A DNA stretch of 64,000 nt from Pseudomonadota bacterium (GTDB taxonomy: Bacteria; Pseudomonadota; Gammaproteobacteria; Steroidobacterales; JBCBZW01). Shown piece by piece: positions 1 through 64,000 of this stretch. How positions within the stretch are numbered: the stretch's first letter is position 1; every line of letters begins with the position of its first letter. A program made the translations under genes and the position numbers. The DNA lies in assembly GCA_039815145.1 (NCBI GenBank), contig JBCBZW010000005.1, positions 1 to 64,000 on the forward strand, read 5' to 3'. The notes under the pieces are model-generated. The model was not told where the DNA came from. It searched no databases and worked only from the letters and a program-made list of their open reading frames with translations.

Positions 1-3000
1 ACGGGCCTCGCCTTCGCCCTCGACACCTGTCGCCTCATCACCAGCGCCGAGGAGGTGGATGACGCCATCATCGACCTCGGCTTCGACGATGGCTTCCGCG
101 GCATCCACGCCGAGAGCGCGCAGGTGCATTGGGACATCCCGCTCGCGTTGAACGGGCGCGAACTGCCGGGCCTGTACCTCGATCTCGACGACGTCGCCAT
201 CGGCAACAAGGGCGTGTCCACCACCGCCACCCTGAGCTGGCCGGTCACCCATGACGGCCACGCCTTCGACCTCGACCAAACGGATTTGTACGGCGAGCTG
301 TTCGGCTGGGCCTGTGCCATCGATACGGCCGAGGTGGTGATCGAGCGCAACGTGCCGATCGGCACGGCGGTGAACGCCTACCTCGCCGCGGTCCCGCTGC
401 AGCAGATCTTTCGCATCGAGCTCGGCTTCCGAGTGGGCGAAGGAGATCAGTACGACTTTCACCTGAACCTCGCCCAGGCGAGCGACGACCCCGTCGTCGT
501 TCCCCTCGGCCGTGACGACTTCCACCTCGCCTTCAGCAACCTCAGCCTCGCCGGTGAGTTCGATTCGGAAGGCGACTTCAGCCTCGTGGGCAGCGCAGCC
601 ATCGACCTCGACCTGCCCGGCCTGAGCTTCTCGAGCGAAGCCATCAGCATCGCCTACGACCACGAGTCGGGCCTCGACTCCCTGCGCATCGACCTCACGG
701 ATCTCGAACTCGAGGGCTACGGCGACCTCGACTCGGCCCAGCTGATCCTCGTGCTCGGCGAGGGTGAGGATGGCGAGTCAGCGCTGCTCCTGTTCGAGCT
801 CATCGCCGATCTGTCCTGGGCGAAGGTGAGCGAGCGCATCGCCCTGGCCGACGCGCCACCGCTGCTGCCCCTGCCGCCGGATGATGGCGAGGTCGCCCTT
901 CGCGCGTATTGGATCGAGGATCAGCTCAAGCTGTCGATACGCGCCGCCTTGGACGACGTCGATGCTCTCTGGCCCTTCGTGCCCGCCGGCCTTCGCCCTG
1001 CCGTGCCGGAGGCGGCCATCGATATCGCCCTGGAGGTGGTGGACGATGACTTCGAGGGCGAGCTTGGCATAGAGCTCACCCTCCTCCTGCCGGATCTCGC
1101 CGCCGCCCCCGCGCTGCAAGCCGTGGGCTTGGGCGAGGTGGTCGACCTGAGCACGGGCGACGCCACGGGCCTCGTGCAGCTGCGCTTCAGCGCCGCCCTG
1201 GACAGCAGCGACGAGCACGGCGCCACCACCGGCTCGCTCTCGGCCACGGTGACGGACCTCGTGACCGTCGGCCTGCAATTGCCCGGCATGACCTTCGATG
1301 AACCCCCGGTGCAGCTCGCCCTGGAGGAGGTGGCGATCGAGCTGGATGCCGACGGCGAGTCGGTCACCGGCGTCATCCGCCTCGAGGGTAGCTTCCTCCT
1401 GCAACCGATACTGCCGGCCGCCGCCACCGCGGCCGTGCCGCCGCCCATGGCCGTGCAACTCGATCGCCTACTCGCCATCGCCCGCGAGGTGGATCTCACG
1501 GGGAGCGCCAGCCTGACCCTTGGCATCAGTGAGGACAACGCCTGGTTCGAGGCCCAGTGCACCTTTGACGACGCGAGCCTCGAGGTGGACCTCTTCGACA
1601 TGCTCGCCAACCTCTCGGGAACCAATAAGCTCCTCGGCGAGGCGGGCGGGGAGAACGAGATCGACCTCGATATCGACGTCGCCATCGCCCTCGAGCAGAT
1701 CCGCTTGAGCATTGGCAGTGCGGACGCCGCGCAGGGCGACGACGGGAACTTCCCCTTCGCCTTCGGCATCACCACGGGGCTCGCCTTCGCCGGCCAGAAC
1801 GTCGACCTCGAGTTCGAGCTGACCGACGAACACCTGAGCTTCGGCCTGGACCTGCTGCGTATCCCCATCGCCATCCCCAAGCTACCGCTCTCGCGCGAAG
1901 ATCTGGATCAGCTGCGCGACGGCAGCGGGCAATGGGACTATCAAGGCCGTTGGGTAGGCGACATCGAACCCGATCTCGACGCGCTGATCACCGAGCGCGA
2001 GGGGCAGCTCGCGGACGTGTTGGCGATTCTCGATGACACGCCACTGAGCGAGGAGTGGGAGCGCTTCGAACTGGAGTTCCGCGCCCTCCCCGCCATCCAG
2101 AAGGCGCTGGTGGACGCGCTGGGGCGTAAGTTCCTCTACCAGGCCGTGCTGGCCGTGCATCAGATGCTCGGCGCGGTGGGCGTCGAGGGCAGTCAACAGA
2201 CCTACCAGGGCTTCGTCGAGCGGTATCAGGATGCCGTGGACGCCGTGTTCGGCTCCCTCCACGCCGACACGAACCTGGTCTTCGAGATCCGCGACGTCGA
2301 GTTCCTGCTGCCCTTCAACGATCCGGCCGACATTCGCGTGGCCGGCGGCGCGGCGATAACCGGCTTCGCGCCCGATGATCCCCTCGCGCCCCTCGGCGAC
2401 CTCGTCTTCACCCTGGGGCTCTCGGCCGACGCGATCTTCTTCTCCGTGGAGGGCGGACTGGCGCCGATCCCCCTGCCGGATTTCGGCCGCTACCCGGGCT
2501 CGGCGATCATCCTCGACCGCTTCCTGATCGGCTACGGCTACAGCAAGAACAGCCTCAAGATCGACGTCGCCGGTGAGCTGGAACTCTCCAAGCAACTGAT
2601 CGACGATGCCGACACGTCGGCCACCCACGGGGCGGGCATCCGCCTGCCCGAGGACAGCAAGCTCAAGTTCAAGCTCGACCTGATCCCCATCGTGCTCGGC
2701 GAAGTCGACTTCCTCCTGCCCCTGGTCGCCTTCGACATCGACCTGCGCAGCGATCGCCCCCTGCCCGCACCGCTCCAGGACGGACGTTGCCGGCCGGTCT
2801 GGGACGGCCTGCAGGTGAACGTGCCGGGCGTGCTGCGCGCGGGCTTCAAGCGCTACGCCATGTCGCCCTTCTTCGGTCCCCTGCCGGCGCCGAACCAGCG
2901 CGCAGCGTTCGACCTCGAACTCGGTGACGAGGAACTCGGCCTGCGCCACGTAAGCGACGATTACCAGGTGATCACGCCGGTGCTCGGCAAGCTGGTGATT

Positions 3001-6000
3001 CCCTTCCTCGCCGACGCCACACCGTTTATGGACCGCCACTGCCTGAGCGTGCGCGTGGCCGGCTTCGAGCTGTCCTACGACGTGGTCCGTCCCTTCCCCA
3101 ACCCGAGCCCGCTGCTGTTCTTTGAACTCTTAGGCTTCCTCTCGGACCCGACCGTGCCCATCGATCCCGAGGGCCACATCGCCTCGCTCATGTACGCGGA
3201 GCTGCTGCACGGGCGCATCGCCGTGCCGCCGGCGGTGCTGAACTTCTTCCCGGGCGCGGAGGCGATCATCGGCCAGGACCTGCAGGCACGGATCGACGTG
3301 ACCACGGTGATCGCTCTCGGTCAGCAATTGCGTTCACTGGTGGAGCAGCTACAGGCGCGTATCGTCGACGCCGGTGACAGCGTGGTGGACTGGGCCGAGT
3401 CGCTCGCTGCCACGCCCCTCGAGATCGACCCCGTGGAGCTCCTGGCGCACTTGCCCGCGTCCGTGCGCACCGTACACGCGGAGGGGCGGTTCCTGAGCTT
3501 CGAGGCGAGCGCGTGGTTCTTCTTGGCGCTCCCTGGCGAACTCACCAACGCGATCGACGCACCCGAGCCCCCGGGCGAGCGCTCTTGGCGAGTGGTGCAC
3601 CGTACGGACTTCGACGAGACCGCCCTGCCCGATTGGAAGCGCTACAACCATGGGCTCAAGCGCGGCACGGGTAGCTGGCGCGTGCGCGGCGGACAGCTCG
3701 TGCAGTCGAACAACGTGGGCGACAACTCCTACGCACGCTACGGCAGCATGATCGTGTACGAGGCCGACGCGGTGGCCGACGTGCGCCTGGAGGTGAGCGC
3801 CTCCTCCACGGACAACGACGGCCTCGGCGTCGTGTTCCACTTCCAGGGTGAACGCACCTTCTACCGCTTCCGCATGACCGAAGAGCAACGCGAGTGGCGC
3901 CTCGACAAGGTGGTGGACGGTGACATCACGATCCTCCACCAGAGCACCTCCTCCTTCGTGCAGGAGCGCCCCTACGAGATCCGCGTCGAGGCCGTGAGCC
4001 GCGGCGGGGAGAGCGCGGGACTCGAAAGACGTCTGAGCGATGACCCCCGCCGCACCAGCCGCCAGCCGCCCGCAGCCATCGCGATCGAAGACCTCGTCGA
4101 CGCCCGCGAAGCGGGACAGCGCGCCATCACCCAGATCCGCGTGTGGGTGGATGACGCCCTGTGGTGCGAGGTCGATGACGGCGATGAGCCCCTCACCTAC
4201 GGTTTCGCAGGCCTCGACAGCTGGTGGAACACGGGGGCACGCTTCGATCGCTTCGCGCTCTACGAGGGCGAGCACGTCGACTTCCCCCTCGCCCGCGAGA
4301 GTGACCTCGACGCACAGGCGCTGGCGACCTTGCGGCGAACGCTGACGCCCGCTGACGGCGGCCTGCCGCAAGTCCTTGCCGCCTATTCGGCGGACGACCT
4401 GCTGGCAGCGCTCACCGATGCGCCCGAGGTGGCCGTGATGGTGGCGGCGCGGGTGCGCGTGTTCGCCAGCCATCAGGCGGAGATGGTCGGCTGGTTCGCC
4501 AGCGATGGCCATTTCCACCTAACGAGTTCCCTCGCCCTGGAACTGCTCGCACTCGAGGTCGCCGGGCTTACCGTGCCCCTGCCCCTGGATCTGCGCGGCA
4601 GGATCACCCTGGCAGGTCGCAGTGCGGGCGCGGACTCGCACGTCGTGCTCACGGCGCAGGGCGTTGCGGACTGGCAGGTACTGCCCCGCGAGGACGGCGC
4701 CGGTGCCCTCGCCCGGCTCACCCTGGGCCGTAAGGACGAAGCGGTGACCTTGCGCATGGCATCCGATCGCGAGTTCGAACTCACCGGCCCCGGCGCCCTG
4801 CACCTGTTCGATGGCCAGGTACAAATGGACGGCCGCGCGCAGATCAGTCACGCACAGGCCCTCATCGAGGGCACGCTCGCCATGGACGCCCTGCCCCAAG
4901 CCGATGGCACCCCCTTGTTCGGCCTGCGCGCCGAGGCTGTGGGCAGGCTCGGCCCCGGCCCACAACTGCTCCTGCGCGGCGAGGGCGAACTGCTGCTCCT
5001 CGGTCGCACCCTGGTGGCCAGTGAGATCACAGCGACCGAGCGGTCGATCGACCTACGCGCTGCGCTAGGCGAGAGCGGTGCCCTGCGGCGCTGGGACTTC
5101 GGCGGGTTGGTCTTCAGTCGCATGCGCCTGGCCCTCGCCGGTCAGGTGAGCCTCCCCGCAGACGAGCATGCGGCCCTCACCCTCACCGGCGAAGGCGGTT
5201 TCCGCGTCCACGGGATCACCTTCGACGGTGCGTGCCGTATCGAAGCCAAGGCCTACGAATGGTTGCTCGCCGCCAGCGGGCGCGTGCACTGGCTGGGACG
5301 GAACTGGATCGGTGGAGGCCTGGCGCTGAGCCACGAGGGGGTGCAGGTGAGCGGTCGGGCCGACTTCGGTCTGCAACTCACGCCCACGCATCTGCCGGCC
5401 GGCATCGAGATCCTCGGTCTCCAGCTGCGGGTCAGGGTCAGCGGCAGCCTGACGCTCAACACGGCCGGGCAGCTGGTCGCCTGGCGCGTCGATCTCGACT
5501 GGCAACTCGCCGCGCGCCTGCCGGGTCAGAGTGCAAAGCAGGCCATGGCCCTCGCCACCCAACAGTTCTCCGCCGAGGGCTCTCACGCGGGCGGCGAGGG
5601 GCTAGTGGAGCTTGCGGAGTTGTTCTCCCTGAACGGACTGACGTTGTTCGATCTCGGCGACTACACCCTGCCCATCCCGGTCCTCGATGACAGCAACGGC
5701 ACCCCGATCTACGTGCACGACTCGCTCACGGTGGACGTGGACGGCGACGACGGCCTCAGCGCCACCTTCGTCACCCCGTTCCCGCCCGACGAGGATGCGG
5801 AACCCATCGACAGCGGCTTCCTGCCCATCCCCTTCTACGAAGCGGAATCGAGCATCGATCTCCCGGCGCTGACCCTACCGGTGCCCACCCTGTCCAGCGA
5901 GCCCCCGAGCGGCGCGGCCGGCGATCCCCTGGTCGAGGTGCCCGCCTTGAGCGAGGGGTCGGTGTCCCTGCCAAAGATCGAGCTTGCGAACACGGCGCTC

Positions 6001-6120
6001 ACCCTGCGCCTGGCATGGCGCGACGGCACCTTGGGCGTGGTGGTGGGGGAGACGGACGTGTTCCGTGCCTTCAGGGCCGATGCCGCGCTAGACGCGATCT
6101 TCGGCCAGGGCCTCGACTAG
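1..6120 (+). CDS. Giant acidic hypothetical protein with internal lectin-like domain (5' end outside window)
   Basis: The frame is open from the first base, so the true start probably lies upstream; the first start codon in view is a GTG at 55, giving 2021 residues. The chain is Asp/Glu/Leu-rich, with many short amphipathic segments that look beta-rich. No transmembrane stretch is visible and the N-terminus is not seen. At about residues 1174-1410 (counted from 55) there is a different module with motifs such as GSWRVRGGQL, DNDGLGVVFHF and FYRFRM. It resembles concanavalin-A/LamG-like jelly rolls of the thrombospondin C-terminal type. The C-terminal part (about 1550-1850) has repeated beta-strand phrases (LTGEGGFRVHG, VSGRADFGLQL). 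I cannot assign a function. Very large bacterial beta-repeat proteins such as DUF6603-like ones are a possible comparison. Its last 50 bases overlap the convergent rtcR. Confidence 0.8.
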   Translation, partial: TGLAFALDTCRLITSAEEVDDAIIDLGFDDGFRGIHAESAQVHWDIPLALNGRELPGLYLDLDDVAIGNKGVSTTATLSWPVTHDGHAFDLDQTDLYGELFGWACAIDTAEVVIERNVPIGTAVNAYLAAVPLQQIFRIELGFRVGEGDQYDFHLNLAQASDDPVVVPLGRDDFHLAFSNLSLAGEFDSEGDFSLVGSAAIDLDLPGLSFSSEAISIAYDHESGLDSLRIDLTDLELEGYGDLDSAQLILVLGEGEDGESALLLFELIADLSWAKVSERIALADAPPLLPLPPDDGEVALRAYWIEDQLKLSIRAALDDVDALWPFVPAGLRPAVPEAAIDIALEVVDDDFEGELGIELTLLLPDLAAAPALQAVGLGEVVDLSTGDATGLVQLRFSAALDSSDEHGATTGSLSATVTDLVTVGLQLPGMTFDEPPVQLALEEVAIELDADGESVTGVIRLEGSFLLQPILPAAATAAVPPPMAVQLDRLLAIAREVDLTGSASLTLGISEDNAWFEAQCTFDDASLEVDLFDMLANLSGTNKLLGEAGGENEIDLDIDVAIALEQIRLSIGSADAAQGDDGNFPFAFGITTGLAFAGQNVDLEFELTDEHLSFGLDLLRIPIAIPKLPLSREDLDQLRDGSGQWDYQGRWVGDIEPDLDALITEREGQLADVLAILDDTPLSEEWERFELEFRALPAIQKALVDALGRKFLYQAVLAVHQMLGAVGVEGSQQTYQGFVERYQDAVDAVFGSLHADTNLVFEIRDVEFLLPFNDPADIRVAGGAAITGFAPDDPLAPLGDLVFTLGLSADAIFFSVEGGLAPIPLPDFGRYPGSAIILDRFLIGYGYSKNSLKIDVAGELELSKQLIDDADTSATHGAGIRLPEDSKLKFKLDLIPIVLGEVDFLLPLVAFDIDLRSDRPLPAPLQDGRCRPVWDGLQVNVPGVLRAGFKRYAMSPFFGPLPAPNQRAAFDLELGDEELGLRHVSDDYQVITPVLGKLVIPFLADATPFMDRHCLSVRVAGFELSYDVVRPFPNPSPLLFFELLGFLSDPTVPIDPEGHIASLMYAELLHGRIAVPPAVLNFFPGAEAIIGQDLQARIDVTTVIALGQQLRSLVEQLQARIVDAGDSVVDWAESLAATPLEIDPVELLAHLPASVRTVHAEGRFLSFEASAWFFLALPGELTNAIDAPEPPGERSWRVVHRTDFDETALPDWKRYNHGLKRGTGSWRVRGGQLVQSNNVGDNSYARYGSMIVYEADAVADVRLEVSASSTDNDGLGVVFHFQGERTFYRFRMTEEQREWRLDKVVDGDITILHQSTSSFVQERPYEIRVEAVSRGGESAGLERRLSDDPRRTSRQPPAAIAIEDLVDAREAGQRAITQIRVWVDDALWCEVDDGDEPLTYGFAGLDSWWNTGARFDRFALYEGEHVDFPLARESDLDAQALATLRRTLTPADGGLPQVLAAYSADDLLAALTDAPEVAVMVAARVRVFASHQAEMVGWFASDGHFHLTSSLALELLALEVAGLTVPLPLDLRGRITLAGRSAGADSHVVLTAQGVADWQVLPREDGAGALARLTLGRKDEAVTLRMASDREFELTGPGALHLFDGQVQMDGRAQISHAQALIEGTLAMDALPQADGTPLFGLRAEAVGRLGPGPQLLLRGEGELLLLGRTLVASEITATERSIDLRAALGESGALRRWDFGGLVFSRMRLALAGQVSLPADEHAALTLTGEGGFRVHGITFDGACRIEAKAYEWLLAASGRVHWLGRNWIGGGLALSHEGVQVSGRADFGLQLTPTHLPAGIEILGLQLRVRVSGSLTLNTAGQLVAWRVDLDWQLAARLPGQSAKQAMALATQQFSAEGSHAGGEGLVELAELFSLNGLTLFDLGDYTLPIPVLDDSNGTPIYVHDSLTVDVDGDDGLSATFVTPFPPDEDAEPIDSGFLPIPFYEAESSIDLPALTLPVPTLSSEPPSGAAGDPLVEVPALSEGSVSLPKIELANTALTLRLAWRDGTLGVVVGETDVFRAFRADAALDAIFGQGLD

Positions 6121-7723
6121 CAGCCAGGGCCTTGATCTCGCGCCAGCTGAGCCCAAAGCGCTGCAGGTACTTGCGCAGGCGATCGGCATCGTTAGTCGTG
6201 CGCCGCGCCTGGCGCGAGGCGCCGAAGAGCGTGCGACCGGCGGCACTCAGGGTCTCGCTGCGCCGGCAGACGTCGATCACGCCGCTGAGCTGAAGGCGAT
6301 CGAACAGATCGAGCTCGCGCACGGTTTGGGGCGAGAGCAAGTCTTCCAACAACGCCTGATCCACCTGTGGTCCCTCGGGCTCGACGCCTCGCCAGGCGCG
6401 CCGCAGACGGTCCAACTCCTGGGCGACGAGGTCCTCATTGATACGGCGATCCCCCGCCAGCGTCGCCATGCGGGTGATCGATGCGCCGAGGTCGCGGAAG
6501 TTGCCCACCCAATGGGCTTGCTCACTGGTGGCGAAGCGCAGGTAGCGCGCCAGGGCCTCCTTGTTGAAGGCCGCCTTGGTGCCGGTGAGCGAGGAGACGC
6601 GGCGCAGTTCGTACTCCACGTTGGCCTCGATGTCCTCCCGGCGCTCTCGCAATCCGGGCAGCTCGAAGGTCCATAGATCCAGGCGCGCCAGGAGATCCTC
6701 GCGGAAGCTGCCCTCGCGAGCCGCTTTGCGCAGGTCGCGGTTGGTGCCGGCGATGAGCTGGAAGTCGCTGCTCACCTCGCGGTCCGCGCCGACGGGGAAG
6801 AAGCGGCGATCCTCGACGGCGCGCAGGATCATCGCCTGCTCATCGAGGCCGAGTTCCCCGATCTCATCGAGGAACAGGAGCCCGCCGTCCGCGGCGCGCA
6901 GCAACCCGGCGCGTTCGGCGACCGCGCCCGTAAACGCTCCCTTGCGATGACCGAACAGAGCCGACATCGCGTTGTCGCCACGCAAGGTGGCGCAATTGAC
7001 CTCGACGAAGGGCCCGGCGATCAGGTGGCGTTGGTGCTTGAGCTCGTAGATTCGTCGCGCCAGCTGCGACTTGCCTGCGCCCGTCGGCCCCAACAGCAGC
7101 ACCGGGGCGGTGGAGCGGATCACCACCTGCTCGATCTGCTCGATCATGGCGTTGAAGGCCGCGTTGCGGGTGACGATGCCTGACTTCAGAAAGCTCGTGC
7201 CCTCCTGCCGTTCCTCGGCGAAGCGGCTTGCGATCTGGTCGTAGCGGGATAGGTCGAGGTCGATGATGTGGTACGCACCCGAGACCTCTCCGTCCCGGCG
7301 CGGTGGGGGCGATGTCTGAATCAACTTCCCCGGTAGGTAGCGGGCTTCCGTAAGGAGGAACCAACAGATCTGCGCCACGTGCGTACCGGTGGTGAGGTGC
7401 GCCAGGTAGCGCTCGGCGTCCGTGTCGAAGGGGTACTGGCGGGTGAAGTCCAGGAGCTTGCCGTACACCTCTTCGAAGTCCCAGGGATCCTGAAACTCCA
7501 GCACCTGCAGGCGCACCTCGGTTTCCGGCGACACGGCGGCGATATCGTCGCGAAGTTGCTCGGCGAGCGCCGTGTAGCGAACGCCGTGAAGGAGCTCCAG
7601 GCGATCGACCAGCAGGTCCTCCTGCTGGCAGAGGCCTACGTTGGGACGCCAGCGATTCCAGCGATCGGCCTTGCGTCCGATATCGAGCTGGGTGCCGAGC
7701 AAGCTAATGACGGTGGTTTGCAT
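6071..7723 (-). CDS. rtcR: RtcR, sigma-54-dependent activator of the RNA repair operon (CARF domain)
   Basis: This 550-residue bacterial enhancer-binding protein activates rtcBA with sigma-54 RNA polymerase. Residues 1-180 are the RtcR-type CARF sensor, including a ligand-loop-like TTGTHV at 111-116. The AAA+ domain follows, with Walker A GPTGAGKS (212-219), the sigma-54 contact loop GAFTGA (262-267) and a Walker B-like LLFLDEIGE near 290. The C-terminus carries a DNA-binding region. In this family the CARF domain is thought to sense RNA-damage products. The gene is divergent from rtcB, as in Escherichia coli. The ATG at 7723 gives a normal family start. The last residues (rich in Arg, after LSWREIKAL) look like an extension and are encoded in the 50-base overlap with the giant gene on the other strand. 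Confidence 0.95.
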   Translation of the reverse strand: MQTTVISLLGTQLDIGRKADRWNRWRPNVGLCQQEDLLVDRLELLHGVRYTALAEQLRDDIAAVSPETEVRLQVLEFQDPWDFEEVYGKLLDFTRQYPFDTDAERYLAHLTTGTHVAQICWFLLTEARYLPGKLIQTSPPPRRDGEVSGAYHIIDLDLSRYDQIASRFAEERQEGTSFLKSGIVTRNAAFNAMIEQIEQVVIRSTAPVLLLGPTGAGKSQLARRIYELKHQRHLIAGPFVEVNCATLRGDNAMSALFGHRKGAFTGAVAERAGLLRAADGGLLFLDEIGELGLDEQAMILRAVEDRRFFPVGADREVSSDFQLIAGTNRDLRKAAREGSFREDLLARLDLWTFELPGLRERREDIEANVEYELRRVSSLTGTKAAFNKEALARYLRFATSEQAHWVGNFRDLGASITRMATLAGDRRINEDLVAQELDRLRRAWRGVEPEGPQVDQALLEDLLSPQTVRELDLFDRLQLSGVIDVCRRSETLSAAGRTLFGASRQARRTTNDADRLRKYLQRFGLSWREIKALAASRGPGRRSRLARHRP

Positions 7724-7800
7724 ATAGCGAGAATTCTAAATTTTCGCTCAGAGAATACAAATAGAAGCCCAAGCTGCAATTTGACCTTCACTGCACTAGA

Positions 7801-7821
7801 GTTCGAAAATCATTCGAGAAC
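7801..7821. promoter_or_regulatory. Candidate RtcR upstream activating site
   Basis: A 21-base imperfect palindrome: outer GTTC/GAAC and inner AAT-C-ATT pair, 7 of 10 positions. It lies in the rtcR-rtcB intergenic region about 60 bases upstream of the sigma-54 promoter, a normal distance for an enhancer-binding protein. Assignment to RtcR is inference from position and symmetry. Confidence 0.4.
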
Positions 7822-7859
7822 AGTAAGTTAAGGGTCAGCTCTCCTCTCGCCATCAGAGT

Positions 7860-7875
7860 TGGCCCAGGATTCGCA
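7860..7875 (+). promoter_or_regulatory. Sigma-54 (-24/-12) promoter of rtcBA
   Basis: TGGCCCAGGATTCGCA carries the invariant GG and GC with exactly ten bases between them, as in the sigma-54 consensus TGGCACG-N4-TTGC. It lies between rtcR, whose product has the GAFTGA sigma-54 loop, and rtcB. Transcription would begin near 7887, leaving a leader of about 135 bases before rtcB. Confidence 0.75.
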
Positions 7876-8021
7876 ACACCTCTCCCGAGGCGCGAGCCTC
7901 ATCACCGGTCAGGAAAAAGTCCCCGGGTGGGAATGGGCCCATCCGGGGCGCCGGAAGCAAGACCGCAGGCGCCCAGCCAAACGACGAGGATGGCGCCGGA
8001 GCGAGCGAGAGGAGAGAGAAA

Positions 8022-9254
8022 ATGATGGACGAGACACGACACATTGAAGTCATGGTCAACGCTGACTCAGCCCCGGTGAAGATGTGGACCCGAGGCGTAC
8101 CCGTGGAGGACGCTGCACGCGAGCAGCTCGCCAACACGGCGCGTATGCCCTTCATCTTCCGCCACCTGGCGGTCATGCCGGACGTGCACCTCGGGCGAGG
8201 CTCGACCGTCGGCTCGGTCATCCCGACCAAGGGCGCCATCATTCCCGCTGCCGTTGGCGTGGACATCGGCTGCGGCATGATGGCTGTGAGCACCAGCATG
8301 TTCGCTGAGGACCTGCCGGACTCCCTGCGCGAGCTGCGCACGGCGATCGAAGCGGCCGTCCCCCACGGGCGTACCGCGGGCCGCGGCCGTCGCGACAAGG
8401 GCTCCTGGGAGACCCCGCCGAAGGGCGTCGATGGCCTGTGGGCAACGCTCGCGGACGAGTTCGACACGATCACGGGTAAGCACCCGAAGATCGCCAAGTC
8501 GAACAACCGCAAGCACCTCGGCACGCTCGGCACGGGCAACCACTTCATCGAGGTGTGCCTGGATGAGGATGACCGCGTGTGGTTCATGCTGCACTCGGGT
8601 TCGCGTGGGGTGGGCAACCGCATCGGTACCTACTTCATCGAACTCGCCAAGCAGGACATGCGCCGCTGGCTGGTGAACCTGCCGGATCAGGACCTCGCGT
8701 ACTTCCCGGAGGGCACGGAGCACTTCGACGATTACGTGGAGGCCGTCGAGTGGGCGCAGCGCTTTGCGGCTACCAACCGAACGGCGATGATGACCCGAAC
8801 CCTGGACGCGGCTCGCAAGGCCCTCGGCATCGACTTCCAGGCGCACGCCGAGGCGGTCAACTGCCACCACAACTACGTGGCCCGGGAGCACCACTTCGGT
8901 GAGAACATCCTGGTCACCCGCAAGGGGGCGGTACGTGCCGCTGAGGGTGTTCTCGGGATCATCCCGGGCTCGATGGGGGCGAAGTCCTTCATCGTGCGTG
9001 GTCTTGGCAACGCCGAGAGCTTCTGCTCCTGCAGCCATGGCGCGGGTCGGGTGATGTCGCGTACGGCGGCGAAGAAGCTGGTGAGCATGGAAGAGCACCA
9101 GCGAGCGGTCGCTCACGTCGAGTGTCGTCGCGATGCCGGCGTACTGGACGAGACCCCGGCCGCCTACAAGCCGATCGACGCCGTCATGGACGCCCAGCGC
9201 GACCTGGTGGAGATCGTCCACACGCTGCGCCAGGTGGTGTGCGTGAAGGGTTAG
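8022..9254 (+). CDS. rtcB: RtcB, GTP-dependent RNA ligase (3'-phosphate/5'-OH)
   Basis: RtcB joins RNA 3'-phosphate or 2',3'-cyclic-phosphate ends to 5'-hydroxyl ends through a guanylylated histidine. The 410-residue length matches the E. coli enzyme (about 408). Metal and active-site residues are visible: C84 in VDIGCGM, N173-H174 in GTGNHF, H191 in LHSGSRG, H282 in NCHHNY, and the nucleotidyl-acceptor H339 in CSHGAGR. Start: ATG at 8022 (or 8025) with GGAGAG a few bases upstream. It is the first gene downstream of the sigma-54 promoter and is followed after 58 bases by rtcA, so expression is probably induced by RNA damage through RtcR. Confidence 0.97.
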   Translation: MMDETRHIEVMVNADSAPVKMWTRGVPVEDAAREQLANTARMPFIFRHLAVMPDVHLGRGSTVGSVIPTKGAIIPAAVGVDIGCGMMAVSTSMFAEDLPDSLRELRTAIEAAVPHGRTAGRGRRDKGSWETPPKGVDGLWATLADEFDTITGKHPKIAKSNNRKHLGTLGTGNHFIEVCLDEDDRVWFMLHSGSRGVGNRIGTYFIELAKQDMRRWLVNLPDQDLAYFPEGTEHFDDYVEAVEWAQRFAATNRTAMMTRTLDAARKALGIDFQAHAEAVNCHHNYVAREHHFGENILVTRKGAVRAAEGVLGIIPGSMGAKSFIVRGLGNAESFCSCSHGAGRVMSRTAAKKLVSMEEHQRAVAHVECRRDAGVLDETPAAYKPIDAVMDAQRDLVEIVHTLRQVVCVKG

Positions 9255-9265
9255 GGAAAACGATG

Positions 9266-9293
9266 GGCGGCGTCCGCGAGCGCGGGCGCCGCC
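9266..9293 (+). other. GC-rich hairpin between rtcB and rtcA
   Basis: GGCGGCG at 9266-9272 pairs with CGCCGCC at 9287-9293. The stem continues inward through a G-T wobble and CCGC/GCGG to a GAGC loop. It nearly fills the 58-base rtcB-rtcA gap and has no T-run, so it is more likely an mRNA-stability or differential-expression element than a terminator. Confidence 0.55.
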
Positions 9294-9312
9294 AAAACTC
9301 AAGGAAGTCGAC

Positions 9313-10338
9313 ATGACGATCACGATCGACGGCGCCATGGGTGAGGGCGGCGGACAGGTGCTACGCACGGCCCTGTCGCTCGCGGCGATCACCGGCCAGG
9401 CGGTGCAGGTGGACAACATTCGCGCCGGTCGGCGCCGCCCCGGCTTGATGCGCCAGCACCTGACAGCGCTGCTCGCCCTGTGCGACATCACAGATGCCCA
9501 GGTGGATGGCGCCGAGGTGGGCAGTCAGCGCATCCGCTTCCAGCCGGGCGCGATCCGCGCCGGCGACTACGCCTTCAGTGTCGGGACGGCAGGCAGCACC
9601 GGCCTGGTGCTGCAAACCGTACTACCTGTGCTCCTGCACAGCACCGCCCCATCCACAGTGCGGGTGAGCGGAGGCACGCACAACCCGGCGGCACCGCCCT
9701 TCGAATTCCTCGACCGATCCTACCTGCCGGCGTTGCGTTCGCTCGGCTACTCGCTCGATGCATCGCTCCTGCGCCATGGGTTCTACCCGGCTGGCGGCGG
9801 TTCGGTCGAGGTGCGCGTAGGCGGCCGGACCGATGTCGGCACACGGGAATTCGTGCGCGAGACGCGGGGTGAGGAGCTGGGTCGCTACCTGGACTGCCTG
9901 GTGGCCAATCTCGCCTCGTCGATCGGCGAGCGCGAACTCAATGTCGCAGGCAAAGCCCTGGATGTCCCCACACAGGCACGGCAGCTGCAACGGGCCGACT
10001 CCGATGGCCCTGGCAACCTGCTGTACGCACGCCTGGAATACCAGGACCTAACGGTGATGTTCGCATCCTTCGGCGAGCGCAGTGTGTCAGCGGAGCAGGT
10101 GGCGAATCGCCTCACCAAACGCGTACGAGCGTTCACACGCAGCGCCGCCGCCGTCGACCACTACCTCGCGGACCAGCTGCTGCTGCCGATGGCCCTCGCC
10201 CAGGGCGGTTGCTTTTCGACCCTGCGCCCGAGCCGCCATGCGCTAACCAACGCCCAGGTGATCGAGCGATTCCTGGGTGGCGCTATCGGCTTCGAGGACG
10301 CCGGTGAGTCGTGCGTATGTACGGTGAAGCGCGGCTGA
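9313..10338 (+). CDS. rtcA: RtcA, RNA 3'-terminal phosphate cyclase
   Basis: RtcA uses ATP to convert RNA 3'-phosphates to 2',3'-cyclic phosphates via a covalent histidine-AMP intermediate. The 341-residue length fits the family. The N-terminus has the characteristic DGAMGEGGGQVLRTAL motif, and the catalytic histidine in SRHALTNAQ falls at residue 309, the same number as in E. coli RtcA. An AAGGA ribosome-binding site precedes the ATG. Second gene of the rtcBA operon, it converges on lpdA 48 bases later. Confidence 0.97.
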   Translation: MTITIDGAMGEGGGQVLRTALSLAAITGQAVQVDNIRAGRRRPGLMRQHLTALLALCDITDAQVDGAEVGSQRIRFQPGAIRAGDYAFSVGTAGSTGLVLQTVLPVLLHSTAPSTVRVSGGTHNPAAPPFEFLDRSYLPALRSLGYSLDASLLRHGFYPAGGGSVEVRVGGRTDVGTREFVRETRGEELGRYLDCLVANLASSIGERELNVAGKALDVPTQARQLQRADSDGPGNLLYARLEYQDLTVMFASFGERSVSAEQVANRLTKRVRAFTRSAAAVDHYLADQLLLPMALAQGGCFSTLRPSRHALTNAQVIERFLGGAIGFEDAGESCVCTVKRG

Positions 10339-10386
10339 GCAGAGGACGCTCGGCCGCGCTGCGGTGCGCGTAGAGGTCCGCTCGGC

Positions 10387-11817
10387 TCAGCGCGCCTTGC
10401 GCTTCGGCAGGTAGAGGTCGGTGATCGTGCCCTCGAACACCTCCGCCGCCATCGCCACCGTCTCCGACAGCGTGGGATGGGGATGGATGGTGAGGCCGAT
10501 GTCCGCCGCATCACAACCGAGCTCGATCGCAAGGCCCGCTTCGGCGATGAGATCGCCCGCGTTCGGGCCGACGATCCCGGCCCCCAGCAAGCGCCCGCTC
10601 GCCTTGTCGAACAGCAGCTTGGTGAATCCCTCGCTGCGGTTGATGGCGAGCGATCGGCCGCTCGCGGCCCACGGGAAGTTGCCCTTGCCGTAGTCCACGC
10701 CCTCGTCCTTCAGCTGCTGCTCGGTCTTGCCGACCCAAGCCACCTCAGGATCTGTGTAGGCGACGGAGGGGATCACCCGTGCGTCGAAGAAGGACTTCTC
10801 ACCTGCGGCCACCTCGGCCGCCACCTTCGCCTCGTGGGTCGCCTTGTGCGCCAGCATCGGCTGACCGACGATGTCGCCGATGGCGAAGATATGGGACACG
10901 TTGGTGCGCATCTGACGATCGACGCTGATGAAGCCGCGCTCGTCCACGGCCACCCCGGCCGCCTCCGCGTTGATCAGCGCCCCGTTGGGCTTGCGGCCCA
11001 CGGCGACCAACACCCGGCCGTACACCTGCGGCTCGGGCGCACCCTCGCCGTCGAAGGTCACCTCAAGGCCCGCGTCCGTGCCCTCCACGGCCACCACCTT
11101 GGTGCCGAGCATGATCGCCTCGTAGCGGCTGCCCATGAGCTTGGCCAGCGGGCGGACCAGGTCGGGATCGGCGCCCGGCATGAGGCCATCGGTAAGCTCG
11201 ACGATGCTCACCTTGACGCCGAGGGCGTCGTAGACGCTCGCAAGCTCCATGCCGATGATGCCGCCGCCGATGACGAGCATGCGCTCGGGCAGCTCGTCGA
11301 GCTCGAGGGCGTCGGTGGAATCCATCACGCGCGGATCGTCGTGATCGATGAAGGGCAAACGCACAGGTTCGCTACCGGCGGCGATGATGCACTGCTTGAA
11401 CTCGACGCGGGTGGTACCGCCCTCGCCTTCCACCTCCAGGGCGTTGGGTGAGGCGAAGCGCCCGTAGCCGTGCACCACGCGCACACCGCGCTTGTTGGCC
11501 ATCTGGTCGAGGCCGCCCGTGAGGCGACGCACGATACCGTTCTTCCAACTGCGCAGGCGATCCGTGTCGATCTCGGGGTCGGCGAAGCGCACGCCGAACT
11601 CCGCCATGGAATGGGCCTCCTCGATCACCTTGGCTGCATGCAGCAAGGCCTTCGAGGGAATACAGCCCACGTTGAGGCACACCCCGCCGAGATAGGGATC
11701 GCGCTCGATGAGCACGACGTCCTGGCCGAGGTCCGCGGCGCGGAAGGCCGCGGTGTAGCCGCCCGGCCCGGAGCCGAGCACGACGAGATCTGCTTGCACC
11801 GTGGTCGGCTCGCTCAT
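10387..11817 (-). CDS. lpdA: Dihydrolipoamide dehydrogenase (E3)
   Basis: This FAD flavoprotein reoxidises dihydrolipoyl groups of the 2-oxoacid dehydrogenase complexes with NAD+. It has 476 residues, typical for the family. Visible motifs: the FAD Rossmann GSGPGGYTAA (about 15-24), redox disulfide C47/C52 in GGVCLNVGCIPSK, the NAD-binding GGGIIGMELA, the second FAD motif FAIGDIVG, and the catalytic HPHPTLSE near the C-terminus. Its ATG overlaps the aceF stop by four bases (ATGA), so it is translationally coupled as the last gene of the pyruvate dehydrogenase operon. Confidence 0.96.
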   Translation of the reverse strand: MSEPTTVQADLVVLGSGPGGYTAAFRAADLGQDVVLIERDPYLGGVCLNVGCIPSKALLHAAKVIEEAHSMAEFGVRFADPEIDTDRLRSWKNGIVRRLTGGLDQMANKRGVRVVHGYGRFASPNALEVEGEGGTTRVEFKQCIIAAGSEPVRLPFIDHDDPRVMDSTDALELDELPERMLVIGGGIIGMELASVYDALGVKVSIVELTDGLMPGADPDLVRPLAKLMGSRYEAIMLGTKVVAVEGTDAGLEVTFDGEGAPEPQVYGRVLVAVGRKPNGALINAEAAGVAVDERGFISVDRQMRTNVSHIFAIGDIVGQPMLAHKATHEAKVAAEVAAGEKSFFDARVIPSVAYTDPEVAWVGKTEQQLKDEGVDYGKGNFPWAASGRSLAINRSEGFTKLLFDKASGRLLGAGIVGPNAGDLIAEAGLAIELGCDAADIGLTIHPHPTLSETVAMAAEVFEGTITDLYLPKRKAR

Positions 11818-13757
11818 CCGCGTAGGTCCTCCGGCAGCAGGCCCTGCACTTCCTTCAGGATTTCACCTAAGCGCACCGTAAAGCGTACGGCAGCCGCGCC
11901 GTCGATCACCCGGTGGTCATAGGACAGGGAGAACGGAAGCATCAGGCGAGGCTGGAAGGCCTCGCCATCCCACACGGGCGCCATGGCCGAGCGTGAGACG
12001 CCGAGGATGGCGACCTCAGGCGCATTGATGATCGGCGTGAAGGCCGTGCCGCCGATACCGCCCAGGCTCGAGATCGTGAAGACGCCACCTTGCATCTGAT
12101 CGCCCTTCAGCTTGCCCTCGCGGGCGAGACCGGCGAGCGAGCCGAGCTCGCGCGCAATGTCGAACAGATCGCGCTTGTCAGCGTCCTTGATCACGGGCAC
12201 GACGAGGCCGTTCGGCGTGTCCGCGGCAAAGCCGATGTGCGTGTAACCCTTCATGACCAGGGCATCACCGTCGAGGGACGCCTTGAACACCGGGAACTCA
12301 TCGAGGGCGAGGGCGCACGCGCGCACCAGGAAGGCCAACGGGGTGAGCTTGGCCTCACGCTCCGCGGCCACGGGCTTCAGGCGCTTGCGCGTTGCCTCCA
12401 TGTCCGTGATGTCCGCTTCGTCGAACTGCGTGACGTGGGGCAAGTTGATCCAGCTCGCGTGCAAGCGCGGGCCGGAGATCTTCTGAATCCGCGTGAGCGG
12501 CTGGCGCTCGATCTCGCCAAACTTGGCGAAGTCGACCTTGGGCACCTTCGCCAGAGCCTGCCCTGCTGCCGCGGGGGCAGCGCCGGTCACGATGGACTTG
12601 ACGAATCCCTTGACGTCATCGGCCGTGATACGCCCTTTTAGTCCGCTGCCTTTGACGCGACCCAGATCCACGCCGAGCTCGCGAGCGAAGCGACGCACGG
12701 AGGGGCCGGCGTGGGCCCGGGCGAACGTGCCCTCGTCCACAGGCGGCAAAGAAGCGGCGCGCGCAGGTGCCGGCGCAGCTGGCTTCGGCGGGGCCGCAGC
12801 CGGGGCCGCCGCGGGCGCAGCAGGCGCCGCCGCGGGCGCTGAGCTTGCCGATCCCACCGCATCGAGGTGGATGATCAGATCGCCTTCGGACACTCGGTCG
12901 CCCACGCCCACGTGCAGGGCGGCGACGCGTCCGGCGGACGGCGCCGGCACGTCCATGGCGGCTTTGTCCGTCTCCAAGGTGATCAGGGACGCCTCGGCTT
13001 CCACCTCGTCGCCGGGCTTCACCAGGACCTCGATGACCTCCACATCGTTGAAATCACCCATGTCCGGGACGCGCACCTCGACGCCGGGCACGACCACGGG
13101 CTCGCTACTCGGGGCCGGGGCGGCGGCGGCGGCGGCGGTGGCCGCAGGCAGGCTTCCTTCGCGGGGCGCCGCCGCGGCGGCACCGTCCGCGTAGGTGATG
13201 ACGATATCGCCCTCGGAGACCTTGTCGCCGGTCTTTACGTGCACCTCGGCGACGACGCCGGCGCGTGGGGCCGGCACGTCCATGGCGGCCTTGTCCGTCT
13301 CAAGCGTCAGCAGGGGTTGCTCGGCATCGACCTTGTCGCCGGCACTCACCAGCACGTCGATGACGTCGACCTGGTTGAAGTCGCCGATATCCGGCACGTG
13401 CACCGCTTCGCCGCCGCCTGACGCCTCGACAGCCTGAGCTGGGGCCGGAGCGGGCGCGCTCGATGGCGCGGCGGCCGCGGGCGGCGAGGTCGAGGCCGCA
13501 GGGGCGGCGGAGGCACCCTCGGCGAAGGTCACCACCAGGCTCCCTTCGGAGACCTTGTCGCCGGTCTTCACGTGCACCTCAGCCACCACGCCGGCGCGCG
13601 GCGCGGGGACGTCCATGGCGGCCTTGTCGGTCTCGAGCGTAACCAGCGGTTGCTCCGCATCCACCGTGTCGCCAGGGTTCACCAGCACGTCGATCACGTC
13701 GACGTCGTTGAAGTCTCCGATGTCCGGCACGCGGACTTCACGATCCTCAGTTGTCAC
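11814..13757 (-). CDS. aceF: Dihydrolipoyllysine acetyltransferase (E2), three lipoyl domains
   Basis: Core of the pyruvate dehydrogenase complex, passing acetyl groups from lipoyl arms to CoA. The 647 residues begin with three tandem lipoyl domains, each with ETDKAAMD and lipoyl-lysines at K45, K156 and K265. Ala/Pro-rich linkers follow, then an E1/E3-binding domain (about 350-393) and the catalytic domain ending with the SYDHRVIDG motif (H615). Domains one and two are nearly identical across long stretches, which suggests recent duplication or gene conversion. The gene lies 15 bases downstream of aceE and overlaps lpdA by four bases. Confidence 0.96.
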   Translation of the reverse strand: MTTEDREVRVPDIGDFNDVDVIDVLVNPGDTVDAEQPLVTLETDKAAMDVPAPRAGVVAEVHVKTGDKVSEGSLVVTFAEGASAAPAASTSPPAAAAPSSAPAPAPAQAVEASGGGEAVHVPDIGDFNQVDVIDVLVSAGDKVDAEQPLLTLETDKAAMDVPAPRAGVVAEVHVKTGDKVSEGDIVITYADGAAAAAPREGSLPAATAAAAAAPAPSSEPVVVPGVEVRVPDMGDFNDVEVIEVLVKPGDEVEAEASLITLETDKAAMDVPAPSAGRVAALHVGVGDRVSEGDLIIHLDAVGSASSAPAAAPAAPAAAPAAAPPKPAAPAPARAASLPPVDEGTFARAHAGPSVRRFARELGVDLGRVKGSGLKGRITADDVKGFVKSIVTGAAPAAAGQALAKVPKVDFAKFGEIERQPLTRIQKISGPRLHASWINLPHVTQFDEADITDMEATRKRLKPVAAEREAKLTPLAFLVRACALALDEFPVFKASLDGDALVMKGYTHIGFAADTPNGLVVPVIKDADKRDLFDIARELGSLAGLAREGKLKGDQMQGGVFTISSLGGIGGTAFTPIINAPEVAILGVSRSAMAPVWDGEAFQPRLMLPFSLSYDHRVIDGAAAVRFTVRLGEILKEVQGLLPEDLRG

Positions 13758-13772
13758 GTCAGCCCCCTCGCG

Positions 13773-16433
13773 TCAGGACAGCCACGGCGCTGGCCGGTTG
13801 GGATCGATCTCGAAGCGCTCGATAGCCCGCGAGACGAGCCAGCGCTGCATGCGCCCCTCGTCGGCGAGGGCCTTCAAGGCGGCGAGGGCGATGTAGCGAC
13901 GATCCACCTCGAAGAAATCGCGCAACTTGGCGCGACCGTCGCTGCGACCGAAGCCATCCGTGCCCAGGCACACGTAGCGCCCCGGCACCCACTCACGGAT
14001 CTGATCGGCGAAGGACGCCATGTAGTCCGTGGCGGCGATGAAGGGGCCACTGCGCTCGGCGAAGCATGCTTCCACGTGGCCGCGCTGCGGTGTGGTCTCG
14101 GGACGCATACGGTTGTTGCGCGCAACGGCCAGCCCCTCGCGGCGCAGCTCCGTAAAGCTCGGCACGGACCACACGTCTGCGGCGACCCCGAACTCACCCA
14201 GTAGCTCAGCGGCCGCGATCACCTCGCGCAGGATCGTACCGCAGCCGAGCAACTGCACACGCAGTTCTCCCTGCTGGCCTTCCTGCAAGAGGTACATGCC
14301 CTTGACGATGTCCTCCTCGGCGCCCGCCGGCATGGCCGGGTGCTGGTAGTTCTCGTTCATGCAGGTGAGGTAATAGAAAACGTTCTCGTCCTCCGTGATC
14401 ATCCGGCGCAAGCCGTCCTTCACGATCACCGCCAGCTCGTAGCTGTAGGTGGGATCGTAGGAGACGCAATTCGGCACGGTGGCGGAGAGCAGGTGGCTGT
14501 GGCCGTCCTGGTGCTGCAGACCCTCGCCCGCAAGCGTCGTGCGGCCCGCCGTGCAGCCGACGAGGAAGCCCCGGGACTGCATGTCGCCCGCGGCCCAGAT
14601 GAAGTCGCCGACACGCTGGAAGCCGAACATCGAGTAGAAGAGGTAGAAGGGGATCATCTGGATGCCGTGGTTGGCGTAGGCCGTGGCCGCCGCGATCCAC
14701 GAGCAGACCGAGCCACCCTCGTTGATGCCCTCCTCCAGGATCTGTCCCTTCTTGTCCTCGCGGTAGTACATGAGCTGATCCGCGTCCTGCGGACGGTACA
14801 GCTGACCGACGCTCGAGTAGATCCCGAACTGGCGGAACATGCCCTCCATGCCGAAGGTGCGCGCCTCATCGGGCACGATCGGCAGAATCCGCTGCCCCAC
14901 CTCCTTGTCGCGCATCAGCTGGGTGAGCATGCGCACCAGGGTCATGGTGGTGGAGACCTCGCGATCGCCCGAGCCTTTGAGCTGCGCGTCGAAGGGATCA
15001 GGGGCCGGCGCCTTGAGCGTCGGCAGCGAGATCGTGCGCTGGGGCAGAGAACCGCCCAGCACCTTGCGCCGCTGCATCAGGTAGCGGTGTTCGCGACTGT
15101 CCTCCGGCGGGCGGCAGAAGGGCAGCTTGTTGATTTCGTCATCGGCCACGGGGATGTCGAAGCGATCGCGGAAGTGGCGCAGCGCCTCCTCGTCCAGCTT
15201 CTTCTGCTGGTGGGTGGTGTTCTGCCCCTCACCGGCCGCGCCCATGCCGAAGCCCTTCACGGTCTTGGCCAGGATCACCGTGGGCGCCCCCTGCATGCGC
15301 GAGGCCGCGGCGTAAGCCGCGTGCACCTTGAGCTGATCGTGGCCGCCGCGATTCAGGCGCCAAATGTCCTCATCGGACATATTGGCCACCATGGCCTCGA
15401 GCTCGGGGTACTTGCCGAAGAAGTGCTTGCGCACGAAGTCGCCGCCGTTGGCCTTGAAGGCCTGGTACTCGCCGTCGACCGCCTCCTCCATGCGCTGGCG
15501 CAGGAGGCCCTCGGTGTCGCGCGCGAGCAGCGGATCCCAGCGCGAGCCCCACAGCACCTTGATGACGTTCCAACCGGCGCCGCCGAAGCTCGCTTCCAGC
15601 TCCTGGATGATCTTGCCGTTGCCGCGCACGGGGCCGTCCAGGCGCTGCAGGTTGCAGTTGATGACGAACACAAGGTTATCCAGGCGTTCGCGCACCGGCA
15701 GGGTGATGGCGCCGAGGGACTCGGGCTCGTCCATCTCGCCGTCGCCGAGGAAGCACCAGATCTTGCGATCCGACGGCGGCACCAGGCCGCGGTCCTGCAG
15801 GTAGCGCGTGAAGCGCGCCTGGTAGATGGCCATCATCGGGCCGAGGCCCATGGAGACCGTCGGGAACTGCCAGAAGTCCGGCATCAGGTAGGGGTGCGGG
15901 TAGGAGCTCAAGCCCCCGCCGCCCACTTCCTGGCGGAACAGGCGCAGCTGATCTGCGCTCAGGCGCCCCTCGAGGAACGCGCGAGCGTAGATGCCGGGCG
16001 CCGAATGCCCCTGGACGAAGATCATGTCGCCCGGGTGGCTCTCGCTCGGCGCGCGCCAGAAGTGGTTGAAGCCCACCTCGTACAGCACGGCGCTGGAGGC
16101 GTAGGTGGCGATGTGGCCGCCGAGCTCACTGTTGGCCCGGTTGGCCTGCACAACGGTCGCCATCGCGTTCCAGCGGATGTAGGCGAGGATGCGCTTCTCG
16201 ACCGCGAGGTCCCCGGGATAGGGGTCCTGCTGGCCGACTGAAATCGTATTCAGGTAAGCCGTGTTGGGGCTGTAGGGGAGGTATCCGCCCGAGCGCCGTG
16301 TGTGATCGATGAGCCGATCGAGCAGGTAATGCGCCCGCTCCGGACCGTGCACCTTGAGGACGGAGTCAATGGACTCCAGCCACTCCCGTGTTTCCGCTGG
16401 ATCGAGGTCCTGCGACGTATGGTGTTCCGACAT
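13773..16433 (-). CDS. aceE: Pyruvate dehydrogenase E1 component, homodimeric type
   Basis: This thiamine-diphosphate enzyme decarboxylates pyruvate and reductively acetylates the E2 lipoyl groups. The thiamine-diphosphate motif begins GDGEMDEPES and continues to NCNLQRLDGP. The frame stays open upstream to 16619, but I choose the ATG at 16433 (MSEHHTSQD). It has a GGGAGCG ribosome-binding site and gives 886 residues, matching E. coli AceE (about 887). The extra upstream 62 codons look unlike the family. First gene of aceE-aceF-lpdA. It is divergent from a leucyl aminopeptidase across 262 bases that should hold both promoters; no clear PdhR-type operator was recognised. Confidence 0.96.
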   Translation of the reverse strand: MSEHHTSQDLDPAETREWLESIDSVLKVHGPERAHYLLDRLIDHTRRSGGYLPYSPNTAYLNTISVGQQDPYPGDLAVEKRILAYIRWNAMATVVQANRANSELGGHIATYASSAVLYEVGFNHFWRAPSESHPGDMIFVQGHSAPGIYARAFLEGRLSADQLRLFRQEVGGGGLSSYPHPYLMPDFWQFPTVSMGLGPMMAIYQARFTRYLQDRGLVPPSDRKIWCFLGDGEMDEPESLGAITLPVRERLDNLVFVINCNLQRLDGPVRGNGKIIQELEASFGGAGWNVIKVLWGSRWDPLLARDTEGLLRQRMEEAVDGEYQAFKANGGDFVRKHFFGKYPELEAMVANMSDEDIWRLNRGGHDQLKVHAAYAAASRMQGAPTVILAKTVKGFGMGAAGEGQNTTHQQKKLDEEALRHFRDRFDIPVADDEINKLPFCRPPEDSREHRYLMQRRKVLGGSLPQRTISLPTLKAPAPDPFDAQLKGSGDREVSTTMTLVRMLTQLMRDKEVGQRILPIVPDEARTFGMEGMFRQFGIYSSVGQLYRPQDADQLMYYREDKKGQILEEGINEGGSVCSWIAAATAYANHGIQMIPFYLFYSMFGFQRVGDFIWAAGDMQSRGFLVGCTAGRTTLAGEGLQHQDGHSHLLSATVPNCVSYDPTYSYELAVIVKDGLRRMITEDENVFYYLTCMNENYQHPAMPAGAEEDIVKGMYLLQEGQQGELRVQLLGCGTILREVIAAAELLGEFGVAADVWSVPSFTELRREGLAVARNNRMRPETTPQRGHVEACFAERSGPFIAATDYMASFADQIREWVPGRYVCLGTDGFGRSDGRAKLRDFFEVDRRYIALAALKALADEGRMQRWLVSRAIERFEIDPNRPAPWLS

Positions 16434-16695
16434 ACGCTCCCCGCAATAATCGGATACTGAAAGCTGTGAGATCCGGCCAATGCTTCCGTTTAGCGTTGGC
16501 CCGTCGCCCGCCTCGCGGACCGGTTCGCGAGCGCGGCGCAAGGTGGCCGCATCGGTGGCTGGGACATGCTTGAGTAGCGATCGGGGTCGGTCGAATTGCC
16601 GCCATCCACCTGCTAGCATGCGCAGTACGCGCGGCGCTGTTCGAAAGCGGCGCCATCATTACTTTTTGCCTCCTAGCGGTCAAGAAATCCTTATC

Positions 16696-18252
16696 GTGCC
16701 CCTGCAGCTCCCCGCATCTCCGCGCATCGAGGCCACACACCATCGCTCCCCCCTATCGGACGCCGACATCGCCGCGTGTGATCACCTGATCATCGCGCTG
16801 CCGAGCAGCACGGCCCAGGGCGATGGCTGGCCCTCCTTTCCCCACCAGACCCTGGTGCGCAGCCTCCTCGATCGCCTCACGGAGGTGGGCGACGCGCGGC
16901 GGGTCCACGCGGTGCTGCCTACGGAGGACGCCACCAACGTGAGCGCCGGCTTCGTGCCGGCCGGCCAGGACGCCTTCGCCACCCTCACAGCGGCACGCAA
17001 GCTCGTGGCCGAGGTCGCTCGCCAGCAGGTGGGGCGGGTAACGGTGGTGGCGCCGGGTTTCGACCCGCAGGCGCAGGCCCTGGTGCTGAGTGCCGTCGTC
17101 CGCGCCCTCGCCGCCGCCGCCTTCGAGATGCCCTCGGCGAAGCAGGCGCAGCGCAGCGAGAGCAGCCGGGTGTCGCTCGAGCGCATCGACACCTTCGGCC
17201 TCGATCAGCCCCTCGACTATCGGCGAGAGCTGGCCGAGGCCCAGGGCAACGGGCTGGCGCGCTGGCTCTCGGCGCTGCCGTCCAACGCGCTCACGGTGCA
17301 GGGTTACCTGGAGCGCGTGGAGACCCTGGCCGGTGAGCTCGGCTGGGAGCTCGAGGTGTTGCGCACGCAGGAGCTGGAGGCGCTCGGGGCCAACGCTTAC
17401 CTGGCTGTTGCCCAGGGCAGTCGAGGGCATGCCCCGTCGGAGCCTGCCTTGATTCACCTGCGCTACCGCCCGCCCGGAGCCGTGCCGAACGCACCTGCGG
17501 AACTGGCCCTGGTCGGCAAGGGCATCTGCTTCGACACGGGCGGTGTAAACGTCAAACCTGCCCAGTACATGCAGACCATGAACGAGGACATGGGCGGCAG
17601 CGCCGCCGCCCTCGGCACCCTGTACACGATCACCGAACTCGGGCTGCCGATCGCCGTCGATGCCTGGCTTGCGCTGGCCGAGAATGCGATCGGCCCCGGC
17701 GCCTACAAGCCCCAGGACCTCATCACCGCCGCCAACGGCACCACCATCGAAGTGGTGCACACCGATGCGGAGGGCCGCATGGTGTTGGCGGACGCACTGC
17801 ACCTGGCGGCTCGCGAGCAGCCGGCCCTGCTGGTCGATCTCGCCACCCTGACCGGGGCGTGCGTGAACGCCTTGACCACGGCGTACAGCGGTGTCTTCGT
17901 CAACCGCCCGGAGCTGCAGGACATGTTGGTGGAAGCGGGTCGTTCGAGCGGCGAGCGCGTGTGGCCGTTCCCCCTCAGCGCCGACTTCGATCAGGCGCTC
18001 GAGAGCGACTTCGCCGACGTGAAGCAGTGCACGATCGACGGCCGCGGCGATCACATCCTGGCCGCTCGCTTCCTCGGCCGCTTCGTCCCTGACAGTATCC
18101 CTTGGGTGCACATCGACCTCGCCTCCTCCCGCCACAAGGGTGGCCTCGGTCACGTTCCCACGGACATCACCGGCTTCGGCGTTCATCTCCTAACGAGTTT
18201 GCTCGTCGACCAGATGCTGAGCGACGCCGAGGACGACGGGCAGGGTTCCTGA
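16696..18252 (+). CDS. Leucyl aminopeptidase, family M17
   Basis: Cytosolic two-metal aminopeptidase removing N-terminal residues from peptides. The M17 metal and catalytic residues are visible in GKGICFDTGGVNVKP (Lys, Asp, Lys), MNEDMGGSAA (Asp) and the signature HTDAEGRMVLADAL (Asp, Glu, Arg). About 518 residues from a GTG at 16696. An in-frame ATG at 16618 or further upstream is possible, but the residues before IVPLQLP look non-coding and no good ribosome-binding site decides the matter. The N-terminal domain is weakly conserved. The stop codon overlaps the pyrC start by one base (TGATG), so the two are probably co-translated. Confidence 0.9.
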   Translation: MPLQLPASPRIEATHHRSPLSDADIAACDHLIIALPSSTAQGDGWPSFPHQTLVRSLLDRLTEVGDARRVHAVLPTEDATNVSAGFVPAGQDAFATLTAARKLVAEVARQQVGRVTVVAPGFDPQAQALVLSAVVRALAAAAFEMPSAKQAQRSESSRVSLERIDTFGLDQPLDYRRELAEAQGNGLARWLSALPSNALTVQGYLERVETLAGELGWELEVLRTQELEALGANAYLAVAQGSRGHAPSEPALIHLRYRPPGAVPNAPAELALVGKGICFDTGGVNVKPAQYMQTMNEDMGGSAAALGTLYTITELGLPIAVDAWLALAENAIGPGAYKPQDLITAANGTTIEVVHTDAEGRMVLADALHLAAREQPALLVDLATLTGACVNALTTAYSGVFVNRPELQDMLVEAGRSSGERVWPFPLSADFDQALESDFADVKQCTIDGRGDHILAARFLGRFVPDSIPWVHIDLASSRHKGGLGHVPTDITGFGVHLLTSLLVDQMLSDAEDDGQGS

Positions 18253-19313
18253 TGGAACTGACGATCACCCGCCCCGACGACATGCACCTGCACGTGCGCG
18301 ACGGGGAGGCTTTGACGGCGGTCGTGCCGCATAGTGCGGCGTGCTTCAATCGCGTCGTAGTCATGCCGAACCTCGTGCCCCCGGTGACCGAGGTGGACTC
18401 GGCGGCCGACTACCGCGCCCGCGTTCGGGCCGCGGTTCCCCGCGCACGCAAGGCGGACTTCGAACCGCTGATGACCCTCTACCTCACCGACCGCACGAGC
18501 GTGCAGACCGTGCGCGAGGCCAGCACCCACGCGTGGATTGCAGGCTTCAAGCTGTACCCCGCGGGCGCCACCACCAACTCCGACGCCGGGGTCTCGCGCA
18601 TCGAGGCCATCGAGCCGGTGCTGGAGGCGATGGAGGAACACGGCGTAGCCCTGCTGGTCCACGGGGAAGTCACCCACAGCGATGTCGACGTATTCGACCG
18701 CGAGGCCGCCTTCATCGATCAGGTACTGAGCGGTGTGCGCGAGCGCTATCCGCGCCTGCGCATCGTGTTCGAACACATCACCACGGCCGCCGCCGTCGCC
18801 TTCGTGCGCAGTTGTGATCAGGCCACGGCGGCCACGATCACCCCGCAACATCTCCTGCTCAACCGCAACGCCCTTTTCCAGGGTGGCCTGCGCCCGCACA
18901 TGTACTGTCTTCCGGTGCTCAAGCGCGAGCGCGATCGCGAGGCCCTCGTGGACGCCGCCACCAGCGGCGACCCCCGCTTCTTCCTGGGCACGGACAGCGC
19001 GCCTCACGCGCGCAGCGCCAAGGAATCGGCCTGCGGCTGCGCCGGCATCTACTCGGCCCACGCGGCGATCGAACTCTACGCGGAGGCCTTCGAGGAGGCG
19101 GGCGCTCTGGAGCGCTTGGAAGGCTTTGCCTCGCACTTCGGCGCGGACTTCTACGGCTTGCCGCGCAACCGAGACAAGATCACCCTGCGCAAGGAAGCCT
19201 GGCAGGTGCCCGCCGCCTATCCGTTTGTGGAGCAGGAAGCACTGGTGCCCTTCGGCGCGGGCGAGACCCTGACGTGGCGTCGCATCGGTGACGACGACAG
19301 CACCAGCGGCTAG
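18252..19313 (+). CDS. pyrC: Dihydroorotase, class II
   Basis: Catalyses the reversible cyclisation of carbamoyl-aspartate to dihydroorotate in pyrimidine synthesis. 353 residues from the ATG at 18252, close to E. coli PyrC (348). Binuclear zinc ligands are in place: H12 and H14 (MHLHVRD), the carboxylated K100 (GFKLYPAG), H137 (VHGEV), H175 (FEHIT) and D248 (GTDSAPH). A longer in-frame opening begins at 18102, but it lies inside the aminopeptidase gene and does not match the family N-terminus. The TGATG junction with the upstream gene indicates translational coupling. Confidence 0.96.
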   Translation: MELTITRPDDMHLHVRDGEALTAVVPHSAACFNRVVVMPNLVPPVTEVDSAADYRARVRAAVPRARKADFEPLMTLYLTDRTSVQTVREASTHAWIAGFKLYPAGATTNSDAGVSRIEAIEPVLEAMEEHGVALLVHGEVTHSDVDVFDREAAFIDQVLSGVRERYPRLRIVFEHITTAAAVAFVRSCDQATAATITPQHLLLNRNALFQGGLRPHMYCLPVLKRERDREALVDAATSGDPRFFLGTDSAPHARSAKESACGCAGIYSAHAAIELYAEAFEEAGALERLEGFASHFGADFYGLPRNRDKITLRKEAWQVPAAYPFVEQEALVPFGAGETLTWRRIGDDDSTSG

Positions 19314-19322
19314 CGCGAGCGC

Positions 19323-20021
19323 ATGGCAACGACCCCACCTGACACGCCACCCAGCGATAGTTCGTCGGCCGACGCCGAGGCCCCGTCTGAGATGCCGTTG
19401 ATGGCTCGCCGCTTTCGCGGTTACCTACCGGTGGTGGTGGACGTGGAGACAGGCGGCTTCAACGCCGCCACCGACGCGTTGCTGGAAATCGCCGCGGTCA
19501 CCCTGCGCCTCGATGAGCAGGGCCTCTGCCAGATCGACGAGAGCTTGAGTTTCCACGTGCAGCCCTTCCCGGGCGCCAACCTGGAACCCGCCTCACTTCA
19601 GGTCACGGGCATCGACCCGGACCATCCCCTGCGCCCGGCCCTGCCCGAGCGCGACGCCCTGACGCGGGTGTTTCGAGAGGTGCGCCGACTGTTGAAGGAG
19701 ACGGGCTGTCACCGCGCGATCCTGACCGGACACAACGCGGCCTTCGATCTCGCCTTTCTGAACGCCGCGGTGGCCCGGTGCAAGCTGAAGCGCAATCCGT
19801 TCCACCCCTTCAGCTGCTTCGATACGGTCACGCTGGCGGGGGTAGGCGTGGGCCAGACGGTGCTGGCGAAGGCGATGGTGGCGGCCGGCCACGAGTGGGA
19901 CAACAAGCAGGCCCATTCGGCCACCTACGATGCGCGCCAGACGGCGGCGCTGTTCTGCACGATCGTCAACCGCTTCGAGCCGGCGTACCGATCGTTCATG
20001 GACACCGATCACGGCGCGTGA
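19323..20021 (+). CDS. rnt: Ribonuclease T
   Basis: DEDDh 3'-to-5' exoribonuclease that trims tRNA CCA ends and stable-RNA 3' termini. Catalytic acids sit in [11 protein letters not shown] (Exo I), [13 protein letters not shown] (Exo II) and [11 protein letters not shown] (Exo III with His). 232 residues; the core matches RNase T from [19 protein letters not shown], preceded by an unusual 26-residue Pro/Ser/Glu-rich N-terminal tail. It starts 9 bases after pyrC and may be in the same transcript. It converges on grxD. Confidence 0.95.
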
Positions 20022-20040
20022 TCGGTGCCCTCGGGCCAGC

Positions 20041-20358
20041 TCAGGCGCTGGCGGCCTCGCCGAGCACCTGCTTGAGCTCGCCGCTCTGATACATCTCCAG
20101 CACGATGTCGCAGCCGCCGATCAGTTCACCGTTGACGTACAGCTGCGGGAAGGTCGGCCAGTTGGAGTAGACCTTCAGGCCCTCGCGCAGCTCCATGTCC
20201 TCGAGGATGTTGACGTGCTCGAAGGACGTGCCCAGCGCGCGCAGGGCAGCGACGGTTTGCGCGGAGAAGCCGCACTGGGGAAAGTCCGGCGAACCCTTCA
20301 TGAAGAGCAGCACCGCGTTTGCGTCGAGTTGCTGCTTGATGCGTTCGTTGATATCCAT
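20041..20358 (-). CDS. grxD: Monothiol glutaredoxin (Grx4 type)
   Basis: Small CGFS-type glutaredoxin that binds and transfers [2Fe-2S] clusters with glutathione. 105 residues with the lysine of FMKGSP, the CGFS active site, the cis-Pro WPTFPQLYVNG and GGCDI glutathione-binding segments, all typical of GrxD. It neighbours iron superoxide dismutase on the same strand, consistent with an iron/oxidative-stress setting, but a 67-base gap separates it from the BON lipoprotein gene upstream. Confidence 0.96.
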   Translation of the reverse strand: MDINERIKQQLDANAVLLFMKGSPDFPQCGFSAQTVAALRALGTSFEHVNILEDMELREGLKVYSNWPTFPQLYVNGELIGGCDIVLEMYQSGELKQVLGEAASA

Positions 20359-20425
20359 GATGTCTCCTGCGTTGTAACGCTGAGGTAGCGGTACCCGAGC
20401 CGAGGGAACCGCGTCAAAGGGGATG

Positions 20426-20779
20426 CTAGGTGCCGAGGCTCAGGCGGTCCACCACGCGGGTGACGCCCGGGGTGGCCGCAGTCACGGCCACGGCGCGCTC
20501 GCGCTGCGATGCCGTCGGCACGCTGCCGTTCAAGGTGACCACGGTGCCGCTGGCGCTCGCCCGCACGTCGCTGGCATCGAGGCCAGCGTCTGCGCGGAGC
20601 GCCTCGTTGACCGCGGCAGCGATCTCCACCGCCTGCTCGGCCTTCGCGTTGGGATCAACGGCGCCGGTGACGATGAGGGTGGCACAGCCGGCCAGGCCTA
20701 AGAGCGCCACGGCGCCGACGAGCGTCGCGCGCAGGGCGCGACGCCACGTGAGGTAGGCCGTGTTGGCGAAGAGCCGCAC
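20426..20779 (-). CDS. Small BON-domain lipoprotein downstream of sodB
   Basis: Starting at a GTG at 20779, nine bases after the sodB stop, this encodes 117 residues. A positively charged N-terminus and hydrophobic stretch end in the lipobox LLGLAGC (C32). A mature domain resembling a single BON (OsmY-type) module follows: AVNEALRADAGL, DVRASASGTVVTLNGSVPT, RAVAVTAATPGVTRVVDRL. BON lipoproteins act in the envelope, often in osmotic or outer-membrane stress. A longer frame reaches 20896, but its N-terminus lies inside sodB in another frame and lacks a signal sequence, so I reject it. Position implies co-transcription with sodB. Confidence 0.75.
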   Translation of the reverse strand: MRLFANTAYLTWRRALRATLVGAVALLGLAGCATLIVTGAVDPNAKAEQAVEIAAAVNEALRADAGLDASDVRASASGTVVTLNGSVPTASQRERAVAVTAATPGVTRVVDRLSLGT

Positions 20780-20787
20780 GAGGCCTA

Positions 20788-21369
20788 TCAGGCGCCGTAG
20801 TTGGCGGCGGCGAAGTCCCAGTTCACCAGTTCCCACCAGGCGGCCAGGTAGCCCGGGCGCGCGTTGCGGTAGTCGATGTAGTAGGCGTGCTCCCACACAT
20901 CGCAGGTGAGCAGCGGCACATCGTCACCCGTGAGCGGGGTGTCGGCGTTGCTGGTCTGGGTGATCGCAAGGCTGCCGTCGGACTTCTTCACCAGCCAGGC
21001 CCAACCGGAACCGAACAGGGTGGTGGCCTTGTCCGTGAAGGTCTTCTTGAATTCCTCGAAGGAGCCGAAGGACCCGTTGATGGCGTCGGCCAGGGCACCG
21101 CTCGGCGCACCGCCACCGTTCGGGCTCAGGCTGTTCCAGTAGAACGTGTGGTTCCAGATCTGGGCCGCGTTATTGAACACGCCGCCGTCGCTGTTGCGCA
21201 CGATGTCCTCGAGGCTGGCGTTCGCGTGCGCCGTGCCCTCGATCATGCCGTTGAGCTTGGTGACGTAGGTGTTGTGGTGCTTGCCGTAGTGGTACTCGAG
21301 GGTCTCACGGGAGATGTGGGGCTCGAGAGCATCCATGGCGTATGGCAATTCGGGAAGCTGGTGACTCAT
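20788..21369 (-). CDS. sodB: Superoxide dismutase [Fe]
   Basis: Dismutates superoxide to oxygen and hydrogen peroxide in the cytoplasm. 193 residues from [18 protein letters not shown], matching the length of E. coli SodB. Metal ligands: His in EYHYGKHH, His in WNHTFYW, and Asp/His in CDVWEHAYY. An ATG three codons upstream is possible, but an AGGAG 9-10 bases before the ATG at 21369 supports the start given. It is probably cotranscribed with the BON lipoprotein gene downstream and lies divergent from nadC. Confidence 0.96.
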
Positions 21370-21470
21370 GCAGGTCACTCCTCATGGGTTGAGTCTTCAG
21401 ATTCGGGACGCGAGTATACCAGCGCCCGCAAACGCTGGCGGTGGCCCCGCCATGCCCGAGGATTCGCTGC

Positions 21471-22349
21471 ATGATCAAGACAGTTTCACCCCAGTTGCCG
21501 TCGCTTCCGCCCGCAATCCCCGCCCAGGTAGCCGGCGCCATCGCCGAGGACCTCGGCCCCGGCGACGTCACGGCGGCCCTGGTGCCGGCGGACGCCACCG
21601 CCCGGGCGCGGGTCATCTCGCGCGAGCCAGGCGTGCTCTGCGGCACGGCGTGGGTGGACGAGACCTTCTCGGCGGTGTCCGGCGGCCAGATCCACGTGCA
21701 CTGGCACCTGGGCGACGGCGAACGCTGCGACACGGACACGCCCCTGTGCGAGATCGAAGGTCCGGCCCGCGCCCTGCTCACGGCGGAGCGCACGGCCCTC
21801 AACTTCCTGCAGACCCTCTCGGGCACGGCCACCGCTGCGCGACGCTACGTCGACGCCCTGGGCGATGACGCCACCTGCCGCCTGCTGGACACGCGCAAGA
21901 CCCTGCCAGGGCTGCGCCTGGCGCAAAAGTACGCCGTGCGCTGCGGCGGCGGCGCCAACCACCGCATCGGCCTGTTCGACGGGGTGCTGATCAAAGAGAA
22001 CCACATCGCGGCAGGCGGCGGAATCGCCCCGACGGTCGCCGCAGCGCGCGCCGAACGCTCGTCCCTGGCGGTCGAGGTGGAGGTGGAGTCGCTCGATGAG
22101 CTCAGCCAGGCGATGGCTGCCGGGGCCGACATCGCCATGCTGGACAACTTCACCCTCGAGGACATGCGCACCGCGGTGGCCCGTGTGCGCGACGCTCAAC
22201 ACCCGATGCGCTTAGAGGCCTCCGGCGACATCACGCTCGACAACGCGGCGCAGGTGGCCGCCACAGGCGTGGACTTCATCTCCATCGGCGCCCTCACCAA
22301 GCACGTACGCGCCCTGGACCTCTCCCTGCGTATCCTCGAGGTGTCCTAG
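21471..22349 (+). CDS. nadC: Quinolinate phosphoribosyltransferase (decarboxylating)
   Basis: Converts quinolinate and PRPP to nicotinate mononucleotide in de novo NAD synthesis. 292 residues from the ATG at 21471; a frame opening ten codons earlier has no family support. Typical motifs: EDLGPGDVTAAL near the N-terminus, the long TAERTALNFLQTLSGTAT helix, LDTRKTLPGLR, and the C-terminal barrel segments MLDNFT and ISIGALTKH. It appears as a single gene, followed by a hairpin and a convergent GGDEF/EAL gene. Confidence 0.96.
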   Translation: MIKTVSPQLPSLPPAIPAQVAGAIAEDLGPGDVTAALVPADATARARVISREPGVLCGTAWVDETFSAVSGGQIHVHWHLGDGERCDTDTPLCEIEGPARALLTAERTALNFLQTLSGTATAARRYVDALGDDATCRLLDTRKTLPGLRLAQKYAVRCGGGANHRIGLFDGVLIKENHIAAGGGIAPTVAAARAERSSLAVEVEVESLDELSQAMAAGADIAMLDNFTLEDMRTAVARVRDAQHPMRLEASGDITLDNAAQVAATGVDFISIGALTKHVRALDLSLRILEVS

Positions 22350-22370
22350 CGCCTGGCGACGGGCAGGCGC
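22349..22370. terminator. Possible bidirectional hairpin between nadC and GGDEF/EAL gene
   Basis: GCGCCTG (22349-22355) pairs with CAGGCGC (22364-22370) around an 8-base loop, filling the 22-base gap between two convergent genes. No T-run follows on either strand, so terminator activity is uncertain. Confidence 0.35.
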
Positions 22371-22371
22371 G

Positions 22372-25080
22372 TCAGCTGATGGGCGTGGGCTCGTCCATGG
22401 CGTAGCCCTGGGCGTAGTCGACGCCGATCTCGCGCAGCATCTGACAGATCGCATCGCTCTCGGCGAACTCGGCGATCGTGCGCTTGCCCATCAGGTGGCA
22501 GATGTCGTTGATGGACACAACCATGCTGCGATCAACGGTGTCGTTTTCGATGTTGCGCACGAAGCTGCCGTCGATCTTCACGTAGTCCACCGGCAGGTGG
22601 CGCAGGTGGGCGAAGGACGCCATGCCGGAGCCGAAATCATCGAGGGCAAAGCGACAACCGCGCTGGCGCAGGCCGGTGATGAACCGTTGCGCCTGGGCGT
22701 AGCTCGCGACCGCCGCCGTCTCGGTGATCTCGAAGCAGAACTTCTCCCCCGGCAGCTTGTGGCTGTCCAGCTGCTCCATGAGGTAGGGCAGGAACTTGTC
22801 GTCGGCTAGGCTCTGGGCCGACAGGTTGATGGAACACACCGCGAGGGAATCGAGCTCCTGCGGATTGGCGAGGAGCCAGCGGAACGCGCGGTTGATCACC
22901 CAACGATCGATGCTGGGCGTGATGTTGAAGCGCTCGGCAGCGCGGATGAAGCGCGCGGGCGAGACGGGCATACCGCCGTCCTCATCGCGCAGGCGCAGCA
23001 GGAGCTCGAAGTGCTGACCCTGCTCGGCGTGTTCGGTGAGCGGGCGAATCGACTGGCGGTACAGATCGAAGCGATTCTCCTCGAGGGCCGTGGTGAGACG
23101 CGCCACCCACTGCATCTCGCGCCGCCTGGACATCAGAGCGACGTCGTTCACCTGGTAGGCGTGCACGCGGTCGCGGCCCGCATCCTTCGCTGCCTGACAG
23201 GCCACGTCGGCCGCGGCCAGCAGGCTCGCCACCGTCTCGCTCTCACCGGTGATGGGCACGATCCCGACGCTCACGCGCAGGGAATACGTGTGCTCATCCC
23301 AGCTGAAGCGAAAGCCCCGCACCTCCTCGCAGAAGGCTTCGGCAGCGCGCATCGCCTCATCGAGGGTGGCGCCCTCCATGAGCACGCCGAACTGATCGCC
23401 GCCGAGCCGTGAGGGGGTGTCGCGCCAGCGCACCTTGGTCTTCAACAAGGCGCCCAGCTGGGCGAGCAGCGCATCGCCGGCCGTGTGCCCGGCGTTGTCG
23501 TTGATGACGCGGAACTGGTCGATGTCAATCACGCACAGGGCGAAGCGCCCCTCGCCCGCCCGCACCGTGTCCAACGCCGTTTCCAAGCGTTGCTCAAACT
23601 CGTGGCGATTGACCAAGCCCGTCAGCACGTCGTGGCTGGCGTGGAAGGTGAGGCGACGCTGCAGCTCGCGGGATTCGCTGACGTCGTGGAAGACGAGGAC
23701 GCCGCCGGACATGGCGCCGCCGCGATCGCGGATCGGCGAGGCGGTGCTCTCGATGAACAACTCACGGTAGTCGCTGGTGCGGATCAGCAAGGTCGGGCGA
23801 ATCGACTTGATCGAACGGCACTGGCGGATGGCGAGCGCGAGGGGATTCTCGAGCGGCTCGCAGGTCTCCTCATGGTAGGTGCGAAAGAGCTGGTCGATCG
23901 GCCGACCCAGGGCATCGTCCAGGGACCACCCGGTGAGGTCCTCGGCCACGGGGTTCAGGTATTCGACGCAGCACTCGGAGTCCGTGCGGATCACCCCATC
24001 ACCGATGGACTGGAGGGTGATCAGAACGCTTTCCTTCTCCCGGCGCAGAGCCTCTTCGTAGTGCTTGCGCTCGGTGATGTCGAGCTCTACGCCGACCAGG
24101 CGCTTGTGCCGGTGCTGCCCCGTTCCGCTCGCCTTGGCGCGGCTCTGGACCCAGATCCAGTGGCCGTCGCGATGGCGCAGGCGATGCACGCTCTCGAACA
24201 CGTCCGTGCGCCCGTCCAGATGCTCCTTGAGCTTCGCCTGCACGTGGGCGTAGTCCTCGGGGTGCACTAGGTTGCGCCAGTCGGGCACGTTGTCGTCGAG
24301 TTCGTCCTCGCGATAGCCGAGCATCTTCTTCCACCGCGGGGAGAAGTGCGTTTGCTTGTGGCGCTCATCAAAGTCCCAGACGCCATCGTTCGCGGTCAGC
24401 GCCTCGAGTTCCTCGCGCTCGCGCACGGAGGCGAGGCGGCGGGCCACGCGCAGGCGCTCCACGCCGGCCGCCAGCGAGGCGCCCAGCAGACGCAGAATCA
24501 AGCAGAAACTCGCCTGCCAGCGCACCGCGTCTTCGCAGGCGAGGGCGGCGAAACCGATGGGACCGTCGCTGCCGTGGAGGCTGATGAGCACGCAGGCCCG
24601 GATGTTGGCCTGGGAGAACCAGTCGGCTTCACGCTCGGTGCCCTCGGTCGGGACCAGGCAATCGTCCATCTGCAGGTAGCCGCCCGAGATCGCCAGCTGA
24701 CGGTGCAGCTCGGGCATCGCCTCGAGCTTGCGCCCGAGCAGGTGGGCCGGCTTGATCCGGGAGCGAGGGTCGACGGACTCGAGAGCGGTGGCGAAGGTCT
24801 CGCCGCGAGCGTCGAGCAAGCCGATGAACATCGCGTCCGTATCGACGGCGCGACGGACGTCTTCGAAGACCCGCGTAAGCTCGGGGGTCAGCTCTTCGGA
24901 ATCGATCTGAGAGAAGGCGATCGCCGCCTGGGCGAAGACGGGCGCGATACCCTGATCGCCCCCCGCCGGCACCGCTGGAGCGCGCGGATTGTTACGGACG
25001 GGGAAAAGGCGCTTGGCCTCCGTGCCCCCGCGACCCGCACGGCCGGCGGATCCCTCGCCTTCTCGTTCCGTGCTTTCCAC
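22372..25080 (-). CDS. GAF-PAS-PAS-GGDEF-EAL cyclic-di-GMP protein
   Basis: Cytosolic sensor enzyme of 902 residues with no transmembrane segment. Order: low-complexity N-terminus, GAF-like domain (about 50-205), two PAS domains (about 225-340 and 345-465), GGDEF (470-640) and EAL (650-900). The GGDEF signature is GGDQF (560-564): the second acid is Gln, which probably weakens cyclase activity. An RxxD-like inhibitory site precedes it. The EAL domain keeps the catalytic set: E692 in the ELLLR variant, N752, E784, D814-D815 (LDDFGSG), K835, E871 (AEF) and Q891. Net phosphodiesterase activity is therefore most likely. A CRP-type site lies 134 bases upstream. The PAS2-GGDEF junction closely resembles that of the gene at 62171. 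Confidence 0.93.
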   Translation of the reverse strand: MESTEREGEGSAGRAGRGGTEAKRLFPVRNNPRAPAVPAGGDQGIAPVFAQAAIAFSQIDSEELTPELTRVFEDVRRAVDTDAMFIGLLDARGETFATALESVDPRSRIKPAHLLGRKLEAMPELHRQLAISGGYLQMDDCLVPTEGTEREADWFSQANIRACVLISLHGSDGPIGFAALACEDAVRWQASFCLILRLLGASLAAGVERLRVARRLASVREREELEALTANDGVWDFDERHKQTHFSPRWKKMLGYREDELDDNVPDWRNLVHPEDYAHVQAKLKEHLDGRTDVFESVHRLRHRDGHWIWVQSRAKASGTGQHRHKRLVGVELDITERKHYEEALRREKESVLITLQSIGDGVIRTDSECCVEYLNPVAEDLTGWSLDDALGRPIDQLFRTYHEETCEPLENPLALAIRQCRSIKSIRPTLLIRTSDYRELFIESTASPIRDRGGAMSGGVLVFHDVSESRELQRRLTFHASHDVLTGLVNRHEFEQRLETALDTVRAGEGRFALCVIDIDQFRVINDNAGHTAGDALLAQLGALLKTKVRWRDTPSRLGGDQFGVLMEGATLDEAMRAAEAFCEEVRGFRFSWDEHTYSLRVSVGIVPITGESETVASLLAAADVACQAAKDAGRDRVHAYQVNDVALMSRRREMQWVARLTTALEENRFDLYRQSIRPLTEHAEQGQHFELLLRLRDEDGGMPVSPARFIRAAERFNITPSIDRWVINRAFRWLLANPQELDSLAVCSINLSAQSLADDKFLPYLMEQLDSHKLPGEKFCFEITETAAVASYAQAQRFITGLRQRGCRFALDDFGSGMASFAHLRHLPVDYVKIDGSFVRNIENDTVDRSMVVSINDICHLMGKRTIAEFAESDAICQMLREIGVDYAQGYAMDEPTPIS

Positions 25081-25213
25081 CCTCAGCTCCCTCCGCTACC
25101 GGGGCTCACTGCTCGCCCAGGTGCGCTCGCCACACCTGTGCTGCCAGCGCACAATTCGCCCCAGCTTAAGCGTCTAAACAATAACAGGGTTTCGTGACTG
25201 GGGCCTGAAGTAA

Positions 25214-25229
25214 CGTGACGTGCGTCACA
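25214..25229. promoter_or_regulatory. CRP/CLP-type binding site
   Basis: CGTGACGTGCGTCACA matches TGTGA-N6-TCACA at nine of ten positions and lies in the divergent region between the GGDEF/EAL gene (start 25080) and the 59-codon ORF (start 25305). Which gene it controls is not decided by the sequence. A weak extended -10 (TG-T-TATTGT) on the minus strand at 25178-25183 points toward the GGDEF/EAL gene. Confidence 0.6.
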
Positions 25230-25304
25230 GCCGCCTCGTGGTCGAAAGACCACACTTGACGCCTCAGGGCCGATCCGGACCCATAGACGCGAGAGAGCAC
25301 ACCG

Positions 25305-25484
25305 ATGAGTGATCGCCGATTCGACATCGAGACCGTGGTACTGACGCGCGAATACCTGGAGACGGTGCACGGTCGCATGACCTTCTCGGACGCCGAAGAC
25401 GGCGAGGAAGCCACCGTCCTGCTCGGCGAGTCGCCGGCCGCCGACACCTCGACCGACCAGCCCATCGAACCCCTGGCCAGCTGA
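25305..25484 (+). CDS. Small acidic hypothetical protein, 59 residues
   Basis: ATG at 25305, TGA at 25482-25484; the product begins MSDRRFDIETVVLTREYLET and ends PIEPLAS. GAGAGAG about 8 bases upstream is an acceptable ribosome-binding site, and third codon positions are GC-rich like those of neighbouring genes. There is no signal peptide or membrane segment; the C-terminal half is acidic and probably disordered. No homologue is recognised. A CRP-type site lies 76 bases before the start and a TTGACG -35-like box at 25256-25261. Could be spurious, but codon usage favours a gene. Confidence 0.5.
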   Translation: MSDRRFDIETVVLTREYLETVHGRMTFSDAEDGEEATVLLGESPAADTSTDQPIEPLAS

Positions 25485-25549
25485 TAAGCAGCTGATCGCT
25501 CAGGGGAAGCCGCCGACCGACACCTCCGGTCGACGGCCCTGAGGTCGCC

Positions 25550-26236
25550 CTACTCGGCGGCCGTCACAATCTCCAGCAGCTCCACCTCGAAGGTGAGCAC
25601 CGCACCGCCCGGGATCCGCGGCGGCGCGCCACGATCACCGTAGGCGATGTCCGACGGACAGGTGAGTTGGGCCTTGGTGCCCACCTTCATCAGCTGCAGT
25701 CCCTCGGTCCAGCAGGGGATCACCCCGTTCAGGGGGAAGGAAGCGGGCTGGCCCCGATCGTAGGAGCTGTCGAAGACCGTGCCGTCGCGCAGGGTGCCGC
25801 GGTAGTGCACGCGCACCGTGTCGGTGGCGGCCGGCATCGCGCCGGTCCCGGCGGTGACTTCACGATAAATCAGCCCCGAGTCGGTGGCAGTGGCGCCAGC
25901 GGCAGACTTGGCCTCTTCCAGCGCGGCGGCGGCCGCGGCCTTCTCCTGCTCGATCACCAGGGCGACGCGCTTGTTGCGTAGCTCCTGCACCTTGGCCTGG
26001 TACTCCTGGGGCGAGACCTTGGGCTCGTTGCCCTTCACCCGGTCGCTGAGGCCAGCCATCACCATCTTCAGCTCCGTCTCGCTCAGACCGAAGGGGGTGA
26101 GGGCCTCACCGAGCAGGAAGCCGATGGCGTAGGTGGTCTTCTCGTCTTCGCTCTGCGGCTCCTGGGCCATGGCCACGGGCGTCGCGACGATCGCTCCGGC
26201 CATCAACGCGGCCGAAATAGTGCTCAGACTCTTCAT
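25550..26236 (-). CDS. FKBP-type peptidyl-prolyl isomerase, exported (FkpA/Mip-like)
   Basis: Periplasmic proline isomerase/chaperone of 228 residues. The start at 26236 (MKSLSTISAALMAGAIVATP) has a GGAGAG ribosome-binding site and gives a clean signal peptide cut near AMAQE; the longer frame to 26317 would bury it. An N-terminal helical dimerisation region (about 30-115) is followed by the FKBP fold: VRVHYRGTLRDGTVFDSS, FPLNGVIPCWTEGLQLM, AYGDRGAPPRIPGGAVLTFEVELL. It appears to be a single gene facing away from the TonB receptor. Confidence 0.93.
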   Translation of the reverse strand: MKSLSTISAALMAGAIVATPVAMAQEPQSEDEKTTYAIGFLLGEALTPFGLSETELKMVMAGLSDRVKGNEPKVSPQEYQAKVQELRNKRVALVIEQEKAAAAAALEEAKSAAGATATDSGLIYREVTAGTGAMPAATDTVRVHYRGTLRDGTVFDSSYDRGQPASFPLNGVIPCWTEGLQLMKVGTKAQLTCPSDIAYGDRGAPPRIPGGAVLTFEVELLEIVTAAE

Positions 26237-26402
26237 GAACTCTCCAATCAGGTTGGGAAATGGGGCGGTGGTCGTCCGCCTTATTGAACATTTGTTGCAG
26301 CGCGGTGGCGCGCACACGCTCCAGGATCGCCGTCAGGGGGTGCGCCACAGGTGGCGCGTGGACCCTGGGAAGGGGCGGACTTTCCGTGGCCGCGCACAGT
26401 AA

Positions 26403-26455
26403 CCGCTCGGGGCTAGGGACGCCATAGTCCCCCTCTCAGAGGTACTTCCGAGCGG
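26403..26455. repeat. Nested inverted repeats able to form a three-way junction
   Basis: The outer perfect arms CCGCTCGG (26403-26410) and CCGAGCGG (26448-26455) enclose two further hairpins: GGGAC/GTCCC (26416-26420 with 26427-26431) and CCTC/GAGG (26432-26442). It sits in the 423-base gap between the FKBP gene and the TonB receptor gene. The rest of that gap holds an AT-rich stretch with tandem 11-base repeats and the receptor leader. I see no gene there. Confidence 0.45.
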
Positions 26456-26486
26456 CCCCTCACATATTAATTTTCGGACACGTGCC

Positions 26487-26508
26487 TGAAATAGTACTGA
26501 AATATTAC
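26487..26508 (+). promoter_or_regulatory. Tandem 11-base direct repeats upstream of TonB receptor
   Basis: TGAAATAGTAC is followed immediately by TGAAATATTAC (10 of 11 identical). Two copies spaced by one helical turn in a rare AT-rich stretch about 150 bases before the receptor start are typical of a direct-repeat regulator binding site or a promoter region. The regulator is unknown. Confidence 0.4.
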
Positions 26509-26659
26509 TTTGTTCTAATCCGCCGCGTCGCAGCGGATCGCGGCCGGCAGTACGTCTCTTCCGGTACCTAAATCTGGCCTCCCCGCTGGTCCATGTGTTG
26601 GTGCGTCGCTCAAGGAGAAACGACGCCCCGACCGATGAACCGCAACGTTAGAGGCCCCC

Positions 26660-29600
26660 ATGATCAAGTCGTTCCTCAGCCGTCCGGCGATGTGTGTCCA
26701 GGTGCTGGCACTCGCCGCGATCTCGCCCGCCTTCGCGGACGACGAACTCGCGGTGTACACCTTCAACAACCGCCAGCCGGGCGTCGGGCTGACCCTCGTC
26801 CTCGACGGTCAAGAGACCACCACCGTCGGCAAGGACGGTTCGGCCTTCTTCGATCTTTCCGAGGGCGTGCACAGCCTGCAGGTACGCGACGGCGAACAGA
26901 GCCTCTACAGCTTCCGCTTCACCACCGCCCGCGGCCAGCAGGTGGATGCCCTGATCACTCTAGGCGACGACACGACTCACCGGGTTGAGACCTACTCCCC
27001 GGCAGAAAGTGCCGAAGACAAGCGCGACGCCCCGACGGGCAGCCTCAGCGGCACGGTCAGCGCCGCCGCCGGTGGCCTCGCCGGCGCCAGCATCGTGGTG
27101 GAAGACACGGGCGAGCTGCTGCTGGCGGACGCCGACGGTCGCTTCAACGTGACCCTGCCCCGCGGCGAGTACCGCCTGACCGCCTACCACCCGACCGACG
27201 ATCGCACCGCCTCGCGCACGGTTCGCGTGGTGTCCGGGGTGACGCGCGGCGTGGGCCTCACGATCCGCAACCAGTCGGCACTGGATGTGGAAGCGCCCAC
27301 CCTCAGCGGTATCGAGGAGGTGGTGGTCGTGGCCGCCTTCGACCCGAACGCCTTCGAGGCCTCCGAGCGCGACACCAACCAGATCATCGACACCCTCGAC
27401 ATCGAGACTCTCTCGCGCTTCGCCGACACCAACGTGGCCGCCTCCGTGGTCCGCGTGCCGTCCGTGACCGTGCAGGACAACCGCTTCGTGTTCATCCGAG
27501 GCCTGGGTGATCGCTACATCAGCACCACCCTGAACGGCGCCACCATGCCGAGTACGGACCCGGCCAAACGCACCGTGCCGCTGGATCTGTTCCCGAGCAA
27601 CTTCGTTAACCAGCTCGACATCCGCAAGACCTTCATCCCGGGCATGCCGGGCGAGAGCACGGGCGGCAACCTGGTGATCAACACCCGCACTTTCCCCACG
27701 GAACGCTCGGGGCAGCTGCAGGTGCGCATGAGCGCCACGCCCGGCGTCACCGGCAACGACGTCTTCGCCGATCCCACGGACGGCGACTTCGACTACTTCG
27801 GCTGGGACGCGGGTGCGCGTGAGGCCCCGGTGGCCGTGGAAGCGATCACCCAAGCGCTCAACATCGGCACGGTGACGGACTCCAACACCGGCGGCATCTT
27901 CCAGATCAACGACACGGTGGAGCGCGAGCTGCGTCGCGTCGGCGGCCTCCTGATCAGCGACAACCTCGACCTGGAGCTCACCAACGCTGCACCGGACACG
28001 CGCATCGGCGCCAACTACGGTGACGTCTTCGACATCGGCAACGTGGAGCTCGGCATTTTCGCCGCCGGCAACTTCTCCAACCAGTGGAGCCAGCGCAACG
28101 ACGGGGTGAGCAACACCTTCACGCCCTCCGGCGATGACCTCAACCGCTTCCGCTTCCAGGAGTACACCAACAGCATCGACGCCAACGCCCTGCTCTCGGT
28201 GGGTCTGAACGTCGGCCAGCACACGATCGAACTCAACAGCATCGCCTCGCGCGCCACGGAAAGCCGCGTCGTGCGCACCGTGGGCCAGGAAGGTGACGAG
28301 TTCCAGGCCCGCTACCGCAACACGGTCGATTGGGTGGAGCGCCAGTTCCTGTCCCAGCAGATCGCCGGCAACCACTCGCTGGTCGAGAGCGGATCTGTCT
28401 ACCTGGATTGGCAGTTCACCGCCAGCCAGGCGCGCCGCGACGCCCCGGACCGCCGCGAGATCACCTTCAGCGCGGACCAGTTCCAGACCGACCCGCAGTC
28501 GTTGCTCGATGGATTCGATCTCGACCGCCTGAACGACGACCAGGACGTAGAGCTGAACGGCTTCTTCCTCGAGTCGAACGCGCTGGTTCGCCGCTACGAC
28601 GAACTGACCGACAACAACTTCGACTTCTCCACGTCGCTGGGTTGGGATCTGATCGACAACGGCAACAGCTTCGCTAACCTGCAGATCGGTGGACAGATCA
28701 TCTATCGCGAGCGCGACTCCGACTCGGATACCTACGGCTTCAACCTCAACCAGCAGAACGTCGAGAACCTGATCACCGACGAGATCCTGGTAAGCGACAT
28801 CATCACGGAAGAGACGATCACCGGTGACCCCGCCACGGGCTTCACCTTCCTCGATCGCACCCTCGCCAGTGACAGCTACGACGCGGAGCTCGACTACAAC
28901 AGCATCTTCGCCACCTACGATCACACCTTCAACGACCGCTTCCAGGTGGTGATCGGCGCGCGCTACGAAATGTACGACCAGACCACCAACACGTTCTCCC
29001 TGCAGGGCGCTGGTGAGGCCGTGCAGTCGCGCATCGACGAAGGGTCATTCCTGCCGAGCTTCAGCCTCAACTGGTTCGCTACCGAGGCCCACCAGTTCCG
29101 CTTCGCCATCTCGCAGACCGTGGCACGACCAGACTTCAAAGAGTCGGCCAACGCCACCTTCTACGATACGGAGTTCGACTTCCGCGTCCGCGGCAACCCG
29201 AATCTCGAGATCTCGGACGTCCTGAACGTCGACGCTCGCTGGGAGTGGTACCCGAACGATCGCGATAGCTTGTCCGTCGCCGCCTTCTACAAGGACTTCG
29301 ACAACCCCATCGAGCGTGTCGTGCAGCAGGCCTCCGGTACCGCGGGTAACTCTCGTACCTTCGCTAACGCGGAATCCGCATTCCTCTACGGTGCGGAAGT
29401 CGAAGCGCGCAAGGAGTTCCTGATCAGCGACGACTACGCGCGCTCCTTCTTCCTCGCGCTGAACGCCAGCTACATCGAATCGGAAGTGCAGCTGCCGACG
29501 CGCACGCGCGCCCTGCAGGGTCAACCCCAGTACACCAGCAATCTGGTGCTCGGCTTCGACCACGCGGGCTACGGCCAGCAGGTCACGATCCTGATCAACC

Positions 29601-29833
29601 AGAACGGCGAGGCGATCCGCGACGTCGGCATCCTTGGCAACCCGGACGTGATCGAAGAGCCCCGCCTGGACATCAACCTCGTGTACCGCTGGGACATCAG
29701 CGACAGCTTCACCTTCCGCGCCAAGGCGAGCAATTTGCTCGACGACGAGGTGGAGTTCACGCAGGGCGGCAGAACCTTCTTCGCTTACAAGCGGGGAGTC
29801 GAATTCCAGCTCGGGGCAGACTGGAACTTCTAA
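26660..29833 (+). CDS. TonB-dependent outer-membrane receptor with carboxypeptidase-regulatory-like N-terminus
   Basis: 1057-residue TonB-dependent transporter. Signal peptide 1-26 (cut near SPAFADD). Residues 27-125 form an unusual beta-rich extra domain, and 125-215 a carboxypeptidase-regulatory-like Ig domain (GSLSGTVSAAAGGLAGASIV, ADGRFNVTLPRGEYRL). The plug follows (about 220-400, with FIRGLGDRYISTTLNGATMP and PGESTGGNLVINTRTF), then the 22-strand barrel ending in an aromatic GVEFQLGADWNF. Such extra N-domains are common in receptors for large ligands such as glycans. The substrate is unknown. A lipoprotein gene follows after 65 bases, a pairing reminiscent of SusC/SusD logic. No TonB box was identified with confidence. 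Confidence 0.92.
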   Translation: MIKSFLSRPAMCVQVLALAAISPAFADDELAVYTFNNRQPGVGLTLVLDGQETTTVGKDGSAFFDLSEGVHSLQVRDGEQSLYSFRFTTARGQQVDALITLGDDTTHRVETYSPAESAEDKRDAPTGSLSGTVSAAAGGLAGASIVVEDTGELLLADADGRFNVTLPRGEYRLTAYHPTDDRTASRTVRVVSGVTRGVGLTIRNQSALDVEAPTLSGIEEVVVVAAFDPNAFEASERDTNQIIDTLDIETLSRFADTNVAASVVRVPSVTVQDNRFVFIRGLGDRYISTTLNGATMPSTDPAKRTVPLDLFPSNFVNQLDIRKTFIPGMPGESTGGNLVINTRTFPTERSGQLQVRMSATPGVTGNDVFADPTDGDFDYFGWDAGAREAPVAVEAITQALNIGTVTDSNTGGIFQINDTVERELRRVGGLLISDNLDLELTNAAPDTRIGANYGDVFDIGNVELGIFAAGNFSNQWSQRNDGVSNTFTPSGDDLNRFRFQEYTNSIDANALLSVGLNVGQHTIELNSIASRATESRVVRTVGQEGDEFQARYRNTVDWVERQFLSQQIAGNHSLVESGSVYLDWQFTASQARRDAPDRREITFSADQFQTDPQSLLDGFDLDRLNDDQDVELNGFFLESNALVRRYDELTDNNFDFSTSLGWDLIDNGNSFANLQIGGQIIYRERDSDSDTYGFNLNQQNVENLITDEILVSDIITEETITGDPATGFTFLDRTLASDSYDAELDYNSIFATYDHTFNDRFQVVIGARYEMYDQTTNTFSLQGAGEAVQSRIDEGSFLPSFSLNWFATEAHQFRFAISQTVARPDFKESANATFYDTEFDFRVRGNPNLEISDVLNVDARWEWYPNDRDSLSVAAFYKDFDNPIERVVQQASGTAGNSRTFANAESAFLYGAEVEARKEFLISDDYARSFFLALNASYIESEVQLPTRTRALQGQPQYTSNLVLGFDHAGYGQQVTILINQNGEAIRDVGILGNPDVIEEPRLDINLVYRWDISDSFTFRAKASNLLDDEVEFTQGGRTFFAYKRGVEFQLGADWNF

Positions 29834-29898
29834 TTACCCAACGGCCCTATCGACCTTACGACTTCTCTTGCCACTACCACACTATTGGGAAAGGACTC

Positions 29899-31386
29899 AT
29901 GGCACGTAAACTAATGCTCATGGCGGCGCTGCTGCCTTCTCTTGCGGCTCTGTATGGCTGCGCCGAGGGCGACCTCGCCACTATCACCATTGACGCGCCC
30001 ACTGAGAACGTCACCAACAACACCGACGGCGGTGGCGATGCGGGCGACGCGGGCGATACGGGCGGTCAGCCCGGCGATGTGTCCACCAACTGCCCGGCCT
30101 TCTCCGGCGCCAAGCCGATCAACGCTGACGGCAACGACGTCTGCGCCCTGCCCGCGGTGATCTCCGAGAGCCAGACCCTCACGCCCGACGTGATCTGGCT
30201 GATGGAAGGCACCGTCACCGTCGGTAACGGCAACAACGAGATCGACGAGAACGGCGAGCTCACCAACGGCAACCCGCTGCTGAACGTCGTGCTGACGATC
30301 GAGCCCGGCACCCAGATCCAGGGCGCCACCGGCACCTTCGCCAACATGATCATCACCCGCGGCAGCCGCATCGAAGCGGTCGGCACGGAAGCGGACCCGA
30401 TCATCTTCAGCTCCGACGATGCCGGCCTCGACGGCTCCGGTGAGTGGGGCGGTCTGATCATGCACGGCTTCGGTGAGCACAACCAGTGCGACACCGTGCA
30501 GATGATCTGCAACATCGACTCCGAGGGTGAGTCCGGCTTCGCCGGCGGCTTCGTCGCCGACGACAACAGCGGCACCCTGTCCTACGTGATCGTGGCCGAG
30601 GGCGGCTTCGAGTTCTCCCCGGGTAACGAGATCAACGGCATCTCCCTGGTCGGCGTCGGCTCTGGCACCACCATGGATCACATCCAGGTGCAGGGTAACT
30701 CGGACGATGGCATCGAGTTCTACGGGGGTGCTGTGAACCTCAAGTACGGCGTGTTCACCGACAACCTCGATGACTCCGTCGACTGGGACGAAGGCTTCGT
30801 CGGCAACCTGCAGTTCATCATCGTGCGTCAGTCCGAGAACAGCTTCGGTAACGCCTTCGAGATGGACACCCAGGGCAACCCCCTGCCCCTGTCCAAGCCG
30901 ACCCTCGCCAACGTGACCGTGATCGGCCACGGCGTGGAAGGCGATGAGACCGAGATGCTCGTGTTCAAGGCCGGCTCCGGCGGCTTCTTCCACAACACGG
31001 TGCTGACCGTCGACGATGCCAACGGCACCATCGACAACTGCCTGCTGATCGAAGGCGCTGACTCCGAAGCCCTCATCAACACGGCGCTCGTGGTCAACAA
31101 CTGGGTGGCAGACTGCCAGGGCGGCGCTGGTGTGGGCGTGATCGGCAACGACACGCTGGACGCCACCACCATCTCGGCGGTGGAAGCACAGCTCGACATG
31201 AACCTGGCCTCGCAGGCACCGGAAGCCCTGCTCGCCGAGCCCCTCGACTGGGTGGCGATCAACGGCATCTTCTCCGAGAGCCTGGCCGACGTGGACTTCC
31301 TGGAAGCGACCGACTTCATCGGCGCGGTGAACCCGGACGGCAGCGACGTCTGGTGGGCCACCTGGACCCTCGACGGCACGCTCTAA
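29899..31386 (+). CDS. Predicted surface lipoprotein, beta-helix-like, partner of the TonB receptor
   Basis: 495 residues starting with a lipoprotein signal (LAALYGC lipobox, Cys about residue 21) and a Gly/Asp-rich linker (about 38-55). The rest is rich in Asn/Gly/Asp with repeating phrases typical of right-handed beta-helix or polymorphic-repeat proteins: VLTIEPGTQIQG, IITRGSRIEAVGTEADPIIFSS, GEWGGLIMHGFGEH, NSDDGIEFYGGAVN, DNLDDSVDWDEGF. The IEPGT...GTEADPIIF...WGGL pattern is found in many secreted Bacteroidota and gammaproteobacterial proteins of unknown role. It lies directly downstream of the receptor and is followed by a strong terminator, forming a two-gene unit. It probably captures ligand at the surface; this is inferred from context only. 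Confidence 0.8.
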   Translation: MARKLMLMAALLPSLAALYGCAEGDLATITIDAPTENVTNNTDGGGDAGDAGDTGGQPGDVSTNCPAFSGAKPINADGNDVCALPAVISESQTLTPDVIWLMEGTVTVGNGNNEIDENGELTNGNPLLNVVLTIEPGTQIQGATGTFANMIITRGSRIEAVGTEADPIIFSSDDAGLDGSGEWGGLIMHGFGEHNQCDTVQMICNIDSEGESGFAGGFVADDNSGTLSYVIVAEGGFEFSPGNEINGISLVGVGSGTTMDHIQVQGNSDDGIEFYGGAVNLKYGVFTDNLDDSVDWDEGFVGNLQFIIVRQSENSFGNAFEMDTQGNPLPLSKPTLANVTVIGHGVEGDETEMLVFKAGSGGFFHNTVLTVDDANGTIDNCLLIEGADSEALINTALVVNNWVADCQGGAGVGVIGNDTLDATTISAVEAQLDMNLASQAPEALLAEPLDWVAINGIFSESLADVDFLEATDFIGAVNPDGSDVWWATWTLDGTL

Positions 31387-31423
31387 GCTGATCGGTCTTC
31401 GGACCACAGCGTAGCGCCTTGCA

Positions 31424-31454
31424 GGGCCGCCCACTCGGGCGGCCCTGTTCGTTT
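31424..31454 (+). terminator. Rho-independent terminator after the receptor/lipoprotein pair
   Basis: A perfect 9-base stem GGGCCGCCC/GGGCGGCCC with loop ACTC (31424-31445) is followed by TGTTCGTTT. It lies 38 bases after the lipoprotein stop. Confidence 0.8.
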
Positions 31455-31566
31455 CTGAGGCCCAAAGCGCCGCGCCCCTCTCCGACTCTCCCCTCCCGAG
31501 CGCTCCCCGCCCCACCCGATACCGGACAACACGGTCGAGCTTGTACAGGCGGCGCCGTTGTTTTAA

Positions 31567-31586
31567 TGTATTAACACGCTAATACA
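31567..31586. promoter_or_regulatory. Palindromic operator of the his operon (TrpR-family site)
   Basis: TGTATTA-N6-TAATACA is a perfect 7+7 inverted repeat abutting the start of the TrpR-family gene that heads the his operon. A possible promoter (TTGTAC at 31541, 17-base spacer, TAATGT at 31564) overlaps it, so a bound repressor would block transcription. TrpR-family HisR regulators of his operons have been predicted in Xanthomonadales. Confidence 0.65.
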
Positions 31587-31916
31587 ATGATACACACCCC
31601 GATGAAAGCCAATCGACGCCTCAGCCCCACCCAGGAAGACGCCGAGGAGCAGGCCCTCTACGCGGCCATCCTGACCTTGCGCGATGCCGAGGAGTGCCAG
31701 CGCTTCTTCCGGGATCTCTGTACGCCTGCCGAACTTCAGGCCCTCAAGGACCGCTGGCACGTGGTCGGCCTGCTCGAGGACGGCCAGGCCTACCGCACGA
31801 TCCAGGCCCAGACGGGCGTCAGCGTCACCACCATCGGCCGCATCCGCCGCTTCCTCGACGAGGGCTTCGGCGGCTACCGGCTCGCGCGAGACCGCATGCA
31901 AGGAAACACCAAGTGA
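31587..31916 (+). CDS. TrpR-family regulator heading the his operon (HisR/YerC-like)
   Basis: 109-residue (104 if the ATG at 31602 is used) small all-helical TrpR/YerC-family DNA-binding protein. It has the family core LYAAILTLRDAEECQRFFRDLCTPAELQAL, and the helix-turn-helix is in YRTIQAQTGVSVTTIGRIRRFL. Its stop overlaps the hisG GTG start (GTGA), so it belongs to the his operon. With the palindrome immediately upstream it most likely represses the operon and itself, possibly in response to histidine. The ATG at 31587 sits directly against the operator; the one at 31602 leaves a more normal leader. Neither has a clear ribosome-binding site. Confidence 0.85.
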   Translation: MIHTPMKANRRLSPTQEDAEEQALYAAILTLRDAEECQRFFRDLCTPAELQALKDRWHVVGLLEDGQAYRTIQAQTGVSVTTIGRIRRFLDEGFGGYRLARDRMQGNTK

Positions 31917-32833
31917 GCACCACCCCCACGCCCCCCGTCACCGGCGAGCGCCTGCGCGTCGCCCTGCAGAAATCGGGGCGATTGGCCGACAACTCGCGCG
32001 AGCTGCTCGTGCGCTGCGGCCTGCGCATCAGCGCCAACCGCGACGGCCTGGTCTGGACCGGGGAGAACCTCCCCATCGATCTAATGCTGGTGCGGGACGA
32101 CGACATCCCCACCCTGGTGGCCGACGGCCATTGCGACGTCGGCATCGTCGGGCAGAACATCGCCCGCGAGGCCGCCTGTGAGCGCGAGCAAGCGGGCGAG
32201 GCCAGTGGCTACGAGGAGCTGCTGCCGCTCGACTTCGGGTACTGCCGCCTGAGCCTTGCCAAGCCTGTGGCGTCTCCCCTCGGCACGCTCCAGGACCTCG
32301 CCGGCAAGCGCATCGCCACCAGCTACCCCGCCTCTCTGCAAGCCCACCTCGACGAGCACGGCGTGGACGCGGAGGTGGTACTGCTCTCCGGCTCCGTCGA
32401 GCTAGCGCCACGCCTAGGTAAGGCGGACGCGATCTGCGATCTCGTCTCCACCGGCGCCACGCTCGCCGCCAACGACCTGGTCGAGATGCAGACCTTGCTC
32501 GAGAGCAAGGCGACCTTGATCCGCGCGACGCGCCCCCTCAGCGACAGCTCGGAGACACTCCTCACTCGCCTGCTGAAGCGGATGCAGGGTGTGCTGCGAG
32601 GACGGGAGAGTCGCTACATCATGCTGCACGCCCCGCGCGATCGCCTCGCCGAGGTGCACGAGCTGCTGCCGGGCGCCGAGGCGCCCACCGTGCTCACGCT
32701 CGATGGCCGTCCCGACCGGGTGGCGGTGCACGCCGTGTGCAACGAACAAGTGTTCTGGGAGACCTTGGAAGCGCTGAAGGATGTGGGTGCGAGCGCCATT
32801 CTCGTGCTCCCAGTAGAGAAGATGCTGGCGTAA
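31913..32833 (+). CDS. hisG: ATP phosphoribosyltransferase, long form
   Basis: First step of histidine synthesis: ATP plus PRPP to phosphoribosyl-ATP, normally feedback-inhibited by histidine. 306 residues from a GTG at 31913 with AAGGA upstream; the frame is open further upstream but overlaps the regulator gene. Recognisable: LRVALQKSGRLADNS, GHCDVGIVGQN, the PRPP-binding EDLVS-like ICDLVSTGATLAAN, and a C-terminal ACT-like regulatory domain (YIMLHAPRDRLAEV...), as in long-form HisG that needs no HisZ. The start overlaps the regulator stop by four bases. Confidence 0.96.
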   Translation: MSTTPTPPVTGERLRVALQKSGRLADNSRELLVRCGLRISANRDGLVWTGENLPIDLMLVRDDDIPTLVADGHCDVGIVGQNIAREAACEREQAGEASGYEELLPLDFGYCRLSLAKPVASPLGTLQDLAGKRIATSYPASLQAHLDEHGVDAEVVLLSGSVELAPRLGKADAICDLVSTGATLAANDLVEMQTLLESKATLIRATRPLSDSSETLLTRLLKRMQGVLRGRESRYIMLHAPRDRLAEVHELLPGAEAPTVLTLDGRPDRVAVHAVCNEQVFWETLEALKDVGASAILVLPVEKMLA

Positions 32834-32871
32834 GCCCCTAGGCGCACCAGCGCCATCGCGAGAACCATGCT

Positions 32872-34185
32872 GTGAAGAAAATCGTTTGGTCCAACCTGTC
32901 GCCGGAAGCGCGCGAGGAGGTCCTGTGCCGTCCAGCGCAGCGCCTCGGCGGCGAATTCCAAGCCCGCGTTGAGTCGATCGTCAATCGCGTGCGCGAGGAG
33001 GGGGATGCGGCCCTGCTGGCGCTCACGGAGGAGCTCGACGGCGTCGCGCTGGAGAGCTTGCAGGTGAGCGCAGCCGAGCGCGAGGAGGCGTTGGCCGTCC
33101 TCACCCCCGCCGAGCACGAGGCCCTCGCCATCGCCCGCGCCAACCTGCAACGCTTCCACCAGGCGCAGGTGCCGAGTGGGCCACTGACGGTCGAGACCCA
33201 GCCCGGAGTGCACTGTGAGCGGATCCGTCGCCCGATTCACTCGGTCGGCCTCTACGTGCCGGCGGGCAGCGCCCCCCTGCCCTCCACGGTCCTCATGCTC
33301 GGCGTACCCTCGGCGATCGCTGGCTGCCCCGTGCGGGTGCTCTGCGCGCCGCCCCAGGCGGACGGGCGTATGGCGCCGTCCATCATCGCCGCGGCCGCCC
33401 TGTGCGGTATCGACCTGCTGTTCAAGGTGGGCGGGGCGCAGGCGATCGCCGCCATGGCCTACGGCACCGAGACCATCCCCGCCACGGACAAGCTGTACGG
33501 CCCGGGCAACGCCTGGGTGACCGCCGCCAAGCGCCTGGTGAGCACGGACGACGCAGGCGCCGCTATCGACATGCCTGCTGGGCCTTCGGAGGTGCTGGTG
33601 ATCGCCGATGCTGAGGCTAACCCGGCGTTCGTCGCCGCGGATCTGCTGTCCCAAGCGGAACACGGCCCCGACTCCCAAGCCCTGCTGGTCACGCCGAGCC
33701 CCGCGCTGGCGGATGCCGTCGCCGAAGCCGTGCTCACCCAGCTAAAGACGCTCTCGCGCGCGCAGATCACCGGCCAGGCCATCGAACACGCTCGCCTGAT
33801 CGTGGTCGACGATCTGGCCGAGGCCGTTGACGTGAGCAACCGCTACGCGCCCGAGCACCTGATCATCCAGACCTCGCAGCCGCGCGCCCTGCTCGACGAC
33901 GTCACCGCCGCCGGCTCCGTGTTCCTCGGTGCCTGGTCACCGGAAGCGGTGGGCGATTACTGCAGCGGCACCAACCACGTGCTGCCCACCTACGGACACG
34001 CCCGGGCCTGGAGCGGTCTGTCCGTGGATGCCTTCAGCAAGAGCATGACGGTGCAGGAGCTCACGGCAGACGGCCTGCGCACCCTCGCCCCCACGGTACT
34101 CACCATGACGGAGATGGAGGGCCTCGACGCCCACGGCTGGGCCGTACGCCATCGCCTGCTGCGCCTGGAGGGAAGCACCGGATGA
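32872..34185 (+). CDS. hisD: Histidinol dehydrogenase
   Basis: Zinc enzyme performing the last two oxidations, from histidinol to histidine, with NAD+. 437 residues from a GTG at 32872. Family features: YVPAGSAPLPSTVLM, KVGGAQAIAAMAYGTETIP, the KLYGPGN signature, zinc ligands in LLSQAEHGPDSQA (Gln and His), and the catalytic pair in RYAPEHLIIQT (Glu-His). It follows hisG after 38 bases, the only real gap in the operon, and overlaps hisC by ATGA. Confidence 0.96.
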   Translation: MKKIVWSNLSPEAREEVLCRPAQRLGGEFQARVESIVNRVREEGDAALLALTEELDGVALESLQVSAAEREEALAVLTPAEHEALAIARANLQRFHQAQVPSGPLTVETQPGVHCERIRRPIHSVGLYVPAGSAPLPSTVLMLGVPSAIAGCPVRVLCAPPQADGRMAPSIIAAAALCGIDLLFKVGGAQAIAAMAYGTETIPATDKLYGPGNAWVTAAKRLVSTDDAGAAIDMPAGPSEVLVIADAEANPAFVAADLLSQAEHGPDSQALLVTPSPALADAVAEAVLTQLKTLSRAQITGQAIEHARLIVVDDLAEAVDVSNRYAPEHLIIQTSQPRALLDDVTAAGSVFLGAWSPEAVGDYCSGTNHVLPTYGHARAWSGLSVDAFSKSMTVQELTADGLRTLAPTVLTMTEMEGLDAHGWAVRHRLLRLEGSTG

Positions 34186-35255
34186 GCGACTCACCCGTGC
34201 TCGCGCTCGTGCGTGACGACCTGCGCACGCTCGAGGGCTATCAGGCGGCGGCGCCCGACTTCGAACGCTTGCGCCTGCACGCCAACGAAAGCCCGTGGGA
34301 CGACACGCTCACCATCGAGCAGAGCGCGATCAATCGCTACCCGCCCGTGCGCGCCCTCGATCTGGAGGCTCGCCTGGCCGAGGTGTATGGCGTGAGGCCA
34401 GAGCAACTCCTCGTTACCCGCGGCAGCGACGACGGCATCGACCTGCTCGTGCGCACCTTCTGCGCAGCGGGCCAGGATGCGGTACTCACCACGCCGCCCA
34501 CCTTCGGCATGTACGCGGTGGCGGCGCGCCTGCAGAACGCGCGATGCGTGGAAGTCCCGCTGCGCGCAGACCAGGACTGGTGCATGGATGAGACTGCGAT
34601 CGCGGATGCGGTCGATGCGCACCCCGTGCGGCTGATCTTTCTCTGCTCACCGAACAACCCTACCGGCAACTCCCTGGATCGCGACGCGGTACTTCGCCTG
34701 TGCCGCGCCGTCGGGCGCAAGGCCGCGGTGGTGGTCGATCAGGCCTACGGGGAATTCACCGGCGGCGCGGGCTTTGCCGCGGATCTCGACGCCTACCCGA
34801 ACCTCATCGTCCTGCGCACACTCTCGAAGGCGCACGGGCTCGCCGGCGTGCGCTGTGGCGCCGTGCTCGCCGACCCGGCCTTGATCGCGCTGCTCGCCGC
34901 CCTCGCGCCGCCCTACGCCACCCCCTCCCCCGTGATCGGCGCCGTGCTGGACCGGCTGAGCGAGGAGGCCTTAGCACAGACCGCGAAGCGCCTGCAGGTG
35001 ATCGGCGAGCAACGCGCGCGCCTGCGCAAGGTGCTCGAGATGCTGCCCTACGTGCGCAATGTGTGGCCCAGCGACGCGAACTTCCTGCTGGTGCAAGTGG
35101 ATGACGCCGCACGGGTGGTGGCGGACTGCCACGAGCACGGCGTGCTCCTGCGCAGCTTCCGCGACAAGCCTGGCCTCGGCGAGGCGATCCGGATCAGCAT
35201 CGGCACGCCGGCCCAGACCGATCGTCTCATCGCGATCCTGGAGAGCATCTCATGA
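34182..35255 (+). CDS. hisC: Histidinol-phosphate aminotransferase
   Basis: PLP-dependent class I/II aminotransferase converting imidazole-acetol phosphate to histidinol phosphate. 357 residues, typical length. N-terminal LHANESPWD; the phosphate-binding region TRGSDDGIDLLVRTF; the NPTGN motif; the PLP lysine in LRTLSKAHGLAGVRCG; and a C-terminal RISIGTPAQTDRLI. It overlaps both neighbours by four bases. Confidence 0.96.
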   Translation: MSDSPVLALVRDDLRTLEGYQAAAPDFERLRLHANESPWDDTLTIEQSAINRYPPVRALDLEARLAEVYGVRPEQLLVTRGSDDGIDLLVRTFCAAGQDAVLTTPPTFGMYAVAARLQNARCVEVPLRADQDWCMDETAIADAVDAHPVRLIFLCSPNNPTGNSLDRDAVLRLCRAVGRKAAVVVDQAYGEFTGGAGFAADLDAYPNLIVLRTLSKAHGLAGVRCGAVLADPALIALLAALAPPYATPSPVIGAVLDRLSEEALAQTAKRLQVIGEQRARLRKVLEMLPYVRNVWPSDANFLLVQVDDAARVVADCHEHGVLLRSFRDKPGLGEAIRISIGTPAQTDRLIAILESIS

Positions 35256-36337
35256 GCGGCCTGAGAGTGTTGTTCATCGATCGCGATGGCACGCTGATCG
35301 AAGAACCCGACGACAAGCAGATCGATCGCTTGGACAAGCTACGCCTCGTCCCCGGGGTGGTGCCCGCGCTCCTGCACCTGCGCGCTGCCGGCTACCGCTT
35401 CGTGATGGTCAGCAACCAGGACGGCCTCGGTACGGCGAGCTTTCCGCAGGCAAACTTCGACGAACCGCACGCATTTCTACTCGAGCTCCTGAGCAGCCAG
35501 GGCATTCGCTTCGATGAGATCTTCATCTGCCCCCACCTGCCCGGTGACGGCTGCGACTGCCGCAAGCCAGCCACCGGCCTGCTCACCCGGTACCTGGCGG
35601 GCACCGCCCTCGACCTCGCCCATTGCGCGGTCATCGGAGACCGGGAGACCGATCTGACCCTGGCCGAGCGCCTCGGGGTGAAGGGCCTGCGCGTGCGTGT
35701 GGGTACGGCACCGGACGCGCCGGGCCTGAGCTGGGAGGAGATCACCGCCGAGCTCACCAGCCAGCGCCGCGCGGCCGAGCATCGGCGCAGCACCAACGAG
35801 ACGGACATTCGCTGCGAGGTGGACCTCGACGCGCCCAACCTCACGGCAATTGCCACGGGTATCGGCTTCCTCGATCACATGCTCGAACAGCTGGCCCGCC
35901 ACGGCGGCTTCGGCCTGAAACTTCGCTGTGACGGCGACCTGCACATCGATGAGCACCATACGCTGGAAGACGTAGCCCTCACCCTAGGCGCCTGCCTACG
36001 GGAAGCCTTAGGCACCAAGATCGGTATCGCCCGCTACGGCTTCGTCCTGCCGATGGACGAGGCGCAAGCGCAGATCGCCATCGACCTCAGCGGCCGCGCG
36101 CACTGCGAGTGCGAGCTGGAGCTGCGCCGCGAGCACGTCGGCCAACTGCCGACGGAGCTGGTGCCGCACTTCTTCGCGTCGCTCGCGCAAGCGCTGGGCG
36201 CGGCGGTCCACGTGCGGGTGACCGGCGAGAACGATCACCACGTGGTGGAAGCGGCCTTCAAGGGGCTCGGACGGGCCCTGCGCCAGGCCGTGCGCCTGGA
36301 GGATCAAGCCCTGCCGAGCACCAAGGGGGTATTGTGA
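35252..36337 (+). CDS. hisB: Bifunctional histidinol-phosphatase / imidazoleglycerol-phosphate dehydratase
   Basis: 361 residues with two enzymes in one chain, as in Enterobacteria and Xanthomonads. Residues 1-165 form a HAD phosphatase with FIDRDGTLIEEP (nucleophile D10, D12), VSNQDG, the zinc-loop cysteines around CPHLPGDGCDCRKP, and GDRETDL. Residues 170-361 form the dehydratase with manganese-binding FLDHMLEQLARHGGF and DEHHTLEDVALTLG and a C-terminal ENDHHVVEAAFKGLGRAL. They carry out the sixth and eighth steps of the pathway. Overlaps hisC (ATGA) and hisH (GTGA). Confidence 0.96.
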   Translation: MSGLRVLFIDRDGTLIEEPDDKQIDRLDKLRLVPGVVPALLHLRAAGYRFVMVSNQDGLGTASFPQANFDEPHAFLLELLSSQGIRFDEIFICPHLPGDGCDCRKPATGLLTRYLAGTALDLAHCAVIGDRETDLTLAERLGVKGLRVRVGTAPDAPGLSWEEITAELTSQRRAAEHRRSTNETDIRCEVDLDAPNLTAIATGIGFLDHMLEQLARHGGFGLKLRCDGDLHIDEHHTLEDVALTLGACLREALGTKIGIARYGFVLPMDEAQAQIAIDLSGRAHCECELELRREHVGQLPTELVPHFFASLAQALGAAVHVRVTGENDHHVVEAAFKGLGRALRQAVRLEDQALPSTKGVL

Positions 36338-36966
36338 GCAACGCCCCCCAGAACGTTGTGGTCATCGACAGCGGCGGCGCGAACCTCGCCTCCGTCCGCT
36401 TCGCCCTCGAGCGCCTGCAGGTGGCGCCGGTGATCACCACCGATCACGAGACGATCCGCTCGGCACAGCGCGTGATCCTGCCGGGCGTCGGCGCCGCGGC
36501 CGATGTCATGGCGCGCCTGCGCGAGCAGGGCCTGGACCAGGTGGTGGCCTCGCTCAGCCAGCCGCTGCTCGGCATCTGCGTGGGTCTGCAGGTGCTCTAC
36601 CAGCACTGCGCCGAGGGCCAGGTCGACGGCCTAGGCCTGCTCGACGGCGTGGTCGAGCACCTCCCCACCACCGCCAATCTCAGCGTGCCGCAGATGGGCT
36701 GGAATCGCATCGCCTCGCGCATCGAGCATGCCCTGTTCGACGGCCTGGATCTGCACGAGGCCCATTTCTACTTCGTGCACAGCTACGCGGCCCCGCCCGG
36801 CCCGCAAACGCTGGCCACGGCGTCCTACGGCACGACCTTCACGGCCGTCGCCGGGCGACGCAATCTCCTCGCCACCCAATTCCACCCCGAGCGCTCCGCG
36901 CGCTGGGGCCACCGTCTGCTTCATAACTTCCTGACCACCCCACCGGAGAAGCTGCTGTGCGAATGA
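36334..36966 (+). CDS. hisH: Imidazole glycerol phosphate synthase, glutaminase subunit
   Basis: Class I glutamine amidotransferase that feeds ammonia to HisF. 210 residues from a GTG at 36334 with AAGGGGG upstream; a longer frame opens at 36109 inside hisB and is not used. Catalytic cysteine in LLGICVGLQVL, oxyanion loop LPGVGAAADVM, and the His-Glu pair in TQFHPERSARWG. The first residues (VVVIDSGGANLASV) match the family. Confidence 0.95.
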   Translation: MSNAPQNVVVIDSGGANLASVRFALERLQVAPVITTDHETIRSAQRVILPGVGAAADVMARLREQGLDQVVASLSQPLLGICVGLQVLYQHCAEGQVDGLGLLDGVVEHLPTTANLSVPQMGWNRIASRIEHALFDGLDLHEAHFYFVHSYAAPPGPQTLATASYGTTFTAVAGRRNLLATQFHPERSARWGHRLLHNFLTTPPEKLLCE

Positions 36967-37709
36967 TCCCCGCCATCGACCTGATCGACGGACGCTGCGT
37001 GCGCCTGCGCGAGGGGGATTTCGCGGCCCAGACCGAATACGCCGCCGATCCGGTGGAGCTTGCCTTGGAGTACGCGAAGGCCGGTGCACGCTGGCTGCAC
37101 GTGGTGGATCTCGACGGCGCCCGCGATGGGAAACGGCGCAACGCCGCCCTCATCACGCGCTTGGTGGAGACGGTGCGTGCACAGGCCGACATGCAGGTCC
37201 AGCTCGGCGGCGGCATCCGCGACGCCGATACCCTCGCCAAGGCCTTGAGTATGGGCGTGGGCCGCGTCGTGGTGGGCAGCGCCGTCATCGCCACCCCAGG
37301 ACTGCTGATCGACTGGCTCGATACCTTCGAGCCCGGCAGCGTGGTCCTGGCCGTGGACGTACGCATCAGTGAAGAAGACGGGCGCCCCTGGCCCTGGCTC
37401 CACGGCTGGACCCAACGCGCTGACATCGACCTATGGGCGTTGCTCGCCACCGCATCGGGCGCCGGTCTGCGCCACGTCCTGTGCACCGACATCGCCCGCG
37501 ACGGCACCCTCGCCGGCCCCAACGTAGCCCTCTACGAGGCCCTGCGCGACCGCTATCCGGGCCTGTGCATCCAGAGTTCCGGCGGCGTCGGCAGCATCGA
37601 CGACCTGCGTGCCCTGGAGGCGGTGCGGGTGGATGCCGCGATCACCGGCAAGGCGCTCCTGGACGGGCGCATCAGCCTAGACGAGGCGCAACCGTGGCTG
37701 CGCGCATGA
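36957..37709 (+). CDS. hisA: Phosphoribosylformimino-AICAR-phosphate isomerase (ProFAR isomerase)
   Basis: TIM-barrel isomerase, 250 residues. The start is a GTG at 36957 ([17 protein letters not shown]) with GGAGAAG eight bases before it. An ATG at 36963 would overlap the hisH stop by four bases like the other junctions but has poorer spacing. Catalytic Asp in PAIDLIDG and in [10 protein letters not shown]; phosphate-binding GGGIR and SGGVGS loops. It overlaps hisF by ATGA. Confidence 0.95.
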
Positions 37710-38503
37710 CCCCTGACCCGATTCCTTGCGCGATCACCCGCCGCATCGTGCCCTGCCTCGACGTGCGCGACGGGCAGGTGGTGAAGGGCGTGCGCTTCGC
37801 GGATCATCGCGTGGTTGGGGACATCACGGCGCTGGCATCTCGTTACGCGCAGGACGGCGCGGACGAACTCGTGTTCTACGACATCACCGCGAGTCCCGAG
37901 GGTCGATCCGTGGACCGCGAGTGGGTAAGCGCCGTGGCTCGCCTGCTCGATATCCCCTTTTGCGTGGCCGGCGGCATACGCAGCGTCGAGGATGCCGAGG
38001 GCATTCTCCACGCGGGCGCGGACAAGGTGTCCATCAACACCCCAGCCCTGCGCGATCCCGCCCTCATCGATCGCCTGGCGAAGCGCTTCGGCAGCCAGTG
38101 CGTGGTCATCGGCATCGACGCCAAGCCGGACGACGCCGGGATCTGGCGTGTCTATCGAGACACCGGCAGCGACAGCACGCGCCGCGGCGCCGGCCGCGAA
38201 CTGCTCCCCTGGCTCGGCGAGGTGCAGGCGCGCGGCGCCGGTGAGATCGTGCTCAACTGCATGAACCAGGATGGCGTGCGGCGGGGCTACGATCTGGATG
38301 GCCTCAAGGCGGCGCGGGAGGTGACCCGCGTGCCCCTCATCGCCTCCGGTGGCGCCGGCACGCTGGAGCACTTCGCCAGCGTGTTCAAGGAGGCCTGTGT
38401 CGATGCGGCACTGGCGGCCAGCGTGTTTCATTCCGGGGAGATTCGTATCCCGGACCTGAAGGCGTTCCTCACGCATGCGGACATCGCGGTGCGCCCCGTA
38501 TGA
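37706..38503 (+). CDS. hisF: Imidazole glycerol phosphate synthase, cyclase subunit
   Basis: TIM-barrel cyclase producing imidazole-glycerol phosphate and AICAR, partner of HisH. 265 residues from the ATG at 37706. Catalytic aspartates in [16 protein letters not shown] and [10 protein letters not shown]; phosphate-binding AGGIRS and SGGAGT. An upstream in-frame extension to 37433 lies within hisA and is rejected. It overlaps hisA and hisI by four bases each. Confidence 0.96.
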
Positions 38504-39168
38504 GCATCGCCAGCGGTCACGAGGAGCGCGTCGCGCAGCTCGCCTGGGACAAGGCAGCGGACGGGTTGCTGCCGGCGGTGGTACAAGATGCGGACGACGG
38601 CGGCGTACTGATGCTGGCCTACATGAACCGTGAGGCCCTGGCGAAGACGCTACGCACGGGCCTGGTGACCTTTTACAGTCGCTCTCGCCAGCAGCTGTGG
38701 ACCAAGGGCGAGACCTCCGGCCACACCCTGGCGCTCACCGAGCTTCGAGCGGACTGCGACGGCGACACCCTGCTGGTGCAGGCCCGCCCCGCCGGCCCCG
38801 TTTGCCACCTGCTCACGCCCACGTGCTTCGATGCTGAAGACAAGGCGGGTGATGGCGAGGGGGTTGCGGCCTCGCCCGGCGCCGTGCTCGGCGAACTCGA
38901 GTCGGTCATCGACAGCCGCGCCCAGGCCCAGGGGGATGGCGATACGGGTGGGAGCTACGTTGCCAAGCTCCTCGGCCGCGGTCGCGGCAAGGTGGCGCAG
39001 AAAGTCGGCGAGGAAGGCGTGGAGGTTGCCCTCGCCGTGGTCGGGGAGGACGACGAATCGGTCGTCGGCGAAGCCGCCGACCTACTCTTCCACCTGCTCG
39101 TGGCCCTCAAGTCCCGCGACCTGAGCTTGCGCCACGTGACGGACGAACTCGCCCGCCGGCGCCGCTAG
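38500..39168 (+). CDS. hisI: Bifunctional phosphoribosyl-AMP cyclohydrolase / phosphoribosyl-ATP pyrophosphatase
   Basis: Fused HisIE enzyme for steps two and three of the pathway, 222 residues. N-terminal cyclohydrolase: [32 protein letters not shown], the metal-binding DCDGD, and two zinc cysteines in [13 protein letters not shown]-terminal pyrophosphatase (about 120-222) with [21 protein letters not shown] and a nearby [13 protein letters not shown] helix. It ends the operon; fadH converges 12 bases later, with no obvious terminator hairpin between them. Confidence 0.96.
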
Positions 39169-39180
39169 GCCGACAGCGCC

Positions 39181-41226
<2,046 letters not shown>

Positions 41227-41501
41227 TCAACAATCCGTGGTTGACGAGCAGCACGAGCGCCCGACCGAGTGAAACTTCCTGTCGCGGGTAAACACCTTAG
41301 GTGGCACCCACGACACCTGAAACTATGCGCCGTTTTTCTTCTTCCGTACGCACGGATCACCCTTGCCTTTCCTTCGCAAGCGTGTAGGCTCGACGACAGG
41401 TGAAGGAATCGGATAGCCACACGGGGGTGGCGACTCCGCGGGCGTGCAGGGATTGCGGCCCGGTGACCCTCCTAGGGACGACGCTGGAATGCCGCCCTCG
41501 T

Positions 41502-42422
41502 ATGAATGAGTCTACATCCACGGCCTCGCCGTGTGCAGCCCTGGACCTCGGCGGCCGCGCCAACCCCAGCCCCGTGGTCCGCCCACCTTCCACCGTGGGC
41601 CACCCGGCCGTCGCAGCCCCCGTGCCCGCAGACGGTGATGCGGAGCGAGACATCGCGCGGGGCATCGCCCAGAGCGAGTTCATCGTCTACTACCAACCCG
41701 TGGTCGAGGCCGCCGACCTCACCGTAGTGGCCACCGAGGCGCTCCTGCGCTGGAACCACGCCGAGCGCGGAATCCTGCGTCCCGAGGCCTTCATCGCGAG
41801 TGCCGAGCGCACCGGGCAAATCCTGACCCTCGACCGTATCGCCCTGGGCCTGGCCGCACGGCAGGTAAGCGCCTGGGCACGCTCACGCCACGGGCCCAGC
41901 AGCGTATCGGTGAACCTGTCCGCCATGCACTTCTGCACCGCCGACCCCTTAGGCCCCCTGATGCGCACCCTCCGTGGCGCCCAATGCCCCGCCCACCTCA
42001 TCGACCTGGAACTCACCGAGAACGTGCTGATCGGGGATGTGGAGAGCGCCATTCGAGCCATGAATGCCGCTTCCGCCCTCGGCATGTCCCTGACCATCGA
42101 TGACTTTGGCGTGGAGTATGCCGCTCTCAATTACCTGCGCCGCCTGCCAGCCAGCGGCCTGAAGATCGATCGTAGCTTCGTCGTCGACCTCGACAACCAC
42201 AAGACGCGCACGATCGTCACCTCCATGATCCGCCTTGCCCACTGTTTGGACCTGACGGTGACCGCCGAAGGCATCGAAACACGCGCCCAGGAACACTTCC
42301 TAAGGGGGAGTGGTTGCGACTACCTACAGGGCTATCGCTACGGTGCGCCGATGCCGGCGCAAGACCTCCAGGAGCACGTTGGGCGGCTAAATCGCCAAAA
42401 TTCCGTCACTTACAACGCATAA
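41502..42422 (+). CDS. Stand-alone EAL-domain phosphodiesterase
   Basis: Predicted cyclic-di-GMP phosphodiesterase: a short disordered N-terminus, then one EAL domain covering nearly the whole protein. 306 residues from the ATG at 41502. A GTG at 41400 would add 34 residues, but neither start has a strong ribosome-binding site. Catalytic residues are kept: Glu of EALLRW, Asn of SVNLSAMHF, Glu of LELTEN, the IDDFG aspartates, Lys of LKIDRSF, both Glu of AEGIET, and Gln of LQGYRYG. Loop 6 after the aspartates reads DFGVEYAAL rather than the usual DFGTGYSSL. A CRP-type site begins two bases after its stop, so the next gene probably has its own promoter. Confidence 0.88.
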   Translation: MNESTSTASPCAALDLGGRANPSPVVRPPSTVGHPAVAAPVPADGDAERDIARGIAQSEFIVYYQPVVEAADLTVVATEALLRWNHAERGILRPEAFIASAERTGQILTLDRIALGLAARQVSAWARSRHGPSSVSVNLSAMHFCTADPLGPLMRTLRGAQCPAHLIDLELTENVLIGDVESAIRAMNAASALGMSLTIDDFGVEYAALNYLRRLPASGLKIDRSFVVDLDNHKTRTIVTSMIRLAHCLDLTVTAEGIETRAQEHFLRGSGCDYLQGYRYGAPMPAQDLQEHVGRLNRQNSVTYNA

Positions 42423-42423
42423 A

Positions 42424-42439
42424 CGTGATCTGACTCACA
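42424..42439. promoter_or_regulatory. CRP/CLP-type site upstream of the REC-GGDEF-EAL gene
   Basis: CGTGATCTGACTCACA contains exact GTGA-N6-TCAC and nine of ten consensus bases. It is in the 94-base gap before the REC-GGDEF-EAL start at 42517, its centre 85 bases from the ATG. Confidence 0.65.
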
Positions 42440-42458
42440 GTTCCGCGATCGCGGACTG
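42438..42458. repeat. Palindrome CAGT-t-CCGCGATCGCGG-ACTG
   Basis: A perfect 12-base palindrome (42443-42454) is flanked by CAGT/ACTG with a single unpaired T, directly after the CRP-type site. It could be an operator or the hairpin end of the EAL-gene transcript; no T-run follows. Confidence 0.45.
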
Positions 42459-42476
42459 CGACCCACGGCGATAGAT

Positions 42477-42493
42477 GGGAATATGTCATTCCC
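42477..42493. promoter_or_regulatory. GGGAAT-N5-ATTCCC inverted repeat in the leader
   Basis: A perfect 6+6 inverted repeat with a five-base spacer ends 23 bases before the REC-GGDEF-EAL start and just before its ribosome-binding site (GGGAG). It could be an operator or a small leader hairpin. Confidence 0.4.
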
Positions 42494-42516
42494 GCACTCC
42501 CTGGGAGCACCCGGTC

Positions 42517-44256
42517 ATGAAAGTACTGCTCGTCGAAGATCTCGACACCGACGCAGAACTGACGACCCGAGCCCTGAAGAAAGCTTTAGGCTCCGCGCCT
42601 GAGCTATCTCGTGCCAGCACGCTCAAGCAAGCGCGCGATCTCCTCACAGCCCGCGAGGTAGACGTCGTCCTGCTGGACTTGACACTTCCCGACGCAAACG
42701 GACTTGACGGACTTCATAGCCTGGTTTCGATCGACCCTCTAGTACCGATCGTTATCGTTAGCAGCCAGCAGGATGAGAGCTACGCCCTGTCCGCAGTGCG
42801 CGCCGGCGCCGAGGACTTCCTTGTCAAGCACCGTGAGCCCCCCGAACACCTGCGACGCGCCATCCATCACGCGATGGAACGCAAGCGGACCACCCGGCGC
42901 CTGCACAACATGGCCAGCCTGGATGAGCTGACGGGCCTGGCCAACCGCGCCACCTTCAACGAGCGTGTCGAGCAGGCCGTCGGCCGCGCCGCCCGCAACA
43001 ACGGCCGCTTCGCGTTGCTCTTCATGGACCTCGATCGCTTCAAGGGCATCAACGATGCCTACGGCCATCAAATCGGCGACACCATCCTGCGCGAGGTGGC
43101 CGCCCGCCTGTCGCGCCAGCTACGCCGCGATGATCTGGTGGCCCGCATCGGCGGTGATGAATTCTGCGTCATCGTGGAGGGTCTGCAGCGCGAGGACGAC
43201 GCCCGGGTGATCGCGGAGAATCTGAGCACCGTCGCCGACAGACCCGTGATCGTCGGCGATGATCGCATCAACTTTGGCCTCAGCACCGGCGTCAGCATCT
43301 ACCCCGATCACGGCACGAGCCCGGAGGCGCTGCTGCGCCACTCGGACCAGGCCATGTACCGGGCGAAATCCCAAGGCGGTAACAGCTACTCGGTGTTTCG
43401 CGGTAACGGCCCGCCCTCACCGGAGGCGGCGCTACAGCGCGAGTTTGAGGAAAGCCTCAGCAACGGCGCCTTGCAACTTCGTTATCAGCCTATCGTCGAG
43501 ACGGGCTCCCTGAGGGTCAAACGCTTCGAAGCTCTCGTCCGTTGGCGCCATCCGCGCCTCGGCCTCCAGCACCCAGGAAAATTCTTAGGAATGGTGCGCC
43601 GTCGAAACCTCGGGCCGAGGCTCGATCGATTCGTCATCGCTACAGCCTGCGAAGCGGCTGCACGCTGGAACGAGGCGGGCATCATCGACTGCCCGATCGC
43701 GATCAACATCGGCAGCGACAGCATCAACGCCGGCTCCCTCGAGCACCTGGTGGGTGAATGCCTCACCGCCAGCAAGTGCCCTGCCGATCTCCTGGAGATC
43801 GAGCTCAGCGAACGGGCGCTCATCGCCGATCCCACCCGAACGCAAGCGGTGATCGAGAGCCTGAGAGCCATGGGCGTTCGCATCTGCATCGACGACATGG
43901 GCACGACCATGACCTCCCTGACCTACCTGCGCCACCTACCCATCGACTGTCTGAAGATCGATCGGATGTACCTGAGCGGCCTGGACAATGCCTACACGTG
44001 CTCGATCGTGCGAGCGATCATCGGCCTTGGCCGTAGCATGCGGGTCAAGGTGGTAGCACAGGGCGTGCAGACGCGCGCCCAGCACGAGTTCGCGGTCGAG
44101 AATCGCTGCGATCAGATGCAAGGCTACCGCTTCGGAATGCCCATGACGGCTGCTCAGATGGAACGGCGCAACCCCATCGCGGCGCTCGGCGACCCCCTCC
44201 AGACACCGAGCCCCGACAGCATGGCACTGGTGGGCAGCAGCGTCTTGCGCCACTAG
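42517..44256 (+). CDS. Response regulator REC-GGDEF-degenerate EAL
   Basis: 579 residues from the ATG at 42517 with GGGAG upstream; a frame opening at 42475 precedes the receiver fold and is not used. The receiver domain (1-120) has acid pocket E7-D8, phospho-acceptor D54, S82-S83 and K104. GGDEF (135-295) is intact: DLDRF, an inhibitory RRDD site and GGDEF at 212-216, so diguanylate cyclase activity is likely. EAL (305-550) keeps E338, N397, D459-D460 and K480, but AEGVET has become AQGVQT (Q515, Q518), so catalysis is probably lost and the domain may only bind ligand. No histidine kinase lies nearby. Confidence 0.93.
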   Translation: MKVLLVEDLDTDAELTTRALKKALGSAPELSRASTLKQARDLLTAREVDVVLLDLTLPDANGLDGLHSLVSIDPLVPIVIVSSQQDESYALSAVRAGAEDFLVKHREPPEHLRRAIHHAMERKRTTRRLHNMASLDELTGLANRATFNERVEQAVGRAARNNGRFALLFMDLDRFKGINDAYGHQIGDTILREVAARLSRQLRRDDLVARIGGDEFCVIVEGLQREDDARVIAENLSTVADRPVIVGDDRINFGLSTGVSIYPDHGTSPEALLRHSDQAMYRAKSQGGNSYSVFRGNGPPSPEAALQREFEESLSNGALQLRYQPIVETGSLRVKRFEALVRWRHPRLGLQHPGKFLGMVRRRNLGPRLDRFVIATACEAAARWNEAGIIDCPIAINIGSDSINAGSLEHLVGECLTASKCPADLLEIELSERALIADPTRTQAVIESLRAMGVRICIDDMGTTMTSLTYLRHLPIDCLKIDRMYLSGLDNAYTCSIVRAIIGLGRSMRVKVVAQGVQTRAQHEFAVENRCDQMQGYRFGMPMTAAQMERRNPIAALGDPLQTPSPDSMALVGSSVLRH

Positions 44257-44268
44257 CCCGGCTTCGTC

Positions 44269-45666
44269 CTAACGCGTGGCCTGCGGTGAGCGTCCCTGGT
44301 TGAGCAGATCGAGCTCATCGCCGATGCGTCGTACCAGATCGAGCATCTGCAACGCGAGATCCCGGGCGCGGTCGTTCGCCGCGCCGCTGTAGCCCAGGTA
44401 GTCCCATGGCGTGAGGTGTTGCTTGCGCATCTTCAGCTCGACGAGGTCGAGCAGCAATTGGCGATCGTCCTCGCGAAGCGCGCCCCCGCCCTTGCCCGCA
44501 TGCATCACCTGCAAGGCATCGCGCACGATGCGCTCGTGATAGCTGGTGCCTCGGGTGGCGTGGCGAGGCCCGGCGAAGCGATCGTGGTAGAGGGCGTTGC
44601 CCATGGGCGTTGCGATGAGCCAGGCGTCGACCAGGCGCAACACGTGCTTGGCCTCCTCGAGGGCCGCCGACAGCACGCGGCGCTCGCGTAGCCTATCGCC
44701 GTCGCCATGGCGCGCCCCGGTCTGCTCCTCGTGCGCCACGCGCATCAGGGCGGAGCCCATGTGGCAGGTGACGTCGCTGGCGAAGGTCACCGCTGATTCC
44801 GGTGGGATCGACCGCGGATGACAGGCGCGCTCGACGAGTCCGCGCAGGGGGCGGCCGCTGTAGTACATCTGGTTGACGATCCAGCGCAGGCCGGCGTCGC
44901 AGACGAAGCGACTCGGGTTGTGCGTGCCGATGGGCACGGGGCTGCCAGCGGGCAGGATCCGCTTGTCCTCATCGCCCTGACGGCTGGCGGGCTGAACGAA
45001 CACGTGCAGATCGAGGGTTCGGTTGCAGCCGCTGGCGCTCAAGGGGTAGCCCGTCCAGGCGAAGCTCGTCGCCAGGGCTTCGCTGACCCGCGCCAGCTCG
45101 CGCGGCGAGGCGCTATCCGTGAACACCGTGAAGTCGATGTCGCCGAAGATCCCGCGGTACTCGGGGTCGCCACGCGTGGCACCGCCCTCCACGATGGCAA
45201 CGATGCGCTGCTCAAGATCCGGGTAGTTGGTGAAGAAGTCGCCGAGCAGCCGTTCGACCAACGCGCTGCGCCGGGCGTCCACCGTGGCGGCAGCCTCCAG
45301 CGCGGCTACGACGCCTTGCGAGTCATCCGTCTCACGCGCCGCCGAGTACGCCTCGCGCAAGGCTTGGCGAATCGGCCCGATGGGCAGGGCATCGGTGAGC
45401 AAGGAGGCCTGGATCGCGGCGCGCGGATGCGCGAGCGCACTCAGCAGGGCGGGTGAAGGCATCGCCCCGGTGAGCAGGGCGTGGTGCATCGCTGGCGAGA
45501 CCTGAAGGCTCGGCGCTTGTGCTGCGCGCCGGGGGACCGGGCCACTCGCGCCACCGCCGGCCGCCCCGCTCGCCCCGATATCGCGACGCCAGGAGCCGCT
45601 GAGGTCGATCGTGCCATCGTCTTCCGGTGGGGAGACGATACGGAGGCGGTCTGTTGGTTCAGTCAA
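44269..45666 (-). CDS. Orphan nucleotidyltransferase-fold protein
   Basis: 465 residues; I do not recognise a named family. Residues 155-225 carry the pol-beta nucleotidyltransferase pattern: a GG pair (161-162), 13 residues, then D176-I-D178-F, and a third acid D219 in TLDLHVF. Helical segments follow, with a conserved-looking WIVNQMYYSGRPLRGLVE and YHDRFAGPRH, perhaps the substrate-binding helical half. The first 50 residues are low-complexity. The start is a TTG at 45666, since no ATG precedes the fold before residue 60; this is uncertain. It converges with the REC-GGDEF-EAL gene, 12 bases between stops. Possible roles: nucleotidylation of a protein, RNA or small molecule. Confidence 0.7.
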   Translation of the reverse strand: MTEPTDRLRIVSPPEDDGTIDLSGSWRRDIGASGAAGGGASGPVPRRAAQAPSLQVSPAMHHALLTGAMPSPALLSALAHPRAAIQASLLTDALPIGPIRQALREAYSAARETDDSQGVVAALEAAATVDARRSALVERLLGDFFTNYPDLEQRIVAIVEGGATRGDPEYRGIFGDIDFTVFTDSASPRELARVSEALATSFAWTGYPLSASGCNRTLDLHVFVQPASRQGDEDKRILPAGSPVPIGTHNPSRFVCDAGLRWIVNQMYYSGRPLRGLVERACHPRSIPPESAVTFASDVTCHMGSALMRVAHEEQTGARHGDGDRLRERRVLSAALEEAKHVLRLVDAWLIATPMGNALYHDRFAGPRHATRGTSYHERIVRDALQVMHAGKGGGALREDDRQLLLDLVELKMRKQHLTPWDYLGYSGAANDRARDLALQMLDLVRRIGDELDLLNQGRSPQATR

Positions 45667-45843
45667 TCGATCACCGATAGCTGGAGGGCCCTTGCGGCGC
45701 AGGCCTTCGACGCTGCTAGGCTACCCGTTCGCCCCGCGAGATGGGCACCGCGCACAGATTCTGGCGGCGTCTCGTGAGGTGGCGCAGCCAGAGGCTTAGG
45801 AGCGATACTCGACCCGATTATGGGCAACGCCCCACAGCGAAGG

Positions 45844-45859
45844 TGTGACGCAGCTCACA
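45844..45859. promoter_or_regulatory. Full-consensus CRP/CLP site upstream of purT
   Basis: TGTGACGCAGCTCACA matches TGTGA-N6-TCACA at all ten positions. A TTCAAT -10-like box at 45883-45888 would put the site near -43, the class II activator position. The rest of the 242-base gap between the nucleotidyltransferase gene and purT shows nothing else I can assign. Confidence 0.75.
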
Positions 45860-45908
45860 CGACGCGGGCACCCCGCCCGCGGTTCAATTCGAAAAGAGGC
45901 TCCTCACG

Positions 45909-47126
45909 ATGATGTCCCTCGGCGCGCCCCTCACCGACTCCGCCCGGCGTGTGATCCTGCTCGGTTGCGGCGAACTCGGGAAGGAAGTCGCCATCGAGCT
46001 GCAACGGCTGGGTGTGGAAGTGATCGGTGTGGATCGCTACGAGAACGCGCCCGCCATGCAGGTGGCCCACCGTAGCCACGTGATCGACATGCTCGACGGT
46101 GAGGCGCTCCAGCGCGTGATCGAGCAGGAACACCCGGCCCTGATCGTGCCGGAGATCGAGGCCATCGCCACCGACACCTTGTTGGCGCTCGAAGCCCGCG
46201 GCCACCGCGTGGTGCCCGTGGCCGGCGCCGCACACATCACCATGAACCGCGAACGCATCCGGCGCCTCGCGGCCGAAGAGCTGCGCTTGCCCACCTCGCC
46301 CTACCGCTTCGCAGACAGCGCCGAGGCCTGTGCCGAGGCCGTCGAGGCACTCGGCTTGCCCGCCTTCATCAAGCCGGTGATGAGCTCCTCGGGAAAGGGG
46401 CAGTCCATGGTGCGAAACGTATCGGAGGTGGCGCACGCCTGGGAGCATGCGCAAACCGCCGGGCGCGCTGGCGGCGGGCGGGTGATCGTCGAGGGGCAGG
46501 TGAGCTTCGAGTCGGAGATCACCCTGCTCACGGTGCGCCATCGAGGCCGCGACGGCCAGGTACGCACGAGCTACTGCGCGCCGATCGGCCACCGCCAGGA
46601 AGACGGTGACTACCGCGAATCCTGGCAACCGCATTCGGTGAGCAAAGCTGCCCTGGAGCGAGCCCAGGAGATGGCCGGCAAGATCACCGCCGCCCTGTGC
46701 GAGGATCGTACGGACGCGGGCTTCGGCGTCTTCGGGGTCGAATTCTTCCTGCAGGGCGATGAGGTGATCTTCAGCGAAGTCTCCCCCCGTCCCCACGACA
46801 CGGGCCTGGTCACGTTGATGACCCAAGATCTCTCCCAGTTCGCCCTCCACGCCCGAGCGATCTTAGGTCTGCCGATTCCGGTGATCCGCCAGCTGGGGCC
46901 GGGCGCCTCCTACGCCTTGCTCGCCGAGGGCGACTCGAACGCACCACGCTTCGAAGGTCTGGAAGACGCCCTCGCCATGTGCGACGTACACCTGCGCCTG
47001 TTCGGCAAGCCCCAGGTGCACGGACGACGGCGCATGGGGGTGGTGCTCGCCGCCTCGGACACGCTCGCGGAATCGCGCCTGCGGGCGCAGGCGGCGGCAG
47101 ATTCTATCCGCATCGTGCTGGAGTGA
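45909..47126 (+). CDS. purT: Formate-dependent phosphoribosylglycinamide formyltransferase
   Basis: ATP-grasp enzyme of purine synthesis that makes formyl-GAR from formate and ATP, an alternative to folate-dependent PurN. 405 residues, slightly longer than E. coli PurT (392). Motifs: [50 protein letters not shown] in the ATP-grasp, and [24 protein letters not shown] with metal-binding Glu residues. ATG at 45909 or 45912 with AGAGG upstream. folD follows on the same strand after a hairpin, a one-carbon/purine neighbourhood. Confidence 0.96.
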
Positions 47127-47181
47127 CCGAAGTCCGGTAACGCCACGGCTGCTTATGGCCTGCTAAGGGATCCTGAGCCAC

Positions 47182-47204
47182 CGCGGCCGCAGCCAGCGGC
47201 CGCG
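47182..47204 (+). terminator. GC-rich hairpin between purT and folD
   Basis: A perfect 9-base stem CGCGGCCGC/GCGGCCGCG with loop AGCCA lies 55 bases after the purT stop. Only a weak T-content tail follows (AGTCGTTAG), so termination may be partial. Confidence 0.45.
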
Positions 47205-47279
47205 AGTCGTTAGACTCTGTGCGCTTGAGCTAGACCTGACGACACAACAACTCTACCGACGACATCTGAGGGGAAACGC

Positions 47280-48182
47280 ATGAGCGCAACGGTCATCGAC
47301 GGCAAGGCATTCGCCGCCAAAATTCGCGGTGAGGTGGCGACGGAAGTGCGCAAGCTTTCGGAGCAGCACCAGCTGCAACCCGGGTTGGCCGTCGTGCTCG
47401 TCGGCGAGAATCCCGCGAGCCAGGTGTACGTGGCCAACAAGGCCAAGCAGACGGTAGAGGTGGGCATGCACTCCATCGAACACCGCCTCGATGCCAGCGT
47501 GTCCGCCGACGAGCTCCTCGCCCTCGTGCATCAGCTCAACAACGATCCGCAGGTCAACGGCATTCTGGTGCAGCTCCCCCTGCCCGATCACATCAACTCC
47601 GATGACGTGCTCAACGCCATCGACCCGGCCAAAGACGTCGACGGCTTTCACGTGGTGAACGTGGGTCGCTTGTCCACCGGCATGCAATCCCTCGTGCCCT
47701 GCACGCCCCTCGGCTGCCTGTTGATGTTGCGTGATCATCTAGGGGACATGTCTGGTGCCAACGCGGTGATCGTCGGTCGGTCGAATATCGTGGGCAAGCC
47801 GATGGCGCAGCTGCTGCTAAGCGCCAACGCCACGGTGACCGTCGCCCATTCGCGCACCCGTGACATCGCCGACGTTTGTCGTTCGGCGGATATTCTGGTC
47901 GCCGCCGTGGGCCGCCCCGAGATGGTACAGGGCGAATGGGTGAAGCCCGGCGCGACGGTAATCGATGTCGGTATCAACCGCGTGCCCGCACCGGAACGCG
48001 GCGAGGGCAAGACCAAGCTCGTCGGTGACGTCGACTACGCTGCCGCGGCGCAGGTGGCAGGCGCCATCACGCCGGTGCCTGGCGGCGTGGGACCGATGAC
48101 CATCGCGTGCTTGCTCGCCAATACCGTCACGGCGACCTGCCTGGCGAACGGATTGGAACCGCCCGCCCACCTGACTGCCTAG
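47280..48182 (+). CDS. folD: Methylenetetrahydrofolate dehydrogenase / cyclohydrolase
   Basis: Bifunctional enzyme interconverting methylene-, methenyl- and formyl-tetrahydrofolate. 300 residues, slightly longer than E. coli FolD (288). Active-site lysine in [23 protein letters not shown] and [10 protein letters not shown] signatures; NADP motif [13 protein letters not shown]-terminal [23 protein letters not shown] precedes the ATG. The last two bases of its TAG stop are the first bases of the inverted-repeat element described next. Confidence 0.96.
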
Positions 48183-48341
48183 TGTCGTGTCCCGCAAGTT
48201 CGTCGAAGCATTCGCGGGTACTTTTGGCCCCTAGGCACGTTGCTCCTCCTCCCGTGGGGCCTGCCACGCTCGTCGTCGCGCCGCGCCTAGGAACAAAAAG
48301 CCCCGTGCGACTGCTTCGACGAACTTACGCACCACGACACT
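48181..48341. mobile_element. MITE-like inverted-repeat element abutting the folD stop codon
   Basis: 161 bases bounded by 30-base terminal inverted repeats (48181-48210 and 48312-48341) that match at 26 of 30 positions, both ending AGTGTCGTG outward. Complementarity continues inward (for example GGCCCCTAGGC near 48226 with GCGCCTAGGAAC near 48288), so the whole element can fold into one long hairpin. It contains no plausible gene. There is no clear target duplication: CTAG is on the left but not on the right. A related short copy lies at 53085-53133. Confidence 0.7.
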
Positions 48342-48351
48342 CGGCCCAGGC

Positions 48352-48375
48352 TTGCAAACCGACCGGTCGGTCTGT
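48352..48375. promoter_or_regulatory. TetR operator and promoter of the tetR-family gene
   Basis: The perfect 14-base palindrome ACCGACCGGTCGGT (48358-48371) lies between a -35-like TTGCAA (48352-48357) and a -10-like TAGACT (48375-48380) with a 17-base spacer. Bound repressor would block the promoter, which implies autorepression. The same extended sequence recurs, inverted, at 49061-49086. Confidence 0.8.
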
Positions 48376-48405
48376 AGACTTTCGCCCATCCTGAAGGAAG
48401 TCACC

Positions 48406-49014
48406 ATGAGCGACCGCCCCCAACAAGCTGAGCACACTCGCGAGCGCATCCTCGAGGGCGCAGCGCAAGAGATGTACCGCGTGGGCTACCAAGCGGCCTC
48501 CACGGCCAACATCTTAAAGCGCCTCAGCATCTCCAAGGGGGCGCTCTACCACCACTTTCCGAGCAAGCAGGCGCTCGGCTACGCGGTGCTCGATGAGTAC
48601 CTTGCGGAACGCCACGCCCGCTGCTGGGACGACGTGAGCCAGACCCCCGACCCCCTTGGCGCAGTCATCGATCAGCTTGCCGAGCAGTGCGAGTCAGCGT
48701 GCGCGGAGCAAATGCGTCACGGCTGCCCAATCAATAACTTGGCGCAGGAAATGTCGCCACTCGATGAAGGTTTTCGAGAGCGAGTCAGCGCCATCTACAG
48801 GCACTGGCAGCAGGCTTTAGAGAACGCCTTCGAGCGGGCCCAGACCCTTGGCACCATGGATCCGTCGACGGACGCTAAAGGCCTGGCCACGTTGATCGTG
48901 GCCACCACCCAGGGAGCCGTCGGCCTGGTGAAGAACGCGATGGACGAGTCGCTGTTTCGCCAAGCGATCACCGCGCTGCTGGTGCACCTTCGCGCCCAGC
49001 GCATCCAACACTAG
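48406..49014 (+). CDS. TetR-family transcriptional regulator
   Basis: 202 residues from the ATG at 48406 with GAAGGAAG upstream; the frame opening at 48352 lies in the operator and is not used. The N-terminal helix-turn-helix is typical: TRERILEGAAQEMYRVGYQAAS, ILKRLSISKGALYHHFPSKQALGYAV. The C-terminal ligand domain resembles the LmrA/YxaF-type group, with HGCPINNLAQEMSPLDEGFR. Operators flank the gene on both sides, so it probably represses itself and the small membrane-protein gene downstream. The ligand is unknown. Confidence 0.93.
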   Translation: MSDRPQQAEHTRERILEGAAQEMYRVGYQAASTANILKRLSISKGALYHHFPSKQALGYAVLDEYLAERHARCWDDVSQTPDPLGAVIDQLAEQCESACAEQMRHGCPINNLAQEMSPLDEGFRERVSAIYRHWQQALENAFERAQTLGTMDPSTDAKGLATLIVATTQGAVGLVKNAMDESLFRQAITALLVHLRAQRIQH

Positions 49015-49060
49015 CCAGCTACCCGTAACTGTCCCTGTCACCTTGTAACTGGACTCCCGA

Positions 49061-49086
49061 AACAGACCGACCCGTCGGTATGCAAG
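49061..49086. promoter_or_regulatory. Second TetR operator, upstream of the 36-residue membrane protein
   Basis: The core ACCGACCCGTCGGT (49066-49079) has flanks that match the first operator in reverse orientation: TTGCA-ACCGAC and GTCGGTCTGT are shared, about 21 of 24 positions. It lies 17 bases before the 36-codon ORF. Confidence 0.75.
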
Positions 49087-49096
49087 CGAGAAGACG

Positions 49097-49207
49097 ATGA
49101 CACCCAAAACCTCCCTGCGTCGCTTTGACAAGCTGTTCTCCATCGCGCTGCTGCTCGTCGGGCTCTACGCGCTCGCCCAGGCCGGGATTCGCCTCGCGTC
49201 GACCTGA
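49097..49207 (+). CDS. 36-residue single-pass membrane protein under TetR control
   Basis: ATG at 49097, TGA at 49205-49207. A basic N-terminus (MTPKTSLRRFDK) is followed by one hydrophobic segment (LFSIALLLVGLYALAQAG, about 13-30) and a short tail IRLAST, predicted to be one inner-membrane helix with the N-terminus inside. GAGAAG lies just upstream of the start. The second TetR operator directly precedes it. No homologue is recognised. The operator and membrane-peptide composition support a real gene, though it is short. The remaining 130 bases to the next gene show nothing else. Confidence 0.6.
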   Translation: MTPKTSLRRFDKLFSIALLLVGLYALAQAGIRLAST

Positions 49208-49339
49208 ACCGCCGGGCTTATGACGCACCCGAGCTAAAGCTCACAGGAGAACTGCCGACCCAAAAATAGACATGACGCCAACCGCCCGGTACCAGACCCT
49301 CCGGCCGCGCGGCGTGGCAGCCGCCGCAACGAGGATCCC

Positions 49340-51988
49340 GTGAAGCTCTCACCGCCTCCCCAAGGACCGGGCTCGATCCAACGCCCACCGTCAGCCTCCC
49401 TCGATTCGCTCAAGGTGCTGGTGGTGGAGGATCTGCGCCCTCAGCAGCAGGTGATCGAGCGGCTGCTAGGCAAGCTCGGCTGCTCAACCACCATCGCTGG
49501 CGACATGCGCCTGGCGCTCGAATACGCGCGCTATCGCCACTTCCACGCCGTGCTCATCGATAGCCTCGTGCCCGACATCGCGGGCGCCAGCAGCGTCGCC
49601 GCGATCCGTCAGGTGAGCGCGGCCCTCGGACGTCCGGTCTACGTGGTCGCCATGTGCGGCACGGCACACTGCCGGCCCCAGGCGGAACAACTCAAGCAGG
49701 CGGCTGATGCGCAGCTGCGAAAGCCCCTGCGCGTGGACGCACTGCACCGTTGCCTCGCGCACCTGACACCGCCCCCAACCGTCGAGGCACGCCCTGGCGG
49801 ACGCGACGCGGTGGTGATGGCGCCCTCGGCGCCCTCGCCCGTGGTCGCTGATACCTCCGCCGATGAACCCCGTCGCCCCTTGCGGGTGGTGCTCGCTCAC
49901 GTGGATGCCTCCGCCTGGAACGATGCGTCGACGGCCCTCGCCAACCAGCTCGGCGATCAAGCGCTCGATCTGCAGTGCGTGATGGTGCGCGAAGAACTCG
50001 AGCATCGCTTGCGCGAGGGGTCGGTCGACGTGCTGCTAGGCGACCATGCGCTCGTGCAGGCGATCCCCGCCGACGCCGCCAAGGAGCTCACCAGTACTCC
50101 CTGGATCGCCCTCGCGGGCGACCTGGCCACGGCCCACGCTGCCATGGCCGCCGGTGCAGCGGACTTCGCCCTGGCCCCATACGCCTGGGACGCCCTCGCC
50201 CTGCGCATTCAACGGCTGCGAGTCGCGCAGGCGCAGTTGGCCGAACTCCACCAATATCGCGACCGACTGTTGATGATGCAACGGGTAGCTCGGGTGGGGG
50301 AATGGGCCCTGGATCCGGCCAGCGGCGAGCTGCGCCTGTCCACCCAGGCACGCCAGCTACTGCGCCTGGGCCAGCGCCAGGACGAGCGTTTCACCCAGCA
50401 GGATCTCCTGCGTCGCATCCATCCGAACGACCGCGAGCGTTGCGCCCGCACCCTGCGCGCCGTGGCGGAGCGCAGCACGGCGATGGAGTGCGAGTTCCAG
50501 CTGGCCACGGGCGATGTCTGGCTGGCCCAACACATCGTGCCTGTGCGTACGGGCGGTGCAGCCGTGCGTCTGCGCGGCACCCTGCAGGACGTCAGCGCCC
50601 GACGCGCCCAGGAGCAGGAGATCCGACGTCTCGCCTACTACGACGACGTGACGGGCCTCCCCAACCGCCGACACTTCCGCGAGCAGCTAGGTCGCGCCCT
50701 CGACCGGGCCACGGTCAACGAGAGCAGCCTGGCCGTGCTGTTCATCGATCTGGACGAATTCAAGCGCATCAACGACACGCTCGGCCACACCTTCGGTGAC
50801 CTGCTGCTACGCCAGGTGGCCGATCGCCTGGCAGCGGTGGTGCGCGAGAGCGATGCCATCGGCCATAGCTCGACGAGCGCCCCGCAGGCGTGCGCTGACG
50901 AGGGCGACCGACTGGACGAAGTGGCCCGCATGGGCGGTGACGAGTTCGTCGTCCTGCTCACCCAACTCCCCGAAGGCCAGGACGCAGCAGGTGTTGCCGC
51001 ACGCATCGTCAACGTGCTCAACCGCCCCATCGTGGTGGACGGTCACGACATGCGAGTCACGCCGAGCATCGGCATCGCTCTCTACCCGCGCGACGGACAG
51101 GACGTCGAGACGCTCCTGCGCTGCGCCGACACGGCGATGTATCACGCGAAGTCGCTGGGCCGAAATCGATTCGAGTTCTTCTCGGAAGAACTCGGCGAAC
51201 GCGCCCTGCGCCGCCTGACGCTCGAAGGCCGCCTACGGGTGGCCCTACGCGCCAACGAGTTCTCCCTCGCCTATCAACCGAAGATCGCCCTGTCGAGCGG
51301 TCGATGCGTGGGCGTGGAGGCGCTCATCCGCTGGGAGCGCGAGGGCAAGACGCAGATGGCTCCTGTCGACTTTCTGCCGGTCGCAGAGAGTTCTGGCCTG
51401 ATCATCGACGGTGAGTGGGTGCTCGCCGAGGTGCTTCGCCAGCTCGATGAGTGGGCCACCACAGGGGTGGACGTACCGCGCGTCACGGTCAACACCAGCG
51501 TTATCCAGTTCAACCGCGGAAAGTTCTGCGAGGTACTCTCCTACGTGAGCGAGCCGAAGGGACTGCTTCAACGGCTCGAGCTGGATCTGACCGAGCACGC
51601 GCTGATGAGCATCAGCGATAGTGCGATCTCCGATCTCGCCGACCTGCGGGCCCGTGGGCTGCGAGTTGCCGTCGACGACTTCGGCACCGGCTACTCGAGC
51701 CTGCAAAACCTGCGGCGCCTGCCCTTGGACGCCCTAAAGGTCGACCGCTCCTTCGTCGACGGCCTGCCCACGCAGACGGGCGATCAGGCGATCGTCAGCG
51801 CCATCATCTCCCTAGGCCAACAGCTCGGACTGGAGGTGGTGGGCGAAGGGGTGGAGACCGAGGCCCAGCGCGAATGGCTCGCGGCCCACGGCTGCGACAC
51901 GATCCAGGGCTTCCTCATCTCCCACCCCGTCAGGGGCGCGGCCATCGCGGAGCTGCTGACCGATCAGCCCCAGGTGCAGGCCAGCTAG
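49340..51988 (+). CDS. REC-pseudoREC-PAS-GGDEF-EAL cyclic-di-GMP protein
   Basis: 882 residues from a GTG at 49340 with GAGG upstream. REC1 (about 24-145) has VVEDLRPQQ, an acceptor Asp in VLIDSLVPD and a late Lys in LRKPLRVD. A second receiver-like fold (about 180-300) lacks the acceptor motif. A PAS domain (about 310-425) follows. The GGDEF domain has GGDEF at 532-536, but about 21 extra residues lie between the RESD inhibitory site (502-505) and the signature. EAL (about 635-875) is complete: EALIRW, NTSVIQF, LDLTEH, VDDFGTGYSSL, LKVDRSF, GEGVET. Both activities are possible, with input from a phosphorelay. No kinase gene lies nearby. Confidence 0.93.
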   Translation: MKLSPPPQGPGSIQRPPSASLDSLKVLVVEDLRPQQQVIERLLGKLGCSTTIAGDMRLALEYARYRHFHAVLIDSLVPDIAGASSVAAIRQVSAALGRPVYVVAMCGTAHCRPQAEQLKQAADAQLRKPLRVDALHRCLAHLTPPPTVEARPGGRDAVVMAPSAPSPVVADTSADEPRRPLRVVLAHVDASAWNDASTALANQLGDQALDLQCVMVREELEHRLREGSVDVLLGDHALVQAIPADAAKELTSTPWIALAGDLATAHAAMAAGAADFALAPYAWDALALRIQRLRVAQAQLAELHQYRDRLLMMQRVARVGEWALDPASGELRLSTQARQLLRLGQRQDERFTQQDLLRRIHPNDRERCARTLRAVAERSTAMECEFQLATGDVWLAQHIVPVRTGGAAVRLRGTLQDVSARRAQEQEIRRLAYYDDVTGLPNRRHFREQLGRALDRATVNESSLAVLFIDLDEFKRINDTLGHTFGDLLLRQVADRLAAVVRESDAIGHSSTSAPQACADEGDRLDEVARMGGDEFVVLLTQLPEGQDAAGVAARIVNVLNRPIVVDGHDMRVTPSIGIALYPRDGQDVETLLRCADTAMYHAKSLGRNRFEFFSEELGERALRRLTLEGRLRVALRANEFSLAYQPKIALSSGRCVGVEALIRWEREGKTQMAPVDFLPVAESSGLIIDGEWVLAEVLRQLDEWATTGVDVPRVTVNTSVIQFNRGKFCEVLSYVSEPKGLLQRLELDLTEHALMSISDSAISDLADLRARGLRVAVDDFGTGYSSLQNLRRLPLDALKVDRSFVDGLPTQTGDQAIVSAIISLGQQLGLEVVGEGVETEAQREWLAAHGCDTIQGFLISHPVRGAAIAELLTDQPQVQAS

Positions 51989-52098
51989 GCAAACACCGTG
52001 TAGACAGCTCGCCAGGGCGAGTTCAATACGGCATTCCACGATTGCTGCCCCCTCGCGCGTCCCAGATACTGGGTGGGAATCAGCAGGAGGAACCGCCC

Positions 52099-53046
52099 AT
52101 GGAAGCGATCAATCGCATACTCGTGGTACTCGACCCGTACTCCGCCCCGACCAACAAGGCCCAACCCGCCATGAATACAGGCATTACCCTGGCGCGGGAG
52201 ATGGGGGCTGAGTTGCACTTCGGCCTCGTTCAATACAATAACCAGCTTCACGGTAAGTCCGCTGCCATGGCCGAGGCACGCGAGACCTTCATGCAGACCT
52301 GGCGCGAATGGCTCGCCGACTGCATCAGCAAGCTCGACACCGATGGCATCGCTCAGGTGCAAGCCCACCTCGAGTGGGACCATCCCTGGCACGACGGCAT
52401 CCTGCGCCAGGCCATGAAGCTGGATGCAGATCTGGTCATCAAGGACATTCACCATCACCCGCGCTGGGGCAAATCGATGTTCACCAACACCGATTGGCAC
52501 CTCGTCCGCGAATGCCCGAAGGCCTTGCTCATGCTCAAGAGTGGGCGCTGGCACAACCCGCCGCGGATTCTGGCGGCCGTGGATCCGATGCACGAACGTG
52601 ACAAGCCCGCCGCCCTCGACCATCGCATCGTCGATCACGCGAAGCTCCTGCGCGATGCCATCAAGGGCGAGCTCAGCGTCTTCCACGCCTTCCAGCCGGC
52701 GATCAATCGTATCCCGGTGGAAGCAGGGGGCATTCCCCTGGATCTGCCGATCGAGCAAGACGCAGCAGCTATCGAAAACGCTCACCGCGAGGCACTGGAC
52801 GCGCTCCTCGCCAACCGCGAGTGCACGGCGGACGAAGTCGTGCTGGAAGTGGGCCCACCGGCGGACTCGCTGATCGCCCGCATCGAAGACCACTCGATCG
52901 ATCTGGTGGTGATGGGCGCTATCGCCCGCGGCGCCCTGAAGCGCTTGTTCCTCGGCAGCACGGCGGAACGGGTGTTCGGCGAGCTGAGCGCCGACCTGCT
53001 GGTGGTGAAACCTGCTGACTTCCAGTGCCCCGTAGACTTGCACTGA
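52099..53046 (+). CDS. Tandem universal stress protein (UspE-like)
   Basis: 315 residues from the ATG at 52099 behind a perfect AGGAGG ribosome-binding site eight bases away. The upstream in-frame opening lies in the previous gene. Two Usp folds are fused: residues 1-155 (INRILVVLDPYS...) and 160-310. The second has the ATP-binding pattern G-x2-G-x9-GS in VVMGAIARGALKRLFLGSTAERV. UspE-type proteins are cytoplasmic and act in stress, motility and adhesion. It is a separate transcription unit, ending in a hairpin. Confidence 0.92.
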   Translation: MEAINRILVVLDPYSAPTNKAQPAMNTGITLAREMGAELHFGLVQYNNQLHGKSAAMAEARETFMQTWREWLADCISKLDTDGIAQVQAHLEWDHPWHDGILRQAMKLDADLVIKDIHHHPRWGKSMFTNTDWHLVRECPKALLMLKSGRWHNPPRILAAVDPMHERDKPAALDHRIVDHAKLLRDAIKGELSVFHAFQPAINRIPVEAGGIPLDLPIEQDAAAIENAHREALDALLANRECTADEVVLEVGPPADSLIARIEDHSIDLVVMGAIARGALKRLFLGSTAERVFGELSADLLVVKPADFQCPVDLH

Positions 53047-53062
53047 GCCTGCAGATCGACGG

Positions 53063-53088
53063 CTAGGTCGGCCGGCGTGCCGGCCTAG
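53063..53088 (+). terminator. Hairpin after the Usp gene
   Basis: CTAGG/CCTAG and CCGGC/GCCGG arms with a GT tip form a strong stem 16 bases after the stop. No T-run follows. Its terminal CTAG is shared with the next inverted repeat. Confidence 0.45.
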
Positions 53089-53133
53089 TGCCCTGTCCGA
53101 CTAGTGCGTTGAAGAAGTCGGGCAGGGCACTAG
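53085..53133. repeat. Short inverted repeat related to the folD element, touching the vapC stop
   Basis: The 18-base arms (53085-53102 and 53116-53133) pair at 17 of 18 positions, the last being a G-T pair, around a 13-base loop; each outer end is CTAG. The left 30 bases from AGTGCCCTGTCC match the terminal repeat of the 48181 element at about 22 of 30 positions, including the GCGTTGAAG segment in the loop. It looks like a deleted copy consisting of little more than its ends. The vapC TAG stop lies within the right arm. Confidence 0.65.
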
Positions 53134-53552
53134 CCGTCCTCGTACTGGCGCCAGTCCTCGAAGCGCACGCCGGGCACCCGCTGGAAGGTCTGGGTGGCGT
53201 CGTAGGTGACGAGGGCGGCATCGTTCACCCGCGCGATCGCGCAGGTCATGACCTCCACCGGGTTCAGGCTCAAGCCGCGACGCTCCACTTCGGCCCGCAT
53301 CAAGCCGTACTCGGCGGCTGACGCCTCGCAGTACTCAAGCGACTCGAGCGGCGCGAAGAAGGTGGCCAGGAGCTGCAGGTTTTCCTCGGCCAGGGCACTG
53401 CTGCGCGCCCGGCGGGCGGCGTAGAGCAACTCACCCTGCACGATGCTGCACAGGCGGATGTCCTCGGGTTTGCAGGAGAGCAGGCGCCGGCGGGCCGCCC
53501 CGGTGGGGTGCTTCAGCAACTGAGTGCAGATCCGCAGGTCGAGGAGATACAT
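53130..53552 (-). CDS. vapC: PIN-domain toxin VapC
   Basis: 140-residue PIN-domain ribonuclease toxin, partner of the VapB-like gene upstream. Acidic positions: Asp of YLLDLRIC (usual form LLDTNI), Glu of VQGELLYAARR, Glu in NPVEVMTCAIA where most VapC have GPxD, and Asp of LVTYDATQTFQRV. The C-terminal RVPGVRFEDW is typical. The active-site substitutions leave activity open. The stop codon lies in the right arm of the inverted repeat. Confidence 0.85.
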   Translation of the reverse strand: MYLLDLRICTQLLKHPTGAARRRLLSCKPEDIRLCSIVQGELLYAARRARSSALAEENLQLLATFFAPLESLEYCEASAAEYGLMRAEVERRGLSLNPVEVMTCAIARVNDAALVTYDATQTFQRVPGVRFEDWRQYEDG

Positions 53553-53594
53553 GCGCTGCCTAGGAGCGTCGTCGCGAGATCCGAGCCACTGACG

Positions 53595-53810
53595 TCACTT
53601 ACGATCCCGCTTCGAACTCCCACCCCCGGGTAACGGCGGCTCATCCCCTTGCCAGGCGCCGAGGGTACCCGCGAACTCCTCCGGCCAGCCCGCCACCTCA
53701 CGGCGCACGATCTCGGCCAGATAGCGCGAAAGCGGCATGTTGCGAGCCTGTGCGCGCCGGCGTACGGCGTCGGCAATGTCTTCCGGCACGTAGAAGTGGA
53801 GTTGGGGCAA
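53595..53810 (-). CDS. vapB: VapB-like ribbon-helix-helix antitoxin
   Basis: 71 residues: ribbon-helix-helix DNA-binding fold (LHFYVPEDIADAVRRRAQ, MPLSRYLAEIVRREV) followed by a toxin-neutralising tail with WPEEF and LGAWQGDEPPLP. It lies 42 bases upstream of vapC, the usual antitoxin-toxin order, and probably autorepresses the pair. The frame could start a little further upstream, but this ATG begins at the ribbon strand. Confidence 0.85.
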   Translation of the reverse strand: MPQLHFYVPEDIADAVRRRAQARNMPLSRYLAEIVRREVAGWPEEFAGTLGAWQGDEPPLPGGGSSKRDRK

Positions 53811-53895
53811 GGCAAAAATCCGAATACATTCGGGGAATTAGGCAAATGCTACCACATGGACCGCAAATCCCCATTCAGGCATCTCCCTCATCCCC

Positions 53896-55398
53896 CTAGT
53901 TTCGCCGCTTGCGGCTCCCGTGGCGCCGGTGGATACCCGAAGCCTCAGCGCGCGCCTCCGGCTGACGGCGACGGGCCCGGATCGCGCTTTGGGCGGCCCG
54001 CGCCGCCTCGGCATGATCGACGATCCGCTGCGGGTAGTCGCGGCCGAGCACCAGGCCGGTGGTGGCCAGTTCGATCGGGGATGCGCTCCAGGGGGTGTGG
54101 CGGATCGGGCCTGGGAGCGCGGCGAGTTCAGGCACCCAGCGGCCGATGAACGTGCCCTCGGGGTCGTGGTCCTGCCCCTGCTTCACGGGGTTGTAGATAC
54201 GCAGGGTGTTGATTCCCGTCGTCCCCGATTGCATCTGCACCTGGGAGTAGTGGATGCCGGGCTCGTAGTCCAGGAACATCCGAGCCAGGTGCAGGGCTGG
54301 TTCGCGCCAGTGCAACCACAGATCGTAGGCAGCGAAGGACATGAGCATCGCCCGAGCGCGAAAGTTGAGCCACCCGGTGTGGTTCAGGTAGCGCATACAA
54401 GCGTCGATGTAGGGGTAGCCGGTCTGCCCCTCGCACCAGGCCTCGAGGCGCACCTCGTGCGGCGCCTCTTCCTCGCGCAGGCCGTCGGCGCTGGCCGCCA
54501 TGTTGCGAAACTCGATGGCCGGCGAGCTTTCGAGCTTCTGAATGAAGTGGCAGTGCCAGTGCAGGCGACCTTCGAAGGCCTTCAGATCATCGGCGAGGGC
54601 GCCACGGGTCTCGGGCGGCCGCGCCAGCAGTTGGCGCCGCCGATGGGAGGTCGCTTGCCACGCCTCGCGCATCGCGAGCGTGCCGAGGCTCAGGTGAACG
54701 CTGAGGCGCGAGCCGCCGTCCTCGGCCGTGAGCGGGCTCGACATGTGCTTGCGGTAGCCCTCGGCCCGATGGCGAAGGAAGGTCTCGAGGTCTCCCACCG
54801 CGGACGCTCGGCCCACCGTCTGCATCGGCTCGGGCAATGGGTCCGCTCCCTCGGTGAAGAGCTCCACGCCGCCGAACCCACTCGGCACTGGGGCCGGTTG
54901 CAGACGACGTGGCGGCGCCGTCAGCGGCTCGGCCATCTGCCGATTCCAGCGCCCTGCCCAGCCATCGCGCTGCTTGAGGGCCCGAGTGACCCCGAACTGC
55001 GCGTGCTCCCGAAAGCGGATGCCGTGCTCACGGCACCAATCGATGACGTCCAGGTCGCGCTGAAAGGTCCAGCCGTTGCCCGTCTCCTCATGCGCCCACA
55101 GGGCGAACACGCCGTAGTGCTCACGCAGGCGCTCGAGCGCTGCCAGAGTCTCGCCGGGAAACACCACCAAGCGCGCACCGAGCTTGCGCAGCTGTGCATC
55201 CAGGTCGACTAGGGCTTGGGCCGTGACGGCGATATGGCGTGGGGAACGATCAGGTTGACGCCATTGGGCGGGCTCGCGGACGTAGAGGGGCAGTACCGGG
55301 CCGCCCGCACGCACCGAATCGGCCAGCGGGCGGTGATCGTGAATCCTCAGATCACGTTTGAACCAGACCACCTGGGGAATTGCATCGTCACGTTCCAT
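53896..55398 (-). CDS. Cryptochrome/photolyase family FAD protein
   Basis: 500 residues. N-terminal antenna (Rossmann) domain: VVWFKRDLRIHDHRPLADS, VLPLYVREP. C-terminal FAD domain: RLSVHLSLGTLAMREAW, FEGRLHWHCHFIQKLES, TGYPYIDACMRYLNHTGWLNFRARAMLMSF, and HYSQVQMQSGTTGINTLRIYNP. It ends in a basic tail. The HWHCHFIQKLE variant is found in a marine-type branch rather than classical CPD photolyase I, so substrate (CPD, single-stranded DNA, or signalling) is uncertain. The four-cysteine pattern of iron-sulfur photolyases is not apparent. It is upstream of vapBC on the same strand but separated by 85 bases. Confidence 0.9.
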   Translation of the reverse strand: MERDDAIPQVVWFKRDLRIHDHRPLADSVRAGGPVLPLYVREPAQWRQPDRSPRHIAVTAQALVDLDAQLRKLGARLVVFPGETLAALERLREHYGVFALWAHEETGNGWTFQRDLDVIDWCREHGIRFREHAQFGVTRALKQRDGWAGRWNRQMAEPLTAPPRRLQPAPVPSGFGGVELFTEGADPLPEPMQTVGRASAVGDLETFLRHRAEGYRKHMSSPLTAEDGGSRLSVHLSLGTLAMREAWQATSHRRRQLLARPPETRGALADDLKAFEGRLHWHCHFIQKLESSPAIEFRNMAASADGLREEEAPHEVRLEAWCEGQTGYPYIDACMRYLNHTGWLNFRARAMLMSFAAYDLWLHWREPALHLARMFLDYEPGIHYSQVQMQSGTTGINTLRIYNPVKQGQDHDPEGTFIGRWVPELAALPGPIRHTPWSASPIELATTGLVLGRDYPQRIVDHAEAARAAQSAIRARRRQPEARAEASGIHRRHGSRKRRN

Positions 55399-55578
55399 CC
55401 CCAGCGCTTCGCGCGCCCGCGGCAGTTAGATTCGCCGAGCCGGCCTACGAGTTGACCGGCGGTTATTGCAGGACCGATCACACCGAGGGCGTGTCACGTA
55501 GTGGCCCGAGTAACAGCCACAGGCTCACCTTCTTCCTACACTCGATCCCCTGTTTCAATGACCTGACCGGGGCGACGG

Positions 55579-57246
55579 ATGGCTCGATGCATGAGGCGCT
55601 TAGGCCTGACTACCTTCTTCTCGCTTGGCCTTGCGATCGCAACGACCGCGCTCGGCGCCTCCCAGGACGGTTCCCTGTGGTTCGTCAGCCCGATCGGCAC
55701 GCGCGCCACGGCCGAGGTAGTATCGGCCATCGACGCCTGTGGTGGCGAACGCGTGTTCACCCCTTCTGCGCTGGACACGGTGGCGGCAAGGTTGACGCGG
55801 CAACAACAGGCGACCCTGCGCGCCGCAGGCCTCGCGTTGTTTCCCGCCGATGGCGAACTCTCCACCTCGGCACCTCCCCAAGGCGCTGGCGCGACAGCGG
55901 TAGCCGCTCATACGTGGGTGTCGGGCGCCCTCGCTGCGCACCGGGCAGGCATCTTCGGCGATATCACGATTGCGATGATCGACACGGGCATCGGCCAAGC
56001 GCACGAGAAGCGCATGCCGGACCGTGTTCTCAAGCAAGTTGATTTCGTCAACGACGGAAGCGAGGGCGATCCGCACGGCCATGGATCTCACCTGATCGAA
56101 ATCGCGATGGCCGGTATCGACGGCGACGACCCTGCGTCAACGGGGGTGGCCCCGCGTGCCAAGCTGCTCTCCCTGCGCGCCTTCGATGAGACCGGCAGCG
56201 CCACCTACTTCGACGTGGTTCGCGCCCTCGATTGGGTGCTCGCCCACCGCGAGGAGTACGACATCCGGGTGCTGAACCTCTCCTTCACCGCGCCGCCCTT
56301 GTCCTGGTACTGGAACGACCCGATCAACCGCGCCGTGATGCGCGCGTGGCGCGACGGCATCGTGGTGGTGGCCGCGGCCGGCAACCTGGGTCCCGACGCG
56401 ATGACCATCGGCGTGCCGGCGAACGTGCCCTACGTGATCACCGTCGGCGCCATGAGTGATAGCTACACCCCACATGATGGAGGGGACGATCGGCTCGCCA
56501 GCTTCTCCTCCGCCGGGCCCACCTACGAGGGCTTCGTCAAACCGGAGGTGGTCGCACCGGGCGGTCACATGGCAGCGTGGCTAGGGCGGGACGCTCAGCT
56601 GCCGCACACGCACCCCGAGCAGTTCCGCGAGGGCAGCGACACCTTTCAGATGTCGGGCACTTCGCAAGCCGCCGCGGTGGTGAGCGGCGTCGTAGCTTTG
56701 ATGCTGGACGCGCGCCCGGAGCTGACGCCGGATGATGTGAAGTGCCGACTCATGAGTTCGGCGCGTGCCGCAATCTCCGAGGCTGGCACTCCCGCCTACA
56801 GCATCTTCCAACAGGGAGCAGGCCTAATCGATGCGTTCGCTGCAATCCGGTCCCGCCGCGATGGTTGCGCCAACCAGCGCCTCGATGTCGAGGCCGACCT
56901 GGCTGGCACCCGCCATTTCGGCGGCCCCGCCAATCAGCGCGAGGACGGTCATTTCTACGTGGTCGCCCCGGAGGATGGCAGCGCCATCCGCGAGCCCGGT
57001 TACGGTTGGGATCAGTCGCCGCCAGGGCCTCTCGGCTACACCTGGAGCCAGGGGTACGTCTGGAGCCGCGGCTACACGTGGAGCCAAGGCTACACCTGGA
57101 GTCAGGGGTACACCTGGAGCCGGGGCTACACCTGGAGCATGGGGTATACCTGGAGCCAGTCCCTGCCCTGGTACGACGAGTTCGCCAGCAAGCCGGTGCC
57201 GATGGGCGCCAAGGCCCACCTGACGCGCTGGGTGTCCGATGAGTAA
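55579..57246 (+). CDS. Secreted subtilisin-like protease (S8) with C-terminal GYTWS repeats
   Basis: 555 residues with a signal peptide (residues 1-27, cut near ALGASQ). A short propeptide-like region is followed by the S8 catalytic domain (about 118-425): Asp in IAMIDTGIG, His in PHGHGSHLIEI, oxyanion Asn in VVAAAGNLGP and Ser in MSGTSQAAAVVSG. The linker after residue 440 leads to seven tandem hexapeptides G-Y-T/V-W-S-x (486-527), then a short acidic tail. The repeats may bind aromatic- or carbohydrate-rich surfaces; this is inference. Single gene, convergent with the MscS gene. Confidence 0.93.
   Translation: MARCMRRLGLTTFFSLGLAIATTALGASQDGSLWFVSPIGTRATAEVVSAIDACGGERVFTPSALDTVAARLTRQQQATLRAAGLALFPADGELSTSAPPQGAGATAVAAHTWVSGALAAHRAGIFGDITIAMIDTGIGQAHEKRMPDRVLKQVDFVNDGSEGDPHGHGSHLIEIAMAGIDGDDPASTGVAPRAKLLSLRAFDETGSATYFDVVRALDWVLAHREEYDIRVLNLSFTAPPLSWYWNDPINRAVMRAWRDGIVVVAAAGNLGPDAMTIGVPANVPYVITVGAMSDSYTPHDGGDDRLASFSSAGPTYEGFVKPEVVAPGGHMAAWLGRDAQLPHTHPEQFREGSDTFQMSGTSQAAAVVSGVVALMLDARPELTPDDVKCRLMSSARAAISEAGTPAYSIFQQGAGLIDAFAAIRSRRDGCANQRLDVEADLAGTRHFGGPANQREDGHFYVVAPEDGSAIREPGYGWDQSPPGPLGYTWSQGYVWSRGYTWSQGYTWSQGYTWSRGYTWSMGYTWSQSLPWYDEFASKPVPMGAKAHLTRWVSDE
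57034..57159 (+). repeat. Seven 18-base tandem coding repeats (GYTWSx)
   Basis: Seven in-frame copies of an 18-base unit (GGCTACACCTGGAGCCAG-like) in the protease gene. Differences are mostly synonymous or confined to the sixth codon (Gln, Arg or Met) and one Thr-to-Val change, so the peptide is under selection while the DNA has diverged. Confidence 0.9.
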
Positions 57247-57309
57247 ATCACCGTTCGGCACGGACGGGCGCCCCACCCCAATCCGTGCCGAGGGCTGCGC
57301 GCCCTTGGG

Positions 57310-59286
57310 CTAGTCCGCGGGTCCAGGCTCGGCCGTGGAGGGCGAGCTGTCGTCGTGGACAGGGCCTGTGGGCGTGGGCGAAGGTGCTGCCGGCGGCGGC
57401 GTGGACGGGCGACCGGCGTCCCCCATCACCACCTCGATGGGACCCGCCAAGTGCAGATCGCGCTGCGGGAACGGGATATTGATGCCCTCCGCATCGAAGC
57501 GCTCCTTCACCCGCTTGGTCACGTCCCAGAATACGTCCCAGTACTGGCTGGTCTTGGCCCATGGGCGAACGATGAAGTTCACCGAGCTGTCAGCGAGTTC
57601 ACTCATCTTGATAGTCGGTGCGGGGTCCTTCAGCACCATCGGATGCTCCGAGACCACCTCCTCGATGATGCGCTGGGCATGGTCCATGTCATCGCCATAG
57701 CCAATACCGAACTTCATGTCGACGCGGCGCGTATCCAGGGCGGTGGCATTGGTGATCACGCCGTTCCAAATGGAATTATTCGGCACCATGTTCACCTGGT
57801 TGTCGAAGGTGAGGATGCGCGTGGACACGAGGGTCATCGCGTCCACCTTGCCGAACACACCGCCCGCGTTGATCACATCACCCACATCGAAGGGGCGGTA
57901 GATGAGGATCAGGATGCCGCTGGCGAAGTTGCTGAGCGTGCCTTGCAGGGCGAGACCGATGACCAAGCCGGCAGCACCGATGGCGGCTGCCAGAGGCGTG
58001 ATGCTGATGCCCACGGAGGAGATCGCCATCAGCACGCCGATGGCCATGACCACCCGCCGACTACCGCCGACGAGGAATTTGTGCAGCAGGTTGGACGCGC
58101 GCGGAAGTCGACCCAACGCCGCTGCGATCACCGCGCCCACGACCCCGGAGATAAACCAGAACACGACCAGGATCCCCAGGAACTTCAGCACATTCATCCC
58201 GAGCTTCAAGCCGCCGCCCGGGCTGAGCAGCCAGGCTTTGGCCTGAGCGTAGAAGACCGACGGGTTGGTGAAGTCCACGCGCTGGCCCGTAGCGTTGGTG
58301 ATGTAGCGCTGGGCTTCGGTCACATCACCGCCACGCTTGGCCAACACGGCCAGCACAGTTTGCAGGCGCTCGACGGTGGCGGTGATCACCTCCTGCTGAT
58401 CGTTCACCATCTTCGCCAAGGACTCCTGCTGCGCCGAGTCTTGGGTCTTGTTGAGAGCAAGGTCCATGCGGATGCGCTCGCGCACCTCCCGCTGCAAGAT
58501 GTTCAGCCACTTGGCCACGCGCTCTTCGATCTGATCTCGCTGCAGCGGCTGCAGCTCGAGCTTCAACTCGTCGATGGACGCGGTCCACGGTTCGGGACGA
58601 TCGTGCACCGGCGGCTCCTCACGCACCCGGCGCACCGCGTCACGCGCCAGCTGGTCGGCGCTCGGCTCGCTACCGTTCACCGCATCCGGCACCCGGAAGT
58701 CAGCGACCACATCGACGTATCGATGCGCCTCGGTCTTATCGGCGCCCTTGACCTCGGCCGCCTCCAGGAGAATGTTGGTGCGAGCGATGAGGTCCTTTTT
58801 GAACGCGGAAATGAGCTCAGCGCGTTGGCGCAACTCATTCAGATTGGGTGCGTTCAGGTCGCGCGCCTGCTCGCGCTGGTAGCGAATCAGCACATCGCCG
58901 AGGGCCGTTGAGACGCCCGTTAGGTAGGCGATCGCCGCATCGGACCTGGCATCGATCTCGGCCAGCGGCATCGGCGTCACGGCCAACTCCAGCTCCGCGC
59001 GGGATTGGCTGGCGAAGCCAGCAGCCTCGGCACCGCCGACCACTACCCGGAAGTCCCGAATGGACTCACCCTCCGCCGGCAGCGGCACGGTCAGGGCCGT
59101 GTACTGCGGCGCCTCGTCCTCCGCCTCCTGGGCGAGCGCTGGCGCGCTGAGCAGCACGCCCACCAGGCAGTAGATCGAGGCGAGCAGCGCGATGGTCTGA
59201 GCGTTCGCGCGGTGGGGATGGGTCCAGGAAGGACGGAGCGCGGCGTCGCCGAAAGGGAGACGGAATCCGGCGGTGGGGTGATGCAT
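57310..59286 (-). CDS. MscS-family mechanosensitive channel with long periplasmic N-terminus
   Basis: 658 residues from the ATG at 59286. A frame reaching 59445 lacks a signal and is not used. A hydrophobic export segment (about 30-50, ending ALAQE) is followed by a long alpha-helical extracytoplasmic region (55-340). The membrane part follows: ILVVFWFISGVVGAVIAAALG, VVMAIGVLMAISSVGI and the pore helix AAAIGAAGLVIGLALQGTLSNFASG with the diagnostic YRPFDVGDVI. The cytoplasmic beta and alpha/beta domains end in a Pro/Ser-rich tail. It releases solutes on hypo-osmotic shock. The ABC exporter gene lies upstream on the same strand. Confidence 0.92.
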   Translation of the reverse strand: MHHPTAGFRLPFGDAALRPSWTHPHRANAQTIALLASIYCLVGVLLSAPALAQEAEDEAPQYTALTVPLPAEGESIRDFRVVVGGAEAAGFASQSRAELELAVTPMPLAEIDARSDAAIAYLTGVSTALGDVLIRYQREQARDLNAPNLNELRQRAELISAFKKDLIARTNILLEAAEVKGADKTEAHRYVDVVADFRVPDAVNGSEPSADQLARDAVRRVREEPPVHDRPEPWTASIDELKLELQPLQRDQIEERVAKWLNILQREVRERIRMDLALNKTQDSAQQESLAKMVNDQQEVITATVERLQTVLAVLAKRGGDVTEAQRYITNATGQRVDFTNPSVFYAQAKAWLLSPGGGLKLGMNVLKFLGILVVFWFISGVVGAVIAAALGRLPRASNLLHKFLVGGSRRVVMAIGVLMAISSVGISITPLAAAIGAAGLVIGLALQGTLSNFASGILILIYRPFDVGDVINAGGVFGKVDAMTLVSTRILTFDNQVNMVPNNSIWNGVITNATALDTRRVDMKFGIGYGDDMDHAQRIIEEVVSEHPMVLKDPAPTIKMSELADSSVNFIVRPWAKTSQYWDVFWDVTKRVKERFDAEGINIPFPQRDLHLAGPIEVVMGDAGRPSTPPPAAPSPTPTGPVHDDSSPSTAEPGPAD

Positions 59287-59419
59287 GGTGAGCGATACCC
59301 GGTGTTGAGGTTTTAGGATGTTGACGCCCGAACGGCGGCCCTGCCGCTGCGGCATCTTTTGTGCGGCGCCGAGTATACCCGGGGTCTTGCTGCTGTGCGA
59401 TGGCGGTGCCGATGAGCGC

Positions 59420-61219
<1,800 letters not shown>

Positions 61220-61391
61220 TCAGTCATCCTCGGGCGGTTCGGTTCAAAGCCCGAGCGCACGGTGCCACAGGGCGCGCGGCGTGGCTTCACTTGGCTGGGT
61301 CGATCGCGGCAATATTCGCTTGGCGCAAAGAAGGGCGCGCCCCGATGATGGATGAGCGCCGAGATGAGTTCGTTGCAGGAGGCAAGTCCGA

Positions 61392-61976
61392 TTGAATAAC
61401 GCCAGCCGTGGAACAGCCCTGCGAGTGGCCCTGGTGGCCGCCGCCACCACCTTGGCACCAGCCCTGGCCGCTGCAGAGCCCTGCGATACACGCGACGCCA
61501 CCGTCGACTACCTCGAACCGCCCTACTCCGTCGCTCAGCTTCGCCGCGCCATGGTGGCGGGCCTGGAGGTGGTGATGCGGGTGGAGTCGCCCATCGCGGG
61601 CACCTTCAGCCGCCGCATGGTCGTGGAGCAGGCCGGTGCGGAGGGCGTATCCATGCGTGAATCCACCCTCGAGGAGGAGTTCCGGAACCGGATGCCCGAC
61701 ACCAACGTCGATGCCAGCTGGGACCAGCTCCGCGACCACGCCTGCTTCCCGTCGGCGCAGACCGAACGCTCGCGCGTCACCGCCGAGACGCCCTTCGGCG
61801 AGCTCGCGGCCTGGCGCTACCAGGTCGACCAGGACAGCGTCCGCCTCGTGCTCACCTTTGCCGATGCTATGCCGGGTCTGCCGATCGCCTACGAACGCTA
61901 CGAGGCCGGGATCCTGGTGCTCTCATCGACGCAAGCGGAGCGATCCGATCGCGCCCGGACAGCACCGACGCCCTGA
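61392..61976 (+). CDS. Secreted hypothetical protein
   Basis: 194 residues from a TTG at 61392, chosen because a perfect AGGAGG lies nine bases upstream and a signal peptide follows (LRVALVAAATTLAPALAAAEP). The mature part has two cysteines (near residues 31 and 117) that could form a disulfide, a LRRAMVAGLEVVMRVESP segment, and a disordered Arg/Thr/Pro tail. I do not recognise a family. The 194 bases after it hold no gene I can support. Confidence 0.75.
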   Translation: MNNASRGTALRVALVAAATTLAPALAAAEPCDTRDATVDYLEPPYSVAQLRRAMVAGLEVVMRVESPIAGTFSRRMVVEQAGAEGVSMRESTLEEEFRNRMPDTNVDASWDQLRDHACFPSAQTERSRVTAETPFGELAAWRYQVDQDSVRLVLTFADAMPGLPIAYERYEAGILVLSSTQAERSDRARTAPTP

Positions 61977-62170
61977 GCCCACGGGACCGGTGCGCGCGGA
62001 CACCGCGCCTGCGAGCGCGCATCAACTTGTACGCACAGAGTTTTGCCGCTCACGGCGCCTTTGGCCCAGAGGGCGCTGGAGAATCGCCGCCCGTGCGCCT
62101 ACAGTTCAGACAATCTGTAAGCACCGTATCCCGCGGAAGGCCGCGCGCCCTCTACCTGGAGCCTTAGGTC

Positions 62171-64000
62171 GTGTCGCAACCCCCAGCCCGGTATCGCGAC
62201 GATGGTGAGCGCACGCCACCGCTAACGGACCTCGCCTCCTCACTGCACCAGCACCTATACCACCACGCACCAGTCATCATGGCGCTGCTCGATGACAGCG
62301 GAACGCTGCTGAGCGTGACCGAGCATTGGCTGGAGGTCTTCGGCTGCCGCCGCGAGGAGGCCGAAGGGCGCTCCATCGGCGAATTCATGACGCCGAGCTC
62401 GCGACGCAAGGCCGATGAACACGTGCGTCCACGCTTCCTGAAGAGCGGGCGGGTGGATGACGTGCGCTACCGTTTCGTGAGCCGTGCGGGTGGCACCTTC
62501 GACGGAGAGCTCAGCGCCCGTCGGGCGCCGGACGCCCAGAACCGGATGCTCACGGTGGCCGTGATCTTCGACGTCACCGCCACCCGGCGTGCACGCCAGG
62601 AACTGCAGGGGGTCAACGAGCAGCTCACCACCACCTTGAACAGTATCGGTGAGGGCGTGCTCTCCACCGACGTCCACGACCGCGTGCGCTACCTGAACCC
62701 CGCCGGGCAACGCCTGCTCGGGGTCTCCTTGGAGGATGCCGTAGGGCAGCCCGCCGCCGAGATCTATCGCCGCCTGGAACGCGCCAAGCCCCTGGGCACA
62801 GATGTTCCCCCTGGCCAGCACGTGCGCAGCCATGGCACCGAGGGGGTGACGCGAAACGCGGCGATCGTGCTCGCCAACCACCGGGGCGGGCGGCTCATCG
62901 TGGAGGAGACGGTGACGCCGATGTGCGATCCCGCCGGGCGCGTCACCGGCGCTGTGCTGGTGTTTCACGACGTCACGGCGCAGCGCCAGCTGCAGCAGCG
63001 CATCAACTTCCAGGCCCGCCACGACGCCCTGACGGGCCTCTTCAATCGCTACGAGTTCGAGCGACGCCTACGTGAGGCGATCGCTTCCGCCCACGCGAGT
63101 GCCGCCGAGCACGCCCTGCTGTACATCGACCTCGATCGCTTCAAGCAGGTCAACGACAGCGCTGGGCACGCGGCGGGCGACGCCCTGCTGCGACAGCTCA
63201 GCATCCGCCTGCAGGGCGAGCTGCGCCGCGGTGATGTGGTGGCCCGCCTCGGCGGCGATGAGTTCGGCGTACTCCTGGAAGCGTGCACGCCACCGCAAGC
63301 GCTAGCCCTGAGTGATCGCCTGCGCGAGAGCGTGAGGGAGTTCCGTTTCCGCTGCGGCAACAACGCGTTCTCCGTCGGCGCGAGTATCGGCCTGGTACCT
63401 ATCGCCCGCAATAGCGTGACGGACGTTGCCACCGCCCTGCGCCACGCCGACGATGCGTGCTACGCGGCGAAGCGAGCTGGGCGCAACCAAGTACAGGTTC
63501 ACCGCGACGCTTGGCCACAGGCTGCTGAGGCAGCCGATGCTTGGGCAGCACCAGATCCCGAGCGCGAGCTCTGCGCAACGCTGCTGCACCCGATGGACGC
63601 CACCGTCGAGGGAATTCACCTCTTCGTGGAGTCACGTGCGTCTACGGACACGCAAGGCCACCTGACGCACGGATCGGCGGCCACCGATCGTCGGCAACTC
63701 GATCAGCTGCGCCAGGCCCTCCAAAGCCCCACGATCGAGTTCTCGGGCATCCACTTGCTTTACCTGCGCCTGACGGCGAGCCAGCTCGATGACCAGATGC
63801 TGTTGGACGTCGCCCATGCGTTGCTGGCCGAGCCCAAGGTGCGGGCGAATCAGGTGTGCTTCGAGATCTCTGAGCACGCGGCGCGAGCCGACCACGAGGG
63901 CACTATGCGCTTCATCGAAGCCCTCGGTGATCGCGGCTGTCGCTTCGCACTCGGTCAGGTGGTCGATGCGATCGGCGACCCGACTCCCCTGCGCGACTTG
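62171..64000 (+). CDS. PAS-PAS-GGDEF protein with degenerate EAL (3' end outside window)
   Basis: Open from a GTG at 62171 (GGAG about ten bases upstream) to the window end, 610 residues seen. PAS1 (about 30-145: LLDDSGTLLSVTEHWLEVFG) and PAS2 (150-275: LNSIGEGVLSTDVHDRVRYLNP). GGDEF (285-440) is intact, with DLDRFKQVND, an RRGD inhibitory site and GGDEF at 361-365, so cyclase activity is likely. The following domain aligns to EAL in outline (CFEISEHA, CRFALGQVVD), but the EAL glutamate is not found and the DD pair reads GQ, so phosphodiesterase activity is not expected. It is a paralogue of the gene at 22372. Confidence 0.9.
   Translation, partial: MSQPPARYRDDGERTPPLTDLASSLHQHLYHHAPVIMALLDDSGTLLSVTEHWLEVFGCRREEAEGRSIGEFMTPSSRRKADEHVRPRFLKSGRVDDVRYRFVSRAGGTFDGELSARRAPDAQNRMLTVAVIFDVTATRRARQELQGVNEQLTTTLNSIGEGVLSTDVHDRVRYLNPAGQRLLGVSLEDAVGQPAAEIYRRLERAKPLGTDVPPGQHVRSHGTEGVTRNAAIVLANHRGGRLIVEETVTPMCDPAGRVTGAVLVFHDVTAQRQLQQRINFQARHDALTGLFNRYEFERRLREAIASAHASAAEHALLYIDLDRFKQVNDSAGHAAGDALLRQLSIRLQGELRRGDVVARLGGDEFGVLLEACTPPQALALSDRLRESVREFRFRCGNNAFSVGASIGLVPIARNSVTDVATALRHADDACYAAKRAGRNQVQVHRDAWPQAAEAADAWAAPDPERELCATLLHPMDATVEGIHLFVESRASTDTQGHLTHGSAATDRRQLDQLRQALQSPTIEFSGIHLLYLRLTASQLDDQMLLDVAHALLAEPKVRANQVCFEISEHAARADHEGTMRFIEALGDRGCRFALGQVVDAIGDPTPLRDL

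Follow-up and report, generated by a model that had tools for sequence, protein, structure and literature searches.

Within the 64,000-nucleotide stretch of DNA analyzed here (the window), we examined a region that carries a gene for a TetR-type repressor, two matched palindromes, a 36-codon open reading frame (ORF) and a GGDEF-EAL gene. The features are as follows.

48352–48380, forward strand: tetR promoter (TTGCAA-17-TAGACT), which encloses operator 1
48406–49014, forward strand: tetR, encoding a NemR-like protein of 202 amino acids with TetR_N and TetR_C_13 domains (from Pfam, an AF2 model and Foldseek)
49063–49082, forward strand: operator 2, with its core (ACCGACCCGTCGGT) at 49066–49079 and without correctly spaced promoter hexamers
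49097–49207, forward strand: 36-codon ORF, encoding a predicted small membrane protein with a basic N-terminus and a single transmembrane (TM) stretch at about residues 13–31
49208–49339, forward strand: 132-nt stretch between the small ORF and the GGDEF-EAL gene, with 65% identity to the sister species G001
49340–51988, forward strand: response regulator gene with REC, GGDEF and EAL domains (c-di-GMP turnover; Pfam domains), its synteny kept in G001

The tetR promoter consists of a −35 element (TTGCAA, 48352–48357), a 17-nt spacer and a −10 element (TAGACT, 48375–48380). The spacer holds a perfect 14-mer palindrome (ACCGACCGGTCGGT, 48358–48371), exactly as the initial annotation had reported. 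The core of operator 2 differs from this palindrome by one mismatch and lies 17 nt from the ATG of the small ORF at 49097. A 24-mer (TTGCANACCGACSSGTCGGTCTGT) occurs in the window at exactly these two sites, on opposite strands (0 occurrences expected from 100 shuffles), and the two perfect matches to the extended operator (CANACCGACNNGTCGGTNTG) in the 6.0-Mb genome are operators 1 and 2. The next best genomic site has two mismatches, and at two or three mismatches the number of genomic sites does not exceed that of a control pattern. A candidate third operator at contig position 83214 was rejected; it consists of two overlapping one-mismatch matches within a large ORF and does not match the extended pattern. 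Throughout the TetR clade as a whole, the operator is a longer palindrome with CA/TG ends, which is why its extended copy appears inverted. The position and match of the second copy, as initially annotated, thus stand, while its inversion reflects the operator's own symmetry.

Position and conservation suggest that both palindromes are TetR operators. In Burkholderia cenocepacia, the same 14-mer is proven as the TetR-type operator of PaaR; it lies there between the −35 and −10 elements and is needed for negative control (PMC2770484). The PaaR site is identical to the window 14-mer and occupies the same promoter interval, but PaaR targets phenylacetate catabolic genes. Directly upstream of the tetR promoter, between folD and tetR, we also observed an inverted-repeat, MITE-like element of ~165 bp (48180–48348, TAGTGTCGTG...CACGACACT). 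This element is not present at the equivalent site in G001, and ~28 full or partial copies with 71–95% identity are found elsewhere in the genome.

The 36-codon ORF encodes MTPKTSLRRFDKLFSIALLLVGLYALAQAGIRLAST, which has one hydrophobic stretch (KD19 2.08) behind a basic N-terminus, in line with the initial description. No comparable TM ORF arose in 3000 dinucleotide shuffles of the region downstream of operator 2. We compared the locus with G001, the sole other genome of the same genus in the set compared, so that the within-genus comparison amounts to one species pair. The gene order folD-tetR-ORF-GGDEF/EAL-usp is identical in both genomes. Both operators are identical at 14 of 14 positions, including the odd base of operator 2, and operator 1 occupies the same place within the G001 tetR promoter (TTGCCA-17-TATAGT). 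The tetR gene is 81% identical and the small ORF 78% identical, against 36% for the tetR leader, 37% for the spacer between tetR and operator 2, and 36–50% for adjoining non-coding DNA.

Start, length, stop and TM stretch of the small ORF are all kept in G001. Substitutions by codon position number 8/3/13, a third-position excess, and include ten synonymous codon changes. The resulting rates (NG86), which answer the check on synonymous versus nonsynonymous change proposed in the initial annotation, are dN 0.15 and dS 0.70. For the ORF as a whole dN/dS is 0.21, and counted from codon 8 it is 0.11, compared with 0.08 for tetR. When the same changes are placed at random, 2% of draws yield as few amino acid changes and 40% introduce a stop. 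For this one species pair, codon-level comparison indicates that the ORF is under purifying selection. Because the frame is kept and constrained at the codon level, it is very likely translated, although a single species pair is a thin basis for this conclusion. The case in which the ORF is lost while tetR and operator 2 are kept was not seen within the genus, as represented by G001.

Neither Pfam nor NCBIfam gave an above-cutoff match for the ORF product. Its Shine-Dalgarno sequence is weak in the window and absent in G001. Clear matches to the peptide among 396 genomes of the order are confined to the two congeners; weaker matches fall mostly inside long open frames and were taken as chance. 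We also considered a truncated MMPL/RND N-terminus as the origin of the ORF and set it aside; the likeness is in TM composition only. The sequence comparisons place the ORF among constrained coding ORFs of at most ~50 amino acids with one TM stretch and a predicted membrane location.

The TetR protein matches TetR_N (Pfam accession PF00440, 52.8 bits against a gathering threshold of 24) and PF16925 (62.1 against 27). Its AF2 model is all-helical and two-domain (pLDDT 93), and the nearest solved structures found by Foldseek are 3qbm (TM-score 0.80), 3dpj, 3bru and NemR 4yze (E 3e-6). We compared ~120 related loci. Three residues are nearly or fully invariant among the relatives: C107 (123/123), E115 (123/123) and K176 (121/123). 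C107 and K176 align with C106 and K175 of Escherichia coli NemR, the pair reported to form the bond that allows NemR to sense hypochlorous acid (PMC7464077).

The window TetR resembles NemR, the repressor of the E. coli nemRA-gloA system that senses bleach and electrophiles, in its all-helical TetR fold, its aligned Cys-Lys pair and its placement beside a target. It differs in sharing only 21% identity with NemR and in its apparent target, a small membrane protein here as opposed to the enzymes NemA and GloA. We liken it to NemR in its probable working and do not assign it as a NemR-type member. Judging by the conserved NemR-type Cys/Lys pair, the likely inducers are oxidants or reactive electrophiles, and a redox or electrophile signal is our best guess by analogy. 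The Cys-Lys match may alternatively be mere fold conservation.

Two other repressors offer partial parallels. The best NCBIfam match is AcuR of the Rhodobacter sphaeroides acuR-acuI-dddL operon (NF051457, E 2e-26), with a score of 92.4 bits that falls below the curated equivalog cutoff of 247. AcuR is an autoregulated TetR protein that heads its own operon and whose operator overlaps the promoter (PMC3017554); its operator (TAATAGAC-n6-GTCTATTA) differs from those of the window, and its targets are enzymes. RcrR, a hypochlorous acid-sensing TetR-type repressor of uropathogenic E. coli, is encoded between its targets rcrA and rcrB (the rcrARB genes), whose biochemical functions are not established (PMC9600549). 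It uses Cys54/Cys95 and disulfides rather than a Cys-Lys pair, and the described system has one upstream operator and no small single-TM ORF.

In a maximum-likelihood tree, the window TetR groups with those of G001, G016, L077, G760, G761 and G762; this clade comprises four lineages and has an SH-aLRT support of 93, obtained by a quick method. In all seven members, a single-TM small ORF adjoins tetR in the position of a target gene. The initial annotation had proposed a search of related genomes for the operator pair with a short hydrophobic ORF, and the layout indeed recurs within this clade, with other single-TM proteins. Six of the 7 clade members have a small single-TM ORF no farther than 60 nt behind an operator, compared with 1 of the 116 other loci (Fisher 1e-8), or 4 of 4 lineages versus 1 of 116 (6e-7); these P values are descriptive, as the pattern was noticed before counting, and per-locus shuffles and the G761/G762 homology described below are cleaner evidence. 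Such ORFs appear in 0–0.3% of shuffled draws per locus. The lone clear case outside the clade is G400, with a small TM ORF upstream of a LolA-like gene.

The small proteins of the clade vary. G762 encodes three in tandem (77, 67 and 44 amino acids), G760 encodes two (115 and 44 amino acids), and G761 encodes one that is homologous to G762 ORF1, with no operator found upstream of it. In these three genomes a convergent gene comes next, which leaves the small ORFs as the sole candidates that run in the direction of tetR. L077 has a 40-amino-acid ORF upstream of tetR, behind two operators. In G016 a small ORF (MRTTSKLGGLGMLVIATMSMWFVANASNQTDPFSNDPISISVTR) lies 13 nt downstream of an operator and upstream of an SDR gene; its weaker TM stretch (KD19 1.54) is under the cutoff of the shuffle test. 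Most small ORFs of the clade have a good Shine-Dalgarno sequence. Homology is clear between G761 and G762 ORF1 (z 37), where the changes show a third-position excess (23/21/40). A common origin of the whole set of small proteins was considered and found little support, as those of different lineages have little sequence in common: pairwise scores are weak except for G761/G762 ORF1, G760/G762 ORF2 and G000/G001, and the score between the G001 protein and G762 ORF3 (z 4.0) possibly reflects TM composition. G760 ORF2 and G762 ORF3 occupy matching positions, with a dN/dS of ~0.9 near saturation, and are too diverged for this ratio to be used.

Promoter operators in all these genomes are flanked by TTGnnn-17/18-TAnnnT elements, and the operators directly before small ORFs lack promoter hexamers (window, G001, G016, L077, G762 and G760). 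At operator 2, we found no TTGnnn/TAnnnT pair on either strand in the window, G001, G016, G762 or G760; a reversed reading in the window (TTGCAT-17-TTTCGG) was dismissed as a promoter by eye. The promoter-operator lies ~95 bp upstream of the second operator in L077 and G016, and tetR lies between the operators in the window and in G760–762.

In the wider group, the same operator precedes tetR in most of the relatives inspected, and a second one follows tetR directly in many. Next after this second site, or after the stop codon of tetR, comes a gene for an MMPL/RND exporter in many lineages and otherwise one for MlaC, a dienelactone hydrolase (DLH), an SDR or an old yellow enzyme (OYE, assigned by reading of the sequence). 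It is thus ordinary, across the loci compared, for operators to flank tetR, with the second serving enzymes or exporters, and what sets the window apart is the unusual small-protein target; the pairing itself, which the initial annotation had singled out, is not distinctive. The presence of FMN reductase, OYE, SDR and DLH genes beside relatives of this TetR fits a role in electrophile detoxification. The reductase is that of G016 (L045), where an NADPH-FMN reductase gene (506–1135) is divergent from tetR and an operator (1208) lies in the shared promoter (TTGTAT-17-TATAAT); this gene is likely a further target of this TetR type. In Colwellia and relatives (L099, L104, L115, L122 and L126), one to three operators directly precede an MlaC-type gene (phospholipid trafficking). 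These MlaC-type targets suggest that the signal may include damage to membrane lipids.

We propose that the locus is a self-regulated TetR unit dedicated to making a tiny protein of the inner membrane. Taken with the steps set out here (double lock, redox release and a modulator role), this sequence-based reading seems to us fairly probable. The repressor would silence its own promoter, the only one of the unit, through operator 1. Operator 2 lies in no recognizable promoter, which points to transcription from the tetR promoter and a second, downstream lock: a roadblock or loop at operator 2 would bar read-through into the small ORF. Basal repressor would then be made with almost no peptide. 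We infer this double lock from the absence of a promoter at operator 2. Oxidants or electrophiles would modify C107, paired with K176 as in NemR, and release the repressor from both sites. The derepressed peptide would enter the inner membrane with its N-terminus inside, an orientation predicted from the positive residues that precede the TM stretch. There it would most likely modulate a membrane process, for example an RND/MMPL-type pump, and read-through may also raise the level of the downstream GGDEF-EAL protein.

A modulator role is favored because relatives of this TetR precede RND-type exporters and because small proteins of the same size modulate transporters. Small membrane modulators of ~30–55 amino acids bind transporters, and AcrZ and WatS1 act on RND pumps (PMC10710835). 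The window protein is of similar size, but such modulators are not described as controlled from paired operators by a neighboring TetR. The genome search turned up no other operator-bearing gene and hence no candidate partner pump, which counts against this role.

The main alternative to a modulator is a depolarizing peptide of the TisB/DinQ kind, which would act by itself: once derepressed, it would lower the membrane potential and slow growth under stress, with the double operator guarding against toxicity. DinQ is a depolarizing peptide of the inner membrane (PMC3567139), and the window product resembles it in size, single TM stretch and repressor control; the placement of operator 2 away from a promoter would also suit tight silencing. 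TisB and DinQ differ in being SOS-controlled and paired with an antisense RNA, without a TetR, and an Rfam search of both strands found no antisense RNA or structured leader here. As the related proteins of 40–115 amino acids, up to three in tandem and with soluble tails, are unlike a single pore peptide, we regard this alternative as unlikely. A chance frame, with operator 2 only aiding autoregulation of tetR, is very improbable. The weak or missing Shine-Dalgarno sequence and the lack of a family match would fit it, against which stand the rarity of such ORFs in shuffled sequence, the conservation with synonymous excess in G001 and the recurrence of small TM ORFs across the clade.

Operator 2 might instead serve mainly the GGDEF-EAL gene, with the 36-codon ORF as a leader or first cistron, so that a chemical signal would be coupled to c-di-GMP turnover through a transcript from near operator 2 or through read-through from tetR. 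The gene is on the same strand, and no terminator-like site was found in the 132-nt gap. Its synteny with tetR and the small ORF is kept in G001, the gap contains a conserved block, and E. coli offers a precedent in the read-through from nemRA to gloA (PMC3739934). Co-transcription of the GGDEF-EAL gene with the small ORF may thus occur in the window genus. As the main purpose of operator 2, however, regulation of this gene is rather unlikely. The small ORF is itself under amino acid constraint, and in G016, G760–762, L077 and G400 a small TM ORF follows the operator or tetR without a GGDEF-EAL gene in the unit, amid differing neighbors; in G760–762 nothing co-directional follows the small ORFs. 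By gene order, the GGDEF-EAL gene is outside the recurrent module of tetR and small ORF. The initial view of the tiny membrane protein as the only adjacent target does not strictly hold, as this same-strand gene is also a candidate.

The central claim of the initial annotation, that of a tetR with matched operators and a genuine tiny membrane protein behind the second one, finds strong support in the conservation in G001, the codon constraint and the recurrence in the clade. Returning to the preferred reading of a dedicated small membrane protein, a stress or signalling function of the unit is plausible, and from its sequence features the locus appears to be a genuine stress-response unit, one that seems not to have been described. 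In the open literature, together with a few subscription papers, we found no report of a lone small membrane protein under the control of a TetR. A broader reading is that a recurrent, undescribed stress unit exists in Gammaproteobacteria, in which a NemR-like redox TetR double-locks one or more small single-TM proteins that diverge fast or are replaced while repressor and layout persist; for us the case for and against this reading is evenly balanced.

TetR repressors are usually read as switches for pumps or enzymes, and one branch here appears to target small single-TM proteins. If so, these would form an additional class of small proteins, likely missed in annotation for want of a Pfam or NCBIfam family, and the repressor and operator would provide a handle for inducing these proteins and learning their function. 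From the conserved Cys-Lys pair, the class of inducer can be predicted. Further members could be sought by a simple rule: a short TM ORF no more than ~50 nt behind an operator of this type.

Two minor observations concern conserved DNA in and near the small ORFs. Downstream of the window ORF, a block at 49223–49249 (GCTAAAGCTCACAGGAGAACTGCCGAC) is ~90% identical in G001, while the adjoining DNA after the ORF has diverged. The block contains AGGAGA, includes no ORF common to the window and G001 and has no Rfam match; searches of the leader and gap on both strands for a riboswitch or other RNA likewise gave no Rfam match worth noting. In G760, G761 and G762, the coding sequence of the first small ORF contains an operator-like 14-mer, ACCAACCAGTCGGT or a close variant, which encodes PTSR (L230 3532, reverse strand; L231 3505, reverse strand; L232 3850).
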